Below are positions 1 through 64,000 of a DNA stretch of 64,000 nt, piece by piece. Under the pieces are notes generated by a model. It searched no databases, had not been told where the DNA came from, and saw only the letters and a list, made by a program, of their open reading frames with translations. Each line of letters opens with the position of its first letter. Within the stretch, counting starts at the first letter, position 1. Source of the DNA: Hymenobacter aranciens (GTDB lineage Bacteria > Bacteroidota > Bacteroidia > Cytophagales > Hymenobacteraceae). The translations under genes and the position numbers were made by a program. The DNA is taken from positions 1-64,000 of the forward strand of contig NZ_JAUQSY010000012.1 of the NCBI RefSeq assembly GCF_030580865.1. Direction: 5' to 3'.

Positions 1-77
1 TGGGTATTGGGTATTGGGTATTGGGTATTGGGTATTGGGTATTGGGTATTGGGTATTGGGTATTGGGTATTGGGTAT
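1..77. repeat. Heptanucleotide tandem repeat TGGGTAT x11
   Basis: Eleven perfect head-to-tail copies of TGGGTAT fill the first 77 bases, and the array is cut by the window edge, so its real length is unknown. Because 21 bases make three units, every frame stays open and spells a seven-residue peptide repeat (GIGYWVL type); this is a by-product, not a credible gene. A second, different heptamer array follows 13 bases later. Perfect short repeats of this kind are prone to slipped-strand length change. Confidence 0.95.
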
Positions 78-90
78 GAACTTTCCTGAA

Positions 91-146
91 CACCGAACAC
101 CGAACACCGAACACCGAACACCGAACACCGAACACCGAACACCGAA
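91..146. repeat. Heptanucleotide tandem repeat CACCGAA x8
   Basis: Eight perfect copies of CACCGAA lie between the TGGGTAT array and the promoter of the M16 peptidase gene. It has the same unit length as its neighbour but an unrelated sequence. The array ends about 45 bases upstream of the -7 element at 191-198, so length changes could alter the distance from upstream DNA to that promoter. Confidence 0.95.
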
Positions 147-190
147 CCTCACCACCAATATTCCATCAACGGCTTGCGGTTGTTGCCCCG

Positions 191-198
191 TACCTTTG
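191..198 (+). promoter_or_regulatory. Bacteroidota-type -7 element (TACCTTTG) for the M16 peptidase
   Basis: TACCTTTG matches the TAnnTTTG consensus of the primary Bacteroidota sigma factor exactly. It ends 8 bases before the ATG at 207, so the transcript should have almost no leader. A well spaced TTG (-33) is not obvious. The element favours the ATG at 207 over the in-frame TTG at 174, which lies upstream of the promoter. Confidence 0.6.
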
Positions 199-206
199 CC
201 TTTCTT

Positions 207-1445
207 ATGACCGACTACCATATCCACGAATACCCCAACGGCATCCGCTTGCTGCACAAGCAGGTGCTGCATACCAAAATAGCCCACTGCGGTTTCCTCT
301 TAGACATCGGCTCGCGCGACGAGCAGGCCCATCAGCAGGGCCTGGCCCACTTCTGGGAGCACATGGCCTTCAAAGGCACCACCAAGCGCAAGAGCTTCCA
401 CATCCTCAACCGCCTCGAAAGCGTGGGCGGCGAGCTCAACGCCTACACCACCAAGGAGAAAATCTGCTTCTACGCCACGCTGCTCAGCAGCCACTTCGAG
501 CGCGCCTTTGAGCTGCTCACCGACCTCACGTTCAATTCTGTATTTCCAGGTAAGGAGCTGGAAAAGGAGCGCGGCGTCATCCTCGAAGAAATGAGCATGT
601 ACCAGGACGCCCCCGAAGACGCCATCATCGACGACTTCGACGAAGTCGTCTTCGGCGCGCACCCGCTGGGCGTCAACATCCTCGGCACCCGCGAGAGCGT
701 GAGCAACTTCCAGACCGCGGACTTCCACACCTTCTATAACGAGAACGTGCGCACCGACCGGCTGGTGTTCAGCTCCGTGAGCAACCTGCCGTTTAAGGAA
801 GTGAAGCGTCTGGCCGATAAGTTCCTGGCCCCGCTGCCCGCCCGCCTGGGCCCGCGCCCCCGCCTGGCCGTAGGCGGCTACCAGCGCAAGGACAAGGTGG
901 AGAAGCGCCCCATCACCCAGGCCCACTGCCTGCTCGGCGGCCCCGCCTACGCCCTCGCCGACGAGCGCCGCATCCCGTTCTTCATGCTGAACAACATCCT
1001 CGGCGGCCCCGGCATGAACTCGCGCCTCAACCTGGCCGTGCGCGAGAAGTACGGCCTCGTCTATACCATCGACAGCTCCTACTCGCCCTACACCGATACA
1101 GGCCTCTTCGGCATCTACTTCGGCACCGAGGGCAAGCAGGTGAAGCGCACCATCGGCCTGGTGCAGAAGGAACTGAAGCTGCTGCGCGAAAAGACCCTCA
1201 CCACCAACCAGCTCCACATCGCCAAAAACCAGCTCATGGGTCAGCTCGCCATGAGCGAGGAAAGCAACTCGGGCCTAATGCAGCTGCTGGGCAAGAGCAC
1301 GCTGGACCTGGGCCACGTCGAGCCGCTGACGAGCATCTTCGAGCGCATCAATAAAATAACCGCCAGCGAGCTGCAGGAAATGGCGAACGAGGTGCTGACG
1401 GAGGATAATCTGAGCGTGCTGCAGTACGTGCCGGAGGGGAAGTAG
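207..1445 (+). CDS. M16 family zinc peptidase (insulinase/processing-peptidase type)
   Basis: The product has 412 residues. Members of this family are zinc proteases related to mitochondrial processing peptidase beta subunit and often trim peptides or processed leader sequences. The inverted zinc motif HFWEH is seen with H48, E51 and H52, followed by a Glu pair at 127-128 within ILEEMSM, the spacing expected for the third ligand. The second, non-catalytic M16 half follows, with the GGPGMNSRL and Y-GLVY region near 270-295. There is no signal peptide, so a cytoplasmic location is inferred. The ATG at 207 was chosen over an in-frame TTG at 174 because a TACCTTTG promoter element lies between them. 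The physiological substrate cannot be told from sequence. Confidence 0.93.
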   Translation: MTDYHIHEYPNGIRLLHKQVLHTKIAHCGFLLDIGSRDEQAHQQGLAHFWEHMAFKGTTKRKSFHILNRLESVGGELNAYTTKEKICFYATLLSSHFERAFELLTDLTFNSVFPGKELEKERGVILEEMSMYQDAPEDAIIDDFDEVVFGAHPLGVNILGTRESVSNFQTADFHTFYNENVRTDRLVFSSVSNLPFKEVKRLADKFLAPLPARLGPRPRLAVGGYQRKDKVEKRPITQAHCLLGGPAYALADERRIPFFMLNNILGGPGMNSRLNLAVREKYGLVYTIDSSYSPYTDTGLFGIYFGTEGKQVKRTIGLVQKELKLLREKTLTTNQLHIAKNQLMGQLAMSEESNSGLMQLLGKSTLDLGHVEPLTSIFERINKITASELQEMANEVLTEDNLSVLQYVPEGK

Positions 1446-1447
1446 GC

Positions 1448-1534
1448 TGTAGCGCGAACTTTGTAGTTCGCGTCCCCGCGCCGGTTCAACGACTATAATG
1501 GCGCGGGGACGCGAACTACAAAGTTCGCGCTACA
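1448..1534. repeat. Long perfect palindrome, family 1 copy A
   Basis: Perfect 35-base arms (1448-1482 and 1500-1534) flank a 17-base loop. The arms themselves contain a shorter palindrome built on GCGAACT-TTGT-AGTTCGC. The element starts 2 bases after the stop codon of the peptidase gene and ends 4 bases before the ATG of the SRA-domain gene. A diverged relative with the same core lies at 59506-59571. Such elements resemble REP/MITE-like intergenic palindromes; there is no transposase gene beside it. Confidence 0.9.
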
Positions 1535-1538
1535 CCGT

Positions 1539-1979
1539 ATGCCTCATTTCGGCCCCATCGCCCACGCCCAGCCCGGCGACCTCTTCGCCTCCCGTGCCGA
1601 GCTCTCGCTGCTGCGCCAGCACCGCCCGCCCCGCGCCGGCGTGTGCGCCACCGCCGCCGCGGGCGCCGAAAGCCTCATCCTCGCCGACCAGTACGAGGAC
1701 GACGAAATCCACGACGACTACTTCTGGTACGCCGGCCACGGCGCCCGCGACCCCAAAACCGGCCACCAAACCGCCGACCAGACCCTCGACGCCCGCAACC
1801 AGGGCTTAATCAAGAGCCACGAAACCGGCCAGCCCATCCGCGTCTTCCGGCGGGTGGCCCCGGCCGGCCCGGCGCAGTTCCGCTACGAGGGGCTGTGGCG
1901 CGTGGTGGCGTGGGAGTATGTGCGGGGCAAGTCGGGGTATATGGTGTACCGGTTCCGGCTGGAGCCGCTAGCGGTGTAA
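1539..1979 (+). CDS. Stand-alone SRA-YDG domain protein
   Basis: A 146-residue protein that is essentially one SRA (YDG) domain. Recognisable landmarks are FGPI and PGDLFASRAEL near the N-terminus, QYEDDEIHDDYFWYAGHGA around 60-80, DPKTGHQTADQ just after, and PIRVFRR near 110. In known families this fold flips out and reads 5-methylcytosine or 5-hydroxymethylcytosine, and in bacteria it is usually fused to an HNH or other nuclease. Here the reading frame stops right after the domain and neither flank encodes a nuclease, so this is a lone reader domain or the remnant of a fusion. The start follows a long palindrome by 4 bases and no promoter is visible. Binding specificity is unknown. Confidence 0.85.
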   Translation: MPHFGPIAHAQPGDLFASRAELSLLRQHRPPRAGVCATAAAGAESLILADQYEDDEIHDDYFWYAGHGARDPKTGHQTADQTLDARNQGLIKSHETGQPIRVFRRVAPAGPAQFRYEGLWRVVAWEYVRGKSGYMVYRFRLEPLAV

Positions 1980-2036
1980 CCCCACCCCCGGCCCGCGCCG
2001 ACGGCCCCGTACCTTTTTAGTTGTTCTCTTCCAGTC

Positions 2037-2681
2037 ATGTCCAACGACCCCCTCCAGCACTACGCCGACCAGCACACCACGCCCGAGCCTCCGCTACTAG
2101 CCCAGCTCACCCGCGAAACCCACGTGCAGCTCCTCATGCCGCGTATGAGCAGCGGCCACGCCCAGGGCCGCCTGTTGAGCATGCTCAGCCATTTGATTAA
2201 GCCGCGAAGGATTCTGGAAATCGGCACTTTCACCGGCTACGCCGCCCTGTGCCTGGCCGAGGGCCTGGCCCCCGACGGCCTACTGCACACCATCGAAGTA
2301 AACCCCGAGCGCGAGGCGCGCATCCGGCGCTACGTGGCCGCCGCCGGTCTGGCGGAAAAAATCCAGCTGCACATCGGCGCGGCGCGCGAAGTTTTGAGCC
2401 TCTTGGTCGATGAAGTATGGGACTTAGTCTTTATTGACGCTGACAAGGTTAACAACGGCCTTTACTTTGATTTGGTAATTGACCAGGTGCGGCCCGGTGG
2501 CCTGCTTCTCATCGACAACGTGCTGTGGGGCGGCAAGGTGCTGCCCGACTACCCCGTAAAGCCCAGCGACAAGGACACGCTGGCCGTGCGCGCCTTCAAC
2601 GACCGCGTGGCCCAGGACCCCCGGCTGGAAAGCGTGCTGCTGCCGCTGCGCGACGGGCTGCTGCTGCTGCGGAAGCGGTAG
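2037..2681 (+). CDS. SAM-dependent O-methyltransferase (family 3, CCoAOMT-like)
   Basis: The 214-residue product shows the class I SAM fold: motif I EIGTFTGYAALCLAEGL near residue 60, the HTIEVNPER acidic loop, VFIDADK near 135 and IDNVLWGGKV near 160. These metal-dependent enzymes methylate small catechol-like or hydroxylated compounds, and the substrate of bacterial members is usually unknown. The length is normal for the family. Upstream, TACCTTTT around 2010 resembles a -7 element with a short leader. It stands alone between the SRA gene and the outer-membrane barrel gene, so context does not reveal the substrate. Confidence 0.9.
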   Translation: MSNDPLQHYADQHTTPEPPLLAQLTRETHVQLLMPRMSSGHAQGRLLSMLSHLIKPRRILEIGTFTGYAALCLAEGLAPDGLLHTIEVNPEREARIRRYVAAAGLAEKIQLHIGAAREVLSLLVDEVWDLVFIDADKVNNGLYFDLVIDQVRPGGLLLIDNVLWGGKVLPDYPVKPSDKDTLAVRAFNDRVAQDPRLESVLLPLRDGLLLLRKR

Positions 2682-2762
2682 GAGCTGGAGTAGGGCCGCC
2701 CGGAAGTCAACGAAGCCGCCGCAAAAACGTCAAAGGGCATTCCCGCGACCTACTCGAACTTC

Positions 2763-5666
2763 ATGCGCAACTATTTTCTACTCGTCTTCCTGCTGTTAAG
2801 CACGCTGGCGGCCCGCGCCCAGGCGCCCACCACCGTCAGCGGCCGCGTCGTGGATGGCAAAGACCAGTCGCCCCTCATCGGGGCCAACGTGCTGCTCATC
2901 CACCTGCCCGACTCGGTGAAAACCGGCGCGGCGGCCGATGCCGAAGGCAAGTTTCAGCTGGACAACGTGGCCGCCGGGCGCTACGTGCTCGACATCTCCT
3001 ACGTGGGCTATGCCCAGCAGCGGCAGACCATCACCGTGGCGGGCAGCCCGGTGGTGCTGGGCACGCTGGCGCTGGCCACCGGCGGCATCCAGCTCAAGGG
3101 CGTGACCGTGGTGGGCCAGGCCGCCCAGAGTGTGCAGAAGGGCGACACCACCCAGTACAACGCCCGCGCCTTTAAAACCAACCCCGACGCCAACGCCAAC
3201 GACCTAATCCAGAAGATGCCGGGCGTGACCGTGGGCGCCGACGGCAAGGTGCAGGCCCAGGGCGAAAACGTGCAGCAGGTGCTCGTGGACGGCAAGCCCT
3301 TCTTCGGCACCGACCCCGACGCGGTGCTCAAAAACCTGCCCGCCGACGTCATCGACAAAGTCGAAGTATTCGACCAGCGCAGCGAGCAGAGCCGCTTCTC
3401 GGGCTTCGACGACGGCAACACCACCAAGACCATCAACATCATCACCAAGGCCGAGTACAAGAACGGGCGCTTCGGCCGCATCGTGGCCGGCGCGGGCACC
3501 GAGCGCTACAAGGCCAGCGGCAACCTCAACGACTTTCACGGCGACCGGCGCCTCTCGGTAGTGGCCCAGGCCAACAACGTGAACGAGCAGAATTTCAGTC
3601 CCGAAGACCTGGCCGGCGTGTCGGGTAACTCGAACCAGGGCGGGGGCGGCCAGGGCGGCGGCCGCAACGGCGGCAACCGCGGCGGCGGGGGAGGAGGCGG
3701 TGGCGGCGGCAACGCCAGCGACTTCCTCGTGAACCAGAGCGGCGGCATCACCAAAAGCCTCGCCGGCGGCCTCAACTACTCCAACGCCTGGAACAAGAAG
3801 ACCGAGCTGACCGGCAGCTACTTCTTCAACCGCGGCAACAACAGTCTTCTCAGCAGTACCTTCCGCCGCTACACCCTGCCCGAGCAGAGCAACATCACCT
3901 ACACCCAGAACGCCACCACCGGCAGCGTCAACACCAACCACCGCCTCAACTTCCGGCTGGAGCACAAGATTGACTCGGCCAACACCATCCTGTTTCGCCC
4001 GCGCTTCAGCTCGCAGCAGAACGATGCCACCAGCAACTTTAGCGGCGCCACCGACAGCGCCGGGGTGCGGCAGAGCGACATCCTGAGCAACTACCGCGCT
4101 GCCACCACGGCCATCAGCTCCAACAACGACCTGCTGTTCAGCCACCGCTTCCGTAAGCCGGGGCGCACGTTCTCGCTGGGCGCGGTGGCCAACTATAACC
4201 GCCGCACCGGCGACAACAACCTGCTGACCACTAACACCGGCCAGTCATCCTCCGACCTCAACCAGTTTTCCACCCTCACCCAGGAAGGCTGGAACCTGAG
4301 CGGCAATTTCGCCTACTCGGAGCCGCTCAGCAAGCAGGACCAGCTGCAAGTCAACTACACCCTGGGCTACGCGCCGAACAACTCCAACAAGCGCACCTTC
4401 AACTTCGAAAACGCCGAGCAGCAGTACTCGCGCCTCGACACGACGCTGAGCAACGTGTTTGAGAACTACTACCTCAACCAGGCCGGCGGCGTGACCTACC
4501 GCCACGTGACGCCTAAATACCAGGCTTCGGTGGGCGCGGCTGTGCAGTCGTCGGTGCTCAACAGCGATACCGAGTTTCCGACGGTGGGCACCGGCCGCTA
4601 CACCTTTCTGAACCTGCTGCCCAACGCCAACCTGAACTACAAGTTCAGCAAGCAGAAAAACCTGCGCCTGAACTACCGCACCAGCACCAGTCCGCCCAGC
4701 GTCAGCCAACTGCAGGCCGTGGTAAATAACTCCAACCCCCTGCAGCTCACCATCGGCAACCCCGACCTGCGGCAGGAGTACCAGCACAACGTGAACGTGC
4801 GCTACACGGCCTCGGCGCCCGACAAGGCCAGCAACTTCTTCGCCCTGCTCGGCGGCTCCTACACCCAGAACCCCATTGCCAACCGCACCACCGTGGCCGC
4901 CCAGGCCCAGACTATCACGCCCGAAGGCACCACCCGCGCCGTGGACCTGCCCGCCGGCGCCCAGCTCACCCAGCCCGTCAACCTCAGCCAGCAGTACACC
5001 CTGCGCTCGCTGCTGAGCTACGGCCAGCCCATCAAGGCCATCAAAACCAACGTGAACGGCAGCGTCAACGCCAACTTCAACCAGACCCCCGGCCTGGTCA
5101 ACGGCCAGCTGAACTACGCCCGTACCCCCAGCGTGGGCCTGGGCCTGACCCTGAGCAGCAACATCAGCGAGAAGCTGGACTTCACGGTGTCGTCGAACTC
5201 CACCAAGAGCTACGTGTTCAACACCCTGCAGGACGCCAGCACCAGCTACTTCAACCAAAGCACCCGCCTGCGCCTGAGCTGGATAGTGGGCCCGGGTATC
5301 AGCATTCAGACCGACGTGGCACACACGGCCTACTCGGGCCTCTCGGCCGGCTACAACCAGCAGTACATCCTCTGGAACGCCAGCATTGGCAAGAAAATCT
5401 TCCCCGGCCAGCGCGGCGAAATCAAGCTCTACGCCTTTGACCTGCTCAACCAGAACCAGGGCATCCAGCGCAACGTGACCTCGGCGTACTACGAAGACGT
5501 GCAGACGACCATTCTGCAGCGCTACCTAATGCTGATGTTTACTTACAACATCCGCAGCGGCAACGTGCAGCCCGCCGATGGCCCCACCGATGGGCCAGGC
5601 GGGCGCGGCGGGCGGCCGGATGGTCCACCGCCGGGCGGCGGTGGGGGCGGGCCGTACGGCGGGTAA
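2763..5666 (+). CDS. Outer-membrane beta-barrel protein, TonB-receptor-like, with carboxypeptidase-regulatory domain
   Basis: The 967-residue product begins with a signal peptide (MRNYFLLVFLLLSTLAARAQ) followed by a carboxypeptidase-regulatory-like domain (about 23-110). A plug-like segment follows with DLIQKMPGV, QVLVDGKPFFG and IDKVEVFDQRSEQS, and a long beta-barrel runs to the end. This layout fits the Bacteroidota outer-membrane beta-barrel family related to TonB-dependent receptors but lacking a SusD partner; no susD-like gene lies nearby. A Gly/Asn-rich low-complexity stretch sits near 285-318 and a Gly/Pro-rich tail ends the protein, both probably surface or periplasmic linkers. The ligand is unknown. 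Transcription seems to stop near the palindrome at 5669. Confidence 0.88.
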   Translation: MRNYFLLVFLLLSTLAARAQAPTTVSGRVVDGKDQSPLIGANVLLIHLPDSVKTGAAADAEGKFQLDNVAAGRYVLDISYVGYAQQRQTITVAGSPVVLGTLALATGGIQLKGVTVVGQAAQSVQKGDTTQYNARAFKTNPDANANDLIQKMPGVTVGADGKVQAQGENVQQVLVDGKPFFGTDPDAVLKNLPADVIDKVEVFDQRSEQSRFSGFDDGNTTKTINIITKAEYKNGRFGRIVAGAGTERYKASGNLNDFHGDRRLSVVAQANNVNEQNFSPEDLAGVSGNSNQGGGGQGGGRNGGNRGGGGGGGGGGNASDFLVNQSGGITKSLAGGLNYSNAWNKKTELTGSYFFNRGNNSLLSSTFRRYTLPEQSNITYTQNATTGSVNTNHRLNFRLEHKIDSANTILFRPRFSSQQNDATSNFSGATDSAGVRQSDILSNYRAATTAISSNNDLLFSHRFRKPGRTFSLGAVANYNRRTGDNNLLTTNTGQSSSDLNQFSTLTQEGWNLSGNFAYSEPLSKQDQLQVNYTLGYAPNNSNKRTFNFENAEQQYSRLDTTLSNVFENYYLNQAGGVTYRHVTPKYQASVGAAVQSSVLNSDTEFPTVGTGRYTFLNLLPNANLNYKFSKQKNLRLNYRTSTSPPSVSQLQAVVNNSNPLQLTIGNPDLRQEYQHNVNVRYTASAPDKASNFFALLGGSYTQNPIANRTTVAAQAQTITPEGTTRAVDLPAGAQLTQPVNLSQQYTLRSLLSYGQPIKAIKTNVNGSVNANFNQTPGLVNGQLNYARTPSVGLGLTLSSNISEKLDFTVSSNSTKSYVFNTLQDASTSYFNQSTRLRLSWIVGPGISIQTDVAHTAYSGLSAGYNQQYILWNASIGKKIFPGQRGEIKLYAFDLLNQNQGIQRNVTSAYYEDVQTTILQRYLMLMFTYNIRSGNVQPADGPTDGPGGRGGRPDGPPPGGGGGGPYGG

Positions 5667-5668
5667 GA

Positions 5669-5762
5669 AAGAGTTAAAAGGTAAAAGTGAAGAGTTAAAA
5701 TGCGGATAGAAGCTCTTGGCAACTACTCGCTTTTAACTCTTCACTTTTACCTTTTAACTCTT
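5669..5762. repeat. AT-rich palindrome with 32-base perfect arms
   Basis: Arms 5669-5700 and 5731-5762 are perfect reverse complements around a 30-base loop. Each arm contains AAGAGTTAAAA twice, so the element also carries direct repeats. It starts 2 bases after the stop codon of the barrel gene. Its AT-rich content contrasts sharply with the flanking GC-rich genes, which suggests an inserted element. It could act as a transcript-end hairpin, although no clear T-run follows. Confidence 0.9.
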
Positions 5763-5810
5763 CTTCACGCGAAAAGCAGGTACTTTGTAGCTCCACGATG
5801 CCCTCCGCGT

Positions 5811-8219
5811 ATGCGCAAACCTGCTTTCCTGTTGCTGCTCCTGGCCCTGGCTGCCTCCACCCGGGCCCAGACCACCCGCCCGCACCCCGACGTGCCCGCC
5901 GCGATGGACGTGGCCGGCCTGCACCTGGAAATCAACGAGGCCGCCCGCACGCTCATCCAGCAGAAGGCCGACGCGCTGTGCCGCCATCAGCCCTCGTTTC
6001 AGGCCCGGGTCGATTTGGCCGATGGCTCGTTTCCCATCATTGATAAGGTATTGCAGCAGGAGGGCGTGCCGCTCGATTTCCGCTACCTCGTGCTGCAGGA
6101 AAGCGCCCTGCGCGGCGACGCCCAGAGCATTCACGAGGCCGTGGGCTACTGGCAGATGAAGAAAGGCACCGCCACCGACCTCGGCCTGCTGGTGAATGAG
6201 CAGGTGGACGAGCGCCGCCACCTCACGGCCAGCACCCGCGCCGCCGCCCGCTACCTCTCGCGCAACAACGCCAACCTGCGCAACTGGATGAATGCCCTGC
6301 TGAGCTACAACACCGGCCCCGGCGGCGTGAAAGCCTACGTGCTGCCCACCGATAAGGGCGCCACCGAGATGAGCATCACCGAGCAGACTTCGCCCTACGT
6401 GCTCATGTTTCTGGCCCACTGCATTGCCTTCGAGCCGGCCTGCGGCATGAACCCCAAGCCCCCGCTGCGCCTGCAGGAATTTCCGGCCGTGCCGGGGCAG
6501 AGCCTCGCCCAGCAGGCCGACATCATCTACGCCGACCCGGCCGCGCTGGCGGTGCACAACCGCTGGCTGCTGGCCCCCGTGGTGCCCGCCGACCGGCCCT
6601 ACACGCTCATCGTGCCCATCACCGATGCGGCGGCGGCCGCCGGCCTCGCCGCTGGCCAGCGCGGCATCACCGAAACGCAGCTCATCACCGCGCCCACGCT
6701 CAACGCCCGTAACAAGGCCGAGGTGCGCGTCAACAACCTGCGCGCCCTCGTTGCCCTGCCCAACGAAAGCAAGGAAGACCTGGCCCGCCGCGGCGGCGTG
6801 AAGCTGGGCCACTTCCTGCGCTTCAACGAGCTGCGCGGGTTCGACAATGCCATTGCCGGCCGGCCCTACTTCCTGCAGCACAAGCGCGACGTGGCCGCCG
6901 TGGAGTACCACGTGGTGCAGGCCAATGAGTCGGTAGCCGACGTGGCGCAGAAGTACGGCATCCGCCAGCACGCCATCCAGCAAAAAAACCACTTGGCGAA
7001 GAACGAGGAGCTGCGCCCCGGCCGCGTGCTGTGGCTGCAGCACACCCGCCCCCGCTCCATTGCCGTGGAATACCGCAATGAGCAGGAGGGCATCGGGCTG
7101 GAAATGCCGGTGGGCACGCCCCGCCCCGCCCGCCCGGTGGCAGTGGTGCCCGTGGTGCCGCCCGTGGCGCCCCTGCCACCGACCGCCGAGCCCGCGCCGG
7201 TGGTAGTGGCCCCGGCCCCCAAACCCACGCCGACGCCCGCCACCGAGCCGTCCGAAGCCCGCGAAATCCCGGACGCCCCCGATGTGGACGCCGCCACCGA
7301 GGCGCTGAACAGCCGCCCGGCGGTGGTCGTTGCGCCGCCCGCCCTGCCCACGCCCCGGCCCCTGCCGCCCACCCCCGCCGCCCCGCTCAGCCTGCCGCCC
7401 CGCGCCCCGCTGCCCACCGGCGGCCTGGCCGATGAGCCCGAACCGGAAACCGTGACGGCCCGGCCCACCGCGCCGAAGCCCGCCGCCCCCCGGCCGGTGG
7501 CTTCCAAGCCCGCTGTCCCGGCGCCGACTGCCGAAGCCCCCGCCGCCCTGCCGAAGCCCATTGTGCTGCCGCAACCGGCGAAGACCATGCCACCCCGGCC
7601 CGCCGCGCCGGTAGCTGCGGCCGCGGTTGCGCCGGCCCCCGCCCGCCCTGCCGCCCCGGTCGCCGACACCGACGGCAAGGTACTGGTGACGTATCAGCCC
7701 GCCGCAAGGCCTGCCCCCGGCAAAGCGCCCGCCCCTAAGGCTCCAATTGCCACTCCGGCTACTGCTGCCGACGAGTTGCACCGCGTGGTCCCCGGCGAAA
7801 CCGTGTACGGCCTGGCCCGGCAGTACGAAATCAAGCCCGCCGACCTGCTGGCCTGGAATAACCTGCCGCCCAACGCCGGCCTGAGCGTGGGCCAGCTCGT
7901 TCGCCTGCGTCCGGCGGCAGAAGCGGCGCCCGCGCCCGTTGTCCCGGCGGCGCCCCCTGCCGCTACCAAGCCCACGCCTGCCGCCAGCAAGCCCGCCGCC
8001 GCCCTGCGCCTGGCTACTACCGCGCCTAACCCTGCCCTCTACGTGCCGCCTACCCCGAAAAAAGCCGCTGCCAGCAGCCAGCACACCGTGGTGGCTGGCG
8101 AAACGCTGTACAGTATTTCACGGCTTTATGAGGTAAAAGTAGAAAGCCTTAAAGTCTGGAATAACAACCATGTAGATGCCGTCAAGGTAGGGGAGGTATT
8201 GCGCGTGAAAGCTCCATAG
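5811..8219 (+). CDS. LysM-containing lytic transglycosylase (MltD-like)
   Basis: An 802-residue secreted murein hydrolase. After a signal peptide (MRKPAFLLLLLALAASTRAQ) there is a GH23/SLT domain at about 65-215, with the catalytic Glu in YLVLQESAL, then GYWQMKKGTA and LSYNTGPGGV. One LysM module lies near 385-430, a long Pro/Ala-rich linker covers about 440-660, and two further LysM modules lie near 670-715 and 755-802, binding peptidoglycan. Lytic transglycosylases cleave the MurNAc-GlcNAc bond to give anhydromuropeptides. The ATG at 5811 was chosen because it opens the signal peptide; a longer reading from 5700 would run through the palindrome loop. GTACTTTG at 5780-5787 is a near match to the -7 element. 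Confidence 0.92.
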   Translation: MRKPAFLLLLLALAASTRAQTTRPHPDVPAAMDVAGLHLEINEAARTLIQQKADALCRHQPSFQARVDLADGSFPIIDKVLQQEGVPLDFRYLVLQESALRGDAQSIHEAVGYWQMKKGTATDLGLLVNEQVDERRHLTASTRAAARYLSRNNANLRNWMNALLSYNTGPGGVKAYVLPTDKGATEMSITEQTSPYVLMFLAHCIAFEPACGMNPKPPLRLQEFPAVPGQSLAQQADIIYADPAALAVHNRWLLAPVVPADRPYTLIVPITDAAAAAGLAAGQRGITETQLITAPTLNARNKAEVRVNNLRALVALPNESKEDLARRGGVKLGHFLRFNELRGFDNAIAGRPYFLQHKRDVAAVEYHVVQANESVADVAQKYGIRQHAIQQKNHLAKNEELRPGRVLWLQHTRPRSIAVEYRNEQEGIGLEMPVGTPRPARPVAVVPVVPPVAPLPPTAEPAPVVVAPAPKPTPTPATEPSEAREIPDAPDVDAATEALNSRPAVVVAPPALPTPRPLPPTPAAPLSLPPRAPLPTGGLADEPEPETVTARPTAPKPAAPRPVASKPAVPAPTAEAPAALPKPIVLPQPAKTMPPRPAAPVAAAAVAPAPARPAAPVADTDGKVLVTYQPAARPAPGKAPAPKAPIATPATAADELHRVVPGETVYGLARQYEIKPADLLAWNNLPPNAGLSVGQLVRLRPAAEAAPAPVVPAAPPAATKPTPAASKPAAALRLATTAPNPALYVPPTPKKAAASSQHTVVAGETLYSISRLYEVKVESLKVWNNNHVDAVKVGEVLRVKAP

Positions 8220-8362
8220 CCTGGGAAAAGATAACAGTCATTTGTGAGATTTTGGGAACAATTTGCGTTATTGCGGTTGTATTACTGCCGCCCGCAGCAC
8301 CCAGCTGCTAAAGCCGCTGTCTGATTTCAACTTTTTTCCCTCACACTCTCTTTTCTTTTTGT

Positions 8363-8632
8363 ATGAAACACCTCCTGATTCTCTGCGCCCTGTTGGTAGC
8401 TACGGCTGACTTGCAAGCCAGCGCCCTGCCCACCCAAACCGACCCCAAGGCCGACAAAGCGGCTGCCAAGAAGGCCAAGAAAGCCCGCCGCCAGAAAGGC
8501 CCGGAGGTGTACAAAGGCCCGGTGGCCGAGCAGCTGCGCGTCATCGAAGATGCGCCCAACGCCCAGAAGGACCCCAACCCCGACAAAGAAGAAGCCAAAG
8601 CCGACCGCAAGAGCGACAAGGAAACGAAGTAA
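8363..8632 (+). CDS. Small secreted Lys/Ala-rich protein, unknown function
   Basis: The 89-residue product carries a likely signal peptide (MKHLLILCALLVATADLQAS) followed by a highly charged, Lys/Ala/Asp-rich mature part without aromatic core residues, so it is probably unstructured or helical in the periplasm. I recognise no family. It is followed 20 bases later by a strong terminator and preceded by about 140 non-coding bases, so it is a single-gene unit. The lysine-rich composition could suit interaction with DNA, LPS or peptidoglycan, but this is only a guess. Confidence 0.7.
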   Translation: MKHLLILCALLVATADLQASALPTQTDPKADKAAAKKAKKARRQKGPEVYKGPVAEQLRVIEDAPNAQKDPNPDKEEAKADRKSDKETK

Positions 8633-8651
8633 TTCGCCTGGCTTTTCCACT

Positions 8652-8688
8652 AAAAAACCTCCCGGCTCCACGGCCGGGAGGTTTTTTT
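8652..8688 (+). terminator. Rho-independent terminator
   Basis: A run of six A, the stem CCTCCCGGC / GCCGGGAGG, and a run of seven T form a symmetric hairpin directly after the small secreted protein gene. The A and T runs make it work in either direction. Confidence 0.9.
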
Positions 8689-8760
8689 ATGCCTCGTCTC
8701 CGACGATGGCGCCGGCGGCAGGCGCAACACAACCCGCCCCCCAGTGCGTAAGCCCTGGGT

Positions 8761-9978
8761 ATGAACTTAACCACCGGCCAACCCTTCTGGCTTACCGAAC
8801 GCGGCCTCGGGCGCTACCCCGTCCTCGACCAAAACATCACCTGCGACGTGGCCGTGGTGGGCGGCGGTATCACCGGGGCATTTCTGGGCTACTACCTTAC
8901 CCGGGCTGGCCTGCGCGTGGCCGTGCTGGAGGCCCGCTACTTTGGCAGCGGCAGCACCTCGGCCAGCACGGCTATGTGCCAGTACGAGCTTGATGAAGAC
9001 CTGAGCAACCTGCGCCAGCAAGTGGGAGTGAAGCGCGCCAACGACGGCTACCTCGGCAACCTCTACGCCGTACACGCCCTGGCCCGCCTCTGCCGCGAAG
9101 AGCTGCCCGACGACTGCGAATTTGAATACTGCCGCAGCTTTTACCTGGCCAGCACCAAGGCCGATGTGCCGCACCTGTTCGAAGAAGGCGAGGCCCGGCG
9201 CGGCATTGGCATCGAGTGTGTTTTTCTGGAGGAGCAGGAGCTCCACGCCCGGTTCAAGCTGAAGGCCGCCGCGGGCCTGCTTTCTGGTGATACTGCGCAG
9301 GTGAACCCTTACAAACTCACCCATACGCTATTGCAAGCCGCCCAGGCCAACGGCCTGCAAGCCTTCGAGCGCACGCCGGTGCAGCGCTACACGCCCGATG
9401 CTGATGGCCCCGGCGTGACCGTGCAGGCCGGCAGCGAGGGCCAGTTTCGCATCCGGGCCCGGCACATCGTGGTGTGCACGGGCTACGCGGCGGCCGAACT
9501 GGTGCCGCAGGACATCGTGAACCTGCACTCGACCTATGTGGTGAGCAGCCTGCCCGGCCAGGCCGCCACGCTGCCCACCGGCACCGCCCAAATCTGGGAA
9601 ACGGCCCGGCCCTATCTCTACACCCGCGTCACGGCCGACGGCCGCCTGTTCGTGGGTGGGCGCGACGAGGTCATCAAAAACAGTACCTTCCAGCACGCCG
9701 TGCTGAACCACAAGACCGATAAATTGCTGGCCCAATTCCAGGAGTTATTCGACGCCGATACGCCCTGCACGCCCGATTTTGCCTGGGGCGGCGTGTACGG
9801 CGAAACTTCCGACGGCCTGCCCTACATCGGCCAGCACCCCGATTTTCCCCGCGCCTGGTTTGCCCTGGGCTACGGCGGCAACGGTACTACCTACAGCCTG
9901 CTGGCCGCCGAAATTATCCGCGACGCCTTGACGGGGCGCGAGCACCGGTTTGCCCACACGTTTGAGTTTGGGAGATAG
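8761..9978 (+). CDS. FAD-dependent oxidoreductase of the DAO (glycine/D-amino acid oxidase) family
   Basis: A 405-residue flavoprotein. The Rossmann FAD-binding motif is seen near residue 32 (VAVVGGGITGAFLGYYL), followed by the adenine-binding acidic end VLEAR, and the second FAD contact lies in RHIVVCTGYAA near 235. The C-terminal DGLPYIGQHP and LGYGGNG signatures are typical of DAO enzymes that oxidise the C-N bond of amino acids or secondary amines. No signal peptide is present. The substrate cannot be assigned. The 3' end overlaps the 3' end of the convergent desaturase reading frame by 65 bases, the result of a repeat insertion between them. Confidence 0.9.
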   Translation: MNLTTGQPFWLTERGLGRYPVLDQNITCDVAVVGGGITGAFLGYYLTRAGLRVAVLEARYFGSGSTSASTAMCQYELDEDLSNLRQQVGVKRANDGYLGNLYAVHALARLCREELPDDCEFEYCRSFYLASTKADVPHLFEEGEARRGIGIECVFLEEQELHARFKLKAAAGLLSGDTAQVNPYKLTHTLLQAAQANGLQAFERTPVQRYTPDADGPGVTVQAGSEGQFRIRARHIVVCTGYAAAELVPQDIVNLHSTYVVSSLPGQAATLPTGTAQIWETARPYLYTRVTADGRLFVGGRDEVIKNSTFQHAVLNHKTDKLLAQFQELFDADTPCTPDFAWGGVYGETSDGLPYIGQHPDFPRAWFALGYGGNGTTYSLLAAEIIRDALTGREHRFAHTFEFGR

Positions 9979-11140
9979 TTGCTGTCATGCTGAACGCAGT
10001 GAAGCATCCTATCACGTTCGAACGCTTGGTTCCGACGTGATAGGATGCTTCACTGCGTTCAGCATGACAGCTACAGCAGGCTACCGCTAGCACCGGCGCG
10101 GCCGCAATACGCCGGGTGCGGCTGCGCAGCAGGGCCACTACTTCGGCGTCGTCGGCATACCGGTCGTCGAGGTTCACGAAGTGGCGGGCCAGCAGGTCGT
10201 AACGCTTGGCCATGAGGTAGAAAAAGATGTGCAGGAAGTGAATGCCATCGAACACAATGGCGTCGTTGGCGGCGTACTGGGCCAGGTTCTTCTGGAAGTG
10301 CAGGGGGTGCTCGGTCCAGTGCATGGCCGGCTTGAGGTGGTGGCTGATGTGGTAGCCGTCGTTCCAGCACTTGTGGTTGTAGGGCGTGTTGATGCAGGTC
10401 ACGCTGTTCTGGTAGCAGTTGTCGGGCGCATCGGCGGCGATGAAGGCGTGCTGCGCCCAGTTGCCGAGCATCATGATGCAGCGCCCGGTGATGACCGGCA
10501 GAATGAGCACCGCCACCGTGGCCGGCCAGTTCACAAACAGCAGCCCGAACGTGACCACCAGGTAAACAGCTTCGCCGCGCAGCAGCCGGCGGCGCAGCGT
10601 GGGCTTGTTGCGGCTGCCGAGGTAGCTCACCAGCTTCGGAATACCGAGCAGGAAAAAATCACCCAGATAGCGCAGGAAGCTCCGCAGCGAGTCGCGCTGG
10701 TAGAACATGGTCGAGCTTTCGTCGTCGGGCAGGTTATTCTCGGGGTGGTGCATACCCAGGTGGTGGGTGAAGTACGTCTCCGGCGTTTGCCCAAACAGCG
10801 GCCCAATCACCCAGGGCAGGTAGTGGTTGAGGTAGCCGTACTTTTTCTTGAAAAATACCCGGTGGCTGGTGCAGTGCTGCATCAGCCCAAACGGCCCCCG
10901 GAACCGGGCATTGCCGAGCGCGAAATACACGCCGAACACCGCCCACCACAGCCAGCCCGTCACGGCGGGCACGAACAGCAGTACCGCCAGCGGCAGCATG
11001 GTGGCCGAAATCTGGAGCGTCAGATAAACGAAGGGCAGGTCGCGCCGGTCCTGCACGAAGCGGCCGAAAAATTCATCGGCGCGCGAAGGGTAAGTAGGGG
11101 CAAGGTACACCGGGTCGGTGGTGCCGGAAAAGCTTTTCAT
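9914..11140 (-). CDS. Membrane fatty acid desaturase with repeat-derived C-terminal tail
   Basis: The reading frame encodes 408 residues. The core is a membrane fatty acid desaturase/hydroxylase with several hydrophobic segments and the three histidine boxes that bind the diiron centre: a QHCTSH/HHLGMHH region near 105-150, NWAQHAF near 250 and GYHISHHL near 285. It inserts double bonds into acyl chains, adjusting membrane fluidity. The ATG at 11140 (MKSFSGTTDP) was chosen; a longer reading would translate the 21-bp array. The last 50 or so residues, including CHAERSEAS, are read from the palindrome at 9981-10071 and then from the antisense strand of the neighbouring gene, so the natural stop was probably lost when the element inserted. 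Whether the tail is tolerated is unknown. Confidence 0.85.
   Translation of the reverse strand: MKSFSGTTDPVYLAPTYPSRADEFFGRFVQDRRDLPFVYLTLQISATMLPLAVLLFVPAVTGWLWWAVFGVYFALGNARFRGPFGLMQHCTSHRVFFKKKYGYLNHYLPWVIGPLFGQTPETYFTHHLGMHHPENNLPDDESSTMFYQRDSLRSFLRYLGDFFLLGIPKLVSYLGSRNKPTLRRRLLRGEAVYLVVTFGLLFVNWPATVAVLILPVITGRCIMMLGNWAQHAFIAADAPDNCYQNSVTCINTPYNHKCWNDGYHISHHLKPAMHWTEHPLHFQKNLAQYAANDAIVFDGIHFLHIFFYLMAKRYDLLARHFVNLDDRYADDAEVVALLRSRTRRIAAAPVLAVACCSCHAERSEASYHVGTKRSNVIGCFTAFSMTATISQTQTCGQTGARAPSRRRG
9981..10071. repeat. Palindromic element, family 2 copy A (CHAERSEAS-type)
   Basis: Arms 9981-10017 and 10035-10071 are 37-base perfect reverse complements with a 17-base loop that itself pairs partly. 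The arm core is ATGCTGAACGCAGTGAAGC. Two relatives lie at 21581-21675 and 26116-26196. It sits between two convergent genes and is translated as the tail of the desaturase frame on the minus strand. No transposase is adjacent, so any movement would need help in trans. Confidence 0.92.
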
Positions 11141-11388
11141 GCGAGGATAGGGGAGAAGCGTGCTATCCAAGGCCAGGAAAAGGAGGAGGCGGGGCCCCAC
11201 CCCAGAGGGCGGAACTCGCTGACACCGATGGGGCAGAAGTAGCTGAATGGAGCTAAGCGCAGCCCGTGGCGTGGGCCCGGCGGGCCCGTATAGGGGGTTA
11301 AACGTGATGCAAGATAAGTCGTTCCAAATGCCCGAAAGTTGTGGGCCGGCGCGGCCGCCTCCCCGGCCCTGGCCCTCTATCTGCGGAC

Positions 11389-11590
11389 AGCACCCGAAAC
11401 GCCGCCGACAGCACCCGCAACGCTGCGGAAGTAGCCGAAAAACGCGGAACAGTGCCCGCAACGGGCGGGACAGCGCCCACAATGCCCTGGGCAGTGCCCT
11501 AAACCAACGGGACAGTGCCCGAAACGCCGCCGACAGTGGCCGAAACAGCTGGAACAGTGTCCGAAACGCCTCTGGCAGCACTCCCAACGA
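11389..11590. repeat. Degenerate 21-bp period array 1
   Basis: About ten imperfect units begin at 11389, 11410, 11431, 11451, 11472, 11493, 11514, 11535, 11556 and 11577; every step is 21 bases except one of 20. The rough consensus begins AGTGCCCGAAACG and the second half of each unit varies. The 530-base gap between the desaturase and the next gene holds this array, about 250 GC-rich bases with no visible feature (11141-11388), and a short leader (11591-11670). Because 21 is three times seven, both strands read as heptad peptides (for example SARNAAD), which I regard as incidental. Confidence 0.85.
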
Positions 11591-11670
11591 AAAAATATAC
11601 CGGACTACCGCCAAAAAACAGGACCAATCAAAAATTATTTCTACCTTTCAGCACCTTAACTCTTTCTGCC

Positions 11671-12372
11671 ATGAAAAATAACCGCCTCGACGCCTACCAC
11701 CGGCGCGACACCGCCACCACCGCCGGCCTCGACGCCGACAAAAAGAACTACGAGCCCATCGAAGAGGACATTGCCCCCCTCCGTGAGCAGCTCGCCACCA
11801 ACCACGCCAACGCCGATAAGCTCATCGACGAGGTGCTGAAGGCCGACAGCGAAGACTCGGCCGAAGTGAAAACCAAAACCAAAGGCCTGCTGCTGCCCCT
11901 GCTCAACCGACTCTCGGCCGGCCTCCAGGCCTTCGCCGAAAGCAAAGCCAACGATGACGAAGACCTGCTGCCCCGCGTGACCCTGGGCAGCGACGCCCTC
12001 CGCAAAGCCGACGAAGACTCCTTCGTGCGCCTGGCCACCGGCCTGCTTGCCGAAGCCGACAAAGTACCCGCCGCCCAGCTCACCAAGCGCGAGTTCCTGC
12101 CCGCCGACCTCGCCGAGGCCAAGCGCCTGCTCCAGCGCTTCGCCGGCCGCCTCACCCCCGGCCGCCTCGCCGACGTGGAGGGCAAAAGCACCCGCGAAAT
12201 CCTCTCCGACCTGCTGGCCGCCAACCAGCAGCTCATCAAAAAAATCCGCAAGCAGCTGTTGCCCTACAAAAACTCCCCCACCAAGCACGACGTGTGGTTG
12301 CGGTTTCAGGGGTATTCGAAGGTGGTGCTGCGCACCGGCGGGTCGGCTAAAAGTGGGTCGGGCGCTGCCTAG
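11671..12372 (+). CDS. Hypothetical helical protein (array-associated, copy 1)
   Basis: A 233-residue soluble protein of unknown function, without signal peptide or membrane segment. It is rich in Ala, Leu, Lys, Asp and Glu and predicted almost fully helical, with a basic C-terminus containing QLIKKIRKQLLPYK and a final VWLRFQGYSKVVLRTGG. It follows a degenerate 21-bp array, as does the hypothetical gene at 36985, which has a similar size and helical make-up, so the two may be distant relatives (inference). Diverged copies of its 3' end occur at 14991-15120 and 16931-17005. The ATG at 11671 is preferred because the upstream in-frame codons read the repeat array. The stop codon overlaps the promoter element of the next gene. 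Confidence 0.75.
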   Translation: MKNNRLDAYHRRDTATTAGLDADKKNYEPIEEDIAPLREQLATNHANADKLIDEVLKADSEDSAEVKTKTKGLLLPLLNRLSAGLQAFAESKANDDEDLLPRVTLGSDALRKADEDSFVRLATGLLAEADKVPAAQLTKREFLPADLAEAKRLLQRFAGRLTPGRLADVEGKSTREILSDLLAANQQLIKKIRKQLLPYKNSPTKHDVWLRFQGYSKVVLRTGGSAKSGSGAA

Positions 12373-12377
12373 CTTTG
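12370..12377 (+). promoter_or_regulatory. -7 element TAGCTTTG for the first FG-GAP gene
   Basis: TAGCTTTG matches TAnnTTTG and shares its first three bases with the TAG stop of the preceding gene. The ATG of the FG-GAP gene is at 12416, leaving a leader of about 30 bases. The equivalent position of the duplicated copy carries TAACTTTG at 15140-15147, which supports a conserved function. Confidence 0.6.
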
Positions 12378-12415
12378 CGGCGTCTTGTCATTGCCCAACT
12401 CTAGTAATACTCCTG

Positions 12416-14137
12416 ATGCGCTTTCTTATACTGCCTGGGTTTGTTTTCGCCGCCTTCGGAGCCTCTGCCCAAGTTATTACCAGCCTGCTGCCGCCCCGCA
12501 ATGCCCTTAACGCTCCCCGTACAACGGCCGTGGCGGCCACTCTGTCGGTACCGGTTGCCGTCGGTGCAGGTTCGGCCCTGCACGTATTCAGCGCCCAGGC
12601 TGGCGGCCACAAAGCCGGGACGGCTGCCGCTACCGGTAACATCATCAGTATTACCCCCACCGTCGAGTTCAAACCTGGTGAAATTGTGCGGACTACCCTT
12701 GCCGCCGGGGCGGGCACCGCACCGCAGGTGTGGCAGTTCACGGCCGCTGCGGGCCAGGGGCCCGGCGTATTCAGAGGCGCCACCAACCCCCTTATTGGGT
12801 CCAGTACTAATGATGTTGAGGTCGCCGACATCGACAACGATGGCGATTTGGACCTGCTGGTAGTAGATATACTTAACCGGGCTATCACGGTCGCCCGCAA
12901 CGCTGCGGGCGGCACCTTGGCCGCGCCGGCCACGGCCCTGACGCTGCCATCCGATTACTTTCCCCAGGAGCTGGCCATCGGCGACCTCGACAATGATGGT
13001 GACCTTGACTTGGCAATTTCTACCTATTTCAGTACCCAAGGGGGCAATGGAGCAATTACCATCGGCCTCAACGATGGGCAGGGCGCCTTCACCGCTCCCG
13101 CCCCCGCCACCTTGTCCACGCTGGTGGGCAACCAGCCCACCGGTATAGAAGTAGGGGATATTGATGCCGACGGCGACCTGGATATCCTGACCGCCAACTA
13201 CGCCGCCAACTCCGTCAGCGTGTGCCGCAACAATGGCAGCGCAGGCTTTACGTTGGCAGCCACGGTGGCCGTCGGCATATCGCCCCGCGACCTGGCGCTG
13301 GGCGACCTGGACGGCGACGGCGACCTGGATTTGGTAACGGCCAATGGCGGGGGCACTCCCAATGCCAGCGTGCGGCTCAACAATGGCAGCGGGCAGTTCA
13401 CGGCGCCGGCTCAGGGAGGAAGCCTGTCGACCGGCCAACAGTCTATCGGGGTAGCGTTGGGCGACGTAGACGGTGATGGCGACCTGGACGCCTTGGTTAC
13501 GAATCCCTCCAGCGGCAGCGTCAGCGTTTGCCTCAATAATGCCGCTGGCCTGCTAACGCCCATCGTCCCCGCCGTGGCGCTGGGTGGAGTGCCAGCGGCT
13601 ACCCCATTTGATGTGGCTCTAGGAGATATCGACGGGGACGGCGACTTGGATGGCCTCGCCGTTAATGCGTATGGCAATGCCCCCACGGTCCGGGTGATGA
13701 TAAACGACGGCCTGGGAGGATTTTCGCTAAGCAGAAATTACATAGTGCCCCTCAGTGCCACTCCCAACCACATCGCGCTGGGCGACCTGAACGGCGATGG
13801 CGACCTAGACCTGGCCACCGACGGAATCACCGGCTCTACTACCTTCAACGTCCGGTTCAACCAGCTGACCACCGCTACCCAGCCCGCAGTGGCTGGGGCA
13901 CCTGCTACCATCTGGCCCAATCCAGTGGGGCGCGGCACCACCTTGCAAGTGCTGACGGGCACTGCTGCTGCCGGCACCATTACCGTGCAGAACCTCTTTG
14001 GTCAGCTAGTGCATCAACAGCCTTTTCAACAGGCTAAATCCGACATTTCCACTCGTAGCTTGGCCCCCGGCCTCTACCTGCTCACGGTGCAGGCCGCCGG
14101 GCAGGCCCCCCGCACCCAGCGCGTGGTGGTGGAGTAA
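12416..14137 (+). CDS. Secreted FG-GAP/VCBS repeat protein with T9SS sorting domain, copy 1
   Basis: A 573-residue secreted protein: signal peptide MRFLILPGFVFAAFGASAQ, an SbsA-like Ig domain at about 20-120, then a series of FG-GAP/VCBS repeats, each with a calcium-binding loop of the type DIDNDGDLDLL (near 140, 185, 245, 290, 345, 400 and 460), predicted to form a beta-propeller. The last 75 residues are a type IX secretion sorting domain starting at IWPNPVGRGT and ending in a basic-hydrophobic strand, so export through the outer membrane by T9SS is expected. Such proteins often bind surfaces or polysaccharides; the target here is unknown. A near copy is encoded at 15183. ATG 12416 opens the signal peptide. 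Confidence 0.9.
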   Translation: MRFLILPGFVFAAFGASAQVITSLLPPRNALNAPRTTAVAATLSVPVAVGAGSALHVFSAQAGGHKAGTAAATGNIISITPTVEFKPGEIVRTTLAAGAGTAPQVWQFTAAAGQGPGVFRGATNPLIGSSTNDVEVADIDNDGDLDLLVVDILNRAITVARNAAGGTLAAPATALTLPSDYFPQELAIGDLDNDGDLDLAISTYFSTQGGNGAITIGLNDGQGAFTAPAPATLSTLVGNQPTGIEVGDIDADGDLDILTANYAANSVSVCRNNGSAGFTLAATVAVGISPRDLALGDLDGDGDLDLVTANGGGTPNASVRLNNGSGQFTAPAQGGSLSTGQQSIGVALGDVDGDGDLDALVTNPSSGSVSVCLNNAAGLLTPIVPAVALGGVPAATPFDVALGDIDGDGDLDGLAVNAYGNAPTVRVMINDGLGGFSLSRNYIVPLSATPNHIALGDLNGDGDLDLATDGITGSTTFNVRFNQLTTATQPAVAGAPATIWPNPVGRGTTLQVLTGTAAAGTITVQNLFGQLVHQQPFQQAKSDISTRSLAPGLYLLTVQAAGQAPRTQRVVVE

Positions 14138-14161
14138 TGCCCCCGGCCAGATTAGCGCCGG

Positions 14162-14902
14162 CTACTGCTTCACCAGCCCCTGGCTGGTCAGCGTCAGCTG
14201 CATCACGTCGAGCTGGAAGCGCTGCTTAAGCGTGCTGGCCACGTTGCGCCGAAAAGCCACCAGCGAGGCCGGGCTGCCCTGCGCGCCCACCGCGAGCAAC
14301 GCGGTTTGCAGCTTTAGGTACTCGCCCAGCGCGGCCGCAGCCGTGGCCGACTTCCCGCTCAGCACATTGGCCACGGCCGGGGCAAACTGCCGCCGCACGC
14401 CCGCCGAGCCGCTGGCCGGCAGCAGAGCCCCGGCCGGGGCCTCGCCGTGGGCCACCCGGTAGGTGGCCACCAGGTAAGCGGCAAAGGCGTCGGCCACATC
14501 GTTTTCGCGCAGGCCCGAGCCGGCCAGTAGCTTGCGGTAGAGCACGGTGTAGTCGGTGCTGCCGCCCGGCCCAAAGGCGGCCGTGAATTGCTGGGCCGTG
14601 GCGGCGGGCTTGCCGGCATTCTGCTGGGCCAGGGCCTGCTGCCGGGCCGCCGGGGTAGGGGTGAAGGCCGTGCTGGCGGCCGGGCGGGCGGCGCGGGTGC
14701 TGCTGCGCCCGCTGGCTCCGGCCGTGCGGCCCGAGTTGCGGTAGGAAGCCTCCAGGGCATTCTGATTCAGCAGCGTGGTGGTCTGGCTCAGCACCGAGCT
14801 GGTGAAGATGTCCATCGTCAGCTCGACGGACTGGGCCCGGGCAGCGGGCGCGGCGGCCAGCCCCAGCAGCAGGGCGGCTCCGAAGAATAGGGTACGGGTC
14901 AT
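14162..14902 (-). CDS. Secreted hypothetical protein (DUF6683-like, tentative)
   Basis: The 246-residue product starts with a signal peptide (MTRTLFFGAALLLGLAAAPAARAQ), continues with a Ser/Ala/Arg-rich low-complexity stretch (about 55-90), and then a helical domain containing LRENDVADAFAAYLVATYRVA and YLKLQTALLA. The arrangement recalls a family I remember as DUF6683, but I am not certain. It lies on the opposite strand between the two duplicated FG-GAP genes, so it was either part of the duplicated segment and kept once, or inserted afterwards. Its 3' end is 24 bases from the end of the first FG-GAP gene. Function unknown. Confidence 0.75.
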   Translation of the reverse strand: MTRTLFFGAALLLGLAAAPAARAQSVELTMDIFTSSVLSQTTTLLNQNALEASYRNSGRTAGASGRSSTRAARPAASTAFTPTPAARQQALAQQNAGKPAATAQQFTAAFGPGGSTDYTVLYRKLLAGSGLRENDVADAFAAYLVATYRVAHGEAPAGALLPASGSAGVRRQFAPAVANVLSGKSATAAAALGEYLKLQTALLAVGAQGSPASLVAFRRNVASTLKQRFQLDVMQLTLTSQGLVKQ

Positions 14903-14990
14903 GGCAGGAGCGGACAGCTGGATAATTACGACCGCTGTACGTGGCCCCATGGCCGGGGTTAGCTAAGAATTGTTTGTTGCCTGAAACATG

Positions 14991-15120
14991 CAACCAGCAG
15001 CTCATCAAAAAAAACGCTAGCAGTTGCTGCTCTACAAAGGCTCAGCTACCCGGCACGAAGTGTAGCTGCAGTTTCACGGGTATTCGAAAGTGTGCTGCGC
15101 ACGGGCGGCAGGGGCAAAGG
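14991..15120 (+). pseudogene. Diverged remnant of the 3' end of the 11671-12372 gene
   Basis: The segment aligns with 12222-12355: CAACCAGCAGCTCATCAAAA at its start, GGTATTCGAA in the middle and GCTGCGCAC followed by GGCGG near the end, in the same order and spacing. Several indels and stop codons destroy the frame. As in the first copy, it is followed at once by the promoter and start of an FG-GAP gene, showing that the duplicated unit ran from the 3' end of the helical gene through the FG-GAP gene. Confidence 0.8.
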
Positions 15121-15139
15121 CGATGGTACAGCAGCGGTC

Positions 15140-15147
15140 TAACTTTG
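15140..15147 (+). promoter_or_regulatory. -7 element TAACTTTG for the second FG-GAP gene
   Basis: TAACTTTG is an exact TAnnTTTG match, 35 bases before the ATG at 15183. It lies in the same relative place as TAGCTTTG in front of the first FG-GAP gene and was kept although the sequence around it diverged. Confidence 0.6.
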
Positions 15148-15182
15148 TGGCACCTTATCACTCTCTAACTCCTGGCCTCCCG

Positions 15183-16907
15183 ATGCGCTTTCTTACGCTT
15201 CTTGGTTTTGTTTTCGCTGCCTCCGGGGCCTCTGCCCAAGTCATTACGAGCCTGCTTCCACCTCGCAATGCCCGTAGCGTTGCCCGCTCAACTGCCGTAG
15301 CGGCTACCCTGTCGGCACCGGTTGCCGTGGGCGCAGGTTCGGCCCTGCACGTATTCAGCGCCCAGGCGGGCGGCCACAAAGCCGGCACCGCCACCGCCAC
15401 CGGCAACGTCATCAGTCTTACCCCCACTGTTGGGTTTAAGCCCGGCGAAGTCGTGCGGGCCACCCTCACCGCTGCGGGGAGCGCCGTACCGCAGGTGTGG
15501 CAGTTTACGGCCGCCGCCGGCCAGGGGGCCGGCGTATTCAGGGGGGTGAGCAACCCCGTCATTGGGTCCAGCACCAGCGATGTGGAGGTGGCCGACCTCG
15601 ACAACGACAGCGATTTGGACCTGCTGGTGGTGGATGTGATTAATCGGGCCATTACAGTCACCCGCAATCTCGGGGGCGGCACTTTTGCCGTTCCGGCCCC
15701 GGCCCTGGTGCTGCCACCGAATTACTCTCCCCAGGAGTTGGCCATCGGTGACCTCGACAACGATGGTGACCTCGACCTGGCAATTTCTACGTATTTCAGC
15801 ACGCAGGGAGGGAATGGCGCGATTACCATCGGCCTCAACGATGGGCAGGGCAACTTCACCACTACCGCCCCCGCCACCTTGTCCACGCTGGTGGGCAATC
15901 AGCCCTTGGGGATAGAAGTGGGGGATATTGACGCCGACGGCGACCTGGATATTCTGACCGCCAGCTACGCCGGCAACTCCGTGAGTGTGTGCCGTAACAA
16001 TGGCAGCGCAGGCTTCACGCTGGCGGCTACGGTGGCCGTGGGCGATTCGCCCCGCGACCTAGCGCTGGGCGACCTCGACAGCGATGGCGACCTGGATTTT
16101 GTGACGGCCAATGGTGGGGGCACTCCCAATGCCAGCGTGCGGCTCAACGATGGCAGCGGACTGTTCACGGCTCCAGCTCAGGGAGGAAGCCTCTCGACCG
16201 GCCTGCAATCCATCGGGGTAGCCTTAGGCGACGTAGACCGTGATGGCGACCTCGACGCCCTGGTTACGAATCCCGCCGGCGGCAGCGTCAGCGTTTGCCT
16301 GAATAATGGCGCTGCGCTGCTAACGCCCGTCGTCCCCGCCGTGGTGCTGGGCCTGGTGCCAGCGGCTACGCCGTTCGATGTCGCGTTAGGCGACATTGAC
16401 GGCGACGGCGACCTGGATGGCCTGGCCGTGAATGCGTACGGGAATGCCCCGACGGTTCGGGTGATGACAAACGACGGCCTGGGCGGGTTTTCACTAGGCC
16501 GGGATGCGGTGGTGGCCCTCAGCGCCACGCCCAATCATATCGCGCTGGGCGACCTTGACGGCGACGGCGACTTAGACCTGGCCACCGACGGAATCTCCGG
16601 CTCTACTACGTTTAACGTCCGGTTCAACCAGCTGACCACCGCTACCCAGCAGCCGGCGTCTGCTGCTCCGGCTACCATCTGGCCCAATCCAGTGGGACGC
16701 GGCACCACCTTACACCTGCTGACGGGTACTACTGCTGCTGCCGGCACCATTACCGTGCAAAACCTCTTGGGCCAGATAGTGCATCAACAGGCTTTTCAGC
16801 AGGCTAAATCCGACATTACCACCGCCGGTCTGGCCCCCGGCCTCTACCTGCTCACGGTGCAGGCTCCGGGCCAGCCCGCCCGCACCCAGCACGTGGTGGT
16901 GGAGTAG
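15183..16907 (+). CDS. Secreted FG-GAP/VCBS repeat protein with T9SS sorting domain, copy 2
   Basis: The 574-residue product is a close tandem copy of the protein encoded at 12416: the same signal peptide pattern (MRFLTLLGFVFAASGASAQ), SbsA-like Ig domain, seven or so FG-GAP repeats with DLDNDGDLDLA-type loops, and a C-terminal T9SS sorting domain from IWPNPVGRGT. Substitutions are scattered through the whole length, with none of the repeats lost, so both copies look functional. Some calcium loops differ (DLDSDGDLDF and DVDRDGDLDA against DLDGDGDLDL and DVDGDGDLDA). The pair might bind slightly different ligands (inference). Confidence 0.9.
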   Translation: MRFLTLLGFVFAASGASAQVITSLLPPRNARSVARSTAVAATLSAPVAVGAGSALHVFSAQAGGHKAGTATATGNVISLTPTVGFKPGEVVRATLTAAGSAVPQVWQFTAAAGQGAGVFRGVSNPVIGSSTSDVEVADLDNDSDLDLLVVDVINRAITVTRNLGGGTFAVPAPALVLPPNYSPQELAIGDLDNDGDLDLAISTYFSTQGGNGAITIGLNDGQGNFTTTAPATLSTLVGNQPLGIEVGDIDADGDLDILTASYAGNSVSVCRNNGSAGFTLAATVAVGDSPRDLALGDLDSDGDLDFVTANGGGTPNASVRLNDGSGLFTAPAQGGSLSTGLQSIGVALGDVDRDGDLDALVTNPAGGSVSVCLNNGAALLTPVVPAVVLGLVPAATPFDVALGDIDGDGDLDGLAVNAYGNAPTVRVMTNDGLGGFSLGRDAVVALSATPNHIALGDLDGDGDLDLATDGISGSTTFNVRFNQLTTATQQPASAAPATIWPNPVGRGTTLHLLTGTTAAAGTITVQNLLGQIVHQQAFQQAKSDITTAGLAPGLYLLTVQAPGQPARTQHVVVE

Positions 16908-16930
16908 GAGCGCCTCGCTAAAATCTCAGT

Positions 16931-17005
16931 CGCCCGGCACAGCGTGTGGCTGCGCTTTCATAGGTATTCGAAGGTGGTGCTGCGCACCGGCGGCAGGGGG
17001 CAAAG
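16931..17005 (+). pseudogene. Third remnant of the 3' end of the 11671-12372 gene
   Basis: The segment matches the last part of the helical gene again: GTGTGGCTGCGCTTTCA against GTGTGGTTGCGGTTTCA, then GGTATTCGAAGGTGGTGCTG and CGCACCGGCGG. It follows the second FG-GAP gene directly but is not followed by a third one. It therefore marks the right border of the tandem duplication. Confidence 0.8.
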
Positions 17006-17047
17006 CCAGAAGAGGCCAAGCCTGACGCGTAGCGTTTGAACCTATGA

Positions 17048-17084
17048 TAGAAGCCCCGGTGCCGGTAAGGCGTCGGGGCTTCTA
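17048..17084. terminator. Convergent terminator hairpin
   Basis: An 11-base stem (TAGAAGCCCCG / CGGGGCTTCTA) with a 15-base loop lies between the second FG-GAP gene and the convergent lipoprotein-like gene, whose stop codon begins one base later. It probably ends transcripts from both sides. Confidence 0.7.
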
Positions 17085-17085
17085 C

Positions 17086-17502
17086 TTATTTGCGTACAGG
17101 CTGCTTGGTTATCTCGTCCCATCGCAGTGCGTGTTGATTGGCTTGGTACCACTGCTCCCAGCGACGAAGTACGGCGCGGGTAGGGGCTGGAGCAGCAGTG
17201 TACTGCCCTGGGTTGCGAATCGGTGCCTGGATTCCCGAGATGGTCTGGATGAACCTGAGGGCCTCACCTACGCGGGCGACCATATAAAGGCTGTCTCCAT
17301 TTATAAGCAGCAGCTCATAATCTTTTGATTTGAGCGCAGCAAGGTCGCCTGTCCCGTCTACCTCGCGGTGAAGTACAGCGAAGTAATCCTGAAAATAAGC
17401 AGCAACGCGTGGGTCGGTTCCTGTTTTTGCGGGTACGGAAACACAAGCACCCGGTAGATACACTAAAAGTAAAAGTGTAAGGTTCCGTACTGTCACCATC
17501 AT
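17086..17502 (-). CDS. Small exported protein, possible lipoprotein, unknown function
   Basis: The 138-residue product has a hydrophobic N-terminus (MMVTVRNLTLLLLVYLPGAC) ending in a Cys, which could be a lipoprotein signal, although Pro at the -3 position is unusual for a lipobox. The mature part is soluble and contains two or three helices with no motif I recognise. Start is either of two adjacent Met codons. It stands alone on the minus strand, divergent from dnaE, with GC content below that of its neighbours. Confidence 0.65.
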   Translation of the reverse strand: MMVTVRNLTLLLLVYLPGACVSVPAKTGTDPRVAAYFQDYFAVLHREVDGTGDLAALKSKDYELLLINGDSLYMVARVGEALRFIQTISGIQAPIRNPGQYTAAPAPTRAVLRRWEQWYQANQHALRWDEITKQPVRK

Positions 17503-17747
17503 GCGAACTATAAAAGAAATGCTCTGGCAACAAGGCCGTACACGAAGTTAGGCGAATAGGCAGCTCAAATTTAAGCGTTTTGCAGAGCAAACTAACGGTC
17601 TCTGCCAAGCGCGCATTACAGCGAAGGCTTGGGGCTGCCCGGCGCTCCAACAAAAAGAAGTTTTGGCGGCCCGGCCGGGAGGGGCCCACGGGTAGCAGAT
17701 GCGAAAACTCAGAGCAGCCAGGGAATCAGTAGCCCACTAAAAAGGGT

Positions 17748-17779
17748 TTGCCAAAGCCCCCCGCCCGGCGGTATCTTTA
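17748..17779 (+). promoter_or_regulatory. Probable dnaE promoter (TTG / TATCTTTA)
   Basis: TTG at 17748-17750 is followed after 21 bases by TATCTTTA at 17772-17779, one base away from the TAnnTTTG consensus. The start codon of dnaE is at 17837, giving a leader of about 50 bases that contains the AT-rich palindrome. Confidence 0.5.
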
Positions 17780-17794
17780 CCTACTGCCGCCAGC

Positions 17795-17821
17795 TAATTA
17801 GTAATTGTTAATTACTAATTA
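17795..17821. repeat. AT-rich palindrome in the dnaE leader
   Basis: TAATTAGTAATT at 17795-17806 and its perfect reverse complement at 17810-17821 form a 12-base hairpin with a 3-base loop. It is only A+T apart from one G/C pair, and further AATTA repeats follow, in a region otherwise rich in GC. It lies 15 bases before the dnaE start codon, so it could affect translation, or it may just be another inserted palindrome. Confidence 0.85.
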
Positions 17822-17836
17822 TTAATTAAAAAGAAG

Positions 17837-20800
17837 ATGCCCGTTTTCTCCCACCTCCACTCGCACACCCAGTACTCGCTCCTCGACGGCCAGGCCAGCA
17901 TCGCGGCCCTCATGAAAAAAGCCCAGAAGGACGAGATGCCCGCCGTGGCCCTCACCGACCACGGCAACATGTTCGGGGCGTTCAACTTCGTGGCCGAGGC
18001 CAACAAGTACAACGTCAAGCCCATCGTAGGCTGCGAGTTCTACATGGTAGAAGACCGGCACAAGAAAGCCTTCAGCCGCGAAAAGGGCGAAAAGGACAAC
18101 CGCTACCACCAGCTGCTGCTCGCCAAGGACCAGGCCGGCTACCACAACCTGGCCAAGCTCTGCTCGCTGAGCTTCATCGAGGGCCAGTACTCCAAGTTCC
18201 CGCGCGTCGACAAGGAGCTGATTGAGCGCTACCACCAGGGCCTCATCGCCACCAGCTGCTGCATCGGCGCCGAGATTCCGCAGGCCATTCTCTTCGAAAG
18301 CGAAGCCGCGGCCGAGGAAAAGCTGAAGTGGTGGCTCGACCTCTTCGGCGAGGACTACTACATCGAAATCCAGCGCCACGGGTTGATGAACTTCGACGGC
18401 ACCGGCAAAAGCCAGGAAGACGTGAACCAGGTGCTGCTGCGCCTGGCCAAGAAGTACAACGTCAAGGTCATCTGCACCAACGACTCGCACTACGTCGACC
18501 AAACCGATTACGCCGCCCACGACCTGCTGCTGTGCGTGAACACCGGCGAGGAGCACAGCATCCCCGTCGGCGACATCCGCACTAACTACTACACTCTGCT
18601 CACCAGCAACGGCCAGGTCCACTACGACCTGCTCGACAACCTGCGCGCCACCCACGGCCGCGACGAAAACGCCCAGAAGCAGCTCCGCCGCATCGATGAG
18701 GAACTGCAGAAGCCCAAGCCCCACACCCGCTTCGGCTTCGCCAACGACCAGTTCTTCTTCAAGACGCAGGCGCAGATGAACGAGCTGTTCAAGGACGTGC
18801 CCGACAGCGTGGATAACACCAACGAGATTGTCGATAAAATCACGCCCCCGAAGCTGGCCCGCGACATTCTGCTTCCCAACTTCCCCATCCCGGCCGCCTT
18901 CGCCAACGCCGACGAGTTCCTGCGCGAGCTGACCTACGTGGGCGCCTTCGGCCCCAGCGCCGGCAAGGGCATCGTGACGATGACCAAGCCCCCGCGCTAC
19001 TCCGAGCGCACCCCCGAAATCGAGGAACGCCTTGACTACGAGCTGCGCATCATCCAGACGATGGGCTTCGCCGGCTACTTCCTCATCACCCAGGACTTCA
19101 TCAACAAGGGCCGCGAAATGGGCGTGGCCGTGGGCCCTGGCCGGGGTTCGGCCGCCGGCTCGGCCGTGGCCTACTGCGTGGGCATCACCAACATCGACCC
19201 GATTAAATACAGCCTGCTCTTCGAACGCTTCCTCAACCCAGAGCGCGTGAGCATGCCCGATATCGATATCGACTTTGACGACGTGAACCGCCAGCGCGTC
19301 ATCGACTACGTGGTGGGCAAATACGGCAAAACCCAAGTCGCCCAGATTATTACCTTCGGCACGATGGCCGCCAAGTCCAGCATCAAGGACGTGGCCCGCG
19401 CCATGGAGCTTCCCCTGCCCCAGACCAACGACCTCACCAAGATGGTGCCCGACAAGCCCGGCACCACCCTGGCCGGCGCCTTCGCCGAAAACCAGGAACT
19501 CGACTTCATCCGCCGCGATGAGTCGCCGGAGAACCTGAAAGGCTACATTCTGCGCCTCGCCACCCAGCTCGAAGGCTCGGTGCGCAACACCGGCATCCAC
19601 GCCGCCGGCGTCATCATCGCGCCCGACGACATCACGAACTACATCCCCGTCTCGACCTCCAAGGACTCGGACCTGCTCGTCACGCAGTTCGACGGCAAGG
19701 TTATCGAAAGCGCCGGGATGCTCAAGATGGACTTCCTGGGGCTAAAAACCCTGACTATCATCGTCGATGCCCTGCGCCTCATCGAGCGCAACCACGGCGT
19801 AAAAATCGACATCGACGACATCCCGCTCGACGACGAGAAAACCTACGCCCTTTACCAGCGCGGCGATACCATCGGCACGTTCCAGTTCGAGTCCGAGGGC
19901 ATGCGTCAGTACCTCAAGGACCTCAAGCCGACCAACATCGAGGACCTGATTGCCATGAACGCCCTCTACCGCCCCGGCCCGATGCAGTTCATCCCGAACT
20001 TCATCAACCGCAAGCACGGCCGCGAGGAAGTGGAGTACCCCCACGAGCTGCTGAAGCCCATCTTGGAGTACAGCCAGGGCATCATGGTGTACCAGGAGCA
20101 GATTATGCAAACCGCGCAGATTCTGGCCGGCTACTCCCTCGGCGGCGCCGACTTGCTGCGCCGCGCCATGGGTAAAAAGGACATGAAAAAGATGGCCCTG
20201 GAACGCGAAAAGTTCACCAAAGGCGCCAAGGACCTGCACGATATCCCCGCCAAGAAGGCCAACGAAGTCTTCGACGTGATGGAGAAATTCGCCGAGTACG
20301 GCTTCAACCGCTCGCACTCCGCCGCCTACTCCGTGGTAGCCTACCAGACTGGCTACCTGAAAGCCAATTACCCCGCCGAGTACATGGCCGCCGTGCTCAC
20401 CAACAACATGGGCGACATCAAGAAGGTGACCTTCTTCATCGAGGAAGCCCGCAAGCAGGGCGTGCCCGTGCTCGGCCCCGACGTGAACGAAAGCCTCTTG
20501 AAATTCAACGTCAACCAGGAGGGCAAAATCCGCTTCGGCATGGCTGCCGTGAAGGGCGCGGGCGAGCTGGCCGTGGAAAGCATGGTGGAAGAGCGCGAGA
20601 AAAGCGGCCCCTACCAGGACATTTTCGACTTCGCCAAGCGCGTCAACCTGCGCACCGTCAACAAGAAAACCTTCGAAAGCCTGGCCCAGGCCGGCGCTTT
20701 TGATGACTTCGGCAAGCACCGCCGCCTCTACGTGGAGGCCCCGCAGGGCGACCGCAACCTCATCGAAAAAGCCATGCAGCTGGGCCAGCAGCACCAGGCG

Positions 20801-21550
20801 GCCAAGGAGTCGGCCCAGCACAGCTTGTTCGGGGCCGGGGCCTTCGGCGCGGTGGCCGCGCCGCTGCCCAAAATCCACGAAATGGACCCCTGGAGCAAAA
20901 CCGAGCAGCTGCGCCGCGAGAAGGAAGTCGTTGGTTTCTACCTCTCGGGCCACCCGCTCGACAGCTACAAGCTGGAGCTCGATGCCTACTGCACCTGCGG
21001 CCTGGAAAAGGTGGACGAAATCAAAAACAAGGAAATGCTGGTGGCCGGCCTCATCACCAACGTGATGTTCAAGACCACCAAAAACGGCCAGCCCTTCGCC
21101 ACCTTCACCCTCGAAGACTACGAGAGCAGCATCAGCCCCGCCCTGTTCCGCGACGACTATACCAAGTTTGCGCCCCTCATCAACCCGCGCAACTACCCCA
21201 ACGACCAGGTGCCGCCCATGTTCGTGAAGCTCAAGCAGGAGTTGCGCCGCCACACCCAGGACCAGTGGGACCTGCGCATCCTCACCATGGAGCCCCTGGC
21301 CGAGGTAGCCGAAAAGCGCAGCAAGGGCGTGCGCGTACGCCTCGACCTGCGCACCGTCACCAGCCCCATGCTCGACCGGCTGGAAGAAGCCATCGAGTCG
21401 GCCCCCGGGCGCAAACGGCTCGAAATCCAGTTTGCCGAGCCGCACGAGCATTTGTCGGTGGATATGTTCTCGCGGCGCTTTACCATCGAGCCCAAGCAGT
21501 TCATCGACAAGATGAAGGAGATGGAGATGGACGTGTGTACGTTGATTTAA
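17837..21550 (+). CDS. dnaE: DNA polymerase III alpha subunit
   Basis: The 1237-residue replicative polymerase subunit. The N-terminal PHP domain starts at once (FSHLHSHTQYSLLDG, then ALTDHGNMFG). The polymerase core has GRGSAAGSAVAYC near 435-447 and the catalytic aspartates in MPDIDIDFDD near 473-482. The thumb/fingers region includes YRPGPMQFI near 712 and YGFNRSHSAAYS near 818. An OB-fold nucleic-acid-binding domain lies near 1060-1140. The length is slightly above that of the E. coli protein. It copies the chromosome as part of the Pol III holoenzyme. It is a single-gene unit with its own promoter, followed by a family 2 palindrome. Confidence 0.98.
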   Translation: MPVFSHLHSHTQYSLLDGQASIAALMKKAQKDEMPAVALTDHGNMFGAFNFVAEANKYNVKPIVGCEFYMVEDRHKKAFSREKGEKDNRYHQLLLAKDQAGYHNLAKLCSLSFIEGQYSKFPRVDKELIERYHQGLIATSCCIGAEIPQAILFESEAAAEEKLKWWLDLFGEDYYIEIQRHGLMNFDGTGKSQEDVNQVLLRLAKKYNVKVICTNDSHYVDQTDYAAHDLLLCVNTGEEHSIPVGDIRTNYYTLLTSNGQVHYDLLDNLRATHGRDENAQKQLRRIDEELQKPKPHTRFGFANDQFFFKTQAQMNELFKDVPDSVDNTNEIVDKITPPKLARDILLPNFPIPAAFANADEFLRELTYVGAFGPSAGKGIVTMTKPPRYSERTPEIEERLDYELRIIQTMGFAGYFLITQDFINKGREMGVAVGPGRGSAAGSAVAYCVGITNIDPIKYSLLFERFLNPERVSMPDIDIDFDDVNRQRVIDYVVGKYGKTQVAQIITFGTMAAKSSIKDVARAMELPLPQTNDLTKMVPDKPGTTLAGAFAENQELDFIRRDESPENLKGYILRLATQLEGSVRNTGIHAAGVIIAPDDITNYIPVSTSKDSDLLVTQFDGKVIESAGMLKMDFLGLKTLTIIVDALRLIERNHGVKIDIDDIPLDDEKTYALYQRGDTIGTFQFESEGMRQYLKDLKPTNIEDLIAMNALYRPGPMQFIPNFINRKHGREEVEYPHELLKPILEYSQGIMVYQEQIMQTAQILAGYSLGGADLLRRAMGKKDMKKMALEREKFTKGAKDLHDIPAKKANEVFDVMEKFAEYGFNRSHSAAYSVVAYQTGYLKANYPAEYMAAVLTNNMGDIKKVTFFIEEARKQGVPVLGPDVNESLLKFNVNQEGKIRFGMAAVKGAGELAVESMVEEREKSGPYQDIFDFAKRVNLRTVNKKTFESLAQAGAFDDFGKHRRLYVEAPQGDRNLIEKAMQLGQQHQAAKESAQHSLFGAGAFGAVAAPLPKIHEMDPWSKTEQLRREKEVVGFYLSGHPLDSYKLELDAYCTCGLEKVDEIKNKEMLVAGLITNVMFKTTKNGQPFATFTLEDYESSISPALFRDDYTKFAPLINPRNYPNDQVPPMFVKLKQELRRHTQDQWDLRILTMEPLAEVAEKRSKGVRVRLDLRTVTSPMLDRLEEAIESAPGRKRLEIQFAEPHEHLSVDMFSRRFTIEPKQFIDKMKEMEMDVCTLI

Positions 21551-21580
21551 GGCTTGCCTGTCAGGCAGAACGCGCCCATC

Positions 21581-21675
21581 TGTCATGCTGACGAAGGAAG
21601 TATCCTCTCACGCCGCAACGATGCAGTAACTCAATCGTTGCGGCGTGAGAGGATGCTTCCTTCGTCAGCATGACA
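21581..21675. repeat. Palindromic element, family 2 copy B
   Basis: Arms 21581-21622 and 21634-21675 are 42 bases long with one mismatch and an 11-base loop. The outer part, TGTCATGCTGA, is shared with copy A at 9981, whereas the inner part differs (GAAGGAAGTATCCTCTCACG), so this is a diverged subfamily. It lies between dnaE and the thioredoxin promoter and may also end the dnaE transcript. Confidence 0.92.
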
Positions 21676-21701
21676 AGCGTCTGAACTTTCCTCCCCCGCC
21701 G

Positions 21702-21729
21702 TTGTTTCAGACGCCTACTACTACCTTCG
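21702..21729 (+). promoter_or_regulatory. Promoter of the thioredoxin gene
   Basis: TTG at 21702-21704, a 17-base spacer, and TACCTTCG at 21722-21729 fit the Bacteroidota promoter pattern with one mismatch in the -7 element. The start codon follows about 55 bases downstream. Confidence 0.6.
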
Positions 21730-21784
21730 CGCCGCGATTACGTAGTAGGAACTCACACCCCGAAACCATTAAACCCAAATTGTT

Positions 21785-22114
21785 ATGGGACATAAAGCCA
21801 TCGAAATCACCGATGCTAACTTCGAAGAAATCATCAATTCCGGCAAGCCCGTGCTGGTAGACTTCTGGGCCGAGTGGTGCGGCCCCTGCCGCATGGTAGG
21901 CCCGGTAGTGGAAGAACTGGCCGGCGAATACGAAGGCAAAGCCATCATCGGCAAAGTCGACGTGGACGCCAACCCGCAGACCAGCATGAAATTCGGCATC
22001 CGCAGCATCCCTACGCTGCTGGTGTTCAAAGACGGCCAGATTGTGGACAAGCAAGTAGGCGCCGTGCCCAAGCACGTGCTCGCCCAAAAGCTGGATGCCC
22101 AGGTTACGGCCTAG
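21785..22114 (+). CDS. trxA: Thioredoxin
   Basis: A 109-residue thioredoxin with the canonical redox-active site W31-C32-G-P-C35, the preceding [10 protein letters not shown] context, the cis-proline segment [11 protein letters not shown] near 75-85 and no signal peptide. It reduces protein disulfides in the cytoplasm and takes electrons from thioredoxin reductase, which is not encoded in this window. It has its own promoter and a strong terminator 18 bases after the stop, so it forms a single-gene unit. Confidence 0.96.
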
Positions 22115-22131
22115 GTATCAGCCTCAATTGC

Positions 22132-22176
22132 AAGCGGCCCCGCCGGAGCAAGCAGCTCTGGCGGGGCCGCTTTTTT
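22132..22176 (+). terminator. Rho-independent terminator after trxA
   Basis: The stem AAGCGGCCCCGCC / GGCGGGGCCGCTT with a loop containing GAGCAAGCAGCTC is followed by a T-run, directly after the thioredoxin gene. Confidence 0.9.
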
Positions 22177-22202
22177 GGGTGGACACTAACATCTTCGTGC
22201 TA

Positions 22203-22233
22203 TTGACCACCTCCCGGGAGCACGGTACCTTTG
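22203..22233 (+). promoter_or_regulatory. Promoter for the two-component pair, nearly leaderless
   Basis: TTG at 22203-22205, a 20-base spacer, then an exact TACCTTTG at 22226-22233. The ATG of the response regulator starts only 4 bases after the -7 element, at or next to the expected transcription start, so the mRNA is probably leaderless. Confidence 0.75.
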
Positions 22234-22237
22234 CCGT

Positions 22238-22867
22238 ATGCTCAGCCTCGCCATCATTGAAGACCAGCCCGCTATCCGCGAGGCCTACGCCGCTTATCTG
22301 ACGGCGCAGCCCGAGTTTCGGGTGGTGCTGGTGTGCGCCTCGGTGGAGGATTTTCTGGCCCGGCTGCCCGAGTTGGCGGAAGCGCCCAAGGTAGTGCTGT
22401 CGGATATCGGGCTACCCGGTGGGCTGTCGGGCATTGAGGGCGTGAAGCACATCCGCCAGCAGCTGCCGCAGACGGAAGTGCTGCTAATCAGCGTTTATAA
22501 CGATGCAGCCCGCGTTTTCCAGGCCTTATGCGCCGGCGCAGTAGGGTATCTGGTGAAGAACACGCCGCTGACTTTGCTAAAGGAAAACCTGCTGCAGGTG
22601 GCGGCCGGCGGCTCGCCGATGAGCCCGAGCGTGGCGCGGCACGTGGTGCAGCATTTCCGGCCGGTGCAGGATGTCAGTAAGGCGCTGAGCTCGCGCGAGC
22701 TGCAAATCGTGCAGGGCATTGAAGATGGCCTGAGCTACAAGCTCATTGCCGACCGCCTGGGTATCAGTCTCGATACGGTGCGCTCGCACATTCGCACCGT
22801 GTATCGCAAGCTGGAGGTGAACAGCAAAAGCGAAATCATGGCGCGCATGGCACGGCAGGCGGGTTAA
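22238..22867 (+). CDS. NarL/FixJ-type response regulator
   Basis: A 209-residue two-component regulator. The receiver domain covers about 1-125 with the acidic pair near ED8, the phosphate-accepting D56 in VLSDIGLPGG, a conserved Ser/Thr in LLISVY and Lys in LVKNTPL. A LuxR-type helix-turn-helix covers about 143-205 (LSSRELQIVQGIEDGL, ADRLGISLDTVRSHI). It should bind DNA when phosphorylated by the histidine kinase encoded 74 bases downstream. Its targets are unknown. The promoter is almost leaderless. Confidence 0.93.
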   Translation: MLSLAIIEDQPAIREAYAAYLTAQPEFRVVLVCASVEDFLARLPELAEAPKVVLSDIGLPGGLSGIEGVKHIRQQLPQTEVLLISVYNDAARVFQALCAGAVGYLVKNTPLTLLKENLLQVAAGGSPMSPSVARHVVQHFRPVQDVSKALSSRELQIVQGIEDGLSYKLIADRLGISLDTVRSHIRTVYRKLEVNSKSEIMARMARQAG

Positions 22868-22941
22868 TATTCAGAGCAGGCTGAATTCGCACGATAAAAT
22901 TGTAGCTTTAGCCCGGCGGTTTTCTCCGCACTTTTTATCTG

Positions 22942-24741
22942 ATGAGGCTCTGCTGGCGGTTTCTGGCTATAACATTGGTAACCTGTCTGCTGCAAGGTGC
23001 GGCTGGCGCTGCCACCTTGCCCGCGCTCGACTCGCTGAAAACCCTGGCCCGCCGCCCGGGCCTGGCCGATACGGTTCGGGTGCGCCTGTACGCCAGCATC
23101 ACCCGGCAGCTGGCCAAAACCGACCTCGACAGCGCCCGCTACTACGGCGAGCGGGCCCTGCGGCTGGCCCGGCGCATTGGCTTTCGGCTGGGGGAGGCGC
23201 AGGCCTGCAACAATCTGGCGGCGGCGCTGTATTATTCTAATGATTATGAGGGTGCTCAGCAGTTATTTGAGCAAACTTTGCGGGCCGCCCGGCAGGCCCG
23301 CAGCCAGCTGCTGATTGGCCATGCTTACCTGGGCCTGGGCAGCGTGGCGCGGGCGCTGGGCAACGAAGAGGGCGCCTTTGCTTACAACCAGCAGGCCCGG
23401 GTGGCCTACGCCGCCTGCCAGCCGCCCAACGTGCGCGGCCTGGCCCTGGTGCTGCATAATATTGCCAACCACTACCTTGACGAAGAAAAGACCAGCCAAG
23501 CCGCGCCGCTGGTGCGGCAGGCCCTGGCCCTGGTGCAGCCCACTACCGATGTGAGCATGAAAGCCCGGCTGCTCAACCAGCTCGGGCTGGTGCAGGCCGA
23601 CCAGCACCAGCCCGACTCGGCCAAAGCCAGCTGGCGGGAGTCTATTCGCCTGGCGCGCAGCATTCAGAGCGTAGCGGTGGAGGCTTTGGCCTTGAGCAGA
23701 TTGGCGGAAATCAGCCTGCAGCAGCGTCAACCCGCGGCCGCCCGCAGCTACGCCGAGCAGGCCTTGCGCCTGAACCGGGAGCTGGGCGACTACGTGAGCG
23801 TGGCCGACGACCTGCACGTGCTGGCTCTGGCCCTGCACCAGCAAGGCCAGCCCGGTGCCTTCGACAGCCTGAACCGCTACGTGGCCCTGCGCGATACCAT
23901 CTTCGACCAGGAACGCACCGAGGCCGTGGCCGAAGCCCAGGCCCGCTTCGACCGGGCCGAGCAACAGGCCAGAATCCGCAGCCTGGAGCAGCAGCGCCGC
24001 ATCACGGAACTTGTGGCCGGCCAGCGGCGTAATCGTAATCAGCTAATTATAGCAACGTTGAGTGTTGGTTTAGCGTTGCTGGTTATCGGTGGAGTGCGGC
24101 TTTACCGGCGGCGCCAGAAAAGCCAGGAAGCGGCCCTGCGGCAACGCATTGCTGCCGATTTGCACGACGACGTGGGCTCACTGCTCACCCAAATCAGCCT
24201 GCAGAGCGAGCTGCTCAGCCAGGGCGTGTACGGCCCCGACCAGCAGGCGCAGTACCTGACGCACATGGCCGAAGCCAGCCGCACCGCTGTGCGCCAGATG
24301 AGCGACGTGGTGTGGGGCCTGCAAGCCGATATCGGTAACAACGAGTTGGCCGGCCTGCTCGACCGCCTGCGCGAGCACGCCCACGAAGTGCTGTCGGCCA
24401 GTAGTATTGAAGTGGATTTTGCCACCGAGCCGGGGCTGGAAGCCCTGACGCTGCCCCTCGAAACGCGGCAGGCGCTGTACCTTATCTACAAGGAAGCGCT
24501 GCACAATACGGTGAAGCATGCTCATGGTGCCACGCTGGTTACCATTCGTTTAGCCAGGTTAAAAAATCAGCTTCAGCTGCAGGTGCGTGATAATGGCGAT
24601 GGTACGACCACTGATGCGCTGAGTTCGGGCGGGAATGGCTTGCGCAATATGCAGGCGCGGGCGCGGGCCGTAGGAGGGCTGGTAAAATACGAGGCTGCCG
24701 GGCCAGGCTTCTGGGTGACAGTGCTATTGCCGATGAGCTGA
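22942..24741 (+). CDS. TPR-containing sensor histidine kinase (HisKA_3 type)
   Basis: A 599-residue membrane kinase. A signal/anchor segment (about 5-24) is followed by a periplasmic region of tetratricopeptide repeats (about 60-330), a coiled coil (about 335-365), one membrane helix (about 368-388), a HisKA_3 dimerisation domain with the phospho-acceptor H408 in ADLHDDVGS, and a HATPase_c domain with YKEALHNTVKHA (N box), RDNGDG and GGNGLRNM (G boxes). TPR sensors of this type are common in Bacteroidota; what the repeats sense is unknown. It is co-directional with the NarL-type regulator 74 bases upstream, its likely partner. Confidence 0.93.
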   Translation: MRLCWRFLAITLVTCLLQGAAGAATLPALDSLKTLARRPGLADTVRVRLYASITRQLAKTDLDSARYYGERALRLARRIGFRLGEAQACNNLAAALYYSNDYEGAQQLFEQTLRAARQARSQLLIGHAYLGLGSVARALGNEEGAFAYNQQARVAYAACQPPNVRGLALVLHNIANHYLDEEKTSQAAPLVRQALALVQPTTDVSMKARLLNQLGLVQADQHQPDSAKASWRESIRLARSIQSVAVEALALSRLAEISLQQRQPAAARSYAEQALRLNRELGDYVSVADDLHVLALALHQQGQPGAFDSLNRYVALRDTIFDQERTEAVAEAQARFDRAEQQARIRSLEQQRRITELVAGQRRNRNQLIIATLSVGLALLVIGGVRLYRRRQKSQEAALRQRIAADLHDDVGSLLTQISLQSELLSQGVYGPDQQAQYLTHMAEASRTAVRQMSDVVWGLQADIGNNELAGLLDRLREHAHEVLSASSIEVDFATEPGLEALTLPLETRQALYLIYKEALHNTVKHAHGATLVTIRLARLKNQLQLQVRDNGDGTTTDALSSGGNGLRNMQARARAVGGLVKYEAAGPGFWVTVLLPMS

Positions 24742-24817
24742 AAGGACCTGGTAGAGGAAATGGCCCCCCGGCCCGGCGCCAACGCTTAACTTGCAACTCC
24801 CAACAATCCCCTTTTCC

Positions 24818-26107
24818 ATGCGCTACGGCCCCATTGCCCCTGAGCTGTTTATTGAAAATCGTCGCCGCTTCCGCGAGCTGCTGAAACCCAATTCGCTGGC
24901 TATTTTCCAGGCCAACGACATCATGCCGACCAATGCTGACGGCACGATGGCCTTCCGCCAGAACAACGACCTGTTTTACCTCTCCGGCGTCGACCAGGAG
25001 GAAAGCGTCCTGCTTATCTGCCCCGAGGCGCGGCTGGAGAAGTACCGCGAAATCCTGTTTCTGCGCGAAACTTCCGACCACATCCTCATCTGGGAAGGCT
25101 ACAAGCTGACCAAGGATGAGGCCCGCGCCCAGTCGGGCGTGCAAACCATTATGTGGCTCGACAGCCTGCCGGCGGTACTCGCGGCGCTGATGAACGAGGC
25201 CGAGTACGTGTACCTCAACACCAACGAGCACATCCGCTCGGTGGTGGAAGTCGAAACGCGCGATGCCCGCTTCATCAAACAGTTGCAGGCGCAATACCCG
25301 CTGCACCAGTACCGCCGGGCCGCGCCGCTGCTGCACCAGCTGCGCGCCATCAAGAGCCCGGAGGAAATCCGGCTGATGCGCGAGGCCTGCCGCATCACGG
25401 GGCAGGCGTTTCGGCGGCTGCTGGGCTTCGTGCAGCCGGGTGTGTGGGAGTTTGAGATTGAGGCCGAAATCCTGCACGAATTTGTGCGCAGCCGCAGCCG
25501 CGGGCCGGCTTACGGCAGCATCATTGCCTCGGGCAAAAGCGCCACTATCCTGCACTACGTCAGCAACGACCGGCAGTGCCAGGACGGCGACGTGCTGCTG
25601 CTCGACTTCGGTGCCGAGTACGCCAACTACGCGGCCGACCTCTCGCGCTCCATCCCGGTGAATGGCAGGTTTTCGCAGCGTCAGCGCGATGTGTACGAGG
25701 CTGTTTTGAGCGTGATGAACTACGCCAAAACCCAGCTCGTAGCCGGCAACGAAATCGAAGCCTACCACAAAAGCGTGGGCGAAAAAATGACCGGAGAGCT
25801 CATCAAGCTCGACCTGCTGCGGGCCGACGACGTGAAAAACCAGGACCCCGAAGCGCCGCTCTACAAGAAGTATTTCATGCACGGCACCAGCCATTACCTG
25901 GGGCTCGACGTGCACGACGTGGGCGCCAAATACCGCAAGTTTGAGGCGGGCATGGTGTACACCTGCGAGCCCGGCATATACATTCCCGAGGAAAACCTGG
26001 GCATTCGCCTGGAGAATGATATTCTGCTGACGGCGAGCGGGAATGAGGATTTGATGGCCGACATTCCGCTGCTGGCGGATGACATTGAGCGGCTGATGAA
26101 GAAGTAA
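24818..26107 (+). CDS. Xaa-Pro aminopeptidase, M24B family
   Basis: The 429-residue product has an N-terminal aminopeptidase-P domain (about 1-130) and a C-terminal pita-bread M24 catalytic domain. Metal ligands are visible as DFGAEYANYAADLSRS (two Asp), HGTSHYLGLDVHD (His), CEPGIYI (Glu) and IRLENDILL (Glu), which hold two manganese ions. It removes N-terminal residues preceding proline and acts in the cytoplasm. The ATG at 24818 was chosen over an in-frame TTG nine codons upstream because the protein family begins near MRYGPI. A palindromic element follows the stop codon. Confidence 0.94.
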   Translation: MRYGPIAPELFIENRRRFRELLKPNSLAIFQANDIMPTNADGTMAFRQNNDLFYLSGVDQEESVLLICPEARLEKYREILFLRETSDHILIWEGYKLTKDEARAQSGVQTIMWLDSLPAVLAALMNEAEYVYLNTNEHIRSVVEVETRDARFIKQLQAQYPLHQYRRAAPLLHQLRAIKSPEEIRLMREACRITGQAFRRLLGFVQPGVWEFEIEAEILHEFVRSRSRGPAYGSIIASGKSATILHYVSNDRQCQDGDVLLLDFGAEYANYAADLSRSIPVNGRFSQRQRDVYEAVLSVMNYAKTQLVAGNEIEAYHKSVGEKMTGELIKLDLLRADDVKNQDPEAPLYKKYFMHGTSHYLGLDVHDVGAKYRKFEAGMVYTCEPGIYIPEENLGIRLENDILLTASGNEDLMADIPLLADDIERLMKK

Positions 26108-26115
26108 GGATATAC

Positions 26116-26196
26116 CCTGCTGAACACAGCGAAGCGTCCTTTCATGTCGGAACGACCTGTTCCGGCGTGAAAGGACGCTTCGCTGCGTTCAGCAGG
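26116..26196. repeat. Palindromic element, family 2 copy C
   Basis: Arms 26116-26153 and 26159-26196 (38 bases, three mismatches) flank a 5-base loop. The arm core CTGCTGAACACAGCGAAGCG matches copy A closely. It lies exactly between the convergent aminopeptidase and DUF4252 genes, ending 4 bases before the stop codon of the latter, and probably serves as a shared transcript end. Confidence 0.9.
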
Positions 26197-26200
26197 ACAG

Positions 26201-26761
26201 CTACTTGGCCGTAGCGCGCAGAATTTGCGGCAGGTACTTCGTCAGAGCCTGTACCTGCGAGCGGGTGAAATTCCCATTCACCGACACCAGCACAAAGGAA
26301 TCCGCTACATCGGGCAACTGGCCGATGGCGGCGAACTCCGAAATCTTATCGCCGGAGCCGCGTACCGAAACCTGGTAGCCGCCGTCGCTGGACGAAGTGT
26401 TAACCAGCGGCTCGTACTTTTCATTCTGCAGAATGCCAGTGGCTTCGGCCCGCAGGCCTTCGCGCGAGAGGGCCCGGGCCGAAGCCGTAACCGGGGCGAA
26501 GCCAATGACGCGGGCCGAGCGAATGCCGGTGATGCCATCGGTAAAGTCGGTGCCACCGAGGAGTTTGGCGGCCTTCACCAGCGCCAGCCGGTCGAGCAAG
26601 TCGGCCGACCAGTCGGCGGTTTTGAAGCCGTCGCGGCCTTCGTATTTCGAGAAAAAGGAAGCCACCGTGCGGGCCGGCGTGCTGGGGCCTCCAGCGCGGC
26701 AGGCAGCCAGCAGCACCAACAGAAGCAGAGCGGGTAAGCGGAGTTTGGAAAGCATAGTCAT
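26201..26761 (-). CDS. DUF4252 lipoprotein
   Basis: The 186-residue product has a lipoprotein signal peptide ending in LLAAC (cleavage before Cys near residue 21) and a mature DUF4252 domain with SFFSKYEGRDGF near 36-47 and a C-terminal VSVNGNFTRSQVQALTKYL. Proteins of this family are small exported Bacteroidota proteins, often encoded next to ECF sigma/anti-sigma genes, but none is present here. Start is at the first of two close Met codons; the other is at 26755. The promoter element lies immediately upstream. Confidence 0.85.
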   Translation of the reverse strand: MTMLSKLRLPALLLLVLLAACRAGGPSTPARTVASFFSKYEGRDGFKTADWSADLLDRLALVKAAKLLGGTDFTDGITGIRSARVIGFAPVTASARALSREGLRAEATGILQNEKYEPLVNTSSSDGGYQVSVRGSGDKISEFAAIGQLPDVADSFVLVSVNGNFTRSQVQALTKYLPQILRATAK

Positions 26762-26765
26762 GGCG

Positions 26766-26773
26766 CAAAAGTA
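26766..26773 (-). promoter_or_regulatory. -7 element TACTTTTG for the DUF4252 gene, nearly leaderless
   Basis: On the minus strand TACTTTTG (26773 to 26766) ends 4 bases before the ATG at 26761. Transcription would start at or next to the start codon, as for the response regulator at 22238. Confidence 0.65.
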
Positions 26774-26809
26774 GAATGGGGTTTACTCCATTCCGGCCAT
26801 TGGGTTGTT

Positions 26810-28369
26810 TTAAAACGCCACGGCGTTCAGAAAAAACACCTCCCGCTCCGGCCCGCGGTTGGTACGCAGACGCTGGTAGCCGCTGGCTACGAAGCGGCTA
26901 CCAAACCAGGGCTGCAAATCGGCATTGCTGGTATCGGCCACTTTTTCGACGGTGCCCACGGGGGCGGTTTGGATGGGCACCTGCAGGTCGTTAGGCGAGT
27001 GCTCGGCGCGGTTCACTACTTTGTAGCGTAGCTTGTCCTCGTCGATGTAGGCCAGTACGAGCCGACCGTCGGGCAGGGTTTGCAGGCGCACGGCTTCTTC
27101 GAGCTCGTAGCGGCGCAGGTTGTCCACCACGAAAGTATTGTCCCACTGCAGGGTACCCTGGCGGTCGAAGCCGCACACCAGCACGTGGGTGGTCTGGTAG
27201 CCGTCGAACACGCGGGAGTTGGAGTAGCTGAAGGGCGAAGGGCTGTAGCCCGCCGAGCCAATGGGGCCGAAACCACCGTAGTTGTTGTAGCGGTAGTGCG
27301 GGTAATATACCTCAGCTACCAGTACATAGCTGCCATCGGCCTGCGGGCGCAGCTCGTGCAGCAGCAGGCGGTAGTGCCAGCGCAGGGGAGGCAGCGTTTT
27401 GGCCAGGCGGCGCTCGACGCGGGCGCGCAGCCGGGCCTGCCGGGCGGGCTTGAGGTAATCGAAAAAGTGCTTGAGCCGCAGAAAGTCGTAGAAGCGGAGC
27501 GGCGCCTTGGGGCCATTGCCCTGCGTTAAGTCGGTGGCAAAGAGGCCCTGGGCGTACGTAGGGTCGCGCAGCGAGTAGGTGCCCATCAGCAGGCGGGCGG
27601 TGGTATCCTGCGGCGGACTGATTTGGGCCGTGATGAGACTGCGCTCGCTCTCGGTCTGAATGAACTCGGAATGAATGAGCTGGCCACGGTCGGAGAGCTG
27701 CTTAAGCTGCAGACGGCTTTTGCGGCCGTTGGTTTGGCTCAGCACGTATTCGGCGCGGCCGGCCGCCGCATTGGCCACGAAAGTGAACTGCGTGGGCGCC
27801 GGCTCGTACACGGCCGCCAGATACTGCATGCGGCCGGTGGCCACCTCCAGCAACAGGGCCGTGACGTGCGACTGGTCGGCCAGCACTACCGTGGCAAACA
27901 GCCGCCCGTCAAGCGCTTTGAGCTCGACTATCTCGCGGCTCAGCTTGGTGTCGAACTGCTGGATGTGCACCTGCCCCAGCACGCCGCTGTAAGCGGCGGC
28001 CCACAGCCGCCCGGGCGTGACGCGCGACGAAAACAGGGCGTATACCACCGTGCCCTCGGCGCACATGCGGGCAAAGCTGAATTCGTCGGGCACGGCTACT
28101 TCGGTTTCCTGCGTCAGCTGCAGCTCGCGGTTGTAGCGCTGAAAGAAGTAGCTGGTCTTGCTGGTAAATGGCTTGTCGCGGCCCAGCAGTACCACCACGC
28201 TGCTGTCGGCGGGCAGGGGCTGCACGTGCGCCTCGCTGCTGCTGTTGCTCAGGGGCAGTTCGGTGCGGGCCGTCTGAATGGGCGCATCGGGCGGGGAGCT
28301 GGCCGGTACCTGCGCCCACAGCAGTGCCGGGCGCAGCAGCAGCAAGAGTAGGTAGTAGCAAGGTTTCAT
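26810..28369 (-). CDS. Large secreted hypothetical protein
   Basis: The 519-residue product has a signal peptide (MKPCYYLLLLLLRPALLWAQ) and a soluble mature part with no family I recognise. The regular alternation of short beta strands (for example YVLVAEVYYPHY, HVLVCGFDRQGTLQW and LVLAYIDEDKLRYKVVN) suggests a beta-propeller or similar repeated-sheet fold. The ATG at 28369 opens the signal peptide; upstream in-frame codons are AT-rich and unlike coding sequence. It lies 48 bases upstream of the DUF4252 gene on the same strand, which has its own promoter. Function unknown. Confidence 0.75.
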   Translation of the reverse strand: MKPCYYLLLLLLRPALLWAQVPASSPPDAPIQTARTELPLSNSSSEAHVQPLPADSSVVVLLGRDKPFTSKTSYFFQRYNRELQLTQETEVAVPDEFSFARMCAEGTVVYALFSSRVTPGRLWAAAYSGVLGQVHIQQFDTKLSREIVELKALDGRLFATVVLADQSHVTALLLEVATGRMQYLAAVYEPAPTQFTFVANAAAGRAEYVLSQTNGRKSRLQLKQLSDRGQLIHSEFIQTESERSLITAQISPPQDTTARLLMGTYSLRDPTYAQGLFATDLTQGNGPKAPLRFYDFLRLKHFFDYLKPARQARLRARVERRLAKTLPPLRWHYRLLLHELRPQADGSYVLVAEVYYPHYRYNNYGGFGPIGSAGYSPSPFSYSNSRVFDGYQTTHVLVCGFDRQGTLQWDNTFVVDNLRRYELEEAVRLQTLPDGRLVLAYIDEDKLRYKVVNRAEHSPNDLQVPIQTAPVGTVEKVADTSNADLQPWFGSRFVASGYQRLRTNRGPEREVFFLNAVAF

Positions 28370-28479
28370 ACCCCGGAATTTAAGGAAAACAACAGATGAT
28401 GAGCCGAAAAGCCTCTTCTTATACAAGGTAGGCCAATAGTCGGTAATTACGGGAAAACGCCGCTTCAGGTCATTTCTTT

Positions 28480-28902
28480 TCAGCCAACATCGGCCCCGCT
28501 GCCTAGTTCCACAATGGCATCGAATTCCTCGGGCCGCACGGGCGTCACCGACAGCCGCGACTGCCGGATGAGTCCCAGCTGCTGCAGCCGTGCATCGGCC
28601 TTGAGGGCGGCCAGCGGCACGGGGCGGGCCAGGGGCTGCAGCGGGCGCAGCTGCACGGCTACCCAGGGCGAGCCGGGCTCGGCGGTGGTGTCGGGGGCGG
28701 CGGGGGCGGCTACTTCGGCCACGCCCACCACGGCTTTCTCGCTCACGCTGTGGTAGTAAAGCACGAGGTCGCCGGGCTGCATGAGGTTGAGATTGTTGCG
28801 GGCCTGGTAGTTGCGCACGCCGGTCCAGGCGGTGCCGTTGTCCTGTACGAAGACGGTCCAGGAGTACGCTTCGGGTTCCGATTTAACGAGCCAGTGATTC
28901 AA
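28480..28902 (-). CDS. EVE domain protein (PUA-like), TTG start
   Basis: A 140-residue single-domain EVE protein: NHWLVKSEPEAYSW at the start, WTGVRNYQARNNL near 26-38, GDLVLYYHS near 44-52 and WVAVQLRPL near 77. The EVE domain has a PUA-like fold with a pocket that binds modified bases in DNA or RNA. The best start is a TTG at 28900-28902, right before the conserved NHWLVKSEP; the next upstream Met codons would add some 30 residues of non-homologous sequence. It stands alone, so its nucleic-acid target is not suggested by context. Confidence 0.88.
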   Translation of the reverse strand: MNHWLVKSEPEAYSWTVFVQDNGTAWTGVRNYQARNNLNLMQPGDLVLYYHSVSEKAVVGVAEVAAPAAPDTTAEPGSPWVAVQLRPLQPLARPVPLAALKADARLQQLGLIRQSRLSVTPVRPEEFDAIVELGSGADVG

Positions 28903-29028
28903 GGGAGGGGAGGGGGAAATAGAAAACAGCAGGAGGCAGACGGAAACGGCCGGCACTGGCATAGATGCCGGCCGGCCGCATTTGCACACCGCAAAGGAAA
29001 TAAATCCCGAACGTAGTCGGGGTAAAGA

Positions 29029-30375
29029 TTACAGACTAAAGCCCAGGTCGAAGCTTACGATGTTGGCAATCAGGTCGGCCCGGTCGGCGGTGGCGTAGCG
29101 GCTGGCCCCGGTTTGCTGGTAGTGCGCGTAGCGCAGGTCTACCGACCGGAAGCGCATGACGTGGGGGAGACCCTGGGTGGTTTTGCCCGGCACCCGGAAG
29201 CGCCCGATGCCATACACCGGGGAGTAGCGCAGGCCCAGGCCCAGCTTGTTGGCCGCGAAGGCCGACAGGTCGTAGTCGGAGGTATAGTATTCATCGTTAA
29301 TCGAATGGCCCAGGTAAGGCGCGAAATACCGGGAGGCTATCTGGGTGTGGTAGCGGTAGAAGGGGTAGAGCACGAAAAACGGCGTCACTTTCACCGGCAG
29401 CTCCACTTCCAGGGTGTGGGCCACGATGCCAAAATTGTCGTTATAGAAACGGTAAAAAGCGCGCAGCTGCACCAGGTCGGTGGCGTAGTAGTTCAGCCGC
29501 AAGCTCACCGGGTACTTGAGGCGGGTGCGCGGCAGCAGCTCGGCCTTGGGGGCCGAAGGGGCCGTGGCCGCGAAGTCGGTAGGGGCCGCGGGCGCCGGGT
29601 TGGGCGTGGGGTTGTCGTAGAAATACACCCGGTGGAACGGCGTGCTCAGCAGTCCGTTCTGCGACACCAGCTCGGCGTTGACGGCCAGCTGCAGGCGCTT
29701 GCTTATTACCTGCGAATACGTGGCCGTGAAGTTGTAGGTCTGGCGGGTATCAGTGCCGTTTTCCTTGCGGCCGTTGGTGCGCAGCTCCAATGGCGCAATC
29801 AGCGTCACCTGGTCGAAAAACACCTGGCCGGCCACGCTGAGCTGGCGGTTGCCATCGCGCGAGGTTTTGGCGAAGGAGGCCGTGACGTTGGTCGAGAAGT
29901 AGTCGTATTCTTTCGATACGCCCGCGCCCACGCCCCACAGGCGGCCTTTGGTCCGCTGCTCGCGGCTGTAGCCGAAGTCGCCGTGGTAGCGCACGTCGTG
30001 GCTGGACGGCGTACTGAGCGCAAAATCAATCCTATCCGTCGAGGCCGAGGCGTAAAAATCGGCGCCCACGTTGGCCGACAGCCGGCTCACCGTGTCGAGG
30101 GGCACGTTCACGATGATGGCCGGGGGCACGTCGGTGAGCTGCTGGGTGCCACGGCCGCCCTCCACGGCCCCGTGGCTGCCATCCTGCTGATAATAACCGC
30201 CGATGATGTCGATGGTGGCGGGCTCGGCGGCGCGGCTCACCGGCACCGGCGGCCCCAGGGGTGCCCCGTAGCCATCGATGCGGTTGGGGCTGAGCGTGGT
30301 GCCGGGCTGGGTTTGGGCCCGGGCCTGCATGGCCAGCCCGCTCAGCAGGATAAGGGTAGCGAAAAAGGCCTTCAT
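29029..30375 (-). CDS. DUF3570 outer-membrane barrel-like protein
   Basis: The 448-residue product has a signal peptide (MKAFFATLILLSGLAMQARA) and then alternating amphipathic strands through to the end with an aromatic last residue region (IVSFDLGFSL), typical of an outer-membrane beta-barrel. It fits DUF3570. It is the last gene of a tight operon after DUF4266, ApbE and a thioredoxin-like protein, with a 16-base gap from DUF4266. That context suggests a role together with a flavin-modified or thiol-redox periplasmic partner at the outer membrane; the reaction is unknown. Confidence 0.85.
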   Translation of the reverse strand: MKAFFATLILLSGLAMQARAQTQPGTTLSPNRIDGYGAPLGPPVPVSRAAEPATIDIIGGYYQQDGSHGAVEGGRGTQQLTDVPPAIIVNVPLDTVSRLSANVGADFYASASTDRIDFALSTPSSHDVRYHGDFGYSREQRTKGRLWGVGAGVSKEYDYFSTNVTASFAKTSRDGNRQLSVAGQVFFDQVTLIAPLELRTNGRKENGTDTRQTYNFTATYSQVISKRLQLAVNAELVSQNGLLSTPFHRVYFYDNPTPNPAPAAPTDFAATAPSAPKAELLPRTRLKYPVSLRLNYYATDLVQLRAFYRFYNDNFGIVAHTLEVELPVKVTPFFVLYPFYRYHTQIASRYFAPYLGHSINDEYYTSDYDLSAFAANKLGLGLRYSPVYGIGRFRVPGKTTQGLPHVMRFRSVDLRYAHYQQTGASRYATADRADLIANIVSFDLGFSL

Positions 30376-30391
30376 ACTGCGATACTCAAAA

Positions 30392-30622
30392 TTAATTGCA
30401 GCCGCAGCCGCCGCCTACTTTGCCGCCGTTGGCCCCGCCGGCGCCCTCGCGGTAGCTTTCGAAGTTGGTTTCGGGCGCTTCCACCGGCTTGCTGGCCAGC
30501 TTCATGTCCTCGTCGTTCAGGTAGGCTTTCTGGTAGGCAGCCACCGACACGCAGCCCGGTAGCGCCAAGCCGCCGGCCAGCGCCAGCGCCGCTACTAGCC
30601 GTTTAGAAAAGGGAATTGGCAT
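30392..30622 (-). CDS. DUF4266 small Cys-tailed lipoprotein
   Basis: A 76-residue lipoprotein with signal ending in LPGC (Cys near 24), a short conserved segment VAAYQKAYLNDEDMKL that defines DUF4266, and a Gly/Cys-rich tail ending GGGCGCN. The two tail cysteines next to glycines could be a metal site or the target of the thioredoxin-like protein encoded in the same operon (inference). Gaps to the genes on both sides are 5 and 16 bases. The tail is conserved in the members I remember, but its function is not known. Confidence 0.88.
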   Translation of the reverse strand: MPIPFSKRLVAALALAGGLALPGCVSVAAYQKAYLNDEDMKLASKPVEAPETNFESYREGAGGANGGKVGGGCGCN

Positions 30623-30627
30623 AAAAG

Positions 30628-31698
30628 TCAGGGACGTTGGGCGGCGGCGGGGCCGTGGTAATACTTGAGCGCCATGCCGTTCGATACGAGCGTGCGGTTG
30701 TCGTCGGTAATCAGCGTGCAGGCCACATTCTGCAGGCGGTTGATGAAGGCCAGGCCGGCTTCAGGACCTTTTACGAACACGACTTCATCGAGGCCGTCGG
30801 CCAGCTCCACATCGGGGCACACGATGGTGACCGAGCGCAAACCCACCGACGGGTAGCCCGTGCGCGGGTTGATAATGTGGCCGTACACGGTGCCGCCCAC
30901 CGTGAAATACTGCTCGTAGTTGCCGGCCGTCACCACAGCCACGTCGGTCACGTCAATCCAGGCGGCCACGCTGCGCGGGTGGTCAGGGTCGCCGATGGCC
31001 ACGCGCCAGAGCGAGCCGTCGGCCTGCCGGCCCCAGCACAGAATGTCGCCCGAGCCGTTGAGCAGGCCGCCCCGGATGCCCAGCCCGTCGAGCACCGCCC
31101 GCGCCCGCCGGATGCCGTAGCCCTGCAGGATGCCCGCCAGATTGATGCGCATCCCTTTTTCGGGCAGAAAAACCGTGTGCGCCCGGGCGTCGAGCTGGAT
31201 TTTCTGCCAGCCGATGCGCCGCACCGAGGCCCGCACCAGCGCCGAATCGGGTAGTGCCGGGTGGGTCTGCCGGTCAAATTTATAGAGCTTGTCGGCGCTG
31301 GCAAAAGTGATGTCGAAGGCCCCGTCACTGAGCTGCGACAGCCGTATGGTGCGCTGAATGAGCTCGAAGGTTTCGGCATCGACCGCCACCGGGCGCAGGC
31401 CCGCCGCGCGGTTGATGCGGGTAATCTGCGAGGTAGAATCCCAGAACGACATCAGGTGGTCGATGCGCCGCACTTCGGCCAGACTGGCGCGCAGGGCCCG
31501 CTGCCCGGCCGAGTCGTCGGCCGCTACTACCGTGAACGTGAAGCGCGAACCCATCAGGTGGGCGCTGCGGGTGTAGCTGTGGGCCACCGGGGGGCTGGCC
31601 GGCGTCGGGCGGCTCCCAAGCAGTAGCAGGGCGGCCAGGACATAGGCGCCCACCGGCCGTAGCCGGCTCCAAAGCTGATAGTTAGGGAAAGCAGTCAA
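30628..31698 (-). CDS. apbE: FAD:protein FMN transferase (ApbE family)
   Basis: The 356-residue exported enzyme has an N-terminal membrane segment (about 14-30) and the ApbE fold: MGSRFTFTVVA near 50, LMSFWDSTSQITRIN near 80, GILQGYGIRRA near 188, NGSGDILCWG near 214 and the metal-binding HIINPRTGYPSVG near 275. ApbE attaches FMN through a phosphoester bond to a Thr or Ser of exported redox proteins such as NqrB/C-like and extracellular electron-transfer proteins. No obvious FMN-bind domain target lies in the window, so the substrate may be DUF3570, DUF4266 or a protein encoded elsewhere. It sits 13 bases after the thioredoxin-like gene. Confidence 0.92.
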   Translation of the reverse strand: MTAFPNYQLWSRLRPVGAYVLAALLLLGSRPTPASPPVAHSYTRSAHLMGSRFTFTVVAADDSAGQRALRASLAEVRRIDHLMSFWDSTSQITRINRAAGLRPVAVDAETFELIQRTIRLSQLSDGAFDITFASADKLYKFDRQTHPALPDSALVRASVRRIGWQKIQLDARAHTVFLPEKGMRINLAGILQGYGIRRARAVLDGLGIRGGLLNGSGDILCWGRQADGSLWRVAIGDPDHPRSVAAWIDVTDVAVVTAGNYEQYFTVGGTVYGHIINPRTGYPSVGLRSVTIVCPDVELADGLDEVVFVKGPEAGLAFINRLQNVACTLITDDNRTLVSNGMALKYYHGPAAAQRP

Positions 31699-31711
31699 GG
31701 CGGGCGAGAAA

Positions 31712-32227
31712 TTACGGCAGCGTCGGAACCACCTGCTTCAGATACGCCGTGAAGGCGGCCGGGCCACCGGCCAGGTAGCCGGTTTTGGCCAGCACCTTGC
31801 CCTCGGGCGAGATGATGACGACCAGCGGAAAATCACCCGCCCGGTTGAGCTGGGCGGCAGCGGCTTCGTTGAGCTTGAGCTGGGCGGCGCTGGGCTGGTT
31901 TTTCTTCAGGCGCGGAAAATCGAAGTGCGCCAGCACCAGCCGGTCTTTAGCGAAAGCCATAAAGTCGGGCTGCGCAAAAACCTCTTGCTCATACATGATG
32001 CAGGGCTTGCACCAGTCGGAACCCGAAAACACGACCAGCAACGGCCGGTTGGTAGCCCGCGCCTGCGCCTGGGCCGCGCTCAGGTCGCCGAGCCAGCCGG
32101 TGGGCACTTCGGCGGCTGGGGGAAGAAGTTGAACGGCCGCGATGCCCGGGCGCGCCGGAGCCAGCGCCAGCAGCATCAACCCCAAAACAACAGCCCGGAA
32201 ACGGATGATAGCAGCACCAAATGCCAT
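31712..32227 (-). CDS. Exported thioredoxin-like protein (CKPC active site)
   Basis: A 171-residue protein with a signal/anchor segment (about 8-30) and a thioredoxin-fold domain with SDWCKPC near 70-76 and the cis-proline motif DFPLVVIISPEG near 132-143. The sequence after the site (IMYEQEVFAQPDF) resembles thioredoxin_7/DUF255-like periplasmic reductases. It is the first gene of the operon with apbE, DUF4266 and DUF3570, so it may reduce the DUF4266 cysteine tail (inference). Confidence 0.87.
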   Translation of the reverse strand: MAFGAAIIRFRAVVLGLMLLALAPARPGIAAVQLLPPAAEVPTGWLGDLSAAQAQARATNRPLLVVFSGSDWCKPCIMYEQEVFAQPDFMAFAKDRLVLAHFDFPRLKKNQPSAAQLKLNEAAAAQLNRAGDFPLVVIISPEGKVLAKTGYLAGGPAAFTAYLKQVVPTLP

Positions 32228-32326
32228 GCGAAAAAGAATTGTGTGATGTTCCGCTAACGGCCGGCAATGCCGTTGCGTTCAGCGGATTCAGCAAAGCTCC
32301 CGGGCTGGCATGAAGGCCGGATGAAG

Positions 32327-32728
32327 TCAGGGCCGCTGCTGCCGCACGGTCAGCACCTTGCCCTTCAAAGAAATTACTTCCAGCGTATAGTCGGGCGTGC
32401 CGCCGTCTTCCAGATGAATACGCAGGCGGTGCGGGCCGGTGGCGGTCCAGGTGCCGTCGCGGCCTTCGAGGCCGTCGGTGGGGGCAATGTCGTACTGCGT
32501 GAAGCGGCCGTAGGGCTCGATGGCGAAGCCCGTGCGGCCCCGCGCCGGCGGAAATTTGTAGGTGTTGGGGCGATACACGAGGGTGTCGCCCCGGTTTTCC
32601 TCGTGCGCGTTCAGCCAGGTGCCTTCCAGGGCTTTCAGGGAAGAAACCACGGGCTTGGAATCAGTAGCCTGACAGGCCGCTAGCAGCGCCAGCGGCAGCA
32701 GCAGGAGTTTGGCGGAGGGGTAAAACAT
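32327..32728 (-). CDS. Small lipoprotein, possible lipocalin-like fold
   Basis: The 133-residue product has a lipoprotein signal (LALLAAC, Cys near 19) and a mature part with LEGTWLNAHEEN, a series of short beta strands and a final VLTVRQQRP. The GTW start and strand pattern recall lipocalin-like Bacteroidota lipoproteins, but I cannot name a family. It lies about 100 bases upstream of the thioredoxin-like gene on the same strand and could belong to the same regulon. ATG 32728 opens the signal peptide. Confidence 0.7.
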   Translation of the reverse strand: MFYPSAKLLLLPLALLAACQATDSKPVVSSLKALEGTWLNAHEENRGDTLVYRPNTYKFPPARGRTGFAIEPYGRFTQYDIAPTDGLEGRDGTWTATGPHRLRIHLEDGGTPDYTLEVISLKGKVLTVRQQRP

Positions 32729-32873
32729 AAGCACGAAGCAAAGAGGGTGGCGCAACGTAAAAGGGCCCTGTCGGGTGGGCGGGGCGCCCGCTTTTTTCGG
32801 GCTGGCCCCGCTGGTTTTACGTGGCTAAGCTACGCCCGGCCGTACTTTCGTTTTTCCTAAAGCCTTTTCGCAA

Positions 32874-34610
32874 GTGGACAACCGCGACCTTACCCGGGCC
32901 TTCAAGCTGGCCGCCCAGCTCATGGAGCTGCACGATGAAAACCCGTTCAAAATCCGCGCCATCGAAGGCACGGCCAACGCCCTCGACGCCCTGAGCTTCC
33001 CGGTGGCCGAGGTGGAGCGCGCCGGCCTGCCCGACCGCACCGGCCTGAGCAAAACCGCCGCCGCCAAGGTGGCCGAGCTGCTCGATACCGGCACGTTCTC
33101 GGACCTGCAGCGCCTGCTCGAAATCACCCCGCCCGGCGTGGTCGAGCTGCTGAACATCAAAGGCATCGGCCCCAAGAAAGTGCGCGCTTTGTGGCGCGAG
33201 CTGGGCATCGAAACCCCCGAGGCCCTGCGCGAAGCCGCCGAAACCGACCAGGTGAGCAAGCTCAAAGGCTTTGGTAAAAAGACGCAGGACGCCATCCTCG
33301 AAGCCCTGGAATTTGCGGGCCAGAGCAAGGGTAAGCTGCTCTATCCGCAGGCCGAAAACCTGGCCGAAGCGCTGGCCGCCCGCCTGCGCGAAACCCTGCG
33401 CACCGACCAGGTGGCCATCGCCGGCGAGCTGCGCCGCCGCCTCGAAACCGTGGAAACCGTGCGCCTGGTGGCCGCTACCGCCAACCCCGCGCCGGTACAC
33501 GCGCTGCTCAATGCCTCGGCCGGCCTGCTGGCCGACCCGCGCCGCTCGGGCCCCTGGGCCTGGCGCGGCACCGCCACCGACTCCGGGGTAGGGGTGGAGG
33601 TGCTGCTGGTGCAGCCCGAAAACTTTGCCACCGAGGTGTTTTTGAACTCGGCTGCCGAGGGGCATCTGGACGAGCCGCTGGCGCAATCCGCCACGCTGCG
33701 GCAGCTGGCGCGGCGCGAGAAATTCCAGCAGGAAGAGGCGCTGTATGAACGCGCCGGCCTGCAATTTATCGTGCCTGAATTGCGTGAGGGACTGGGCGAA
33801 ATCGGCCTGGCCGCCGACAAAAAGCTCCCGCACCTGCTGGAGGACGCCGACCTGCGCGGCTCGCTGCACAACCACAGCACCTACTCCGACGGCAACCACA
33901 CACTGCGCGAAATGGCCACCTGGCTGCGCGACCACGGCTACGAGTACCTGGGCATCTGCGACCACTCGCAGGCCGCCCATTATGCCAACGGCCTCAGCGT
34001 GGAGCGGGTGCGCCAGCAGCACCAGGAAATCGACAAGCTGAACGCCGAATTGGCGCCCTTCCGCATCTTCAAGGGCATCGAAAGCGACATCCTCAGCGAT
34101 GGCGCCCTCGACTACCCCGCCGAGGTGCTGGCGAGCTTCGATTTCATCGTGGCCTCCATCCACTCGAACCTGAAAATGGACGAGCAGAAGGCCACCAACC
34201 GCCTGCTGCGGGCCATCGAAAACCCCTACTGCACCATGCTGGGCCACCCCACCGGCCGCCTGCTGCTGCGCCGCCAGGGCTACCCCATCAACTACAAAGC
34301 CGTCATCGACGCCTGCGCCAAGCACCAGGTTATCATCGAAATCAACGCCAACCCCTGGCGCCTCGACCTCGACTGGCGCTGGGTGCGCTACGCCCTCGAC
34401 CAGGGCGTGCAGCTGAGCATCAACCCCGACGCCCACCACACCGACGGCTACGCCGACATGCGCTACGGCGTGCTGATGGGCCGCAAAGGCCACCTCACCA
34501 AGGAGATGACCTTCAACGCAAAGTCGGTGGACGAGGTGGCGGCGTATTTTGAGCAGCGCAAGGCGGGCATCAAGCCGCCGCTGGAGTTTAAGGAGTCGTT
34601 GTTTGGGTAG
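32874..34610 (+). CDS. PolX-like DNA polymerase/3'-5' exonuclease with degenerate polymerase site
   Basis: The 578-residue product has the domain order of bacterial PolX: an HhH-containing 8-kDa-like domain with LLNIKGIGPKKVRAL near 97-112, a polymerase beta-like domain (about 150-315), and a C-terminal PHP domain beginning SLHNHSTYSDGNHT near 330 with ICDHSQAAHY near 361. The PHP metal ligands look intact. In the polymerase palm the segment GELRRRLETVETVRLVAAT replaces the usual pattern ending in DIDhh, so both catalytic aspartates are missing, and the third is replaced in GVGVEVLLV. The protein is therefore probably a nuclease without polymerase activity (inference). GTG start; TACTTTCG at 32843-32850 may be its -7 element. 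Confidence 0.85.
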   Translation: MDNRDLTRAFKLAAQLMELHDENPFKIRAIEGTANALDALSFPVAEVERAGLPDRTGLSKTAAAKVAELLDTGTFSDLQRLLEITPPGVVELLNIKGIGPKKVRALWRELGIETPEALREAAETDQVSKLKGFGKKTQDAILEALEFAGQSKGKLLYPQAENLAEALAARLRETLRTDQVAIAGELRRRLETVETVRLVAATANPAPVHALLNASAGLLADPRRSGPWAWRGTATDSGVGVEVLLVQPENFATEVFLNSAAEGHLDEPLAQSATLRQLARREKFQQEEALYERAGLQFIVPELREGLGEIGLAADKKLPHLLEDADLRGSLHNHSTYSDGNHTLREMATWLRDHGYEYLGICDHSQAAHYANGLSVERVRQQHQEIDKLNAELAPFRIFKGIESDILSDGALDYPAEVLASFDFIVASIHSNLKMDEQKATNRLLRAIENPYCTMLGHPTGRLLLRRQGYPINYKAVIDACAKHQVIIEINANPWRLDLDWRWVRYALDQGVQLSINPDAHHTDGYADMRYGVLMGRKGHLTKEMTFNAKSVDEVAAYFEQRKAGIKPPLEFKESLFG

Positions 34611-34612
34611 AG

Positions 34613-34824
34613 CATGAGAGAACGAAAACTCCCCTCCTTGGAAAGGAGGGGATGTTTTCGCGTAGCGAAAACGGGGGTGGTTCGCCCGGTCGCGCCGTTA
34701 GAGCTCGTTTGTATGAGTAATTAATTTCCTATCGGCGTGTGAGCCCTGCCGACGTCCAACCACCCCAGCCAAGCCTGCGGCTTGGCGTCCCCTCCTTGAA
34801 AAGGAGGGGAGTTTCGTTCTCATG
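34613..34824. repeat. Composite inverted repeat with nested hairpins
   Basis: The outer ends are inverted (CATGAGAGAACGAAAACTCC at 34613 against GGAGTTTCGTTCTCATG ending at 34824), each followed inwards by a CCCCTCCTT hairpin with an AAGGAGGGG partner, then GGGGGTGGTT against AACCACCCC. Small hairpins such as GTTTTCGCGTAGCGAAAAC lie inside the arms. The element fills the whole gap between the PolX and GT9 genes, and the ATG of the GT9 gene is part of its right end. It looks like a non-autonomous mobile palindrome. Confidence 0.85.
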
Positions 34825-35823
34825 AAAATCCTCGTCCTCCGCTTTTCCTCCATCGGCGACATCGTGCTGACCACGCCGGTGCTGCGGGCGCTGGCGCAGC
34901 AGCTGCCGGGCGCGGCCGTGCACGTAGCCACCAAGCCCGGCTACCGGGGCCTGCTGGAGCCCAACCCCTACGTGGCCAAAGTGCATTGCCTGACCGGCAG
35001 CCTGAACGACCTGGTAAGCGAGCTGAAAGCCGAGCAGTTCGACTTCATCGTCGACCTGCACAACAACCTGCGCACCCGCCTCATCAAGCTGCGGCTGGGG
35101 GTGAAATCGAGTAGCTTCGACAAGCTGAACTGGCCGAAGTGGCTGCTGGTAAATCTGAAAATCAACCGCCTGCCCGACGTGCATATCGTGCAGCGCTACC
35201 TGGCGGCCGCCGCGCCGCTGGGCGTGCGGGACGATGGCCAGGGGCTTGACTATTTCATCCCCGAAGGCCAGGAGGTGGACGTAAAAACCCTGCCGCCCGC
35301 CTTCCACCCCGGCTACGTGGCCGTGGCCATCGGCGCGCAGCACGCCACCAAGCGCCTGCCGCTGGCCAAGCTGGTGGAGCTGTGCCAGCGCCTGGCCCCG
35401 CGCCCCCTCATGCTGCTCGGCGGCCCCGAAGATGCGCCGGTGGCCGAGGCAATACTGGCTGCTATGAAGGACGTAGCTGCTCATTCACCCATTCGCCCAT
35501 TCACCCATTCGCCCATTGAAAACGGCTGCGGGCGCTACTCGCTGCATCAGTCGGCCTCGCTGCTGCGGCAGGCCAGCTTCGTGGTGAGCCACGACACGGG
35601 CCTGATGCACATTGCGGCCGCCTTTGGCAAGTTGATTTACAGCGTGTGGGGCAATACAGTGCCCGAGTTCGGCATGTATCCGTTTCGGACCGAGTTTGAG
35701 AAGCTGGAGGTGCTGGGGCTGCCCTGCCGGCCCTGCTCCAAAATCGGCTTTGCCAAGTGCCCGCAGGGGCATTTCCGGTGCATGCAGGAGCAGCAGCTGG
35801 ACCGGGTCTGGCCCAGCGTGTAA
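34822..35823 (+). CDS. Glycosyltransferase family 9 (heptosyltransferase-like) with internal octanucleotide repeat
   Basis: The 333-residue product is a GT9 enzyme: MKILVLRFSSIGDIVLTTP at the start, FDFIVDLHNNLRT near 74-86, a GAQHATKRLP donor-domain loop near 172 and SHDTGLMHIAAAFG near 255. These enzymes add heptose or a related sugar from an ADP-sugar to lipopolysaccharide core or similar glycans at the inner membrane. Between the two domains, codons for about 13 residues (HSPIRPFTHSPIE) come from four copies of ATTCRCCC, where the family normally has a short loop. The start codon lies in the right end of a composite inverted repeat. The final residues (QEQQLDRVWPSV) match the family. Confidence 0.9.
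   Translation: MKILVLRFSSIGDIVLTTPVLRALAQQLPGAAVHVATKPGYRGLLEPNPYVAKVHCLTGSLNDLVSELKAEQFDFIVDLHNNLRTRLIKLRLGVKSSSFDKLNWPKWLLVNLKINRLPDVHIVQRYLAAAAPLGVRDDGQGLDYFIPEGQEVDVKTLPPAFHPGYVAVAIGAQHATKRLPLAKLVELCQRLAPRPLMLLGGPEDAPVAEAILAAMKDVAAHSPIRPFTHSPIENGCGRYSLHQSASLLRQASFVVSHDTGLMHIAAAFGKLIYSVWGNTVPEFGMYPFRTEFEKLEVLGLPCRPCSKIGFAKCPQGHFRCMQEQQLDRVWPSV
35483..35514. repeat. Octanucleotide repeat ATTCRCCC x4 inside the GT9 gene
   Basis: ATTCACCC and ATTCGCCC alternate twice, giving four 8-base units (or two 16-base units). Neither 8 nor 16 is a multiple of three, so loss or gain of one unit would shift the reading frame of the glycosyltransferase. Confidence 0.9.
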
Positions 35824-35842
35824 CGCCGACCTGCGGTTCGCC

Positions 35843-36271
35843 TTACTTCGCCTCCCGCGTGAAGGCAATGAGCAGGGCCCCGCCCGCCATCAGGGCCGCG
35901 CCCAGAATCACCTGCCAGGTTACTTTTTCCTTCAGAAAAAACACGGCCAGCAGGATGGAAAAGACCAGCGAAATCTTGTCGAACGACGAGGTGCGCGAGG
36001 CCTGCCCCAGCTTGAGGGCCTGAAACGAAAACAGCGACGAGGCGCAGGTAAGCACCCCCGCCGCGATGAGAAACACCCAGGTGCGCCGGTCGATTTCGCC
36101 CACCTGCTTCAGGTGCCCCTGCCAGGCCACCACGCCCCAGGCCACGGCCACTATCAGCACCGACTGCACGGCAAACACCACACTGGATTCCAGGTTCTTT
36201 ACGCCCACCTTCGACAGCGTAACCACCACGGCGGCCAACAGCGCCGCCACCAACGAAAAAACAACCCACAT
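35843..36271 (-). CDS. Half-size EamA/DMT transporter
   Basis: A 142-residue membrane protein with about five hydrophobic segments that corresponds to one EamA repeat (MWVVFSLVAALLAAVVVTLS at the start, FQALKLGQASRTSSFDKISL near 83-102, FFLKEKVTWQVILGAALM near the end). Full DMT carriers have two such repeats; half-size members are thought to work as dimers and export metabolites or amino acids. It is convergent to the GT9 gene with a 19-base gap, and no partner half is nearby. The substrate is unknown. Confidence 0.85.
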   Translation of the reverse strand: MWVVFSLVAALLAAVVVTLSKVGVKNLESSVVFAVQSVLIVAVAWGVVAWQGHLKQVGEIDRRTWVFLIAAGVLTCASSLFSFQALKLGQASRTSSFDKISLVFSILLAVFFLKEKVTWQVILGAALMAGGALLIAFTREAK

Positions 36272-36383
36272 ACGAACGAGAAACAGAGCGTGAGCTAGTC
36301 GATACGCAACCGCGGCCTACATCGCCGAACCCGGGCCGGACCGGCGGCGCTATATTGCAAGCTCGCTTACCCCCGCTTTTGCC

Positions 36384-36653
36384 ATGAACCCCAAGCTCTG
36401 CCAGCACCTCGCGGCCCTCACCGAAATCCGCCCCGCCACCACCCAGGTTTGCGCCGAGTGCGTGGCTCTGGGCGACACCTGGGTGCACCTGCGCGTGTGC
36501 CAGGCCTGCGGCCACGTGGGCTGCTGCGACGACTCGAAAAACAAGCATGCTACCCGGCATTTTCAGGCCACGCAACATCCTGTTATTGCCTCGGCCCAGC
36601 CGGGTGAGCGCTGGCTGTGGTGCTTCGTGGACGAGGCCTTTGCCGAATACTAG
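36384..36653 (+). CDS. UBP-type zinc finger protein
   Basis: An 89-residue single-domain protein with the ZnF-UBP cysteine/histidine pattern: CQHL at residue 6, VCAECVALGDTWVHLRVC near 22-39, CGHVGCCDDSKNKHATRHF near 42-60 and QHPVI. In eukaryotes this fold binds the C-terminus of ubiquitin; in bacteria, which lack ubiquitin, such stand-alone versions are common but not understood. The length is typical for bacterial members. It stands alone between the EamA gene and a 21-bp array. Confidence 0.9.
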   Translation: MNPKLCQHLAALTEIRPATTQVCAECVALGDTWVHLRVCQACGHVGCCDDSKNKHATRHFQATQHPVIASAQPGERWLWCFVDEAFAEY

Positions 36654-36692
36654 CATCAGGTCCCTGGTGCCGTAGAAAGTCGGAAAAGTGCT

Positions 36693-36818
36693 ATCAAACG
36701 CCGGGAAAGTGCTCCCGCTGACCGTTTCATGTCACCCGCTGAGCGTTTGAAAGCTCCCGGTGGGCCATCGAAACCACCCGCTATTCTTGCGTAAGCTCCC
36801 GCTGGGGGCGGGATAATG
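36693..36818. repeat. Degenerate 21-bp period array 2
   Basis: Units beginning CCCGCT or a close variant start at 36714, 36735, 36756, 36777 and 36798, exactly 21 bases apart, and at least one older unit precedes them (36693). The reverse strand contains GCACTTTCCCGGCGTTT, which resembles the reverse strand of array 1 (GCACTGTCCCG then GTTT), so the two arrays are probably related. The 331-base gap 36654-36984 contains this array and then about 165 bases leading to the next gene with no clear feature. Confidence 0.8.
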
Positions 36819-36984
36819 GCCGCTAGGCCTTTACGACCTGCCGGCGCCAGTTTGATGGCTACCGGCCGGCCTTTGGGCCGGGGGTGGTGAAAAATGAAAA
36901 CAACTCCCTATATTCGGCCCGTGCTTCGAGTGAAGTGCTAGCCCCTAGGGGGTTGTGTCTTTCTTTTTTTACTGGATTGTAGTC

Positions 36985-37665
36985 ATGCGTGAGGTTCCGA
37001 TTGTTGCCGATTTTAACATGTCGCAAAGCGACCTGGTCACGGTTAGTTTCGAAAAGCAGCTTTTCATGGTGCGTGATGCAAAAGAGCTGGAGGGGCGCGG
37101 CATCCCGCTCAAGCGCATCACCGATTTTAAAGGCCAGATTACCGATTTCACCGCGCTGCCCACCGACGGCGAGCTCGACCAAACCAAGCAGGAGGCTACC
37201 GACCGCAAGGACGCCGCGCAGCGCGACCTCATCACCCAGCTGCAAATCGTGATGGGCATCGTGGGCACCGTCGACAAGCCCAGCACCTCGGGCTACAAGA
37301 AGTTTGGCACCGCCGGCCTCGACAACGCCAGCGAGGGCGACCTACACCTCGGCATCATCCGCGCCGTGCGCGTGGGCCGCGCCAGCCTGGACAAGTACGC
37401 CGCCAAAGGCCTCACCGCCGACCTGCTTACCGAGCTCGAAACCCGCAACGCCACCTTCCTCACCCGCCTCGGCGAGCAGCAGGACGCCGAAACCGCCCGC
37501 GGCGAGGCCGCCGATGCCCGCATCCGGGCCGCCAACGCCCTCTACGCCGAGCTGATGGACATCTGCGGCACCGGCAAGGCGCTGTATGCGCAGACCAATG
37601 CCCGGAAATTTGACGATTATATTGTGAATGACACCGAGCCGGCGGATGTGAAGCCGGAGGCGTAG
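36985..37665 (+). CDS. Hypothetical helical protein (array-associated, copy 2)
   Basis: A 226-residue soluble protein of unknown function, without signal peptide or membrane segment, predicted mostly helical with a four-helix-bundle look: TKQEATDRKDAAQRDLIT near 67, LITQLQIVMGIVGTV near 82, GIIRAVRVGRASLDKYAA near 125 and DARIRAANALYAELMDICG near 180. Size, composition and location after a 21-bp array parallel the gene at 11671, though the sequence similarity by eye is weak. The ATG at 36985 was chosen over one ten codons upstream because the upstream codons are T-rich and non-coding in character. Confidence 0.72.
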   Translation: MREVPIVADFNMSQSDLVTVSFEKQLFMVRDAKELEGRGIPLKRITDFKGQITDFTALPTDGELDQTKQEATDRKDAAQRDLITQLQIVMGIVGTVDKPSTSGYKKFGTAGLDNASEGDLHLGIIRAVRVGRASLDKYAAKGLTADLLTELETRNATFLTRLGEQQDAETARGEAADARIRAANALYAELMDICGTGKALYAQTNARKFDDYIVNDTEPADVKPEA

Positions 37666-37732
37666 CCAGTAACGCAATAAGGTGGACTGCCACCAATAAG
37701 AGCGCAACTATTGCTGGCCAGTTGGTGTATAT

Positions 37733-37753
37733 TTGCAACGAAAGTCGTTGCAA
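37733..37753. promoter_or_regulatory. Perfect inverted repeat, operator-like
   Basis: TTGCAACGA-N3-TCGTTGCAA is a perfect 9-base inverted repeat. It overlaps TATATTTG at 37728-37735, a match to the plus-strand -7 consensus. No plus-strand gene follows, so the role is unclear; it may control a short RNA or be a stray palindrome. Confidence 0.4.
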
Positions 37754-37770
37754 CTGGCAGCGTCAACATC

Positions 37771-37808
37771 AAAAAATAAGGGGCCGAACCTCGCGGCCCA
37801 GCCCCTTA
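37771..37808 (-). terminator. Rho-independent terminator of the 44-residue ORF
   Basis: On the minus strand the stem TAAGGGGC / GCCCCTTA closes over a GC-rich loop and is followed by TTTTTT, starting 3 bases after the TAG of the small ORF at 37811. A well formed terminator here supports the reality of that small gene. Confidence 0.75.
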
Positions 37809-37810
37809 CC

Positions 37811-37945
37811 CTACTTAATCCAGTGTTCGGCGGCCGATAAGGCTCCACCGCTCACTAGAAACCAAAAGAGCCATTTGACCAGCCCTTCGGGTATTCGGAA
37901 ATCAAGTTTGAACCTGACTTCCGATTTCACACGGTCCTTTTCCAT
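37811..37945 (-). CDS. Small ORF, 44-residue single-pass membrane protein candidate
   Basis: An ATG at 37945 opens a 44-codon frame ending in TAG at 37811. The peptide has a charged first half (MEKDRVKSEVRFKLDFRIP) and a hydrophobic second half (LVKWLFWFLVSGGALSAA), fitting a single membrane helix, then AEHWIK. A strong terminator begins 3 bases after the stop, and a stable hairpin (37983-38014) lies in the leader. I recognise no family. Size and layout would fit a regulatory membrane peptide or a toxin-like peptide, but there is no direct evidence for either. Confidence 0.55.
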   Translation of the reverse strand: MEKDRVKSEVRFKLDFRIPEGLVKWLFWFLVSGGALSAAEHWIK

Positions 37946-37982
37946 TTGAGTACGGATTTAGGTGTGTAACCACCTTCTTCCT

Positions 37983-38014
37983 GAACCCCTGGCGTCGCCT
38001 AACGCCGGGGGTTC
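37983..38014. other. Stable hairpin in the leader of the small ORF
   Basis: GAACCCCTGGCGT at 37983-37995 and ACGCCGGGGGTTC at 38002-38014 pair over 13 bases with one wobble-type mismatch and a 6-base loop. It lies 38 bases upstream of the small ORF start on the minus strand and is not followed by a T-run, so it is more likely a structured leader than a terminator. Confidence 0.6.
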
Positions 38015-38103
38015 GCCGTTTATAGGCAACCGCGTTGGCGAGGTGTATCCCGTGCGTTGACCCAAAGTAACGGCAGGTTTTGGGAAAGTTGTAAAACACG
38101 CAA

Positions 38104-38133
38104 AAGGCCCGGCTAACTACTTAGCCGGGCCTT
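38104..38133 (-). terminator. Terminator of the 98-residue hypothetical gene
   Basis: A perfect 13-base stem AAGGCCCGGCTAA / TTAGCCGGGCCTT with a 4-base loop is followed on the minus strand by TTTTG, about 15 bases after the stop codon of the gene at 38149-38445. Confidence 0.85.
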
Positions 38134-38148
38134 CTTGTGAATTCTGTT

Positions 38149-38445
38149 TTACTTTAAAAATGGATTTTCAGCATTTGCAGCCAAGAACACATGATTAAGA
38201 ATGGCAGCAAGTGCTATGTGAGTGTCTTCTACAGCGTATGCCCCTTTTAATTCACTGTATTCAAACTGATACTCACGAACCAAGTGCTCTATGCTTAGCC
38301 CTGCAGTTACGCATTTATGGAGGATAGCAGCTTTCTGAGGCAATGTGGTTTCACTCCATTCATGAGCATAAGGGTCAAAACAGGTTCGTAAGCTAGAATG
38401 CTGATGAGTACCCAGTACTTTTTCTACTTGCTCCTGGTAATGCAT
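38149..38445 (-). CDS. Hypothetical protein, 98 residues
   Basis: A small soluble protein with no family I recognise. It is mostly helical, with two Cys (RTCFDPYAHEW and LHKCVTAGLSIEHLVREYQF) and a C-terminal ILNHVFLAANAENPFLK. GC content is clearly below that of neighbouring serS and rho, so recent acquisition is possible. It has its own terminator and lies 31 bases downstream of the serS stop on the same strand; it may be read with serS or alone. Confidence 0.7.
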   Translation of the reverse strand: MHYQEQVEKVLGTHQHSSLRTCFDPYAHEWSETTLPQKAAILHKCVTAGLSIEHLVREYQFEYSELKGAYAVEDTHIALAAILNHVFLAANAENPFLK

Positions 38446-38476
38446 ACTGAAGATTGCTGATTAGAGAACGGCAAAC

Positions 38477-39751
38477 TTACCCAATCTTGCTAAACCCGCA
38501 GTACGAGTGCAGCACCGCCGGCAGGTTAATGCCGTCGCTGGTCTGGTTATTTTCCAGCAGCGCGGCCACGATGCGCGGCAGCGCCAGTGCCGAGCCATTC
38601 AGCGTGTGCAGCAATTGCGTTTTGCCACCCTCGGCGCGGTAGCGGCACTTGAGGCGGTTGGCCTGGTAGGTCTCAAAGTTCGAGGCCGAGCTCACTTCGA
38701 GCCAGCGGCCCTGGGCGGCGCTCCACACCTCCAGGTCGTAGGTCAGGGCCGAGGTGAAGCTCATGTCGCCGCCGCAGAGGCGCAGCACGCGGTAGGGTAG
38801 CTCCAGCTTCTGCAGCAGGTTTTCGATGTGGGCCACCATGCCATCCAGCGCTTCGTAGCTGCGCTCGGGCTCCGTGATTTGCACGATTTCCACCTTGTCG
38901 AACTGGTGCAGGCGGTTCAGCCCGCGCACGTCGGCGCCCCACGAGCCAGCCTCGCGGCGGAAGCAGGGCGTGTAGCCGGTGTTCTTGATGGGCAGCTTGT
39001 CCGTCGCGATGATTTCGTCGCGGTACAGGTTGGTGATGGGCACCTCCGAGGTTGGAATCAGGTACAGGTTGTCCTGCGCGTCGTGGTACATCTGGCCTTC
39101 TTTGTCAGGGAGTTGGCCGGTGCCGTAGCCGCTGGCCTCGTTCACCAGGATGGGTGGCTGGATTTCGGTGTAGCCGGCGTCGCGGGCCTCGTCGAGAAAG
39201 AAGTTGATAAGCGCGCGCTGCAGGCGGGCGCCCTGGTTTTTGTACACCGGGAAGCCCGCGCCGGTGATTTTGATGCCGAGGTCGAAGTCGATGATGTCGT
39301 ATTTCTTAATCAACTCCCAGTGGGGCTGGGCATCGGCGGGTAGCGCGGGTTTCTGGCCGCCTTCGCGCACCACCTCGTTGTCGGCGGCCGAGCGGCCTTC
39401 GGGCACGCTGGCGTGAGGCAGGTTGGGCAGCTTGTAGAGGAGTTGCTGCTGCTCGTGTTCCACCTGGGCCAATTCTTCGGAGGCGGTTTTGGTATGCTGC
39501 TTGAGCTCGGCGGTGCGGGCCTTGAGGGTTTCGGCGCCGGCTTTGTCGCCGCTTTTCATCAGCTGGCCGATTTGGCGGGCCAGGTCGTTGGCCTCGGCCT
39601 GGGCCGAGTCGTGCGAGGTCTGGAGCTGGCGGCGGCGTTGGTCGAGGTCGAGGATGGCGGCCACATCGGCCGCGGCGGTTTTGTAGTGTTTTTTGGCAAG
39701 GCCGGCCAGCACGCGGTCGGTTTGCTCTTTGATGACGGAAACTTGCAGCAT
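38477..39751 (-). CDS. serS: Serine--tRNA ligase
   Basis: A 424-residue class II aminoacyl-tRNA synthetase that charges tRNA-Ser (and tRNA-Sec precursors where present). The N-terminal coiled-coil arm covers about 30-105. Class II motifs are visible: motif 2 as TPCFRREAGSWGADVRGLNRLHQF near 260-285 (FRREAGS is the signature), and motif 3 as LALPRIVAALLENNQ near 388-402. The TSEVP motif near 228 binds seryl-adenylate. The length is standard. Its own promoter element lies upstream at 39776-39783. Confidence 0.98.
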   Translation of the reverse strand: MLQVSVIKEQTDRVLAGLAKKHYKTAAADVAAILDLDQRRRQLQTSHDSAQAEANDLARQIGQLMKSGDKAGAETLKARTAELKQHTKTASEELAQVEHEQQQLLYKLPNLPHASVPEGRSAADNEVVREGGQKPALPADAQPHWELIKKYDIIDFDLGIKITGAGFPVYKNQGARLQRALINFFLDEARDAGYTEIQPPILVNEASGYGTGQLPDKEGQMYHDAQDNLYLIPTSEVPITNLYRDEIIATDKLPIKNTGYTPCFRREAGSWGADVRGLNRLHQFDKVEIVQITEPERSYEALDGMVAHIENLLQKLELPYRVLRLCGGDMSFTSALTYDLEVWSAAQGRWLEVSSASNFETYQANRLKCRYRAEGGKTQLLHTLNGSALALPRIVAALLENNQTSDGINLPAVLHSYCGFSKIG

Positions 39752-40166
39752 GAGAAAGATGCGTGTAAACTAGGGCAAAGGTAGGACTTGCGGCCCCGGT
39801 GCGCCGCACGTCACCAGTTAATTTGGCCCGGGAAGGCGCTTTTGCCCCTTTCCAGGCACATCTAATTTGGCAGTTTGGCCGTAATGCGCTAACATTGCGC
39901 AAGCAACTGGCCGTCGGGGCCGGTCCGGCGGGGCTTAGCCTCCGCTAGCGACCCGCCTGATTTGCGTTTTTCCGCGGTCCTGTTCAGCCCTTTTTTACTG
40001 TTTTAGCGTGTTGCGCCCGAAGCTGCCGAGTGGCAGTAGGCGCTTGCTGCGAATGTTTTAGCGCAGCCCGGCCGGGTCCCGGCCTCCCCCATTCCCCTCG
40101 TGTTGCGTCAACCGCCCCGGCGCCCGTTGCGCCGCTTCCCGACGATGTTTCCCCCTTATTCCCTGT
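39752..40166. other. Divergent serS/rho intergenic region with long rho leader
   Basis: This 415-base gap holds the serS promoter (39776-39783, minus) and a candidate rho promoter: TTTG at 39866-39869, a 20-base spacer, and TAACATTG at 39890-39897. If correct, rho has a leader of about 260 bases, rich in GC with several possible hairpins (for example around 40028-40080). Long leaders are typical for rho, which controls its own expression in other bacteria. No ORF of interest was seen in the leader. Confidence 0.5.
39776..39783 (-). promoter_or_regulatory. -7 element TACCTTTG for serS
   Basis: Read on the minus strand, TACCTTTG matches the consensus exactly and ends 24 bases before the serS start codon at 39751. 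Confidence 0.65.
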
Positions 40167-42395
40167 ATGTACACCATTAACGAGTTGAAGGACCGGCTGC
40201 TGTCCGACCTCAAGGAAATTGCCGAGCGCATGAACGTGGGCAATTTTAAAAAGCTCACCAAGCAGGAGCTGATTTACAAAATCCTCGACCAGCAGGCCCT
40301 CAACCCCAACGTGCCGGTGCCCTCCGACGAGCCCGCCCAGCCGGCTCCGGCGGTCAAGCCCGCCGCCAGTCAGCGGCCAGTAGCGCCCGCCAAAGCCGCG
40401 CCGCGCAACCAGTCCCGCCGGCCTGCCGTCCCTGTCATTGAGCAGCCTTTCAGTGATGTAGGGCCGCCTACTGCCGATGCTCCCGTTGCTGCTACGCCTG
40501 CCGCCCCGGCTACGCCTGCCGCCCGGCCCATTCGGCCGGCCCGCGCTCCGCGCCCCGCTGCGGCGGCCGCTGTTGAAACGCCCGCTACGCCGCAGCCGGA
40601 AACCCCAGCCGCTCCGCAGTTTGTCGAGCCCATTGAAATGGCGGCTGCTGTAGTTGCCCCCATCGAAGTGGCTGCGCCGGTTGCTGCTCCTGAAGCTTCC
40701 GCTCCTGAAACGGCCGATGCTTCGGAAACCTTGGCGGCCGACGCCGCTACCGATAACAACCAGCCCCGCCGCGAGCGCCGCGAACGTGTGGACCGCGCCG
40801 GCCGCCCCATCAACTACGAAGCCCGTGCCGCCGAAGCTGCCGCCCAGGCCGCCGCTCCTGCCGAAGCGGCCGAGCCCCGCTCCGATTTTGGTTCGGGCGT
40901 AGGCCAGGCCGATATGGAGCCGCGCCGCGAAAGCCGCGCCGACCGTTTTGAGCGCGACAACCGCGACCAGCGCGACGGCCGCGACCAACCCCGGGACGGC
41001 CGCGATGGCCAACGGCGCAACGACCAGCCCCGCGATGGCCGCGAGCGCCGCAACGACCAGCCCCGCAACGACGCCCCCCGCGAGCCGCGCCCCAACGACC
41101 AGCCCCGCAACGACGCCCCCCGCGCCGAAGGCAGCCCCGCTCAGGACGGCCAGCCCCGCGCGAGCCGCGAAGACCGGTTTGCCCAGCGCGACCGGGAACG
41201 GCAGGAGCGCCGCCAGCAAAACGGCGGTGAACAGCCTCAGCAGCAGCAAAACCAGCCGCGTCCGCAGCGCCAGGAGCTCGATATGGTGGTGCCCGGCCAC
41301 GGCACCTTCGAGCTGATGCCCGACGGCGGCTACGGCTTCCTGCGCTCGCCCTTCTATAATTATCTGGCCTCGCCCGACGATATTTTTGTGTCGACGCAGC
41401 AGGTGAAACAGTTTGCGCTGAAAGCCGGCGACACGGTGGTGTGCACCATTCGCCCACCGCGCGAAGGCGAAAAATACTTCGCCCTCGTGAACGTGGAAAG
41501 CATGAACGGCCGCAGCGTGGAGGAAGTCCGCGACCGGGTGCCCTTCAGCCACCTCACTCCGCTCTTCGCCGATGAGAAGCTGAAACTTACCAGCAAGCCC
41601 ACGCAGATTAGCACCCGCGTGCTCGATTTGTTTGCGCCCATCGGCAAGGGCCAGCGTGGCCTCATCGTGGCCCAGCCCAAGACCGGTAAAACCGTCCTGC
41701 TGCAGGAAATTGCTAACTCCATCGCCGAAAACCACCCCGAGGTGTACCTCATGGTGCTGCTCATCGACGAGCGCCCGGAGGAAGTAACCGACATGGCTCG
41801 CACCGTGAAGGCCGAAGTGCTCAGCTCGACCTTCGACGAAACGGCCGACCGCCACGTGAAAATCGCGCAGATGGCCCTCGACAAAGCCCGCCGCCTCGTG
41901 GAGTGCGGGCACGACGTAGTGATTCTGCTCGACTCCATCACCCGCCTGGCCCGGGCTTATAATACCGTGCAGCCCAGCTCGTCGCGCATCCTTTCGGGGG
42001 GTATCGACGCCGGGGCGCTGCAAAAGCCCAAGCGCTTCTTCGGCGCCGCCCGCAACATCGAAGGGCCGGGCTCGCTCACCATCATCGCCACGGCCCTCAT
42101 CGACACGGGCTCGAAGATGGATGAGGTGATTTTCGAGGAATTCAAGGGCACCGGCAACATGGAATTGCAGCTCGACCGCAAGCTGGCCAACAAGCGCGTG
42201 TTCCCGGCCATCGACATTCCGGCCTCCGGCACCCGCCGCGAAGACCTGCTCATGAGCAAGGACGAGCTAAACCGGGTGTGGGTGCTGCGCAAGTTCATGT
42301 CGGACATGACGGCCACCGAGGCCATGGAATTCCTCAAGGACCGTATCAAAGGCACCCGCGACAACGAAGAATTCCTGCTGGCGATGAACGGCTAA
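40167..42395 (+). CDS. rho: Transcription termination factor Rho with expanded N-terminus
   Basis: The 742-residue hexameric RNA helicase that ends transcription. A Rho_N domain (about 1-50: [20 protein letters not shown]) is followed by a low-complexity insert of some 320 residues: Ala/Pro-rich at 55-240, then Arg/Asp/Asn/Gln-rich at 240-365 with repeats such as [11 protein letters not shown] cold-shock-like RNA-binding domain (about 375-440, [12 protein letters not shown]) and the ATPase domain follow, with the P-loop AQPKTGKT near 502, [13 protein letters not shown] near 528 and [11 protein letters not shown] near 590. Large disordered inserts in Rho are known from Bacteroidota and Actinobacteria and may aid RNA binding or phase separation (established in outline; specific role here inferred). 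Confidence 0.97.
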
Positions 42396-42413
42396 GCTGC
42401 CACTCGTCAGGCC

Positions 42414-42453
42414 AAAAAAAGCCCCGCGTCGACTATCGGCGCGGGGCTTTTTG
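42414..42453. terminator. Bidirectional terminator between rho and the convergent gene
   Basis: AAAAAAAGCCCCGCG pairs with CGCGGGGCTTTTT around a 10-base loop, 19 bases after the rho stop and 24 bases before the end of the convergent transglutaminase-like gene. Confidence 0.9.
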
Positions 42454-42476
42454 TTATCGGAAAAATAAAGCGGCAG

Positions 42477-43319
42477 CTAGTCGCCGACCTGCTCAAAATT
42501 ATAGAGCAGCCCGCGCACACGGTAGTCGGGAATGCCCGAAACGTAGGGCGGATAAAAGCGGCCGTGCCGCGAATACAGCCCGTAGAGGGCAATGCAGCGG
42601 CTGTTGTAGAAGTTGTCGAACTCCGTGACGATGGGGTTGGCCCAGTGAATGGTTTCGCCGTGTTTGTAGCGCTGCTGCAGCTGCGGCATAGAAACGGGCT
42701 GGTAGTCGTCGTTGAGGCTCAGCCAGAGGGTGTTGGAGTCGACCATGAGCCAGCCTTTTTTGGTCTTGACTTCCGAAATGGCGTGGCTCGAAACGTGGTG
42801 TAGCAGGATGGTGGTGTAGGCGTGCACGTTGGGCTCGCGCTCAAACATCGCCAGGTGGCGGTTGGGAAACCCCAGGTAGGTAAAGATTTTTTCCAGCACC
42901 CGGCTGCGGTCATAGCACATGCCGGTGCGGCCGAGGTAGAGCTGCTTGGGCTCGCGCGGCTGCCCTTCGGGAATTCCTTCCCAGCCGGTAGTGCGCTTAT
43001 GCACGGCCTGTTGAGCATGCTCAATCAGGCGAATTTGCTCTTCGAAGCTTAGCGTGGGAGCAATGCCTTCGGGTACGCCAGGCAGGTAGAGGTGAATGTA
43101 CTGCCGGTCCTCATCGGTGAGGGTGCGGTCAACATTACAGTAGCTGATAAAGGCCAGCAGCACCAATGCCGCCGTAGCCCCCAGCCATTTCCTAAACTTC
43201 CATAGCTGACGAAACCGGTTGGCTTTAGCTGGCCGCGCCTGAACAACGACAGTATTAGGCATGAGCAAAGTCGAGGGTGCAGTTTGGAAAGAGAGTGTAC
43301 CGTCTGGTAAATTGACCAT
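42477..43319 (-). CDS. Membrane-anchored transglutaminase-like protein
   Basis: A 280-residue protein with one membrane helix (about 45-64) and a transglutaminase-like core: GMCYDRSRVLEKIFTYLG holds the putative nucleophile Cys, SSHAISEVK the His and WLMVDSN the Asp of the papain-like triad. Members of this fold act as cross-linkers, peptidases or amidases. The core faces the periplasm if the helix is a signal anchor. The start may be the Met at residue 1 or that at residue 20; TACCTTTC (43337 to 43330, minus strand) lies 10 bases upstream of the first. Function in detail unknown. Confidence 0.78.
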   Translation of the reverse strand: MVNLPDGTLSFQTAPSTLLMPNTVVVQARPAKANRFRQLWKFRKWLGATAALVLLAFISYCNVDRTLTDEDRQYIHLYLPGVPEGIAPTLSFEEQIRLIEHAQQAVHKRTTGWEGIPEGQPREPKQLYLGRTGMCYDRSRVLEKIFTYLGFPNRHLAMFEREPNVHAYTTILLHHVSSHAISEVKTKKGWLMVDSNTLWLSLNDDYQPVSMPQLQQRYKHGETIHWANPIVTEFDNFYNSRCIALYGLYSRHGRFYPPYVSGIPDYRVRGLLYNFEQVGD

Positions 43320-43645
43320 AATGCAGAATGAAAGGTAAAGTTTGTTTCAAGAAGGGTGAGGTAAAGTTGCCCTCAATTGGGCGAGCCAAGCAAACGAAGG
43401 CGAAATATAGCCCATTTTAGCTAAAAAACCGCAGTAGGGTAAGTGTCAAAACCGGAATAGTACCAAGAAAAAGTGGCTTGACGCAGTTTTGGATGATAAA
43501 TGGGCTGTCTATTTCTGGGAATCGGGCCGTGAGACCACTACAACTGCGGCAATAGCGACGATTGTTTCGGGTGGTGCAGGATAAAAGGCTCAAGTACGGC
43601 TGAAAATACCTGTGTGTCAACCTTGAATTTTTGGGTAAAGTTCAG
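43320..43645. other. Gap with no recognised gene
   Basis: This 326-base gap between two minus-strand genes is lower in GC than its surroundings. Apart from the -7-like TACCTTTC near 43330 for the downstream gene, no ORF, terminator or repeat could be supported. A short minus-strand frame with two Cys (43417-43620) lacks coding character. Confidence 0.5.
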
Positions 43646-44521
43646 TCAGGTAGTCAGTAACAGCTGCGCGATAAAGGCGCTACTCAAGCACAATGATGAT
43701 ACTTGATTCATACGCATGGTGTGCTCAAAGTCGGCCGCTGTGGGATTATGCCATACCTGCCAGGCCCAGCGGATAAATAAGGCTACCACTGGCCCGGTGG
43801 CCACCAGAAAAATGAGAATAGCCCGCGCATCCTGCCGCAGCCAGTGGGCCAGGGCCAGGGTAGCGGCCCCCGCCAGCAGCCCGACAGCCGCGAACACGAA
43901 CGTGCCCCGAATGCCCAGCCGCAGGCTTAGGGTACGGTCGCCACGGCGAGCATCTTCCTGGTGCTGATATACCTGCGTGAGAGGATAGGAGCCGCACAAA
44001 AACAAGCTGCTCACTAGCGCCAGCAGCAGGTTGGTAGGCTCCAGCAGCTGCGGCACGGTAGCGCCCACGCCCACCTGAGTCATCAAAAACGTGAAGGCGC
44101 CCTGGAATATCACCACCACCAGCGTGCTGAGCAGTGGGTACTTTTTGAGCCGGATGCCGTCGTAGCTGTAGGCTTTGGAAACTAGCAGGTAAATAACCAG
44201 CAGGGCCGCAAAAACCGGCGAAATCAGCAGCGCCCCCAGCCCGGCCAACGCATCGAAAAGCCGCACGAGGTGCAGCAGCTCAGGCGTGACTTTGGGCGGG
44301 GTCTTAAGGCCGCCGATACTGTCTTCGTCCTTATCGTAGAAGGAGTTGTAGCCGTTGGAGGCGGGGTAGGCAAATAAGTGCAACACCACGAACACGGCCG
44401 CCGCCCGCCCCGCCGCCCACGGCCCGGGCAGGGCACTTAGCCCAAACCAGAACACGGGCATCAGATACAGCGAAAATGGGATGCGCAGCAGTGGCAGCGA
44501 CCGGCGGTAAGCAGCTAGCAT
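43646..44521 (-). CDS. UbiA family prenyltransferase
   Basis: A 291-residue integral membrane protein with about eight to nine helices. The prenyl-diphosphate/Mg-binding Asp motif is seen as NGYNSFYDKDEDSIGG near 55-70 and the second Asp-rich loop as YQHQEDARRGDRTLSLR near 190-206. UbiA enzymes transfer prenyl chains to aromatic acceptors (quinones, hemes, chlorophylls) or make related lipids. The gene for a class I methyltransferase lies 15 bases upstream in the same operon and may modify the same product. The aromatic acceptor cannot be inferred; respiratory menA/ubiA would normally lie elsewhere. Confidence 0.88.
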   Translation of the reverse strand: MLAAYRRSLPLLRIPFSLYLMPVFWFGLSALPGPWAAGRAAAVFVVLHLFAYPASNGYNSFYDKDEDSIGGLKTPPKVTPELLHLVRLFDALAGLGALLISPVFAALLVIYLLVSKAYSYDGIRLKKYPLLSTLVVVIFQGAFTFLMTQVGVGATVPQLLEPTNLLLALVSSLFLCGSYPLTQVYQHQEDARRGDRTLSLRLGIRGTFVFAAVGLLAGAATLALAHWLRQDARAILIFLVATGPVVALFIRWAWQVWHNPTAADFEHTMRMNQVSSLCLSSAFIAQLLLTT

Positions 44522-44536
44522 GGTGCAAAGGTGGGG

Positions 44537-45316
44537 CTACTTGGGCCAGCCGATGAGGTAGCTGACTTCGGCGCCCCAGCGGTGGCGCTTTTTGCCCACC
44601 TGCCAGGCAAATTTTTCGGTGTCGTCGGCCCGCCGGGCCAGCGCCAGCAGCTCGGCTTCCGAATACAGCCGCAGCAGCGACACGGTGCCATCCCAGATGG
44701 TGCAGAGCGGAATGATGGGTAGCAAATAGGTAAAAACCAGTCGGCTAAAGCGAAATGGTTGGAAGAAAGGCGTCAGCAGCAGCTGCGCCAGGGGTAGCAC
44801 GGTCCAGGCGGCGGCGTATTCCCACCAGCGCCGGCCTGCTCCTTCAAATATGCCGATGCCCGTGCCCGCCTGCACGGCGTCGTGCAGCAGGCTTTCGGCG
44901 GCGCGCGGCGCAAAGTGATGAAAGGCCGAGAAAATAACCCGGAAGCCGACTAACTCCCTGGGTACCCGCAACGCATTAACCGGCCGGCTTTCGTGACCAA
45001 TGGCGTGGTGCGTGTGCACGGCAAGGTCGGCCCAGGCGGCGGGCTGGGGGTAGAGGTCGGTGAGCGTAATGCGCAGCTGCGGGAATCCCTCGGTGCGCAG
45101 CGCCCGCCACAGCGTTTCGGTGCCGCCGCCGCTGCCGGCGCCCAGCTCCAGCAGCTGGCACTGCCCACTACGGCGCAGGGCCTCGGCCAGTAGTGGCACA
45201 ATGGGCTGATAGATACGCAGCGCCGAAATCATAAAGCGCAGGTAATCCATCATGCCCGAGCGAATGACGGCCGGAAACCAGGGTAAATCCTCAAACTCGA
45301 ACAAACGTGGGCGCAT
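44537..45316 (-). CDS. Class I SAM-dependent methyltransferase
   Basis: The 259-residue product has motif I as QLLELGAGSGGGTETLW near 57-73, an acidic TLTDLYPQ loop near 85 and VIFSAFHHF near 130, followed by a C-terminal half with two hydrophobic stretches (about 168-215), so it may sit on the membrane. It precedes the UbiA prenyltransferase by 15 bases in the same operon, which suggests a joint role in modifying a prenylated or lipid product (inference). The ATG at 45316 was chosen because the fold starts soon after it; upstream frames are non-coding. Confidence 0.85.
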   Translation of the reverse strand: MRPRLFEFEDLPWFPAVIRSGMMDYLRFMISALRIYQPIVPLLAEALRRSGQCQLLELGAGSGGGTETLWRALRTEGFPQLRITLTDLYPQPAAWADLAVHTHHAIGHESRPVNALRVPRELVGFRVIFSAFHHFAPRAAESLLHDAVQAGTGIGIFEGAGRRWWEYAAAWTVLPLAQLLLTPFFQPFRFSRLVFTYLLPIIPLCTIWDGTVSLLRLYSEAELLALARRADDTEKFAWQVGKKRHRWGAEVSYLIGWPK

Positions 45317-45348
45317 GCAGCCCGCATACGCAGGTCGGCGCCGGAAAG

Positions 45349-45726
45349 CTATTGCGGCTGGGGGGCCGACAACAATTGTCGATGCACAAGTGGTGCTACC
45401 AGCAGCGCCGCCACGCCCCAGGGCCAGGTGCTGCCCGGCCCCGGCCACGACAGGAGCGGCAATACCAGCAGGTTGGCCAAGGCAAACAGCGCCAGCGTGC
45501 CACCCAACAGCGCCAACCAGCGGCCAATAGCCGGCCAAGAGCTAGCAGCCAACTGCCGTAGCAGCCAGCCATTCAATGGAATGACGAGGTAGGACGACCC
45601 GGCGGCAAAAAACGTGGATGTGCCCAGGTAGCACCAGTCGCTGAAATGCACTACGCGGTGGTAGCCGGCATAGAAGATGCTGCCGAGCAGCAGTGTAAGC
45701 AGCCATTGACGAACGAGAGGCGGCAT
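45349..45726 (-). CDS. Small membrane protein, four helices
   Basis: A 125-residue integral membrane protein (hydrophobic segments near 8-25, 32-52, 65-88 and 92-112) of unknown family. The first loop contains YHRVVHFSDWCYLGTS. It lies between another small membrane protein gene (4-base gap upstream) and the methyltransferase-UbiA pair (32-base gap downstream), so all four are probably co-transcribed. No catalytic motif is visible. Confidence 0.7.
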   Translation of the reverse strand: MPPLVRQWLLTLLLGSIFYAGYHRVVHFSDWCYLGTSTFFAAGSSYLVIPLNGWLLRQLAASSWPAIGRWLALLGGTLALFALANLLVLPLLSWPGPGSTWPWGVAALLVAPLVHRQLLSAPQPQ

Positions 45727-45730
45727 TGTG

Positions 45731-46162
45731 TCAGGTGGTAGCGGTTGAGGTGGAGCGTAACCAGGGCCAGTAGAGCCACAACCCCGCCAGCCATGCTGCC
45801 GGTAAGTATGCCCACACGGGCCGGGAGGAAGCGTCGCGCCAGATGCTGCCAAAGTCACCGCTTGTCAGGAAAAGCATTGGCACTAAAAAAAACACAGTTA
45901 ACCAGAACAACGCACTTATCAAGCGGTCAACGAATTCATCGAAACCGCTTATCCATCGAAAAATGAAGTATGCTGCCGGAATAACTGGTAGCGAAAAGAA
46001 GCCAGCAAAATAGCCGTAAAGCGGAGCTATTTCCGGTACAGCCAGTACATCCCCAGTTGGTACTATGCTTAGCCAGATACAGATGCCAAAGGTTCCAAGC
46101 ACTACCGTAAGCAACCACAAGAGTGTCGCACGAAGAAAAGTGGGGGCAGGTCGGGAATTCAT
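45731..46162 (-). CDS. Small membrane protein, four helices
   Basis: A 143-residue membrane protein with hydrophobic segments near 10-32, 48-68, 82-102 and 118-136. Unknown family. It is the first gene of the minus-strand operon ending in UbiA and is divergent from the 220-residue membrane protein gene. GC content is lower than that of its neighbours. Function unknown. Confidence 0.7.
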   Translation of the reverse strand: MNSRPAPTFLRATLLWLLTVVLGTFGICIWLSIVPTGDVLAVPEIAPLYGYFAGFFSLPVIPAAYFIFRWISGFDEFVDRLISALFWLTVFFLVPMLFLTSGDFGSIWRDASSRPVWAYLPAAWLAGLWLYWPWLRSTSTATT

Positions 46163-46172
46163 CAGTATTTTT

Positions 46173-46204
46173 TTGCGAAGCTAAAAGAATTTCCTCTAAC
46201 TTTG
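46173..46204 (+). promoter_or_regulatory. Promoter (TTG / TAACTTTG) for the membrane protein upstream of the winged-helix regulator
   Basis: TTG at 46173-46175, a 21-base spacer and an exact TAACTTTG at 46197-46204. The -7 element forms the left arm of the palindrome CTTTG-N5-CAAAG at 46200-46214, so a protein binding the palindrome would block the promoter. Confidence 0.75.
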
Positions 46205-46214
46205 CAGCACAAAG
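46200..46214. promoter_or_regulatory. CTTTG-N5-CAAAG palindrome, operator candidate, copy 1
   Basis: CTTTGCAGCACAAAG. The arms are identical to those in front of the genes at 47338 and 50045. This copy overlaps the -7 element and the expected transcription start of the gene at 46228, 13 bases before its ATG, which is the classic place for a repressor site. Confidence 0.6.
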
Positions 46215-46227
46215 CACTTCGCTCCCT

Positions 46228-46890
46228 ATGAAGCCCGCCGCCACGCCCGACCCACTCGCTCAGCTCACCGAAATCCGCGCCATCATGGAGCGCAGCTCGC
46301 GCTTTTTGTCGCTCTCGGGGCTGAGTGGGGTAGGGGCGGGCGTGGTGGGCCTGCTGGGGGCCGCCGCCGGGCATTTCTATTTGCAGGACCACTACCCGGC
46401 GGGCTACATCCACCTCATCAACGGCTCGGCGGCCGAGCGCTGGGCGGCGCTGCCCTTCCTGCTGCTGCTGGCGGGCGTGGTGCTGGGCGGGGCGCTGCTG
46501 CTGGCGGTGTACTTCACCTGGCGGCGCACGCACCGGCACGGACAGTCGCTGTGGAGCAGCATCACCAGGCGCTTGTTTGTGGCGCTGGCGCTGCCGCTGG
46601 TGACGGGCGGGCTGTTTTGCCTGCGCCTCTACCTGGGCGGCGACGCGGGCATGGTGGTGCCGGGCATGCTGGTGTTCTATGGCCTGGCGCTACTGAATGC
46701 CAGCAAGTACACGCTGGATGAGATTCGCTGGCTGGGTATCACGCAGATAGGGCTGGGGCTGGTGGCCATGCTGCAGCCGGGCTGGGGGTTGGTTTTCTTC
46801 GCCCTGGGCTTCGGGCTGGGCCATATTGGCTACGGCCTGCTGATGTATAACCGCTACGAGCGGGCCGAAACGGCCGGCCCCACGTCCTAA
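46228..46890 (+). CDS. Hypothetical membrane protein encoded before a winged-helix regulator
   Basis: A 220-residue protein: a soluble N-terminus with LTEIRAIMERSSRFLSLSGL near 9-29, then about six membrane helices (27-48, 70-95, 112-132, 140-160, 168-185, 188-205). I do not recognise a named family, though proteins of this type beside a MarR/HTH_34 regulator and DUF4173 are familiar in Bacteroidota. Its stop codon overlaps the -7 element of the regulator gene, and its promoter carries copy 1 of the shared palindrome. Likely a partner or target of the regulator. Confidence 0.78.
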   Translation: MKPAATPDPLAQLTEIRAIMERSSRFLSLSGLSGVGAGVVGLLGAAAGHFYLQDHYPAGYIHLINGSAAERWAALPFLLLLAGVVLGGALLLAVYFTWRRTHRHGQSLWSSITRRLFVALALPLVTGGLFCLRLYLGGDAGMVVPGMLVFYGLALLNASKYTLDEIRWLGITQIGLGLVAMLQPGWGLVFFALGFGLGHIGYGLLMYNRYERAETAGPTS

Positions 46891-46895
46891 CTTTG
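46888..46895 (+). promoter_or_regulatory. -7 element TAACTTTG for the winged-helix regulator
   Basis: TAACTTTG includes the TAA stop of the preceding gene and ends 20 bases before the GTG start of the regulator. No CTTTG-N5-CAAAG palindrome follows here, unlike the neighbouring promoters. Confidence 0.55.
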
Positions 46896-46915
46896 CCCCC
46901 GCGGCCTGCCGACTC

Positions 46916-47209
46916 GTGAAACACCTCATCCACACTCTCAACAAAGCGTTTGACCACCGCGTGCGGCTGGGCGTGATGGCCGTGCTGCTGGCCAACGAGT
47001 CGGTGAGTTTCAACGACCTCAAGGAAGTGCTCGACCTCACCGACGGCAACCTGGCCAGCCACGTCGCGGCGCTGGAAAAAGCGGGCTACGTGCTGGTGAG
47101 CAAGCAGTTCATTGGCAAAAAACCCAATACGACGTACAACGCCACGGCCGAGGGCAAGGCTGCTTTTCAGGAGCACCTAGCGGCACTGGAAAAGCTGTTA
47201 CGACCATAA
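46916..47209 (+). CDS. Winged-helix transcriptional regulator (MarR/HTH_34-like)
   Basis: A 97-residue DNA-binding protein made of one winged helix: helix-turn-helix VSFNDLKEVLDLTDGNLASH near 31-50, recognition helix VAALEKAGYV and the wing with NTTYNATAEGKAAF near 71-84. The compact form and the TDGNLASHV segment are typical of the HTH_34/ArsR-like regulators found next to membrane proteins in Bacteroidota. GTG start. It is the obvious candidate to bind the CTTTG-N5-CAAAG palindromes at three promoters around it (inference). There is no effector domain, so the signal could be thiol state, metal or a protein partner. Confidence 0.9.
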   Translation: MKHLIHTLNKAFDHRVRLGVMAVLLANESVSFNDLKEVLDLTDGNLASHVAALEKAGYVLVSKQFIGKKPNTTYNATAEGKAAFQEHLAALEKLLRP

Positions 47210-47313
47210 GTAGTTGATTTAAAAAAATAAAGTTGAAGTAAGGTAAAGGTTGTCGTTTGAAACGCCGGTTTTTCGGTGGGCGCAGTTGCTGGCGCTTTTT
47301 TTTGACTCTCATG

Positions 47314-47328
47314 CTTTGAAACACAAAG
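47314..47328. promoter_or_regulatory. CTTTG-N5-CAAAG palindrome, operator candidate, copy 2
   Basis: CTTTGAAACACAAAG followed by TTCTTTATT and then the ATG at 47338. The sequence of the 15-base box is identical to copy 3 at 50020-50034, and a T-rich stretch precedes both copies. Confidence 0.65.
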
Positions 47329-47337
47329 TTCTTTATT

Positions 47338-48789
47338 ATGCACGTCAAATTCATCCTGCCCGCGCTCACCGAAGCCACCAACCCGTATTGGCGGCCCATC
47401 AAGTATTCGCTGTTTCCGCCGCTGGGGCTGGCCACGCTGGCCGCTTACCTGCCCGCCGACTGGGAGGCGGATTTGCAGGATGAGCACGTCGAAGCGCTAC
47501 GGCTGGACGATACTCCCGACCTGGTTATCATTCAGGTGTACATCACCAATGCCTTCCGGGCCTACGCCCTGGCCGACCACTACCGGGCCCGGGGCAGCTA
47601 CGTATGCCTGGGCGGCCTGCACGTGACCAGCCTGCCCGAGGAGGCCGCGCCGCACGCCGACAGCATCTTCCTGGGGCCAGGCGAGGAGACGTTTCCGACC
47701 TTCCTGGCCGAGTGGCGGGCGGGACGGGCGCAGCCGCGCTACGTGTCGGGCGCCGGGCGCACGCTGGTGGGCGTGCCGCCCATCCGCCGCGACTTGATTA
47801 AGCGCGAGCTGTACTTGGTACCCAACTCCATCGTGGTGACGCGGGGCTGCCCGCACCACTGTGACTTCTGCTACAAGGATGCGTTTTTTGAGGGCGGCAA
47901 GTCGTTTTACACCCAGTCCGTGGACGATGCGCTGGCCGAAATAAACCGCCTGCCGGGCCGGCACCTGTATTTTCTCGACGACCACCTGCTGGGCAACGTG
48001 CGCTTTGCCAGCGGCTTGTTTGAGGGCATGCGCGGCATGGGGCGGCTGTTTCAGGGCGCCGCCACGGTCGATAGCATTCTGCGCGACAATGGCCTGCTGG
48101 AGAAGGGCGCCCGCGCCGGGCTGCGCAGCTTGTTCGTGGGCTTCGAAACGCTGAGCCCGGCCAACCTGAAAGCCAGCAACAAGCCCCAGAACCTGGGCCG
48201 CGACTACGCGGCCGCCATCCGCCGGCTGCACGATTTGGGCATCATGGTGAACGGCAGCTTCGTGTTCGGACTCGATGATGACGGGCCCGACGTGTTCAGC
48301 CGCACCGTGGAGTGGGGTGTGCAGCAGGGCATTACCACGGCTACCTTCCACATTGCCACGCCTTACCCCGGCACGGCTTTCTACGGCGAGATGGAGCGGC
48401 AGGGCCGCCTGCTGCACCGCCGCTGGAACGAGTACGACACCCGCACCGTGGTGCACCGGCCCGGCCCACACCTCACCGCCGAGCAGCTGAAAGCCGGCTA
48501 CGACCAGGCCTACCGCGACTTCTACTCCTGGACCAACATCACCAAGGCCAGCCTCGCCCACGACACGCTGCGCCACCAGCTCAAGCACTTCGCCTACGCC
48601 GGCGGCTGGAAAAAATTCGAGCCGCTCTGGAATTTCATGATAAAGTCGCGCCACCTGCACTCGATGCGCCCGCTGCTCGAAGCCATCCTGAGCAAGGTGC
48701 GCGGCACCGAGCCACGGACCGGGGTGGGGGAGGGGCCGACGACGCCGGCGGCCTCAGAAATGCTGCTGCCGCTGCCAGTATTGCAATGA
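47338..48789 (+). CDS. B12-binding radical SAM protein
   Basis: The 483-residue product has an N-terminal cobalamin-binding-like domain (about 1-140, PPLGLATLAAYLP, then GLHVTSLPEE), and a radical SAM core with the iron-sulfur ligands C171, C175 and C178 in RGCPHHCDFCYK, a GFETLSPANL segment near 275 and VFGLDDDGPDVF near 305. A C-terminal helical domain follows. Such proteins methylate or rearrange unactivated carbons or sulfurs of lipids, peptides or tetrapyrroles; the DUF4070-like C-terminus hints at lipid or hopanoid-type chemistry but I am not sure. Its leader carries palindrome copy 2. It is followed by a membrane protein gene (4-base overlap) and a diiron protein gene. Confidence 0.9.
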   Translation: MHVKFILPALTEATNPYWRPIKYSLFPPLGLATLAAYLPADWEADLQDEHVEALRLDDTPDLVIIQVYITNAFRAYALADHYRARGSYVCLGGLHVTSLPEEAAPHADSIFLGPGEETFPTFLAEWRAGRAQPRYVSGAGRTLVGVPPIRRDLIKRELYLVPNSIVVTRGCPHHCDFCYKDAFFEGGKSFYTQSVDDALAEINRLPGRHLYFLDDHLLGNVRFASGLFEGMRGMGRLFQGAATVDSILRDNGLLEKGARAGLRSLFVGFETLSPANLKASNKPQNLGRDYAAAIRRLHDLGIMVNGSFVFGLDDDGPDVFSRTVEWGVQQGITTATFHIATPYPGTAFYGEMERQGRLLHRRWNEYDTRTVVHRPGPHLTAEQLKAGYDQAYRDFYSWTNITKASLAHDTLRHQLKHFAYAGGWKKFEPLWNFMIKSRHLHSMRPLLEAILSKVRGTEPRTGVGEGPTTPAASEMLLPLPVLQ

Positions 48790-49199
48790 ATAAAATGGCC
48801 GGGTCGCCCTCCCAACAAGCCATGAATACACGGTCAAACGAAACGCTTACCCCTGGGCAGTGGCTGGCTGGAAGTTTCGGCTGGACGCTAAGCATTCTGG
48901 GTGGCTGGACTTTCCTCAACAGCATGGTGCTGGTGAGCCTGCGGAACATCACCTTGCCATACAGTGTATTGGCTTGGGAACTGCTGATTGGTAGTGCGGC
49001 TATTGCTCATGTGCTGCTGTGGTGGAAAGGGTTTGCCGGCTCATGGGGGGCGGGTACTGATGAATGGCTATTGGAGCTGGTTGCCAGGGTTTGGATGGCT
49101 GTTCTTGGCCTGTTCCAATTATTCAGCTTGCTTTTGTTGCTGGGGGCGTTAGGATTTATTTCTGGCGGCACGAACGAATCCAGCTGGTTTACAAATTGA
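48786..49199 (+). CDS. Small membrane protein in the radical SAM cassette
   Basis: A 137-residue membrane protein with about three helices (near 25-48, 62-80 and 92-125). Its ATG overlaps the stop codon of the radical SAM gene as ATGA, implying translational coupling; an alternative start lies 12 codons later at 48822. No family recognised. GC content is lower than that of neighbours. Confidence 0.7.
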   Translation: MNKMAGSPSQQAMNTRSNETLTPGQWLAGSFGWTLSILGGWTFLNSMVLVSLRNITLPYSVLAWELLIGSAAIAHVLLWWKGFAGSWGAGTDEWLLELVARVWMAVLGLFQLFSLLLLLGALGFISGGTNESSWFTN

Positions 49200-49231
49200 A
49201 AAATGCAGCCTTGCCTAACCGCCAATATATC

Positions 49232-49999
49232 ATGACCTTCACCGACGTCAAAACCTATTTCCAGGCTAACCGCCGCCACCGCGCCGCCCTGCCCTGGGCC
49301 GAGGCCTACCGCCTCACCCCGGCCGAGCACCGCGCCGTGCGCGCTTCGCTGCAAACCTTCCAGCGCGGCGAGGGCACCGGCGGCGACCACCTGCTGGCCC
49401 TGGCCCAGCGCTGGGCCGCGCCCGACTACGCGCCGGCCATGCGCCTGTTCATTCAGGAAGAAGAAGGTCATGCCGAGATGCTGGGCGGCTTCATGGACCA
49501 GCAGGGCATCCCGCGCCTGCGGGCGCACTGGCTGCACGAGGTGTTCCGGCACCTGGGGCGGCCGCTGGGCCTGGGCCATATGGTGCAGGTGATTCTGACG
49601 GCCGAAGTGGTGGCGACCATCTACTATCAGGCGCTGGGCCAGGCTACTAACTCGGGGCTGCTGCGCGACATCTGCCAGCGCATCCTGCACGACGAGGAAA
49701 TGCACCTGGCCTTTCACTGCCTGGCCGTGCGGCAGCTGACGGCTGGCCGCAACCCGCTCAGCACCTGGCTGTGGCGGCAGGCCTACCGCGGCCTGATGGC
49801 GGGTACGGCGCTGGTGGTGTACCTGGCCAGCCGCCGCACGTTCCGGGCCGGGGGCTTCGGGCTGTGGCGCTTCGGCGCCGCCATTGCGGCCGAATATGCC
49901 CAAGTGGAGCGCATGCAGCAAACCGCCGACTTTGCGGACCTGCAGGGCTACCGGCTGATTATGGCGGACGACCTTCAACTCACCCATTACCAGCGATAA
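49232..49999 (+). CDS. Ferritin-like diiron protein, uncharacterised
   Basis: The 255-residue product has the four-helix diiron signature with unusual clarity: E47, then E77-x-x-H80 in FIQEEEGHAEML, E125 in ILTAEVVAT, then E155-x-x-H158 in ILHDEEMHLAF. The spacings of 30, 48 and 30 match ferritin-like oxidases/hydroxylases such as the Coq7 or rubrerythrin type. A hydrophobic segment near 185-200 could touch the membrane. It is encoded after a B12-binding radical SAM enzyme and a small membrane protein, which suggests oxidation of the same substrate, perhaps a lipid (inference). The ATG at 49232 was chosen because the fold begins there. Confidence 0.8.
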   Translation: MTFTDVKTYFQANRRHRAALPWAEAYRLTPAEHRAVRASLQTFQRGEGTGGDHLLALAQRWAAPDYAPAMRLFIQEEEGHAEMLGGFMDQQGIPRLRAHWLHEVFRHLGRPLGLGHMVQVILTAEVVATIYYQALGQATNSGLLRDICQRILHDEEMHLAFHCLAVRQLTAGRNPLSTWLWRQAYRGLMAGTALVVYLASRRTFRAGGFGLWRFGAAIAAEYAQVERMQQTADFADLQGYRLIMADDLQLTHYQR

Positions 50000-50019
50000 A
50001 TCTCTTTTTTGTCTTTAAA

Positions 50020-50034
50020 CTTTGAAACACAAAG
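50020..50034. promoter_or_regulatory. CTTTG-N5-CAAAG palindrome, operator candidate, copy 3
   Basis: CTTTGAAACACAAAG, extended to AACTTTG-N5-CAAAGTT here, followed by CTTTAATA and the ATG of the DUF4173 gene at 50045. Identical to copy 2 over the core and over most of the stretch down to the start codon. Confidence 0.65.
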
Positions 50035-50044
50035 TTCTTTAATA

Positions 50045-51673
50045 ATGAATCCTGCTTTCCAACCCGGCGCGGCCGCCTGGCCGTCGGCCACTCCCGCCCA
50101 ACCCGCCCCGCTGCCCCTCACGGCCGCCCAAAAACTACTGCTGCCGCTCGGCGCGCTGCTGTTCGACTGGCTGTTCTGGCTCGAAGGCACGGGCCTGAAC
50201 GTGCTGGTGTTTACGATTTTTGTGGTGGCGGCGCAGTTGTACCTGCTGCCGCGCCATGCGGCGGCGCGGCGCTCGGGCTATTTCTGGCTGGCGGTGGCGG
50301 GCAGCCTGTTCAGCGCCGCGATGGTGGCGGTGTACGGCTCGGGCGCGGCGGGCCTGGCCACGCTGGCCTCGCTGGCCATGCTGCTGGGTTACGTCAACCA
50401 GCCGCACCTGAAACTGGTGCTCTACGCCGTGCTCACAGCGGGTGCCAACTGGCTGCAGGCCGGGCCGCGGGTGCTGCGCGGGCTGCGGGCGCCCCGGCAA
50501 AGCGGCGCGGGCCTGCGCCGGGGCTGGTTCTACGCCCGGTTGCTGCTGGTGCCGCTGGCGGTGCTGGTGGGCTTCCACCTGCTGTTTGCGATGGCCAACC
50601 CGCGCTACGACATGCTGAGCTATAAGGTAATGGCTAAGCTGATGGATTGGCTGTTGCTACTCATTCCCGACATATCGTTCGCGCATCTGCTGTTTTTCGC
50701 GCTGGGCTTTTTGCTCACAGCCGGGGCGCTGGTGGTGGTACCGGTGCACTACTTCGCCGACCACGAGTCGCGCTTCGGCGAATTCATTCGGCGGCAGCGC
50801 GATAGGGTGGCTTCGTTCGGCGTGCGGCGGCCCGATTTTTCCGCCAAGAACTTCCGCACGCTCGATTTGCGCAAGGAGTTTCTGGCTGCCGGGGCCGTGT
50901 TCGGGCTCGTGAATCTGCTGCTGCTGGTCGTCAACGCCATCGACATCAACTGGCTGTGGTTCGGCTTCGTGCCCAAGGCCAATTTCGACCTTGCGCAATT
51001 CGTACACGAGGGTACGTACGTGCTTATTTTCAGCATTCTGCTGGCGATGGGCATCGTGCTGTGGTTTTTCCGCCGCAACCTCAATTTCTACCAGCCCGGC
51101 CTGCCCTGGCTGCGCTGGGGTGCCACGGTGTGGGTGCTGCAAAACGCGGTACTGGCCATTTCGGTGGGGCTGCGCAACTACTACTACATCTGGCACAGCG
51201 GCATTGCCTACAAGCGTATCGGCGTGTGCTTCTTCCTGGTGCTGGTGTTTTTCGGGCTGGCTACGGTGCTGCTCAAAATATGGCAGCGTCGCTCGGCCTA
51301 CTCGCTCATTCGCCTCAACTCGCTGGCGGTGTACGCGGTATTGCTGGCCCTGGCCGCCGGCAACTGGGAGCCCTGGATTGCCGGCTACAACCTGCAGCGC
51401 CGCTTCCCCAGCCTCGACATCGGCTTCCTGCTCGACATGCCCGGCCGCGTGCTGCCCGTGCTGCAGGCCCGTCGCGCCGTCATCGCCGAAGCCCGGCAAC
51501 TCAACGTGGAGGATGAAAACGGCAACGTCACCAGCATCGACAATGCCGCCGCCCTGGCCCGCCTCGATATGGCCATCCGCGACTGGCAAGCCCACCACGC
51601 TGCCCGCCCCGACTGGCAAAGCCTGACCTGGGCTGCTTATCAAACCGCTGAAGCACTGCCACCGCATGAGTAA
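50045..51673 (+). CDS. DUF4173 membrane protein
   Basis: A 542-residue integral membrane protein with some 12-13 helices and a soluble tail from about 470. It fits DUF4173, a family of unknown function found in several phyla and often encoded with a small HTH regulator. Recognisable spots are DINWLWFGFVPKANFDLAQF near 302 and HEGTYVLIFSILLAM near 321. The ATG at 50045 was chosen because palindrome copy 3 lies directly before it; an upstream in-frame Met would translate the palindrome. It overlaps the next gene by 8 bases. Confidence 0.87.
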   Translation: MNPAFQPGAAAWPSATPAQPAPLPLTAAQKLLLPLGALLFDWLFWLEGTGLNVLVFTIFVVAAQLYLLPRHAAARRSGYFWLAVAGSLFSAAMVAVYGSGAAGLATLASLAMLLGYVNQPHLKLVLYAVLTAGANWLQAGPRVLRGLRAPRQSGAGLRRGWFYARLLLVPLAVLVGFHLLFAMANPRYDMLSYKVMAKLMDWLLLLIPDISFAHLLFFALGFLLTAGALVVVPVHYFADHESRFGEFIRRQRDRVASFGVRRPDFSAKNFRTLDLRKEFLAAGAVFGLVNLLLLVVNAIDINWLWFGFVPKANFDLAQFVHEGTYVLIFSILLAMGIVLWFFRRNLNFYQPGLPWLRWGATVWVLQNAVLAISVGLRNYYYIWHSGIAYKRIGVCFFLVLVFFGLATVLLKIWQRRSAYSLIRLNSLAVYAVLLALAAGNWEPWIAGYNLQRRFPSLDIGFLLDMPGRVLPVLQARRAVIAEARQLNVEDENGNVTSIDNAAALARLDMAIRDWQAHHAARPDWQSLTWAAYQTAEALPPHE

Positions 51674-52067
51674 CTCATTCGCTGGCGCGCCGCCCGCCAA
51701 TCTGGCCCAGTGGCTCGGGCGCAGCCTGGCCGGCGTTGCGGCCTGTGTGCTGGCCTGCGGCGGGCTCTGGTATCTCATTGTCGAACGGGCTGATGCCATG
51801 TGTGTTTCCTGCGGCACCAGCGGCTTGCTGGTAGTGCTTACCCCGGCCCTGCTGCTCGGGCAGTGGCTGGCATTCAGGCAGGGGCTGTCGCTGTTTAAGC
51901 CCGCCAGCGCCGGCCCCACAAAGGCCCCGGCTGGCATCGAAGTAATAGCCTGTCTATGGTGCCTTTTTCAACTGCTGCTCCACGGCTGCTGGGGCTGTCT
52001 GAACCTCGTGCTGCTGCTCTGTACCCTGTTGGCAGTGGGCGACCCTAATCCTGGTTTACACTTTTAG
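51666..52067 (+). CDS. Small membrane protein after DUF4173
   Basis: A 133-residue membrane protein with three to four helices (near 17-40, 50-68, 92-120) and an unusual number of cysteines, some in pairs (MCVSCGT near 45, CWGCLNL near 107). It overlaps the DUF4173 gene by 8 bases, so the two are surely co-transcribed. The MCVSC pair sits in a loop and could bind a metal or form a disulfide (inference). No family recognised. Confidence 0.72.
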   Translation: MSNSFAGAPPANLAQWLGRSLAGVAACVLACGGLWYLIVERADAMCVSCGTSGLLVVLTPALLLGQWLAFRQGLSLFKPASAGPTKAPAGIEVIACLWCLFQLLLHGCWGCLNLVLLLCTLLAVGDPNPGLHF

Positions 52068-52107
52068 TCAGGCAGTAAGCTGTCAATTCACTTCTCAACT
52101 TCTTCTT

Positions 52108-52329
52108 ATGGAATCCCTCTCTCAATTCGGCTTTACTCTTCTAGGAATCCTCTTCTGCGCCGGCGACGTGGCAGCGCTGGGCGTGCTGCTTACCTGGCAG
52201 GAGCGGGCCCCTTCGCCCTTGGTGCGGCGCATGCGGCTGCTGCGCGGCGTGCTGCCGGGCGCGCTGGTGCTGGGCGCCCTGCTGCTGCTGGCCCTGGTGC
52301 AAACCATGCTGCTGTGGTCGCGGCAGTAG
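52108..52329 (+). CDS. Small two-helix membrane protein
   Basis: A 73-residue protein with two hydrophobic helices (near 8-28 and 48-69) joined by a basic loop (VRRMRLLRG). It is 40 bases after the preceding membrane protein gene on the same strand. Unknown function; the length and continuity with the run of membrane proteins support it as a real gene. Confidence 0.62.
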   Translation: MESLSQFGFTLLGILFCAGDVAALGVLLTWQERAPSPLVRRMRLLRGVLPGALVLGALLLLALVQTMLLWSRQ

Positions 52330-52353
52330 CAATTCTCAAATTTCCAGTTAGTT

Positions 52354-52770
52354 ATGGCTGCTGTTAATCATCAGGAGCTGCCGCGTCGCAGCGTCCTGCA
52401 GCGCGGGCTGGCCCTAGCCCAGCAACTCAAAGACACAGCAAATATTCTGCTGTTTCTTGGCAATGGCTACCTCTTCTTCGGCATCTTGGGAGGAATTGGC
52501 ATTCCCGGCCTCATCCTATATTACCTGCGCTGGAAGCTCCTGCGCCGCACCGGCGACCCGACGGCGACGATGGTGCTCTGGGCGCTGAGCCTGCTCCACG
52601 AATTGCTCTGCCTGATAATGTTTTACTGCGACCACCCGCACAGTTCCGGCGGAGAAATGAGCACGCCGCTCGAACACTGGGAACCGCTCTACTTGTTGGG
52701 CGTCGTCATCTGTTGCGGCGGGCTGGCTGACCTGCTTATCAATCAGCCCGCCGCTGAAACCGTGGAGTAA
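52354..52770 (+). CDS. Small membrane protein, paralogue of the one at 53674
   Basis: A 138-residue membrane protein with about four helices. It aligns by eye with the protein encoded at 53674: an RGLA start to the first helix, a central PG-x-x-LY-x-L-x-W and then W-x-x-x-L-x-x-E in the next helix occur in the same order and spacing. The second loop is Asp/His-rich (YCDHPHSSGGEM). No family recognised. Part of the run of small membrane protein genes downstream of DUF4173. Confidence 0.68.
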   Translation: MAAVNHQELPRRSVLQRGLALAQQLKDTANILLFLGNGYLFFGILGGIGIPGLILYYLRWKLLRRTGDPTATMVLWALSLLHELLCLIMFYCDHPHSSGGEMSTPLEHWEPLYLLGVVICCGGLADLLINQPAAETVE

Positions 52771-52802
52771 GGGCCATTTCCGGCTCGTACCATCTCTCTC
52801 TC

Positions 52803-53171
52803 ATGAAACCCGCTACCTCCCTGCTTCGCCGCCTGTTTCCCAGCTGGCCGGTGCCGCCGCCCGCGCTATGGCTCACCGGGGCAGCCGGCCTGGGCTGCCT
52901 GCTGTGCTTGTGCTTCGGCCGCGAGCTCTGGACCGACCCAAAACCCGCGGAACGCTGGCTGTTTACGGCCTGGTGCCTGCTGATGCTGGCGGCCATCGGG
53001 CAAACGCTGCACCTGCTCTGGCGCTGGCTGGCTGCCTACCCGGGCCCGCGCTGGATGGCCCTGCTGCTCCGGTTGGGGCTGCTGGGGGCCACGGTAGCTG
53101 CCGTGCTGCCCGGAATTGTATTGCTGGCGTTGGCGGTGTTCAGCTTTTTCAAGCCAGTGCTCAATTTTTAA
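52803..53171 (+). CDS. Small membrane protein, three helices
   Basis: A 122-residue membrane protein with hydrophobic segments near 20-38, 50-70 and 82-116. There is no recognised family or motif. It sits 32 bases after the preceding gene on the same strand. Confidence 0.62.
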   Translation: MKPATSLLRRLFPSWPVPPPALWLTGAAGLGCLLCLCFGRELWTDPKPAERWLFTAWCLLMLAAIGQTLHLLWRWLAAYPGPRWMALLLRLGLLGATVAAVLPGIVLLALAVFSFFKPVLNF

Positions 53172-53238
53172 ATTGAAATTGTGATTCTTCGAATGCCATT
53201 GATTAGCTTGGCGGCTCTATTCACTGCTGCCTTGCGTC

Positions 53239-53631
53239 ATGGCCCACACGCTGCTTCTCTGGGTATTGTTCCTCGCGCTCCTCGCCGAGCTGGCGCTGAC
53301 GGGCGGTGCCTTTTTCGCGCCCGCCTTCACCATGCAGCAGTTCGAGCTGACGTATGCGCCCGAAATGGCGTTTCTCACCTTCCTCGCAGGCTGGCTGCTG
53401 CTGTTTGTGTCGGCAATTATTGCAGTGGCTTTCGGGCAGCTGTGGCAGCGGCGGGCCCGCTACGCCACGCTGTGCTACCTGCTGGGCTTCTGGTGGCTGG
53501 CTATTGGGCTGGGGCTGTTTCTGCGCTTTCAGCGGCCCGAATTCCTGCTGCTCGACTCGCTCACCGGCCTGCTCGTCGTCGTGCTCACCTGGCGCTGCCA
53601 GGCCAGCCGCATGCTGACGCGCCGCTACTGA
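53239..53631 (+). CDS. Small membrane protein, four helices
   Basis: A 130-residue membrane protein with segments near 4-26, 42-66, 76-95 and 102-118, ending in a basic tail (RCQASRMLTRRY). The FFAPAFTMQQFELTYAPEMA loop after helix 1 resembles a common small Bacteroidota membrane protein type, but I cannot name it. It is co-directional with its neighbours. Confidence 0.65.
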   Translation: MAHTLLLWVLFLALLAELALTGGAFFAPAFTMQQFELTYAPEMAFLTFLAGWLLLFVSAIIAVAFGQLWQRRARYATLCYLLGFWWLAIGLGLFLRFQRPEFLLLDSLTGLLVVVLTWRCQASRMLTRRY

Positions 53632-53673
53632 GTATATTGCCAGCGCTTTGTTCTCTCCCATTGCGCCCGCGCC

Positions 53674-54132
53674 ATGCCTCATTCCCACCACCACCCGCTG
53701 CCCTCGCTGCCGAAGCTCTCGCGCATCGGCCGCGGCCTAGCCGCCCTGCAGGTCGCCAAAGAAACGCTGACCATCATTTTTCTGGGCTTGCCGCTGGTGA
53801 AAGCCGTGCCGCTGGCGCTGCTCACGGCGCTGCCGGGCGTGGTGCTCTACCTGCTGCACTGGCACCTGGTACTGGGCCGCCCGCCCCGCCGCCTGGCCGT
53901 CATCGTCTGGATTTTTACCCTGATTGACGAGGCCTGGGGCCTGCTCTTGTTCGGCGAATTTGAACACGCCACGAAAGGGCAGGTGCGGTTTATGTACTGG
54001 AGCTATTTCGTGGGCCTGGCCATTATTATCACCGCCTTGCTCGAAATCGGCTGGCGCTGGCAGCGCCAACGGGCCAAGGCGCGGCGCAATGTGCACCACC
54101 ACGCCATCGCCGCTGCCCGGGGCCGGCAGTAA
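53674..54132 (+). CDS. Small membrane protein, paralogue of the one at 52354
   Basis: A 152-residue membrane protein with four helices, a His-rich N-terminus (MPHSHHHPLP) and a basic His-containing tail. It shares the spaced pattern RGLA, PG-x-x-LY-x-L-x-W and W-x-x-x-L-x-x-E with the protein at 52354, so one arose from the other by duplication. The His clusters at both ends could bind metal (inference). Last gene of the membrane-protein run. Confidence 0.68.
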   Translation: MPHSHHHPLPSLPKLSRIGRGLAALQVAKETLTIIFLGLPLVKAVPLALLTALPGVVLYLLHWHLVLGRPPRRLAVIVWIFTLIDEAWGLLLFGEFEHATKGQVRFMYWSYFVGLAIIITALLEIGWRWQRQRAKARRNVHHHAIAAARGRQ

Positions 54133-54187
54133 GGTGAAATCAAACCGCCCTGCCCGGTGTTAAAATGCCCCGGCCCCCGGCCGCTGG

Positions 54188-54195
54188 TATATTTG
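54188..54195 (+). promoter_or_regulatory. -7 element TATATTTG for the PBP gene
   Basis: TATATTTG matches the TAnnTTTG consensus and ends 26 bases before the ATG at 54222. No well spaced TTG was found upstream. Confidence 0.55.
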
Positions 54196-54221
54196 CCCCG
54201 TTTCCACTCTGCTGCCTTCGC

Positions 54222-56615
54222 ATGGCCGATTCCAACCCGCCGACCTCCCCCCGCTCTGCCCCCAAAAAGCCAGCCCCGCAAAGCCGCTGGCCGCGCCGGT
54301 TAGTCCGCTGGGCCTGGGTGGCTTTCGTGGTAGGGGTGATTTTCTTTCTGGTGTATCCTTTTATGGTGAGCACCAACTTCATGTTCCTCTTCGGTAAGTC
54401 GCCGAGCCTGGCCGAGCTGGAAGACCCCAAAGTCGAGCAGCCCTCGCAGCTCTTCACCGCCGACGGCGTGCTCATCGGCAAGTATTTCCGCGAAAACCGG
54501 GTGCCGGTGACGCTGAATAAGATGTCGCCCATGCTCATCAAGGCGCTGGTAGCCACCGAGGACGTGCGCTTCTACGAGCACTCCGGCATCGACGCCACCT
54601 CGCTGGTGGGCGCCGTGTATTCCAACCTGCGTGGCGACAAGCGTGGCGGCTCCACGCTCACCCAGCAGCTGGCCAAGAACCTCTACAATACCCGGCGCGG
54701 CGAAACCCGCGGCGGCCTCGGCTACATCCCCGGCGTAAGTCTCATCGTGGCCAAAACCAAGGAATGGCTGACCGCCGTAGAGCTCGAAGAGCGCTACACG
54801 AAGGAGGAAATCCTGCGCATGTACCTGAATACCGTGGAGTACGGCTCGAAAGCCTACGGCATCAAGGTGGCGGCCAAAACCTACTTCAGCACCTCGCCCG
54901 ACAGCCTCAACACCGAGCAGGTGGCCACCCTCGTGGGCGTGCTCAACAACCCCACCGCCTACAACCCGCGCTTCCACCCCGAAGCCTCCCGCAAGCGCCG
55001 CAACGTGGTGCTCGACCGCATGGCCCAGGCCGGCGTCATCACCGAGGCCGAGGCCAAACGGCTGCAGCCCCAGCCCATTGTCCTGAAATACCAGGTCGAA
55101 AAGCACATCGACGGCCCCGAAACCTACTTCCGCTCGGCCATCAGTCAGGCGGCTAATAAGTGGTGCGAGGCCAACGGCTACGACCTCTACCGCGACGGCC
55201 TGCGCGTGTACACCACCATCGACTCGCGCATGCAGGAGCACGCCGAGGCTGCCCTGCACGAGCGCATGAAGGCCCTGCAGCGCAGCTTCGACAACTTCTG
55301 GCGCAACAAGGGCAAGCAGCCCTGGGTGGACGAAAAAGGCGACGAAATCCCCGACTTCATCGCCACCCAGATGAAGCGCACCGAGGCCTACAAAACCCTG
55401 GCCGCCCGCTACAAAAACGACCCGGCGAAGCTCGAAGAAGCCCTGAATACCAAGCGGCCGATGAAGGTATTCACCTGGAAAAAAGACGACAACGACACCA
55501 CCCTCGTCATGTCGCCGCTCGATTCGCTGGCCTACTACAAGCACTTCCTGCAGGCCGGTATGATGAGCATGGACCCCTTCACCGGCTATATCAAGGCCTG
55601 GGTGGGCGGGCTCGACTACCGCTTCTTCCAGTACGACCACGTGAAGCAGGGCCGCCGCCAGGCCGGCTCCACTTTCAAGCCCTTCGTGTACCTCACGGCC
55701 CTCGACAACGGCTACTCGCCCTGCGACCGCATCCGCGACCAGCGCGTGACCATCAACTACGTCGAAGACGGCAAGCCCATGCAGTGGGAGCCCGACAACG
55801 TGACCCGCGAGTTCACCGGCATCAACATGACCCTGCGCCACGCTATGGCCCGCTCGGTGAACTCCGTGACGGCCCAGCTCACCGAGAAAGTAGGCTGGGA
55901 AAACGTGGCCAAGTACGCCCACAAAGTCGGCATCACCAGCCCCTTGCTGCCGGTGCCCAGCATCGGCCTGGGCTCGGCCGGCGACGTGAGCGTGTACGAG
56001 ATGGTCAACGCCTACGGCACCTTCCTCAACAACGGCTTCCGCTCCGAGCCGCGCATCATCACCCGCATCGAAGACCGCAACGGCAACGTCATCGCCCAGT
56101 TCGACCCCAAGCAGCACCGCGCCATCTCGCCCGAAACCGCCTGGCTGATGACCTACATGCTGCGCGGCGGCATGGAGGAGCCCGGCGGTACCTCCCAAGG
56201 CCTCTGGGATTATCCCGACCTCTGGCACAACGACAACCAAATCGGCGGCAAAACCGGCACCACCTCCAACTACTCCGACGGCTGGTACATGGGCATGACC
56301 AAAGACCTCATGACCGGCGTGTGGGTGGGCGGCGAAGACCGCAGCATCCACTTCTTCCGCTCGCAGCAGGGCGAGGGCGGCCGCATGGCCCTGCCCATCT
56401 TCGGCCGCTACATGGAGAAGGTTTATTTAGATAAAAAGCTGGGCTACACCTACGGCCACTTCCCCAAGGCCCCCGGCAAAATCAGCAAGAAAACCAACTG
56501 CCTCACCGCCGACTACCGCCCCCGCCGCCGCGACATCGATACTGTGGCCGCCGACGACCTGCTGGAGCGCATGAACAATGGGGGCGGGGTGCCGGATAGC
56601 CTCAAGGGGCGGTAG
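54222..56615 (+). CDS. Class A penicillin-binding protein (PBP1A-like)
   Basis: A 797-residue bifunctional cell-wall synthase. One N-terminal membrane anchor (about 28-50) precedes a GT51 glycosyltransferase domain (about 70-260) with the catalytic Glu in ATEDVRFYEHSGID and the GGSTLTQQLAKNL motif. The transpeptidase domain follows with the SxxK serine in GSTFKPFVY near 483, SVN near 545 and KTGTTSNYSDGW near 677. It polymerises lipid II and cross-links stem peptides outside the inner membrane. ATG 54222 was chosen because it follows the promoter element; the upstream in-frame Met would start before it. Confidence 0.96.
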   Translation: MADSNPPTSPRSAPKKPAPQSRWPRRLVRWAWVAFVVGVIFFLVYPFMVSTNFMFLFGKSPSLAELEDPKVEQPSQLFTADGVLIGKYFRENRVPVTLNKMSPMLIKALVATEDVRFYEHSGIDATSLVGAVYSNLRGDKRGGSTLTQQLAKNLYNTRRGETRGGLGYIPGVSLIVAKTKEWLTAVELEERYTKEEILRMYLNTVEYGSKAYGIKVAAKTYFSTSPDSLNTEQVATLVGVLNNPTAYNPRFHPEASRKRRNVVLDRMAQAGVITEAEAKRLQPQPIVLKYQVEKHIDGPETYFRSAISQAANKWCEANGYDLYRDGLRVYTTIDSRMQEHAEAALHERMKALQRSFDNFWRNKGKQPWVDEKGDEIPDFIATQMKRTEAYKTLAARYKNDPAKLEEALNTKRPMKVFTWKKDDNDTTLVMSPLDSLAYYKHFLQAGMMSMDPFTGYIKAWVGGLDYRFFQYDHVKQGRRQAGSTFKPFVYLTALDNGYSPCDRIRDQRVTINYVEDGKPMQWEPDNVTREFTGINMTLRHAMARSVNSVTAQLTEKVGWENVAKYAHKVGITSPLLPVPSIGLGSAGDVSVYEMVNAYGTFLNNGFRSEPRIITRIEDRNGNVIAQFDPKQHRAISPETAWLMTYMLRGGMEEPGGTSQGLWDYPDLWHNDNQIGGKTGTTSNYSDGWYMGMTKDLMTGVWVGGEDRSIHFFRSQQGEGGRMALPIFGRYMEKVYLDKKLGYTYGHFPKAPGKISKKTNCLTADYRPRRRDIDTVAADDLLERMNNGGGVPDSLKGR

Positions 56616-56623
56616 TAACCAAC

Positions 56624-57241
56624 TCAGGCCGCAAGTTGAATCCCTAGCTCCTGTGCTAGTTTCAGTAGAGTAGCTTGATAGTGTTCGTTCAGGTTAGTTC
56701 TGGCTAAATCGTCAGCTAACATTCGAATAGCAGCTTCGTGGTAGCCCGCTCGGTACATAGCGTTGATTTGGGCCGGAATGTAGTATGACTTATAGCCGCC
56801 TGCCAGAATGGAAAATATGTCCTCCTGGCTATCAACGGTTGCCAGAAAAGGCAGGGCATACTGCGTAATATCTGCGCTTAACTGTGCAAATACTGGCGTA
56901 GGGTCTACGCCTTCCTGAATGGTATACCACTCATCCCGTTTTGCGGGTTTTAGGTTGCCTAGTCGCTTACGCACAATGCAGATATGCTCTGAAAATGTGG
57001 CTCCAGGCTCACGCTTTAACAGGTACTGAGCTACTTCTGGTAAGTAAAAGCTCACATTGACGGTGAATCTTGCTTCCTGCTCCGAGTTCCAATGAGAAAA
57101 CTGGAATTGCAGCATCTTGCCCCACCCTGACGAGTTGTAAAAGCGGAAATTATTGCCAGACTTCTTATAGCCTAGTTGCTTAAATTCCGGCCAAATATTT
57201 TGCTTTACATAAGCGGCAAAGGCGGCGTGCAGGTTGGTCAT
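56624..57241 (-). CDS. DUF4304 protein
   Basis: A 205-residue cytoplasmic protein that fits DUF4304: FKQLGYKKSGNNFRFYN near 20-36, MLQFQFSHWNSEQEARFTVN near 43-62, and a C-terminal helical part. GC content is much lower than that of the flanking PBP gene, suggesting acquisition from elsewhere. DUF4304 proteins are often found in variable genome regions, but no function is established. It is convergent to the PBP gene with an 8-base gap and has no visible terminator. Confidence 0.8.
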   Translation of the reverse strand: MTNLHAAFAAYVKQNIWPEFKQLGYKKSGNNFRFYNSSGWGKMLQFQFSHWNSEQEARFTVNVSFYLPEVAQYLLKREPGATFSEHICIVRKRLGNLKPAKRDEWYTIQEGVDPTPVFAQLSADITQYALPFLATVDSQEDIFSILAGGYKSYYIPAQINAMYRAGYHEAAIRMLADDLARTNLNEHYQATLLKLAQELGIQLAA

Positions 57242-57341
57242 GTGCTGACAAGAATTAGGTAAGCCAACGCAAAATACAGTTGACTGCTGGTTTACGCTGC
57301 CTTACCCACCACCTCCCACCCCTGCCGGCAGCTTCGCACGC

Positions 57342-57565
57342 CTTGCGCTCGCTTCCCTGGCCCTTGCCGCCGCCGACTCACACCTTGCCGTCGCCTCCGC
57401 ACCCCTTGCCGGCTTCATTCCACGCCTTGCGTCGGCTTCCGCCCCCCTTGCCACCGATGATTCACCCCTCATTGGCGTTTATCCACGGCTTGCCAAGGCT
57501 TCCTCATGCCTTGCCGCCGGCAATCCACGGCTTGCCGGCGCTTTTTCACGACTTGTTGCCAATAT
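57342..57565. repeat. Degenerate 21-bp period array 3
   Basis: The CTTG core recurs exactly every 21 bases at 57342, 57363, 57384, 57405, 57426, 57447, 57468 (as CTCA), 57489, 57510, 57531 and 57552, eleven units with no drift. The rough unit is CACGCCTTGCCG followed by nine variable bases. It fills much of the 499-base gap 57242-57740. After it, 57566-57740 contains a stretch that looks like coding sequence but has no start or complete frame. All frames read as heptad peptides because 21 is divisible by three. Confidence 0.88.
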
Positions 57566-57599
57566 TCGGTTGTTTGTCAGGGGCTTTAAGCAACCCCAG

Positions 57600-57740
57600 C
57601 GCAGTACCTCCCCCTTGCGTCAGCCCTACGACACCCTCTTTGCCCAGGGCCACGAAGCCGCCCGCCTCGGCCAGCTGTTGCCCGATGCCTGCCTGCGCCA
57701 CCCCACCACCGACACCCAGCGCGGCCTCACGCTGCCTCTG
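57600..57740 (+). pseudogene. Possible gene fragment after array 3
   Basis: In one plus-strand frame the codons show the strong G/C third-position bias of real genes here and encode a plausible helical peptide (LFAQGHEAARLGQLLPDAC). There is no good start, and the frame runs into the end of the convergent lipoprotein gene. I cannot name a parent gene, so this may be a decayed fragment or chance. Confidence 0.3.
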
Positions 57741-58244
57741 TTACAATGCACGATAGGACACGGTATCAATCCGGGTTATCCCTAAGCTGGGTACCGGGGC
57801 CGTACGAGTTAACACGTGCTGCGTAGCAGTAAACTTTACGACTTTCCAGTGCGCTACATTACCTTGTTTGCTCGTGATGATAAGCTCGGAGCCATCAGGT
57901 TTAAATGCCCAGGTGCCCGTGTTTATGGTTTGTGAAGCAGTTGAGTCGCAGCGAGTCTGGCCCTCATCAGAATCATACGTCTTGTCCGGATGGAACATCA
58001 TCGTGTTATCGCGCAAACACAGCGGAGCATATGGAAATAAGTTGTAACGCGTCGGAACCCCATCTTTGATATCCGTAGTTGTCGAGCCGGTTTGTATCCA
58101 GGTAGCCTGGGTCAGAAAGGCCGTACGCTCAGTTAATGTAGTGTTTGGCGCCGGAATATCGTCTTTATCGGAGCTGCCACAACCAGCCAGCCACAAGCCG
58201 CTGAGAACTAAAAGGACCGTAAGGAAGCGTAAGTGTTGAGCCAT
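57741..58244 (-). CDS. Lipoprotein, possibly lipocalin-like
   Basis: A 167-residue lipoprotein with signal ending in LAGC (Cys near 22), a short Ser/Asp linker and a beta-rich domain with FLTQATWIQTGS near 43, MMFHPDKTYDSDEGQ near 82 and TGTWAFKPDGSELIIT near 109. The TW start followed by F-x-PDG strands is typical of lipocalin-like Bacteroidota lipoproteins. ATG 58244 opens the signal; the -7 element lies just upstream at 58273-58280. GC content is lower than average. Ligand unknown. Confidence 0.78.
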   Translation of the reverse strand: MAQHLRFLTVLLVLSGLWLAGCGSSDKDDIPAPNTTLTERTAFLTQATWIQTGSTTTDIKDGVPTRYNLFPYAPLCLRDNTMMFHPDKTYDSDEGQTRCDSTASQTINTGTWAFKPDGSELIITSKQGNVAHWKVVKFTATQHVLTRTAPVPSLGITRIDTVSYRAL

Positions 58245-58272
58245 GAGTTTGGGTTGTATGGTAAAATTTTGC

Positions 58273-58280
58273 CAAACATA
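58273..58280 (-). promoter_or_regulatory. -7 element TATGTTTG for the lipoprotein gene
   Basis: Read on the minus strand, TATGTTTG matches the consensus and ends 28 bases before the start codon at 58244. The rest of the 293-base gap up to 58537 contains no feature I can support. Confidence 0.55.
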
Positions 58281-58537
58281 ACCAATTTTTATGACAATAA
58301 ATTGCCGAATGACAAAGCGTGCTCTCCCAAGCCGCCGCATAGCTGCGTTCTTCGATTGCAAGGCGGGCAAACAACCGATTTAAGCTTGGCTGTTTGCCTG
58401 GGCAACGCGGTCGAAAAAAACATGACCATCCCTTCTGCGCTAGCCATTAGCATATTCGCGCAAACAGCCCCCCGCTCCCCTCCCGATAGCAGCTGGACGG
58501 GCGCTAGGCGCGCAGTAGCGGCGAAGTACCGCATTAC

Positions 58538-59461
58538 CTACTCCTTCTCATAAAAAGATTCCAGCGCCCCGCTTAGCTCCGGAAACTCAAACCGGAAGCC
58601 CCGCGCCAGCACCTTGGCCGCGCTCACCCGCTGCGAGGCCAGCACGATGTCGCTCATCTCGCCCAGCGCCAGCTTCAGGCCGAAGGCCGGCACCTTGGGC
58701 AGCAGCAGCGGCCGGTGCAGCACCTCGGCCAGCACCTTCGTAAAGTCGGCATTCGTCACCGGGTTCGGGGCCACGGCGTTGTAGGTGCCGCGCCAGTGCT
58801 CATCCTCCAGCATGGCAATGAACAGGCGGCAAATATCATCGAGGTGAATCCAGGACATGTACTGCTTGCCGCTGCCTAGCGCCGCGCCCGCGCCCAGCTT
58901 CACCGGCCGCGCCATCTGCGGCAGCGCGCCGCCCTCCGTGCTCAATACGACGCCAATGCGCGGAATCACCAGTCGGATGCCCAGCTCCGTGGCAATAGGC
59001 TCGGCCGCCAGCTCCCACTGATGGGCCACGTCGGCCAGGAAGTCGTCGGTAGGCACGCCGGGCGGGGTTTCCTCGGTCACCAGCGCGTCGCCCGCGTCGC
59101 CATACACCCCGATGGCCGAGGCCGAAATCACCGCCCGCACGTGGTGGCCGGGCTTGGCCAGCTCGCGGCGCAGCAGCGCCAGCCCGCCCAGGCGGCTGGT
59201 CATGATTTCCTTCTTGCGCTCGTCGGTCCATTTGCCGTCGCTCACGCTGCTGCCGGCCAGGTTCACGATATAGTCAGCATACGGCACCGCCAAGGGGTCG
59301 ATGCCGCCGCCCGAGGGGTCCCAGCGGAAGCTGCGGAAGTGGCTGCTCTTGGCCGGCTCGCGGCTCAGCAAAGCCACTTCGTAGCCACTATCGATAAGCA
59401 TTTCGGCCAGGCGGGTACCGATGAGGCCGGTGCCACCGGTGATGAGGACTTTGCGGGACAT
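58538..59461 (-). CDS. TIGR01777 family epimerase (NAD(P)-dependent SDR)
   Basis: A 307-residue extended short-chain dehydrogenase-like protein. The Rossmann motif is VLITGGTGLIGTRLAEML near 5-22, followed by VNLAGSSVSDGKWTDERKKEI near 66-86, SASAIGVYG near 112-120 and the C-terminal family domain with FGLKLALGEMSD near 262 and SAAKVLARGFRFEFPEL near 282. TIGR01777/YfcH proteins are widespread; the sugar-nucleotide or other substrate is unknown. Its start codon lies 44 bases from a family 1 palindrome and it is transcribed after folE on the same strand, separated by that palindrome. Confidence 0.93.
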   Translation of the reverse strand: MSRKVLITGGTGLIGTRLAEMLIDSGYEVALLSREPAKSSHFRSFRWDPSGGGIDPLAVPYADYIVNLAGSSVSDGKWTDERKKEIMTSRLGGLALLRRELAKPGHHVRAVISASAIGVYGDAGDALVTEETPPGVPTDDFLADVAHQWELAAEPIATELGIRLVIPRIGVVLSTEGGALPQMARPVKLGAGAALGSGKQYMSWIHLDDICRLFIAMLEDEHWRGTYNAVAPNPVTNADFTKVLAEVLHRPLLLPKVPAFGLKLALGEMSDIVLASQRVSAAKVLARGFRFEFPELSGALESFYEKE

Positions 59462-59505
59462 GCGAAGAAGATGAAGAAAGCCCGCAAAGGTAAGTCAGCC
59501 GCACA

Positions 59506-59571
59506 GTAGCGCGGACTTTGCAGTCCGCGAGTGATAACGTTCTGACTCGCGGACTACAAAGTCCACGCTAC
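59506..59571. repeat. Palindrome, family 1 copy B
   Basis: Arms 59506-59532 and 59545-59571 (27 bases, two mismatches that would still pair as G-U in RNA) surround a 12-base loop. The core GTAGCGCGGACTTTGCAGTC matches copy A at 1448-1534 in layout. The TAG stop codon of folE (59568-59570, minus strand) lies inside the right arm. Confidence 0.88.
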
Positions 59572-60224
59572 TTCCCAATTTGTCTTAAAAACTCCCCCCG
59601 CAGCGCCGCATCTGTCGCAAAGCGCCCGCTGTACTCACTCGTCAGCGTCGAACTGCTCGTGTCATTCACGCCGCGGCTCATCACGCACAAGTGGTCGGCT
59701 TCGATGAGCACCGCCACATCCTCCGTCCCCAAACTTTGCTTCAGCTCTTCTGAAATCTGCCGCGTGAGGCGCTCCTGCACCTGCGGGCGGCGGGCGTAGT
59801 GCTGCACCACCCGGTTGAGCTTGCTGAGGCCCACCACGTGCCCGGCCGGTAGGTAGGCCACGTGCGCCTTGCCCACGATGGGCACAAAATGATGCTCGCA
59901 GCACGAAAACAGCGTGATGTCGCGCTCCACCAGCAGCTGCTGGTACTGGTAGCGGTTCTCAAACAGCTTCACTTCGGGCCGGTGCTCCGGATTAAGCCCC
60001 TTAAACCACTCCTGCACGTACATTTTGGCCACCCGCTGCGGGGTGCCCGCCAGGCTGTCGTCCGTCAGGTCGAGTCCCAGCTCCTGCATGATGGCGGCGA
60101 AGTGTGGCGCGATGGCCGCAATCTTTTCGGCGTCGGTTTTAACAAAAGCGTCGGGGCGCAGGGGAGTGCGCAGGCCGGCGGGCAGGTGCCCGTCGGTGCC
60201 CGCGCCGGGCAAAGAATTATCCAT
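59568..60224 (-). CDS. folE: GTP cyclohydrolase I
   Basis: A 218-residue enzyme that opens the pterin pathway by converting GTP to 7,8-dihydroneopterin triphosphate. Zinc ligands and active-site residues are visible in FSCCEHHFVPIVGKAHVAY near 110-128, and in HLCVMSRGV near 182-190 with the second Cys. GLSKLNRVV and RRPQVQERLT are the family signatures. The ATG at 60224 was selected because the N-terminus of the family is variable and the upstream gene ends there: the start overlaps the end of the PTPS gene by 8 bases. The stop codon is supplied by a palindrome. Confidence 0.96.
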   Translation of the reverse strand: MDNSLPGAGTDGHLPAGLRTPLRPDAFVKTDAEKIAAIAPHFAAIMQELGLDLTDDSLAGTPQRVAKMYVQEWFKGLNPEHRPEVKLFENRYQYQQLLVERDITLFSCCEHHFVPIVGKAHVAYLPAGHVVGLSKLNRVVQHYARRPQVQERLTRQISEELKQSLGTEDVAVLIEADHLCVMSRGVNDTSSSTLTSEYSGRFATDAALRGEFLRQIGK

Positions 60225-60624
60225 GATATTCCACAAAATTACGGTCCGTCTCGTGGAGCGTGACGGAAAGGGCCAGCCCGGCATCCAGATGCGGACGCAG
60301 CCGCCGCCAGATGACGACGGCAATATTCTCGGCCGTGGGGTTGAGGGCGCGGAAATCGTCCGTGTCCAGGTTCAGGTTGCGGTGGTCGAAGCGGTCGAGC
60401 ACCTCGCGCTTGATGAGCGTGCTCAGACGCTTCATATCATATACGTAGCCCGTTTCCGCATCCACTTCGCCGGTCAGGCGCACGGTCAGGTTGTAATTAT
60501 GGCCGTGGTAGTTGGGGCTGTTGCAAAGGCCAAACACGCGTTGGTTCTGCTCATCGGTCCAGGCCGGGTTGTGCAGGCGGTGGGCGGCGTTGAAATGCTC
60601 GGAGCGACAGACGGTAACTGGCAT
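60217..60624 (-). CDS. 6-pyruvoyl-tetrahydropterin synthase / QueD family protein
   Basis: A 135-residue pterin enzyme encoded directly upstream of folE with an 8-base overlap, so it uses the same product, dihydroneopterin triphosphate. Zinc-binding histidines appear in FNAAHRL near 10-16 and YHGHNY near 42-47. The catalytic Cys is found as CNSPNYHGH, with five residues between Cys and HGH, as in biopterin-type PTPS; QueD enzymes for queuosine normally have three. The later ALNPTAENIAVVIWRRL and VTLHET segments are standard. The exact product (6-carboxy- or 6-pyruvoyl-tetrahydropterin) therefore is open. Confidence 0.9.
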   Translation of the reverse strand: MPVTVCRSEHFNAAHRLHNPAWTDEQNQRVFGLCNSPNYHGHNYNLTVRLTGEVDAETGYVYDMKRLSTLIKREVLDRFDHRNLNLDTDDFRALNPTAENIAVVIWRRLRPHLDAGLALSVTLHETDRNFVEYHG

Positions 60625-60827
60625 AGGGTTGCTACAACTCCTCCGGCCGGGCCTTTGTTGCACCACGTATGAAATTGCAGGAGAAAATATTCAAGCCCGC
60701 TATTTAGTGGTAAGTAAGCCGGTTGTAGTATGAATTAACCAACAAAAACGGGCTTTCAGCAAAAAAAAACAGTTTTCTATTGTCCCGCGCCCCAGAAAGG
60801 GCCTAAATTTGAAAAGCCGGAAAGAGG

Positions 60828-60835
60828 TACTTTTG
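60828..60835 (+). promoter_or_regulatory. -7 element TACTTTTG for the coiled-coil secreted protein
   Basis: TACTTTTG matches the consensus; a TTTG at 60808-60811 lies 16 bases upstream, slightly short for the -33 element. The ATG at 60889 follows after about 50 bases. Nothing else was found in the gap 60625-60827. Confidence 0.6.
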
Positions 60836-60888
60836 CCTCCGTATTTTCCCGCCCCCCTTTTTGCATGCTCTCCCCATCAGTTCCCGTA

Positions 60889-61596
60889 ATGAAACGAAGC
60901 CTACTCCTGCTCCTCCTTTTTTGCCTGGCCGCCTTTAGTGGCTACGCCCAGAAGTCCCCGGTGGACGAGGCTGACCTGACCATCAACGGTGTGCCCCGCA
61001 AAGGTCAGCGCGTTAGCATCCAGCTTGATAACAAGCGTGTCGAAGCCTCCTGGCTGAAACAGCTGAACGAGAAATTTGGCAGCAAAGTCAAAAACAACAA
61101 GGGCGTTATCACCGTCGACGGCGTCGTGATTGAGGACATCGCGCCCACGCCCATCAAAATCATCAGCAAGGTGGATGCCTCCACCACCGGCACCACCGTA
61201 TGGTGGAGCATCGACCTTGGCAACGCCTACCTGGGCAAAGATGCCACCCCTGTGCAGTGGAAATCGGCCGAGAAATACCTGAAAGATTTCTCTCGCATGA
61301 TGTACCGCGAAGACCTCGTGGCCCAGATTTCGGAATCGGAGCGCGCCCTGGTGGCCTCGCAGAACAACCACATGGCCGTTATCGAGAAAGCCAACAACAT
61401 CAAGAAGGACATCGAGAAGAACAAGGCCCGCAAAATTGAAATCCAGCAGATGCTGGCCGCCAACGCCGCCGAACTCCTGCAATACAACAACCAGATTGAC
61501 CTGAACCTCAAGGAGCAGGAAGCAGCCCGCGCCGACATTGTGAACATGCGCGTGGCCCTGGAAGCTGTGAAGGAGCGCATGAATAAGATTGAGTAG
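60889..61596 (+). CDS. Secreted coiled-coil protein, unknown function
   Basis: The 235-residue product has a signal peptide (MKRSLLLLLLFCLAAFSGYAQ), a compact N-terminal domain (about 25-150, with RVSIQLDNKRVEASWLKQLN and WWSIDLGNAYLG), and a long C-terminal coiled coil (about 150-235, KANNIKKDIEKNKARKIEIQ). It resembles Bacteroidota periplasmic proteins of unknown role. ATG 60889 opens the signal peptide, an upstream in-frame ATG at 60865 adds eight residues. A strong terminator follows. Confidence 0.8.
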   Translation: MKRSLLLLLLFCLAAFSGYAQKSPVDEADLTINGVPRKGQRVSIQLDNKRVEASWLKQLNEKFGSKVKNNKGVITVDGVVIEDIAPTPIKIISKVDASTTGTTVWWSIDLGNAYLGKDATPVQWKSAEKYLKDFSRMMYREDLVAQISESERALVASQNNHMAVIEKANNIKKDIEKNKARKIEIQQMLAANAAELLQYNNQIDLNLKEQEAARADIVNMRVALEAVKERMNKIE

Positions 61597-61616
61597 TCTG
61601 CAAAAGCAGACCACTG

Positions 61617-61652
61617 AAAAGCCCCGGCAGCATTGCGCTGCCGGGGCTTTTT
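61617..61652 (+). terminator. Rho-independent terminator
   Basis: AAAAGCCCCGGCAG pairs with CTGCCGGGGCTTTTT around a 7-base loop, 20 bases after the stop codon of the coiled-coil gene. Confidence 0.92.
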
Positions 61653-61722
61653 GCTTTCTGCGCCAACCTCGGGTGTGGTTCCTGCGTTGGCTGATAAATC
61701 ATCCGCTTACCCACCCATTCCT

Positions 61723-62124
61723 ATGGAAACCAAAGAAGTTCATCACCAAACCCACCTCGACGGCACCATCAAGCTCCTCACCGGCGACCTCGGCGAAGCC
61801 GCCAGCCGCGCCGGCCTCGACAACCAGTTTCAGCGCTGGATTGAAGAGTTGAAAGCGGCCAACAATCCGGCCTTCCACGAGCTCGTGGTAGACCTGCAGG
61901 CCCTGAAAGCCCACTTCGGCAGCGGCACCCTCGACCTGAGCACCATCGCCGACCTGCTCACCCGTATGGGCCAGAACACCACCCAGGCCGCCAATTTCGC
62001 CGAAGGCAACACCGCCTCCCGCGTCGAAAAGCTGGGCGAAGTGCTGACTGGCGTGGCCCAACAGCTGCGCCACGGCAGCGCGGCCCCCAGTGGCAACCTG
62101 CCGCAGGATATGTCGTCGCACTAA
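61723..62124 (+). CDS. Hypothetical helical protein, 133 residues
   Basis: A soluble protein predicted all-helical (ELVVDLQALKAHFGSG, then IADLLTRMGQNTTQAA and VEKLGEVLTGVAQQLR), with no signal peptide and no recognised family. It lies between two terminators, so it is a single-gene unit. Codon use is typical of the chromosome, so it is probably an old resident gene. Function unknown. Confidence 0.72.
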   Translation: METKEVHHQTHLDGTIKLLTGDLGEAASRAGLDNQFQRWIEELKAANNPAFHELVVDLQALKAHFGSGTLDLSTIADLLTRMGQNTTQAANFAEGNTASRVEKLGEVLTGVAQQLRHGSAAPSGNLPQDMSSH

Positions 62125-62148
62125 GGCGTAGCCGTTAGCGGCTACCAC

Positions 62149-62189
62149 AAAAAAAGCCGGCTCTTCCGCGAGGAAGAGCCGGCTTTTTT
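62149..62189. terminator. Bidirectional terminator
   Basis: AAAAAAAGCCGGCTCTTCC and GGAAGAGCCGGCTTTTTTA form a 12-base GC-rich stem with A and T runs on either side, between the convergent hypothetical gene and rplS. Confidence 0.95.
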
Positions 62190-62208
62190 ATTTGCTTGAA
62201 GCGAAAGC

Positions 62209-62583
62209 TTAGGCAGCTTTCACAGCGTTCAAACGACGCTCTTTGATACGAGCTTGTTTGCCCGACAGGCCGCGCAGGTAGAACAGACGGGCGCGACGTA
62301 CTTTACCGCGACGCACTACCTCGATTTTCTCGATGTTGGGCGACAGCAGGGGGAAGATACGCTCGGTACCAATCTGGTTCGAAATCTTGCGCACGGTGAA
62401 GGTTTCGCCGTTGCTCGAAGGGTTGCGGCGCTGCAGCACCACGCCCTGGAACTGCTGGATACGCTCCTTGTTGCCTTCGCGGATTTTAACGTGTACGTTC
62501 ACCGTATCGCCAGCGGCGAAGTCCGGGAAGCTGGCGCGGCGCTCTTGGCCTTCAGCGTTGATAAAGTCGAGTAGTACGCTCAT
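62209..62583 (-). CDS. rplS: 50S ribosomal protein L19
   Basis: A 124-residue ribosomal protein at the 30S-50S interface. Signatures are [20 protein letters not shown] near 20-39, [10 protein letters not shown] near 43-52, TFTVRKIS near 60-67 and [20 protein letters not shown] near 92-111. The start at 62583 ([11 protein letters not shown]) is the conserved one. It follows rimM and trmD on the same strand, the usual order in Bacteroidota, though a palindrome separates it from trmD. Confidence 0.98.
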
Positions 62584-62691
62584 GACTAGGGAAATTACGA
62601 AAGGCGGCGCCGCCGCCAGAGATTTTATTTTACGAAACGGACCGCAAAGATAGGGAATTGCGGGCAGGATAGCAAGTGGTTTGTAACACAT

Positions 62692-62736
62692 ACTTTAGCT
62701 TATGTAGCCAGCGGGCTAAGCTGCATAAGCTAAAGT
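62692..62736. repeat. Palindrome between trmD and rplS
   Basis: ACTTTAGCTTATGTAGC at 62692-62708 and its reverse complement with one mismatch at 62720-62736 form a 17-base stem with an 11-base loop. It starts 6 bases after the trmD stop on the minus strand and could attenuate transcription into rplS. Confidence 0.82.
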
Positions 62737-62741
62737 TTACT

Positions 62742-63416
62742 TTACGTCAGCAAATCGGGCCGGCGGGTGCGGGTGCGCTCCAGCGCCTGCTCGTGCCGCC
62801 ATTCCTCAATCAGCGGCGTATTGCCGGAAAGCAGGATTTCGGGTACCGGCAGCCCGCGCCATTCGGCCGGGCGGGTGTACACCGGCGGGGCCAGCAAATC
62901 ATCCTGGAATGAGTCGCTTAGCGCCGATTCCTCGTTGCCCAGCACGCCGGGCAGCAGCCGCACCACGGCATCGGTGAGGATGGCCGCGCCCAGCTCGCCG
63001 CCACTCAGCACGTAGTCGCCCACGCTGATTTCGTGGGTGATGTACGTTTGGCGAATACGCTCGTCGATGCCCTTGTAGTGGCCGCAGAGCATGATAATAT
63101 TTTGCTTCAGTGACAGCCGGTTGGCCAGCGGCTGGCGCAGGGTTTCGCCGTCGGGCGTAAGGTAGATGACGGCGTCGTAGGTACGCTGGGCCTGCAACTC
63201 ATCCAGCCAGGCCGCGATGGGCTCGACGCGCAACACCATGCCCGCGCCACCGCCAAACACGTAGTCGTCAATCTGCCCGTGCTTGTTGATGGCTCGCTCG
63301 CGCAGCTGGTGCACGTGGATTTCGACCAGGCCTTTGTCCTGCGCCCGCTTCACAATGGAATGGGCGAAAGGGCTGACCAGCAGCTCGGGCAGGCAGGTGA
63401 GGATGTCTATACGCAT
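62742..63416 (-). CDS. trmD: tRNA (guanine-37-N1)-methyltransferase
   Basis: A 224-residue SPOUT-class enzyme that methylates G37 of tRNAs with a G at position 36, preventing frameshifts. The trefoil-knot SAM-binding motifs are seen as [10 protein letters not shown] near 84-93, [12 protein letters not shown] near 110-121, and [15 protein letters not shown] near 131-145. [10 protein letters not shown] is the family start. It begins 2 bases after rimM ends, so the pair is co-translated. Confidence 0.98.
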
Positions 63417-63418
63417 GC

Positions 63419-64000
63419 TTACGGCTCGTCGAATTCGTCGGGCTCGTCTTTATCGCGCGAAGACGGCTTCAGGTACACGTCAAGCAGGCCCTCGGGGAGG
63501 TTGACGAACACTTTGCGCTCGGCCATGTCGGCGTGGGTTACCAACTCATCTACTACGGGGATAAGCACTTCCTGACCCTGGTAGCGCATGGCCAGCACGT
63601 CCTGCTGCGGCAGCTCGTAGAAGTTTTCGACTACGCCCAGCTCGCCCATTTTTTCATCCACTACGGTAAAGCCCATAACGTCGTGGAAATAGAACTGGTC
63701 GTCTTCCAGCTCGGGCAGTTCGGCTAGGGGCAGGTAGAGTTGGGCGCCGCGCAGGGGCTCTGCTTCTTCGATGCGGTCGATGCCTTTGAGCTTGAGCAGC
63801 ACGCGGGTACCGTGCTGAAACTGGAGTTTTTCCACCGCGTGGGCCTGCAGCTTGGCAGGCGCGGCGGGGAAAGACAGGTACACCGTTTTGAGCTTTTTGT
63901 AGGCCGTGGGGTCGTCCACGTCGAACTCGGCGGCCACGTGGCCGCGCAGGCCGTGGGTTTTCACGATGTAGCCGAGTTGGTAGGTTTCGTCGAGCAGCAT
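63419..64000 (-). CDS. rimM: Ribosome maturation factor RimM (start at window edge)
   Basis: A 193-residue 16S processing factor that binds ribosomal protein S19 during 30S assembly. The N-terminal RimM domain has [16 protein letters not shown] near 7-22 and the PRC-barrel domain has [14 protein letters not shown] near 102-115. The ATG lies at the very last bases of the window (63998-64000); the spacing to YQLGYIVK is as in other members, so the gene is probably complete, but an upstream start cannot be excluded. The acidic C-terminal tail ([11 protein letters not shown]) is an extension. Confidence 0.93.

Follow-up and report, generated by a model that had tools for sequence, protein, structure and literature searches.

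Arrays of 21-bp direct repeats precede genes of a putative superfamily of helical proteins in Bacteroidota

Two repeat arrays and two helical-protein genes in the window

The window, i.e. the whole stretch of 64,000 nucleotides of Hymenobacter aranciens DNA that was analysed, contains two genes for predicted helical proteins, each of which is preceded by an array of degenerate direct repeats. The features of the two loci are listed here in order of position.

11382 to 11591 (about), forward strand: array 1, about 10 degenerate 21-bp direct units
11671 to 12372, forward strand: gene for a 233-aa protein of subfamily A4, placed by profile links in the same superfamily as the 226-aa protein
14979 to 15119, forward strand: relic, a decayed C-terminal piece of an A4 gene (E = 5.3e-5, three internal stops)
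16926 to 17012, forward strand: relic, a second C-terminal piece of an A4 gene (E = 2.4e-4; placed at 16920-17006 with E = 5.4e-5 in another search)
36676 to 36864 (about), forward strand: array 2, a row of about nine degenerate 21-bp direct units in one register, with the best part at 36693-36818 and limits set by eye
36909 to 36916, forward strand: TATATTCG, between array 2 and the gene, fitting only the looser motif TAnnTT[TC][GC]
36985 to 37665, forward strand: gene for a 226-aa protein of subfamily A3, all-helical with two similar halves according to AlphaFold2 and profiles

Array 2 has a lag-21 match of 0.63 compared with a shuffle mean of 0.37, a value that was equaled in none of 1000 dinucleotide shuffles. 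When any lag between 12 and 45 was allowed, none of 300 shuffles equaled the observed periodicity. TRF reports a 21-bp period at 36711-36759, and re-reading of the sequence confirms the hexamers (CCCGCT or CCCGGT) that an earlier note on this DNA had placed at 36714, 36735, 36756, 36777 and 36798, with a spacing of exactly 21. Array 1 is stronger, with a lag-21 match of 0.68 that was again equaled in none of 1000 shuffles. Both lie close upstream of the helical-protein genes, as the note had described; the distance to the start codon is ~120 bp from array 2 to the 226-aa ORF, and ~80 bp from array 1 to the 233-aa ORF. The same note held the units of the two arrays to be related, and this was not borne out. 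With every phase and both orientations aligned the similarity has z = 0.89 and p = 0.17. The unit of array 2 is instead like those upstream of genes that encode relatives of its protein in other species, i.e. L026 (z = 3.3), L023 (z = 3.3) and L025 (z = 2.1); L022 was left out of this comparison as its array is below the cut.

The sequence TAnnTTTG is the −7 element of Bacteroidota promoters. We take TATATTCG, lying between array 2 and the gene, to resemble this element.

Some other features of the window may be recorded. Between 11671 and 17012 the 233-aa gene is followed by a gene that by eye is FG-GAP/VCBS-like, and a second similar gene is flanked by the C-terminal A4 relics, one before and one after it. 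The arrangement is one that the duplication of a block could have left. At 57341-57490 there is a weak 21/42-bp array (0.57) with no adjoining family gene, and positions 1-147 hold two 7-bp tandem repeats, both perfect, namely TGGGTAT x11 and GAACACC x8.6.

Association of the arrays with the protein family

The whole of the organism's own genome (G000, 6.02 Mb) was searched, the profile matches being paralogues of both window proteins. The five paralogues checked first all have an upstream 20/21-bp array, two of them weak (0.52-0.55), and the units are all different. An unbiased scan for arrays covered 864 kb of this genome, comprising the window and 800 kb of stretches. It yielded 32 clusters at ≥0.62, with a best lag of 21 in 20 of them and of 19, 20, 22 or 23 in none; the remaining 12 have lags of 14, 18, 24, 28, 30 and 36. 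A few of the 20 lag-21 clusters are 7-bp repeats or lie inside genes. Rescoring by the shortest strong period gave 21 in 19 of 36 clusters and 41/42 in five of the 36.

According to the earlier note, an array paired with a helical protein would be hard to put down to chance if the combination recurred across the genome. It does recur. Among the called genes of the 864 kb an array is found at a threshold of 0.52 for nine of 10 family matches compared with 34 of the 572 remaining genes (p = 2.7e-10 by Fisher's test), and at 0.58 for seven of 10 compared with 20 of 572 (p = 2.2e-8). The single family match without an array is an 83-aa piece, and at least three of the 20 non-family genes at 0.58 adjoin the array of a family gene. 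The genome also has 21-bp arrays without a family gene, some between convergent genes, and others preceding genes that by eye are S46-peptidase-like, SDR and MGMT-like. The C23 array (L095:15814-16069, ~94.6-94.9 kb) carries the array 2 unit, with 88% identity over 67 bp (E = 1.3e-17), and lies between convergent genes with no adjoining family gene. It is possibly a site acting in trans, or a relic.

The pairing extends to relatives in other families, orders and classes of the phylum. An array with a best lag of 20/21 at ≥0.52 lies within 650 bp upstream of 97 of 112 full-length relatives (79 of 112 at 0.58), where the 112 are the loci fetched by the searches, largely the best match of each genome and not all matches. 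In the downstream control an array was found for six of 110 relatives at 0.52 and two of 110 at 0.58. The best lag is 20 or 21 at 103 of the 112 loci. The 112 do not include five loci that had been retrieved twice, two loci containing masked bases, or a number of weak or duplicated ones such as L005, L148, L152, L154, L169 and L178. L141, L142 and L143, which come from another collection, appear to duplicate L024, L021 and L025, and the upstream regions of L022 and L024 are 98% alike. Fragments were counted apart, and four of 15 have an array. The 15 full-length relatives without an array by this criterion are L045, L055, L121, L122, L123, L126, L127, L129, L130, L144, L158, L159, L165, L167 and L172; on allowing lags up to 45, lag 42 was found at 0.59 in L144 and at 0.56 in L122. 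Among further paralogues 21 is the best of the periods 19-23 in 19 of 20, the twentieth being cut by a contig end.

Array strength varies between groups. Most of the arrays found before relatives in the order's other taxonomic families are weaker (about 0.5-0.65), and of two Chitinophagaceae MAGs with an array one is strong (0.90) and one weak. Strong arrays are present in other classes, in G305 (0.98), G388 (0.93), G456 (0.93) and G437, which has nine. In G305 the loci L172 and L182 are 96% identical; one has a strong 21-bp array and the other none within 900 bp. Three control genomes were scanned over 400 kb each. In G012, of the same genus, there are five arrays, and the sole 21-bp array precedes its family gene. 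In G104 two of four arrays have a 21-bp repeat, one before a non-family gene and one within a coding region. G284, where the A3 search found no member, has six arrays and none of 21 bp. Taking these data together, the association of the array with the protein family is all but certain.

The helical proteins

Comparison of the subfamily profiles gives E = 2.7e-17 for A4 with A5, 4e-7 for A3 with A5 and 9e-6 for A3 with A4. The latter two links are partial matches of helical regions, and hence weaker than that of A4 with A5. On these profile comparisons the array-associated proteins are judged to be one distant superfamily of Bacteroidota, with a core of ~230 aa. The earlier note had allowed that the two window proteins might be unrelated, and other members without arrays. 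Neither is the case, given the links between A3, A4 and A5 and the arrays before their members.

The AlphaFold2 model of the 226-aa protein contains helices only (pLDDT 88.5, pTM 0.71, 7 sequences), and the profiles of its N- and C-terminal halves match with E = 1.6e-6. The build of two similar halves is, as judged from sequence, a property of the branch to which this protein belongs. Prediction for the 233-aa protein alone gave pLDDT 41.5, and it was left out of the structural reading. Isoelectric points range from 4.6 to 9.7 and are below 6 in 57 of 116 proteins; the value for the 226-aa window protein is 4.9.

No curated family in Pfam, NCBIfam, PHROGs or PADLOC matches the helical part above the cut-off, where a cut-off is shown. 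The best Pfam E-value among 28 A3 members is 0.005, with the cut-offs not shown. The 226-aa protein matches nothing in PHROGs or PADLOC, and the same scan of the 233-aa protein gave Cas3b at E = 0.012. A fold search with the AlphaFold2 model of the 226-aa protein returned no PDB match with E ≤ 0.001; on a second look the best match was LemA with Z = 10.7, a level that chance could produce for helical bundles. The model has no recognised DNA-binding fold. Two single-protein scans of viral contigs, of low sensitivity, found no relatives, and the 226-aa protein has no match among plasmid or phage records. We take the superfamily to be new; it is named by no family library searched.

At E = 0.001, profile searches find subfamilies A1 and A2 in 36 and 35 respectively of 101 genomes of the genus. 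A5 occurs, at E = 1e-4, in 14 of 194 genomes sampled from the order; for A3 the count is 15 of 296 sampled from the phylum (E = 1e-5). Nine of these A3 genomes are labelled 'same phylum', and therefore belong to other classes. By eye, L157, L160, L163, L171, L181 and L182, all from other classes, have C-terminal extensions resembling Fn3/Ig domains and lack an evident signal peptide. Pfam has no match to this extension; L181 and L160 give weak PHROG major-tail matches, and one PHROG match (E = 1.4e-4) is to the terminal part of a major tail protein.

Anatomy of the repeat unit

TRF finds up to 14 units per array, often 8-12, and at most loci the array ends ~60-200 bp before the start codon. 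The unit is 21 bp in length, sometimes 20. Conservation of the columns was analysed in 51 arrays, the result of dereplicating 92, with identity restricted to 0.54-0.93. It has a rhythm of 10.5 bp, with z = 7.0 for six units (50 arrays), 8.6 for eight units (43 arrays) and 5.3 for four units (46 arrays), and one of 21 bp with z = 6.4, 5.0 and 4.3 respectively. In neutral simulations of arrays, with and without indels, the 10.5-bp harmonic is near zero. A 3-bp rhythm of conservation is absent (z = −2.2, −1.9 and −1.3 for six, eight and four units). Base content also varies at 10.5 bp for A (z = 4.9), T (z = 3.9) and purine (z = 3.7), and the rhythm of G+C content lies at 5.25 bp (z = 5.1), not 10.5 bp.

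Three other characters were sought in the unit and rejected. A palindromic or hairpin unit, as in REP/BIME elements or hairpin RNAs, would be expected to score as a palindrome; over 55 arrays of identity ≥0.55 the mean palindrome z is 0.08, with one above 3. RNA folding of 51 arrays on both strands gives a mean z of about −0.6, although 18-20% are below −2, and a reading in terms of RNA structure was not adopted. A motif common to all the arrays has an EM score of 2762 compared with 2232 (sd 66) after permutation of columns, but 2692 (sd 46) after random flipping, and the test of orientation is weak (p = 0.018).

The promoter element TAnnTTTG occurs in the last 130 bp before 11 of 90 relatives compared with 2.7 in local shuffles, and the looser TAnnTT[TC][GC] before 26 of 90 compared with 13.2. 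In 13 close pairs of loci, the gaps correspond to whole units in four, there is no gap in five, and gaps have other lengths in four. Turnover of the arrays by gain and loss of whole units is suggested.

Unit spelling and protein divergence

The units are specific to the locus, and their similarity tracks the identity of the proteins. With z > 3 counted as alike, pairs from different genomes have like units in 20 of 23 cases where the proteins are 80-100% identical, in 32 of 44 at 70-80%, 18 of 58 at 60-70%, five of 15 at 55-60% and three of 26 at 50-55%. Below 50% identity this falls to 42 of 815. Of the pairs with similar units, those at ≥50% identity agree in orientation in 79 of 80 cases; for those below 50% the figure is 30 of 42.

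G437 has nine paralogues with nine different units, the pairs listed having 41-71% identity and the lower ones not being printed. At 40-70% identity, units are common to none of 29 same-genome pairs compared with 29 of 144 different-genome pairs (p = 0.005), but 24 of the 29 come from G437 and the pairs are not independent. Between 50 and 70% identity the numbers are none of 11 and 26 of 99 (p = 0.06). Above 70% identity, both of the two same-genome pairs have common units.

A model for the function of the arrays

A fixed step of two helical turns, conservation at 10.5 bp and a location before the promoter are the pattern expected if proteins bind at a row of sites along the same face of the DNA. 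The units of the array are probably binding sites for protein at the level of the DNA. In the model that we propose, a family gene would sit behind a dedicated cis-acting array, upstream of the gene's promoter, in which each direct unit of 21 bp (sometimes 20 bp) corresponds to two turns of B-DNA and as many as 14 units may follow one another. Each unit would present two conserved contact blocks ~10.5 bp apart, and with this spacing the bound molecules would stack on one helix face. They would thereby form a regular complex that sets the transcription of the gene. Each lineage of genes would keep its own unit spelling, diverging together with the protein, with the helical phase retained. We infer that binding to the array controls transcription of the gene. 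We would give the model as a whole an even chance of being correct.

Several observations count against it. The array test fails for 15 of the 112 relatives, and TAnnTTTG precedes only 11 of 90. G305 has near-identical copies of which one has no array, and the own genome has arrays without a family gene. The G+C rhythm is 5.25 bp, and gain or loss of whole units fits only four of 13 close pairs.

The gene's own product is the most likely binder, since its gene is the only one constantly adjoining the array and the unit diverges in step with the protein; the gene would then be autoregulated. There are two similar halves in the 226-aa protein, and likewise in the unit. Yet another protein may bind the array, since no DNA-binding fold is recognised in the AlphaFold2 model and about half of the family's proteins are acidic. 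Binding by the gene's own product is thus offered tentatively, with the balance tilted somewhat against it. The idea could be carried further, to a phylum-wide system of protein-DNA addressing. Each protein would recognise only its own array, with nine or more separate pairs per genome and copies such as the C23 array as targets in trans, and the two similar halves of the protein would read the two helical turns, a pair per molecule. This is speculative and on balance doubtful.

The association across classes, with the spelling free and the helical phase fixed, points to selection on the geometry of the DNA, and to a protein-DNA partnership that none of the libraries of families searched covers. 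Should each array be read by the product of its own gene, the many paralogous pairs would offer a natural set for following the divergence of DNA specificity. Should the reader be some other protein, that protein may recognise a periodic shape rather than a sequence.

Relation to known systems and alternative explanations

The nearest known kinds are iterons, LytTR operators, RemA sites and BrickBuilt MITEs. Plasmid iterons with their Rep proteins, and centromere arrays of the ParR/parC type, are rows of direct units that share a helix face and adjoin the gene whose product binds them. The arrays described here are likewise tandem direct units, beside the gene for a putative binder. They differ in being multi-copy and chromosomal, and among their neighbours no gene for replication or partition was seen to recur; nor is a winged-helix or ribbon fold recognised in the family. 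Rep families are absent from the Pfam listing, and the fold search gives helical bundles, which are compatible with various families.

In the accessible portions of the LytTR literature the sites are repeats mostly 12 bp apart, with a minority at 11 or 13, in which sequence conservation is low while spacing and the place upstream of the promoter are conserved (PMC6193735), and BlpR sites are described as imperfect tandem repeats of 19-21 bp with two blocks of ~10 bp each (PMC6560143). As far as these portions go, the operators of HdrR/BrsR, ComE and BlpR resemble our arrays in being non-palindromic direct repeats with a step of ~19-22 bp before a promoter, and in retaining the spacing while the sequence of the unit varies; they are unlike them in having two repeats where the arrays have a long row (PMC6193735, PMC6560143). 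RemA of Bacillus is, in the excerpted account, a protein forming octameric rings and lacking a classical DNA-binding motif, which binds, ahead of promoters, direct repeats that are periodic and poorly conserved (PMC8481266). That is comparable with the present case, but the RemA sites of that account are AT-rich and 7 bp long with 3-bp gaps, as against units of 21 bp (PMC8481266). The BrickBuilt minisatellite MITEs of Porphyromonas gingivalis have, in the part of the report consulted, a 23-nt unit with one consensus, and terminal inverted repeats (PMC4596501). Like our arrays they are short tandem intergenic units of variable number in a Bacteroidota genome. Here, in contrast, there is no single consensus, and the units of most paralogues fail to match; the same part of that report mentions no link to one gene family (PMC4596501). 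No description of the present arrays was recognised in open-access PMC full text, a scope outside which lie most subscription journals and preprints.

The arrays could be operators read by a regulator from another locus, for instance a response regulator of the LytTR type, for which 9 bp and 12 bp would add up to 21 bp. The step is the same as that of LytTR and BlpR sites in the sources seen in part (PMC6193735, PMC6560143), there are 19 LytTR matches in the own genome and at least one in 10 of 11 other family-bearing genomes tested, and in G404 a LytTR gene lies ~0.9 kb downstream of a family gene. However, none of the 19 LytTR places in the own genome adjoins a family gene, the nearest pair being ~8 kb apart. 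There are two LytTR genes in G437, which has at least nine different arrays, and one each in G456 and G466. No LytTR family is among the Pfam families listed for the scanned family members. In G388 (completeness 100), where two arrays (0.92-0.93) are present, the search gave no match to LytTR, which is therefore rejected as the general binder if that genome is complete. We consider a regulator from elsewhere to be unlikely. A structural role is another alternative, in which the protein would coat its own and other arrays as at a centromere or iteron, for anchoring, segregation or condensation, with control of the promoter secondary. The C23 array, which carries the array 2 unit with no family gene adjoining, would agree with this, as would the locus-specific units and the lack of common units in same-genome pairs at 40-70% identity. 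That contrast draws 24 of its 29 same-genome pairs from one genome, and at 50-70% it has p = 0.06. Moreover the neighbourhood of the loci shows no recurrent gene for a motor or partner; of the 25 largest neighbour clusters within ~1.5 kb, those beyond the family and shadow frames are common only to orthologous loci. The family is chromosomal and multi-copy, and the window protein has no plasmid or phage match. We regard a mainly structural site as distinctly improbable.

The arrays might also be ordinary minisatellites that arose by slippage, the number of units tuning a contingency gene with no specific binder. Whole-unit differences in four of 13 close orthologue pairs would fit, and so would the 7-bp repeats and the 21-bp arrays at other genes of the own genome. 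But slippage fixes no single period, and it would not account for a lag of 21 in 20 of 32 clusters with none at 19, 20, 22 or 23, nor for six arrays with no 21-bp example among them in G284. The 10.5-bp rhythm is moreover absent from the neutral simulations. Slippage without a binder is likewise distinctly improbable. Finally, 21 bp is seven codons and some 21-bp arrays do lie inside genes (L076, L078 and L240), so the array could encode heptad repeats, or it could act as RNA, with fold z below −2 in 18-20% of 51 arrays. Coding heptads are rejected on the absence of a 3-bp rhythm of conservation, and some units are 20 bp long; the mean fold z near −0.6 on both strands and the lack of a palindrome signal argue against RNA. 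Either role is very improbable. The reading that we prefer remains a one-face array of protein sites before the promoter of the family gene.

Other 21-bp arrays

A number of further arrays were noted in passing. In G104, L232:16922-17279 is a strong 21-bp array with units that end in TCAG, ~295 bp before a non-family gene for a 223-aa lipoprotein-like product. The arrays at L095:9304-9581 and L109:12471-12730 lie at different genes and by eye have one common unit, GAGTGGTGYCGGACCACTYC, with palindromic arms ACCACT/AGTGGT. A 21-bp array at L071:8871-9177 lies before a 326-aa gene whose product, missed by every family profile, is by eye apparently helical; it is perhaps a further branch of the family.
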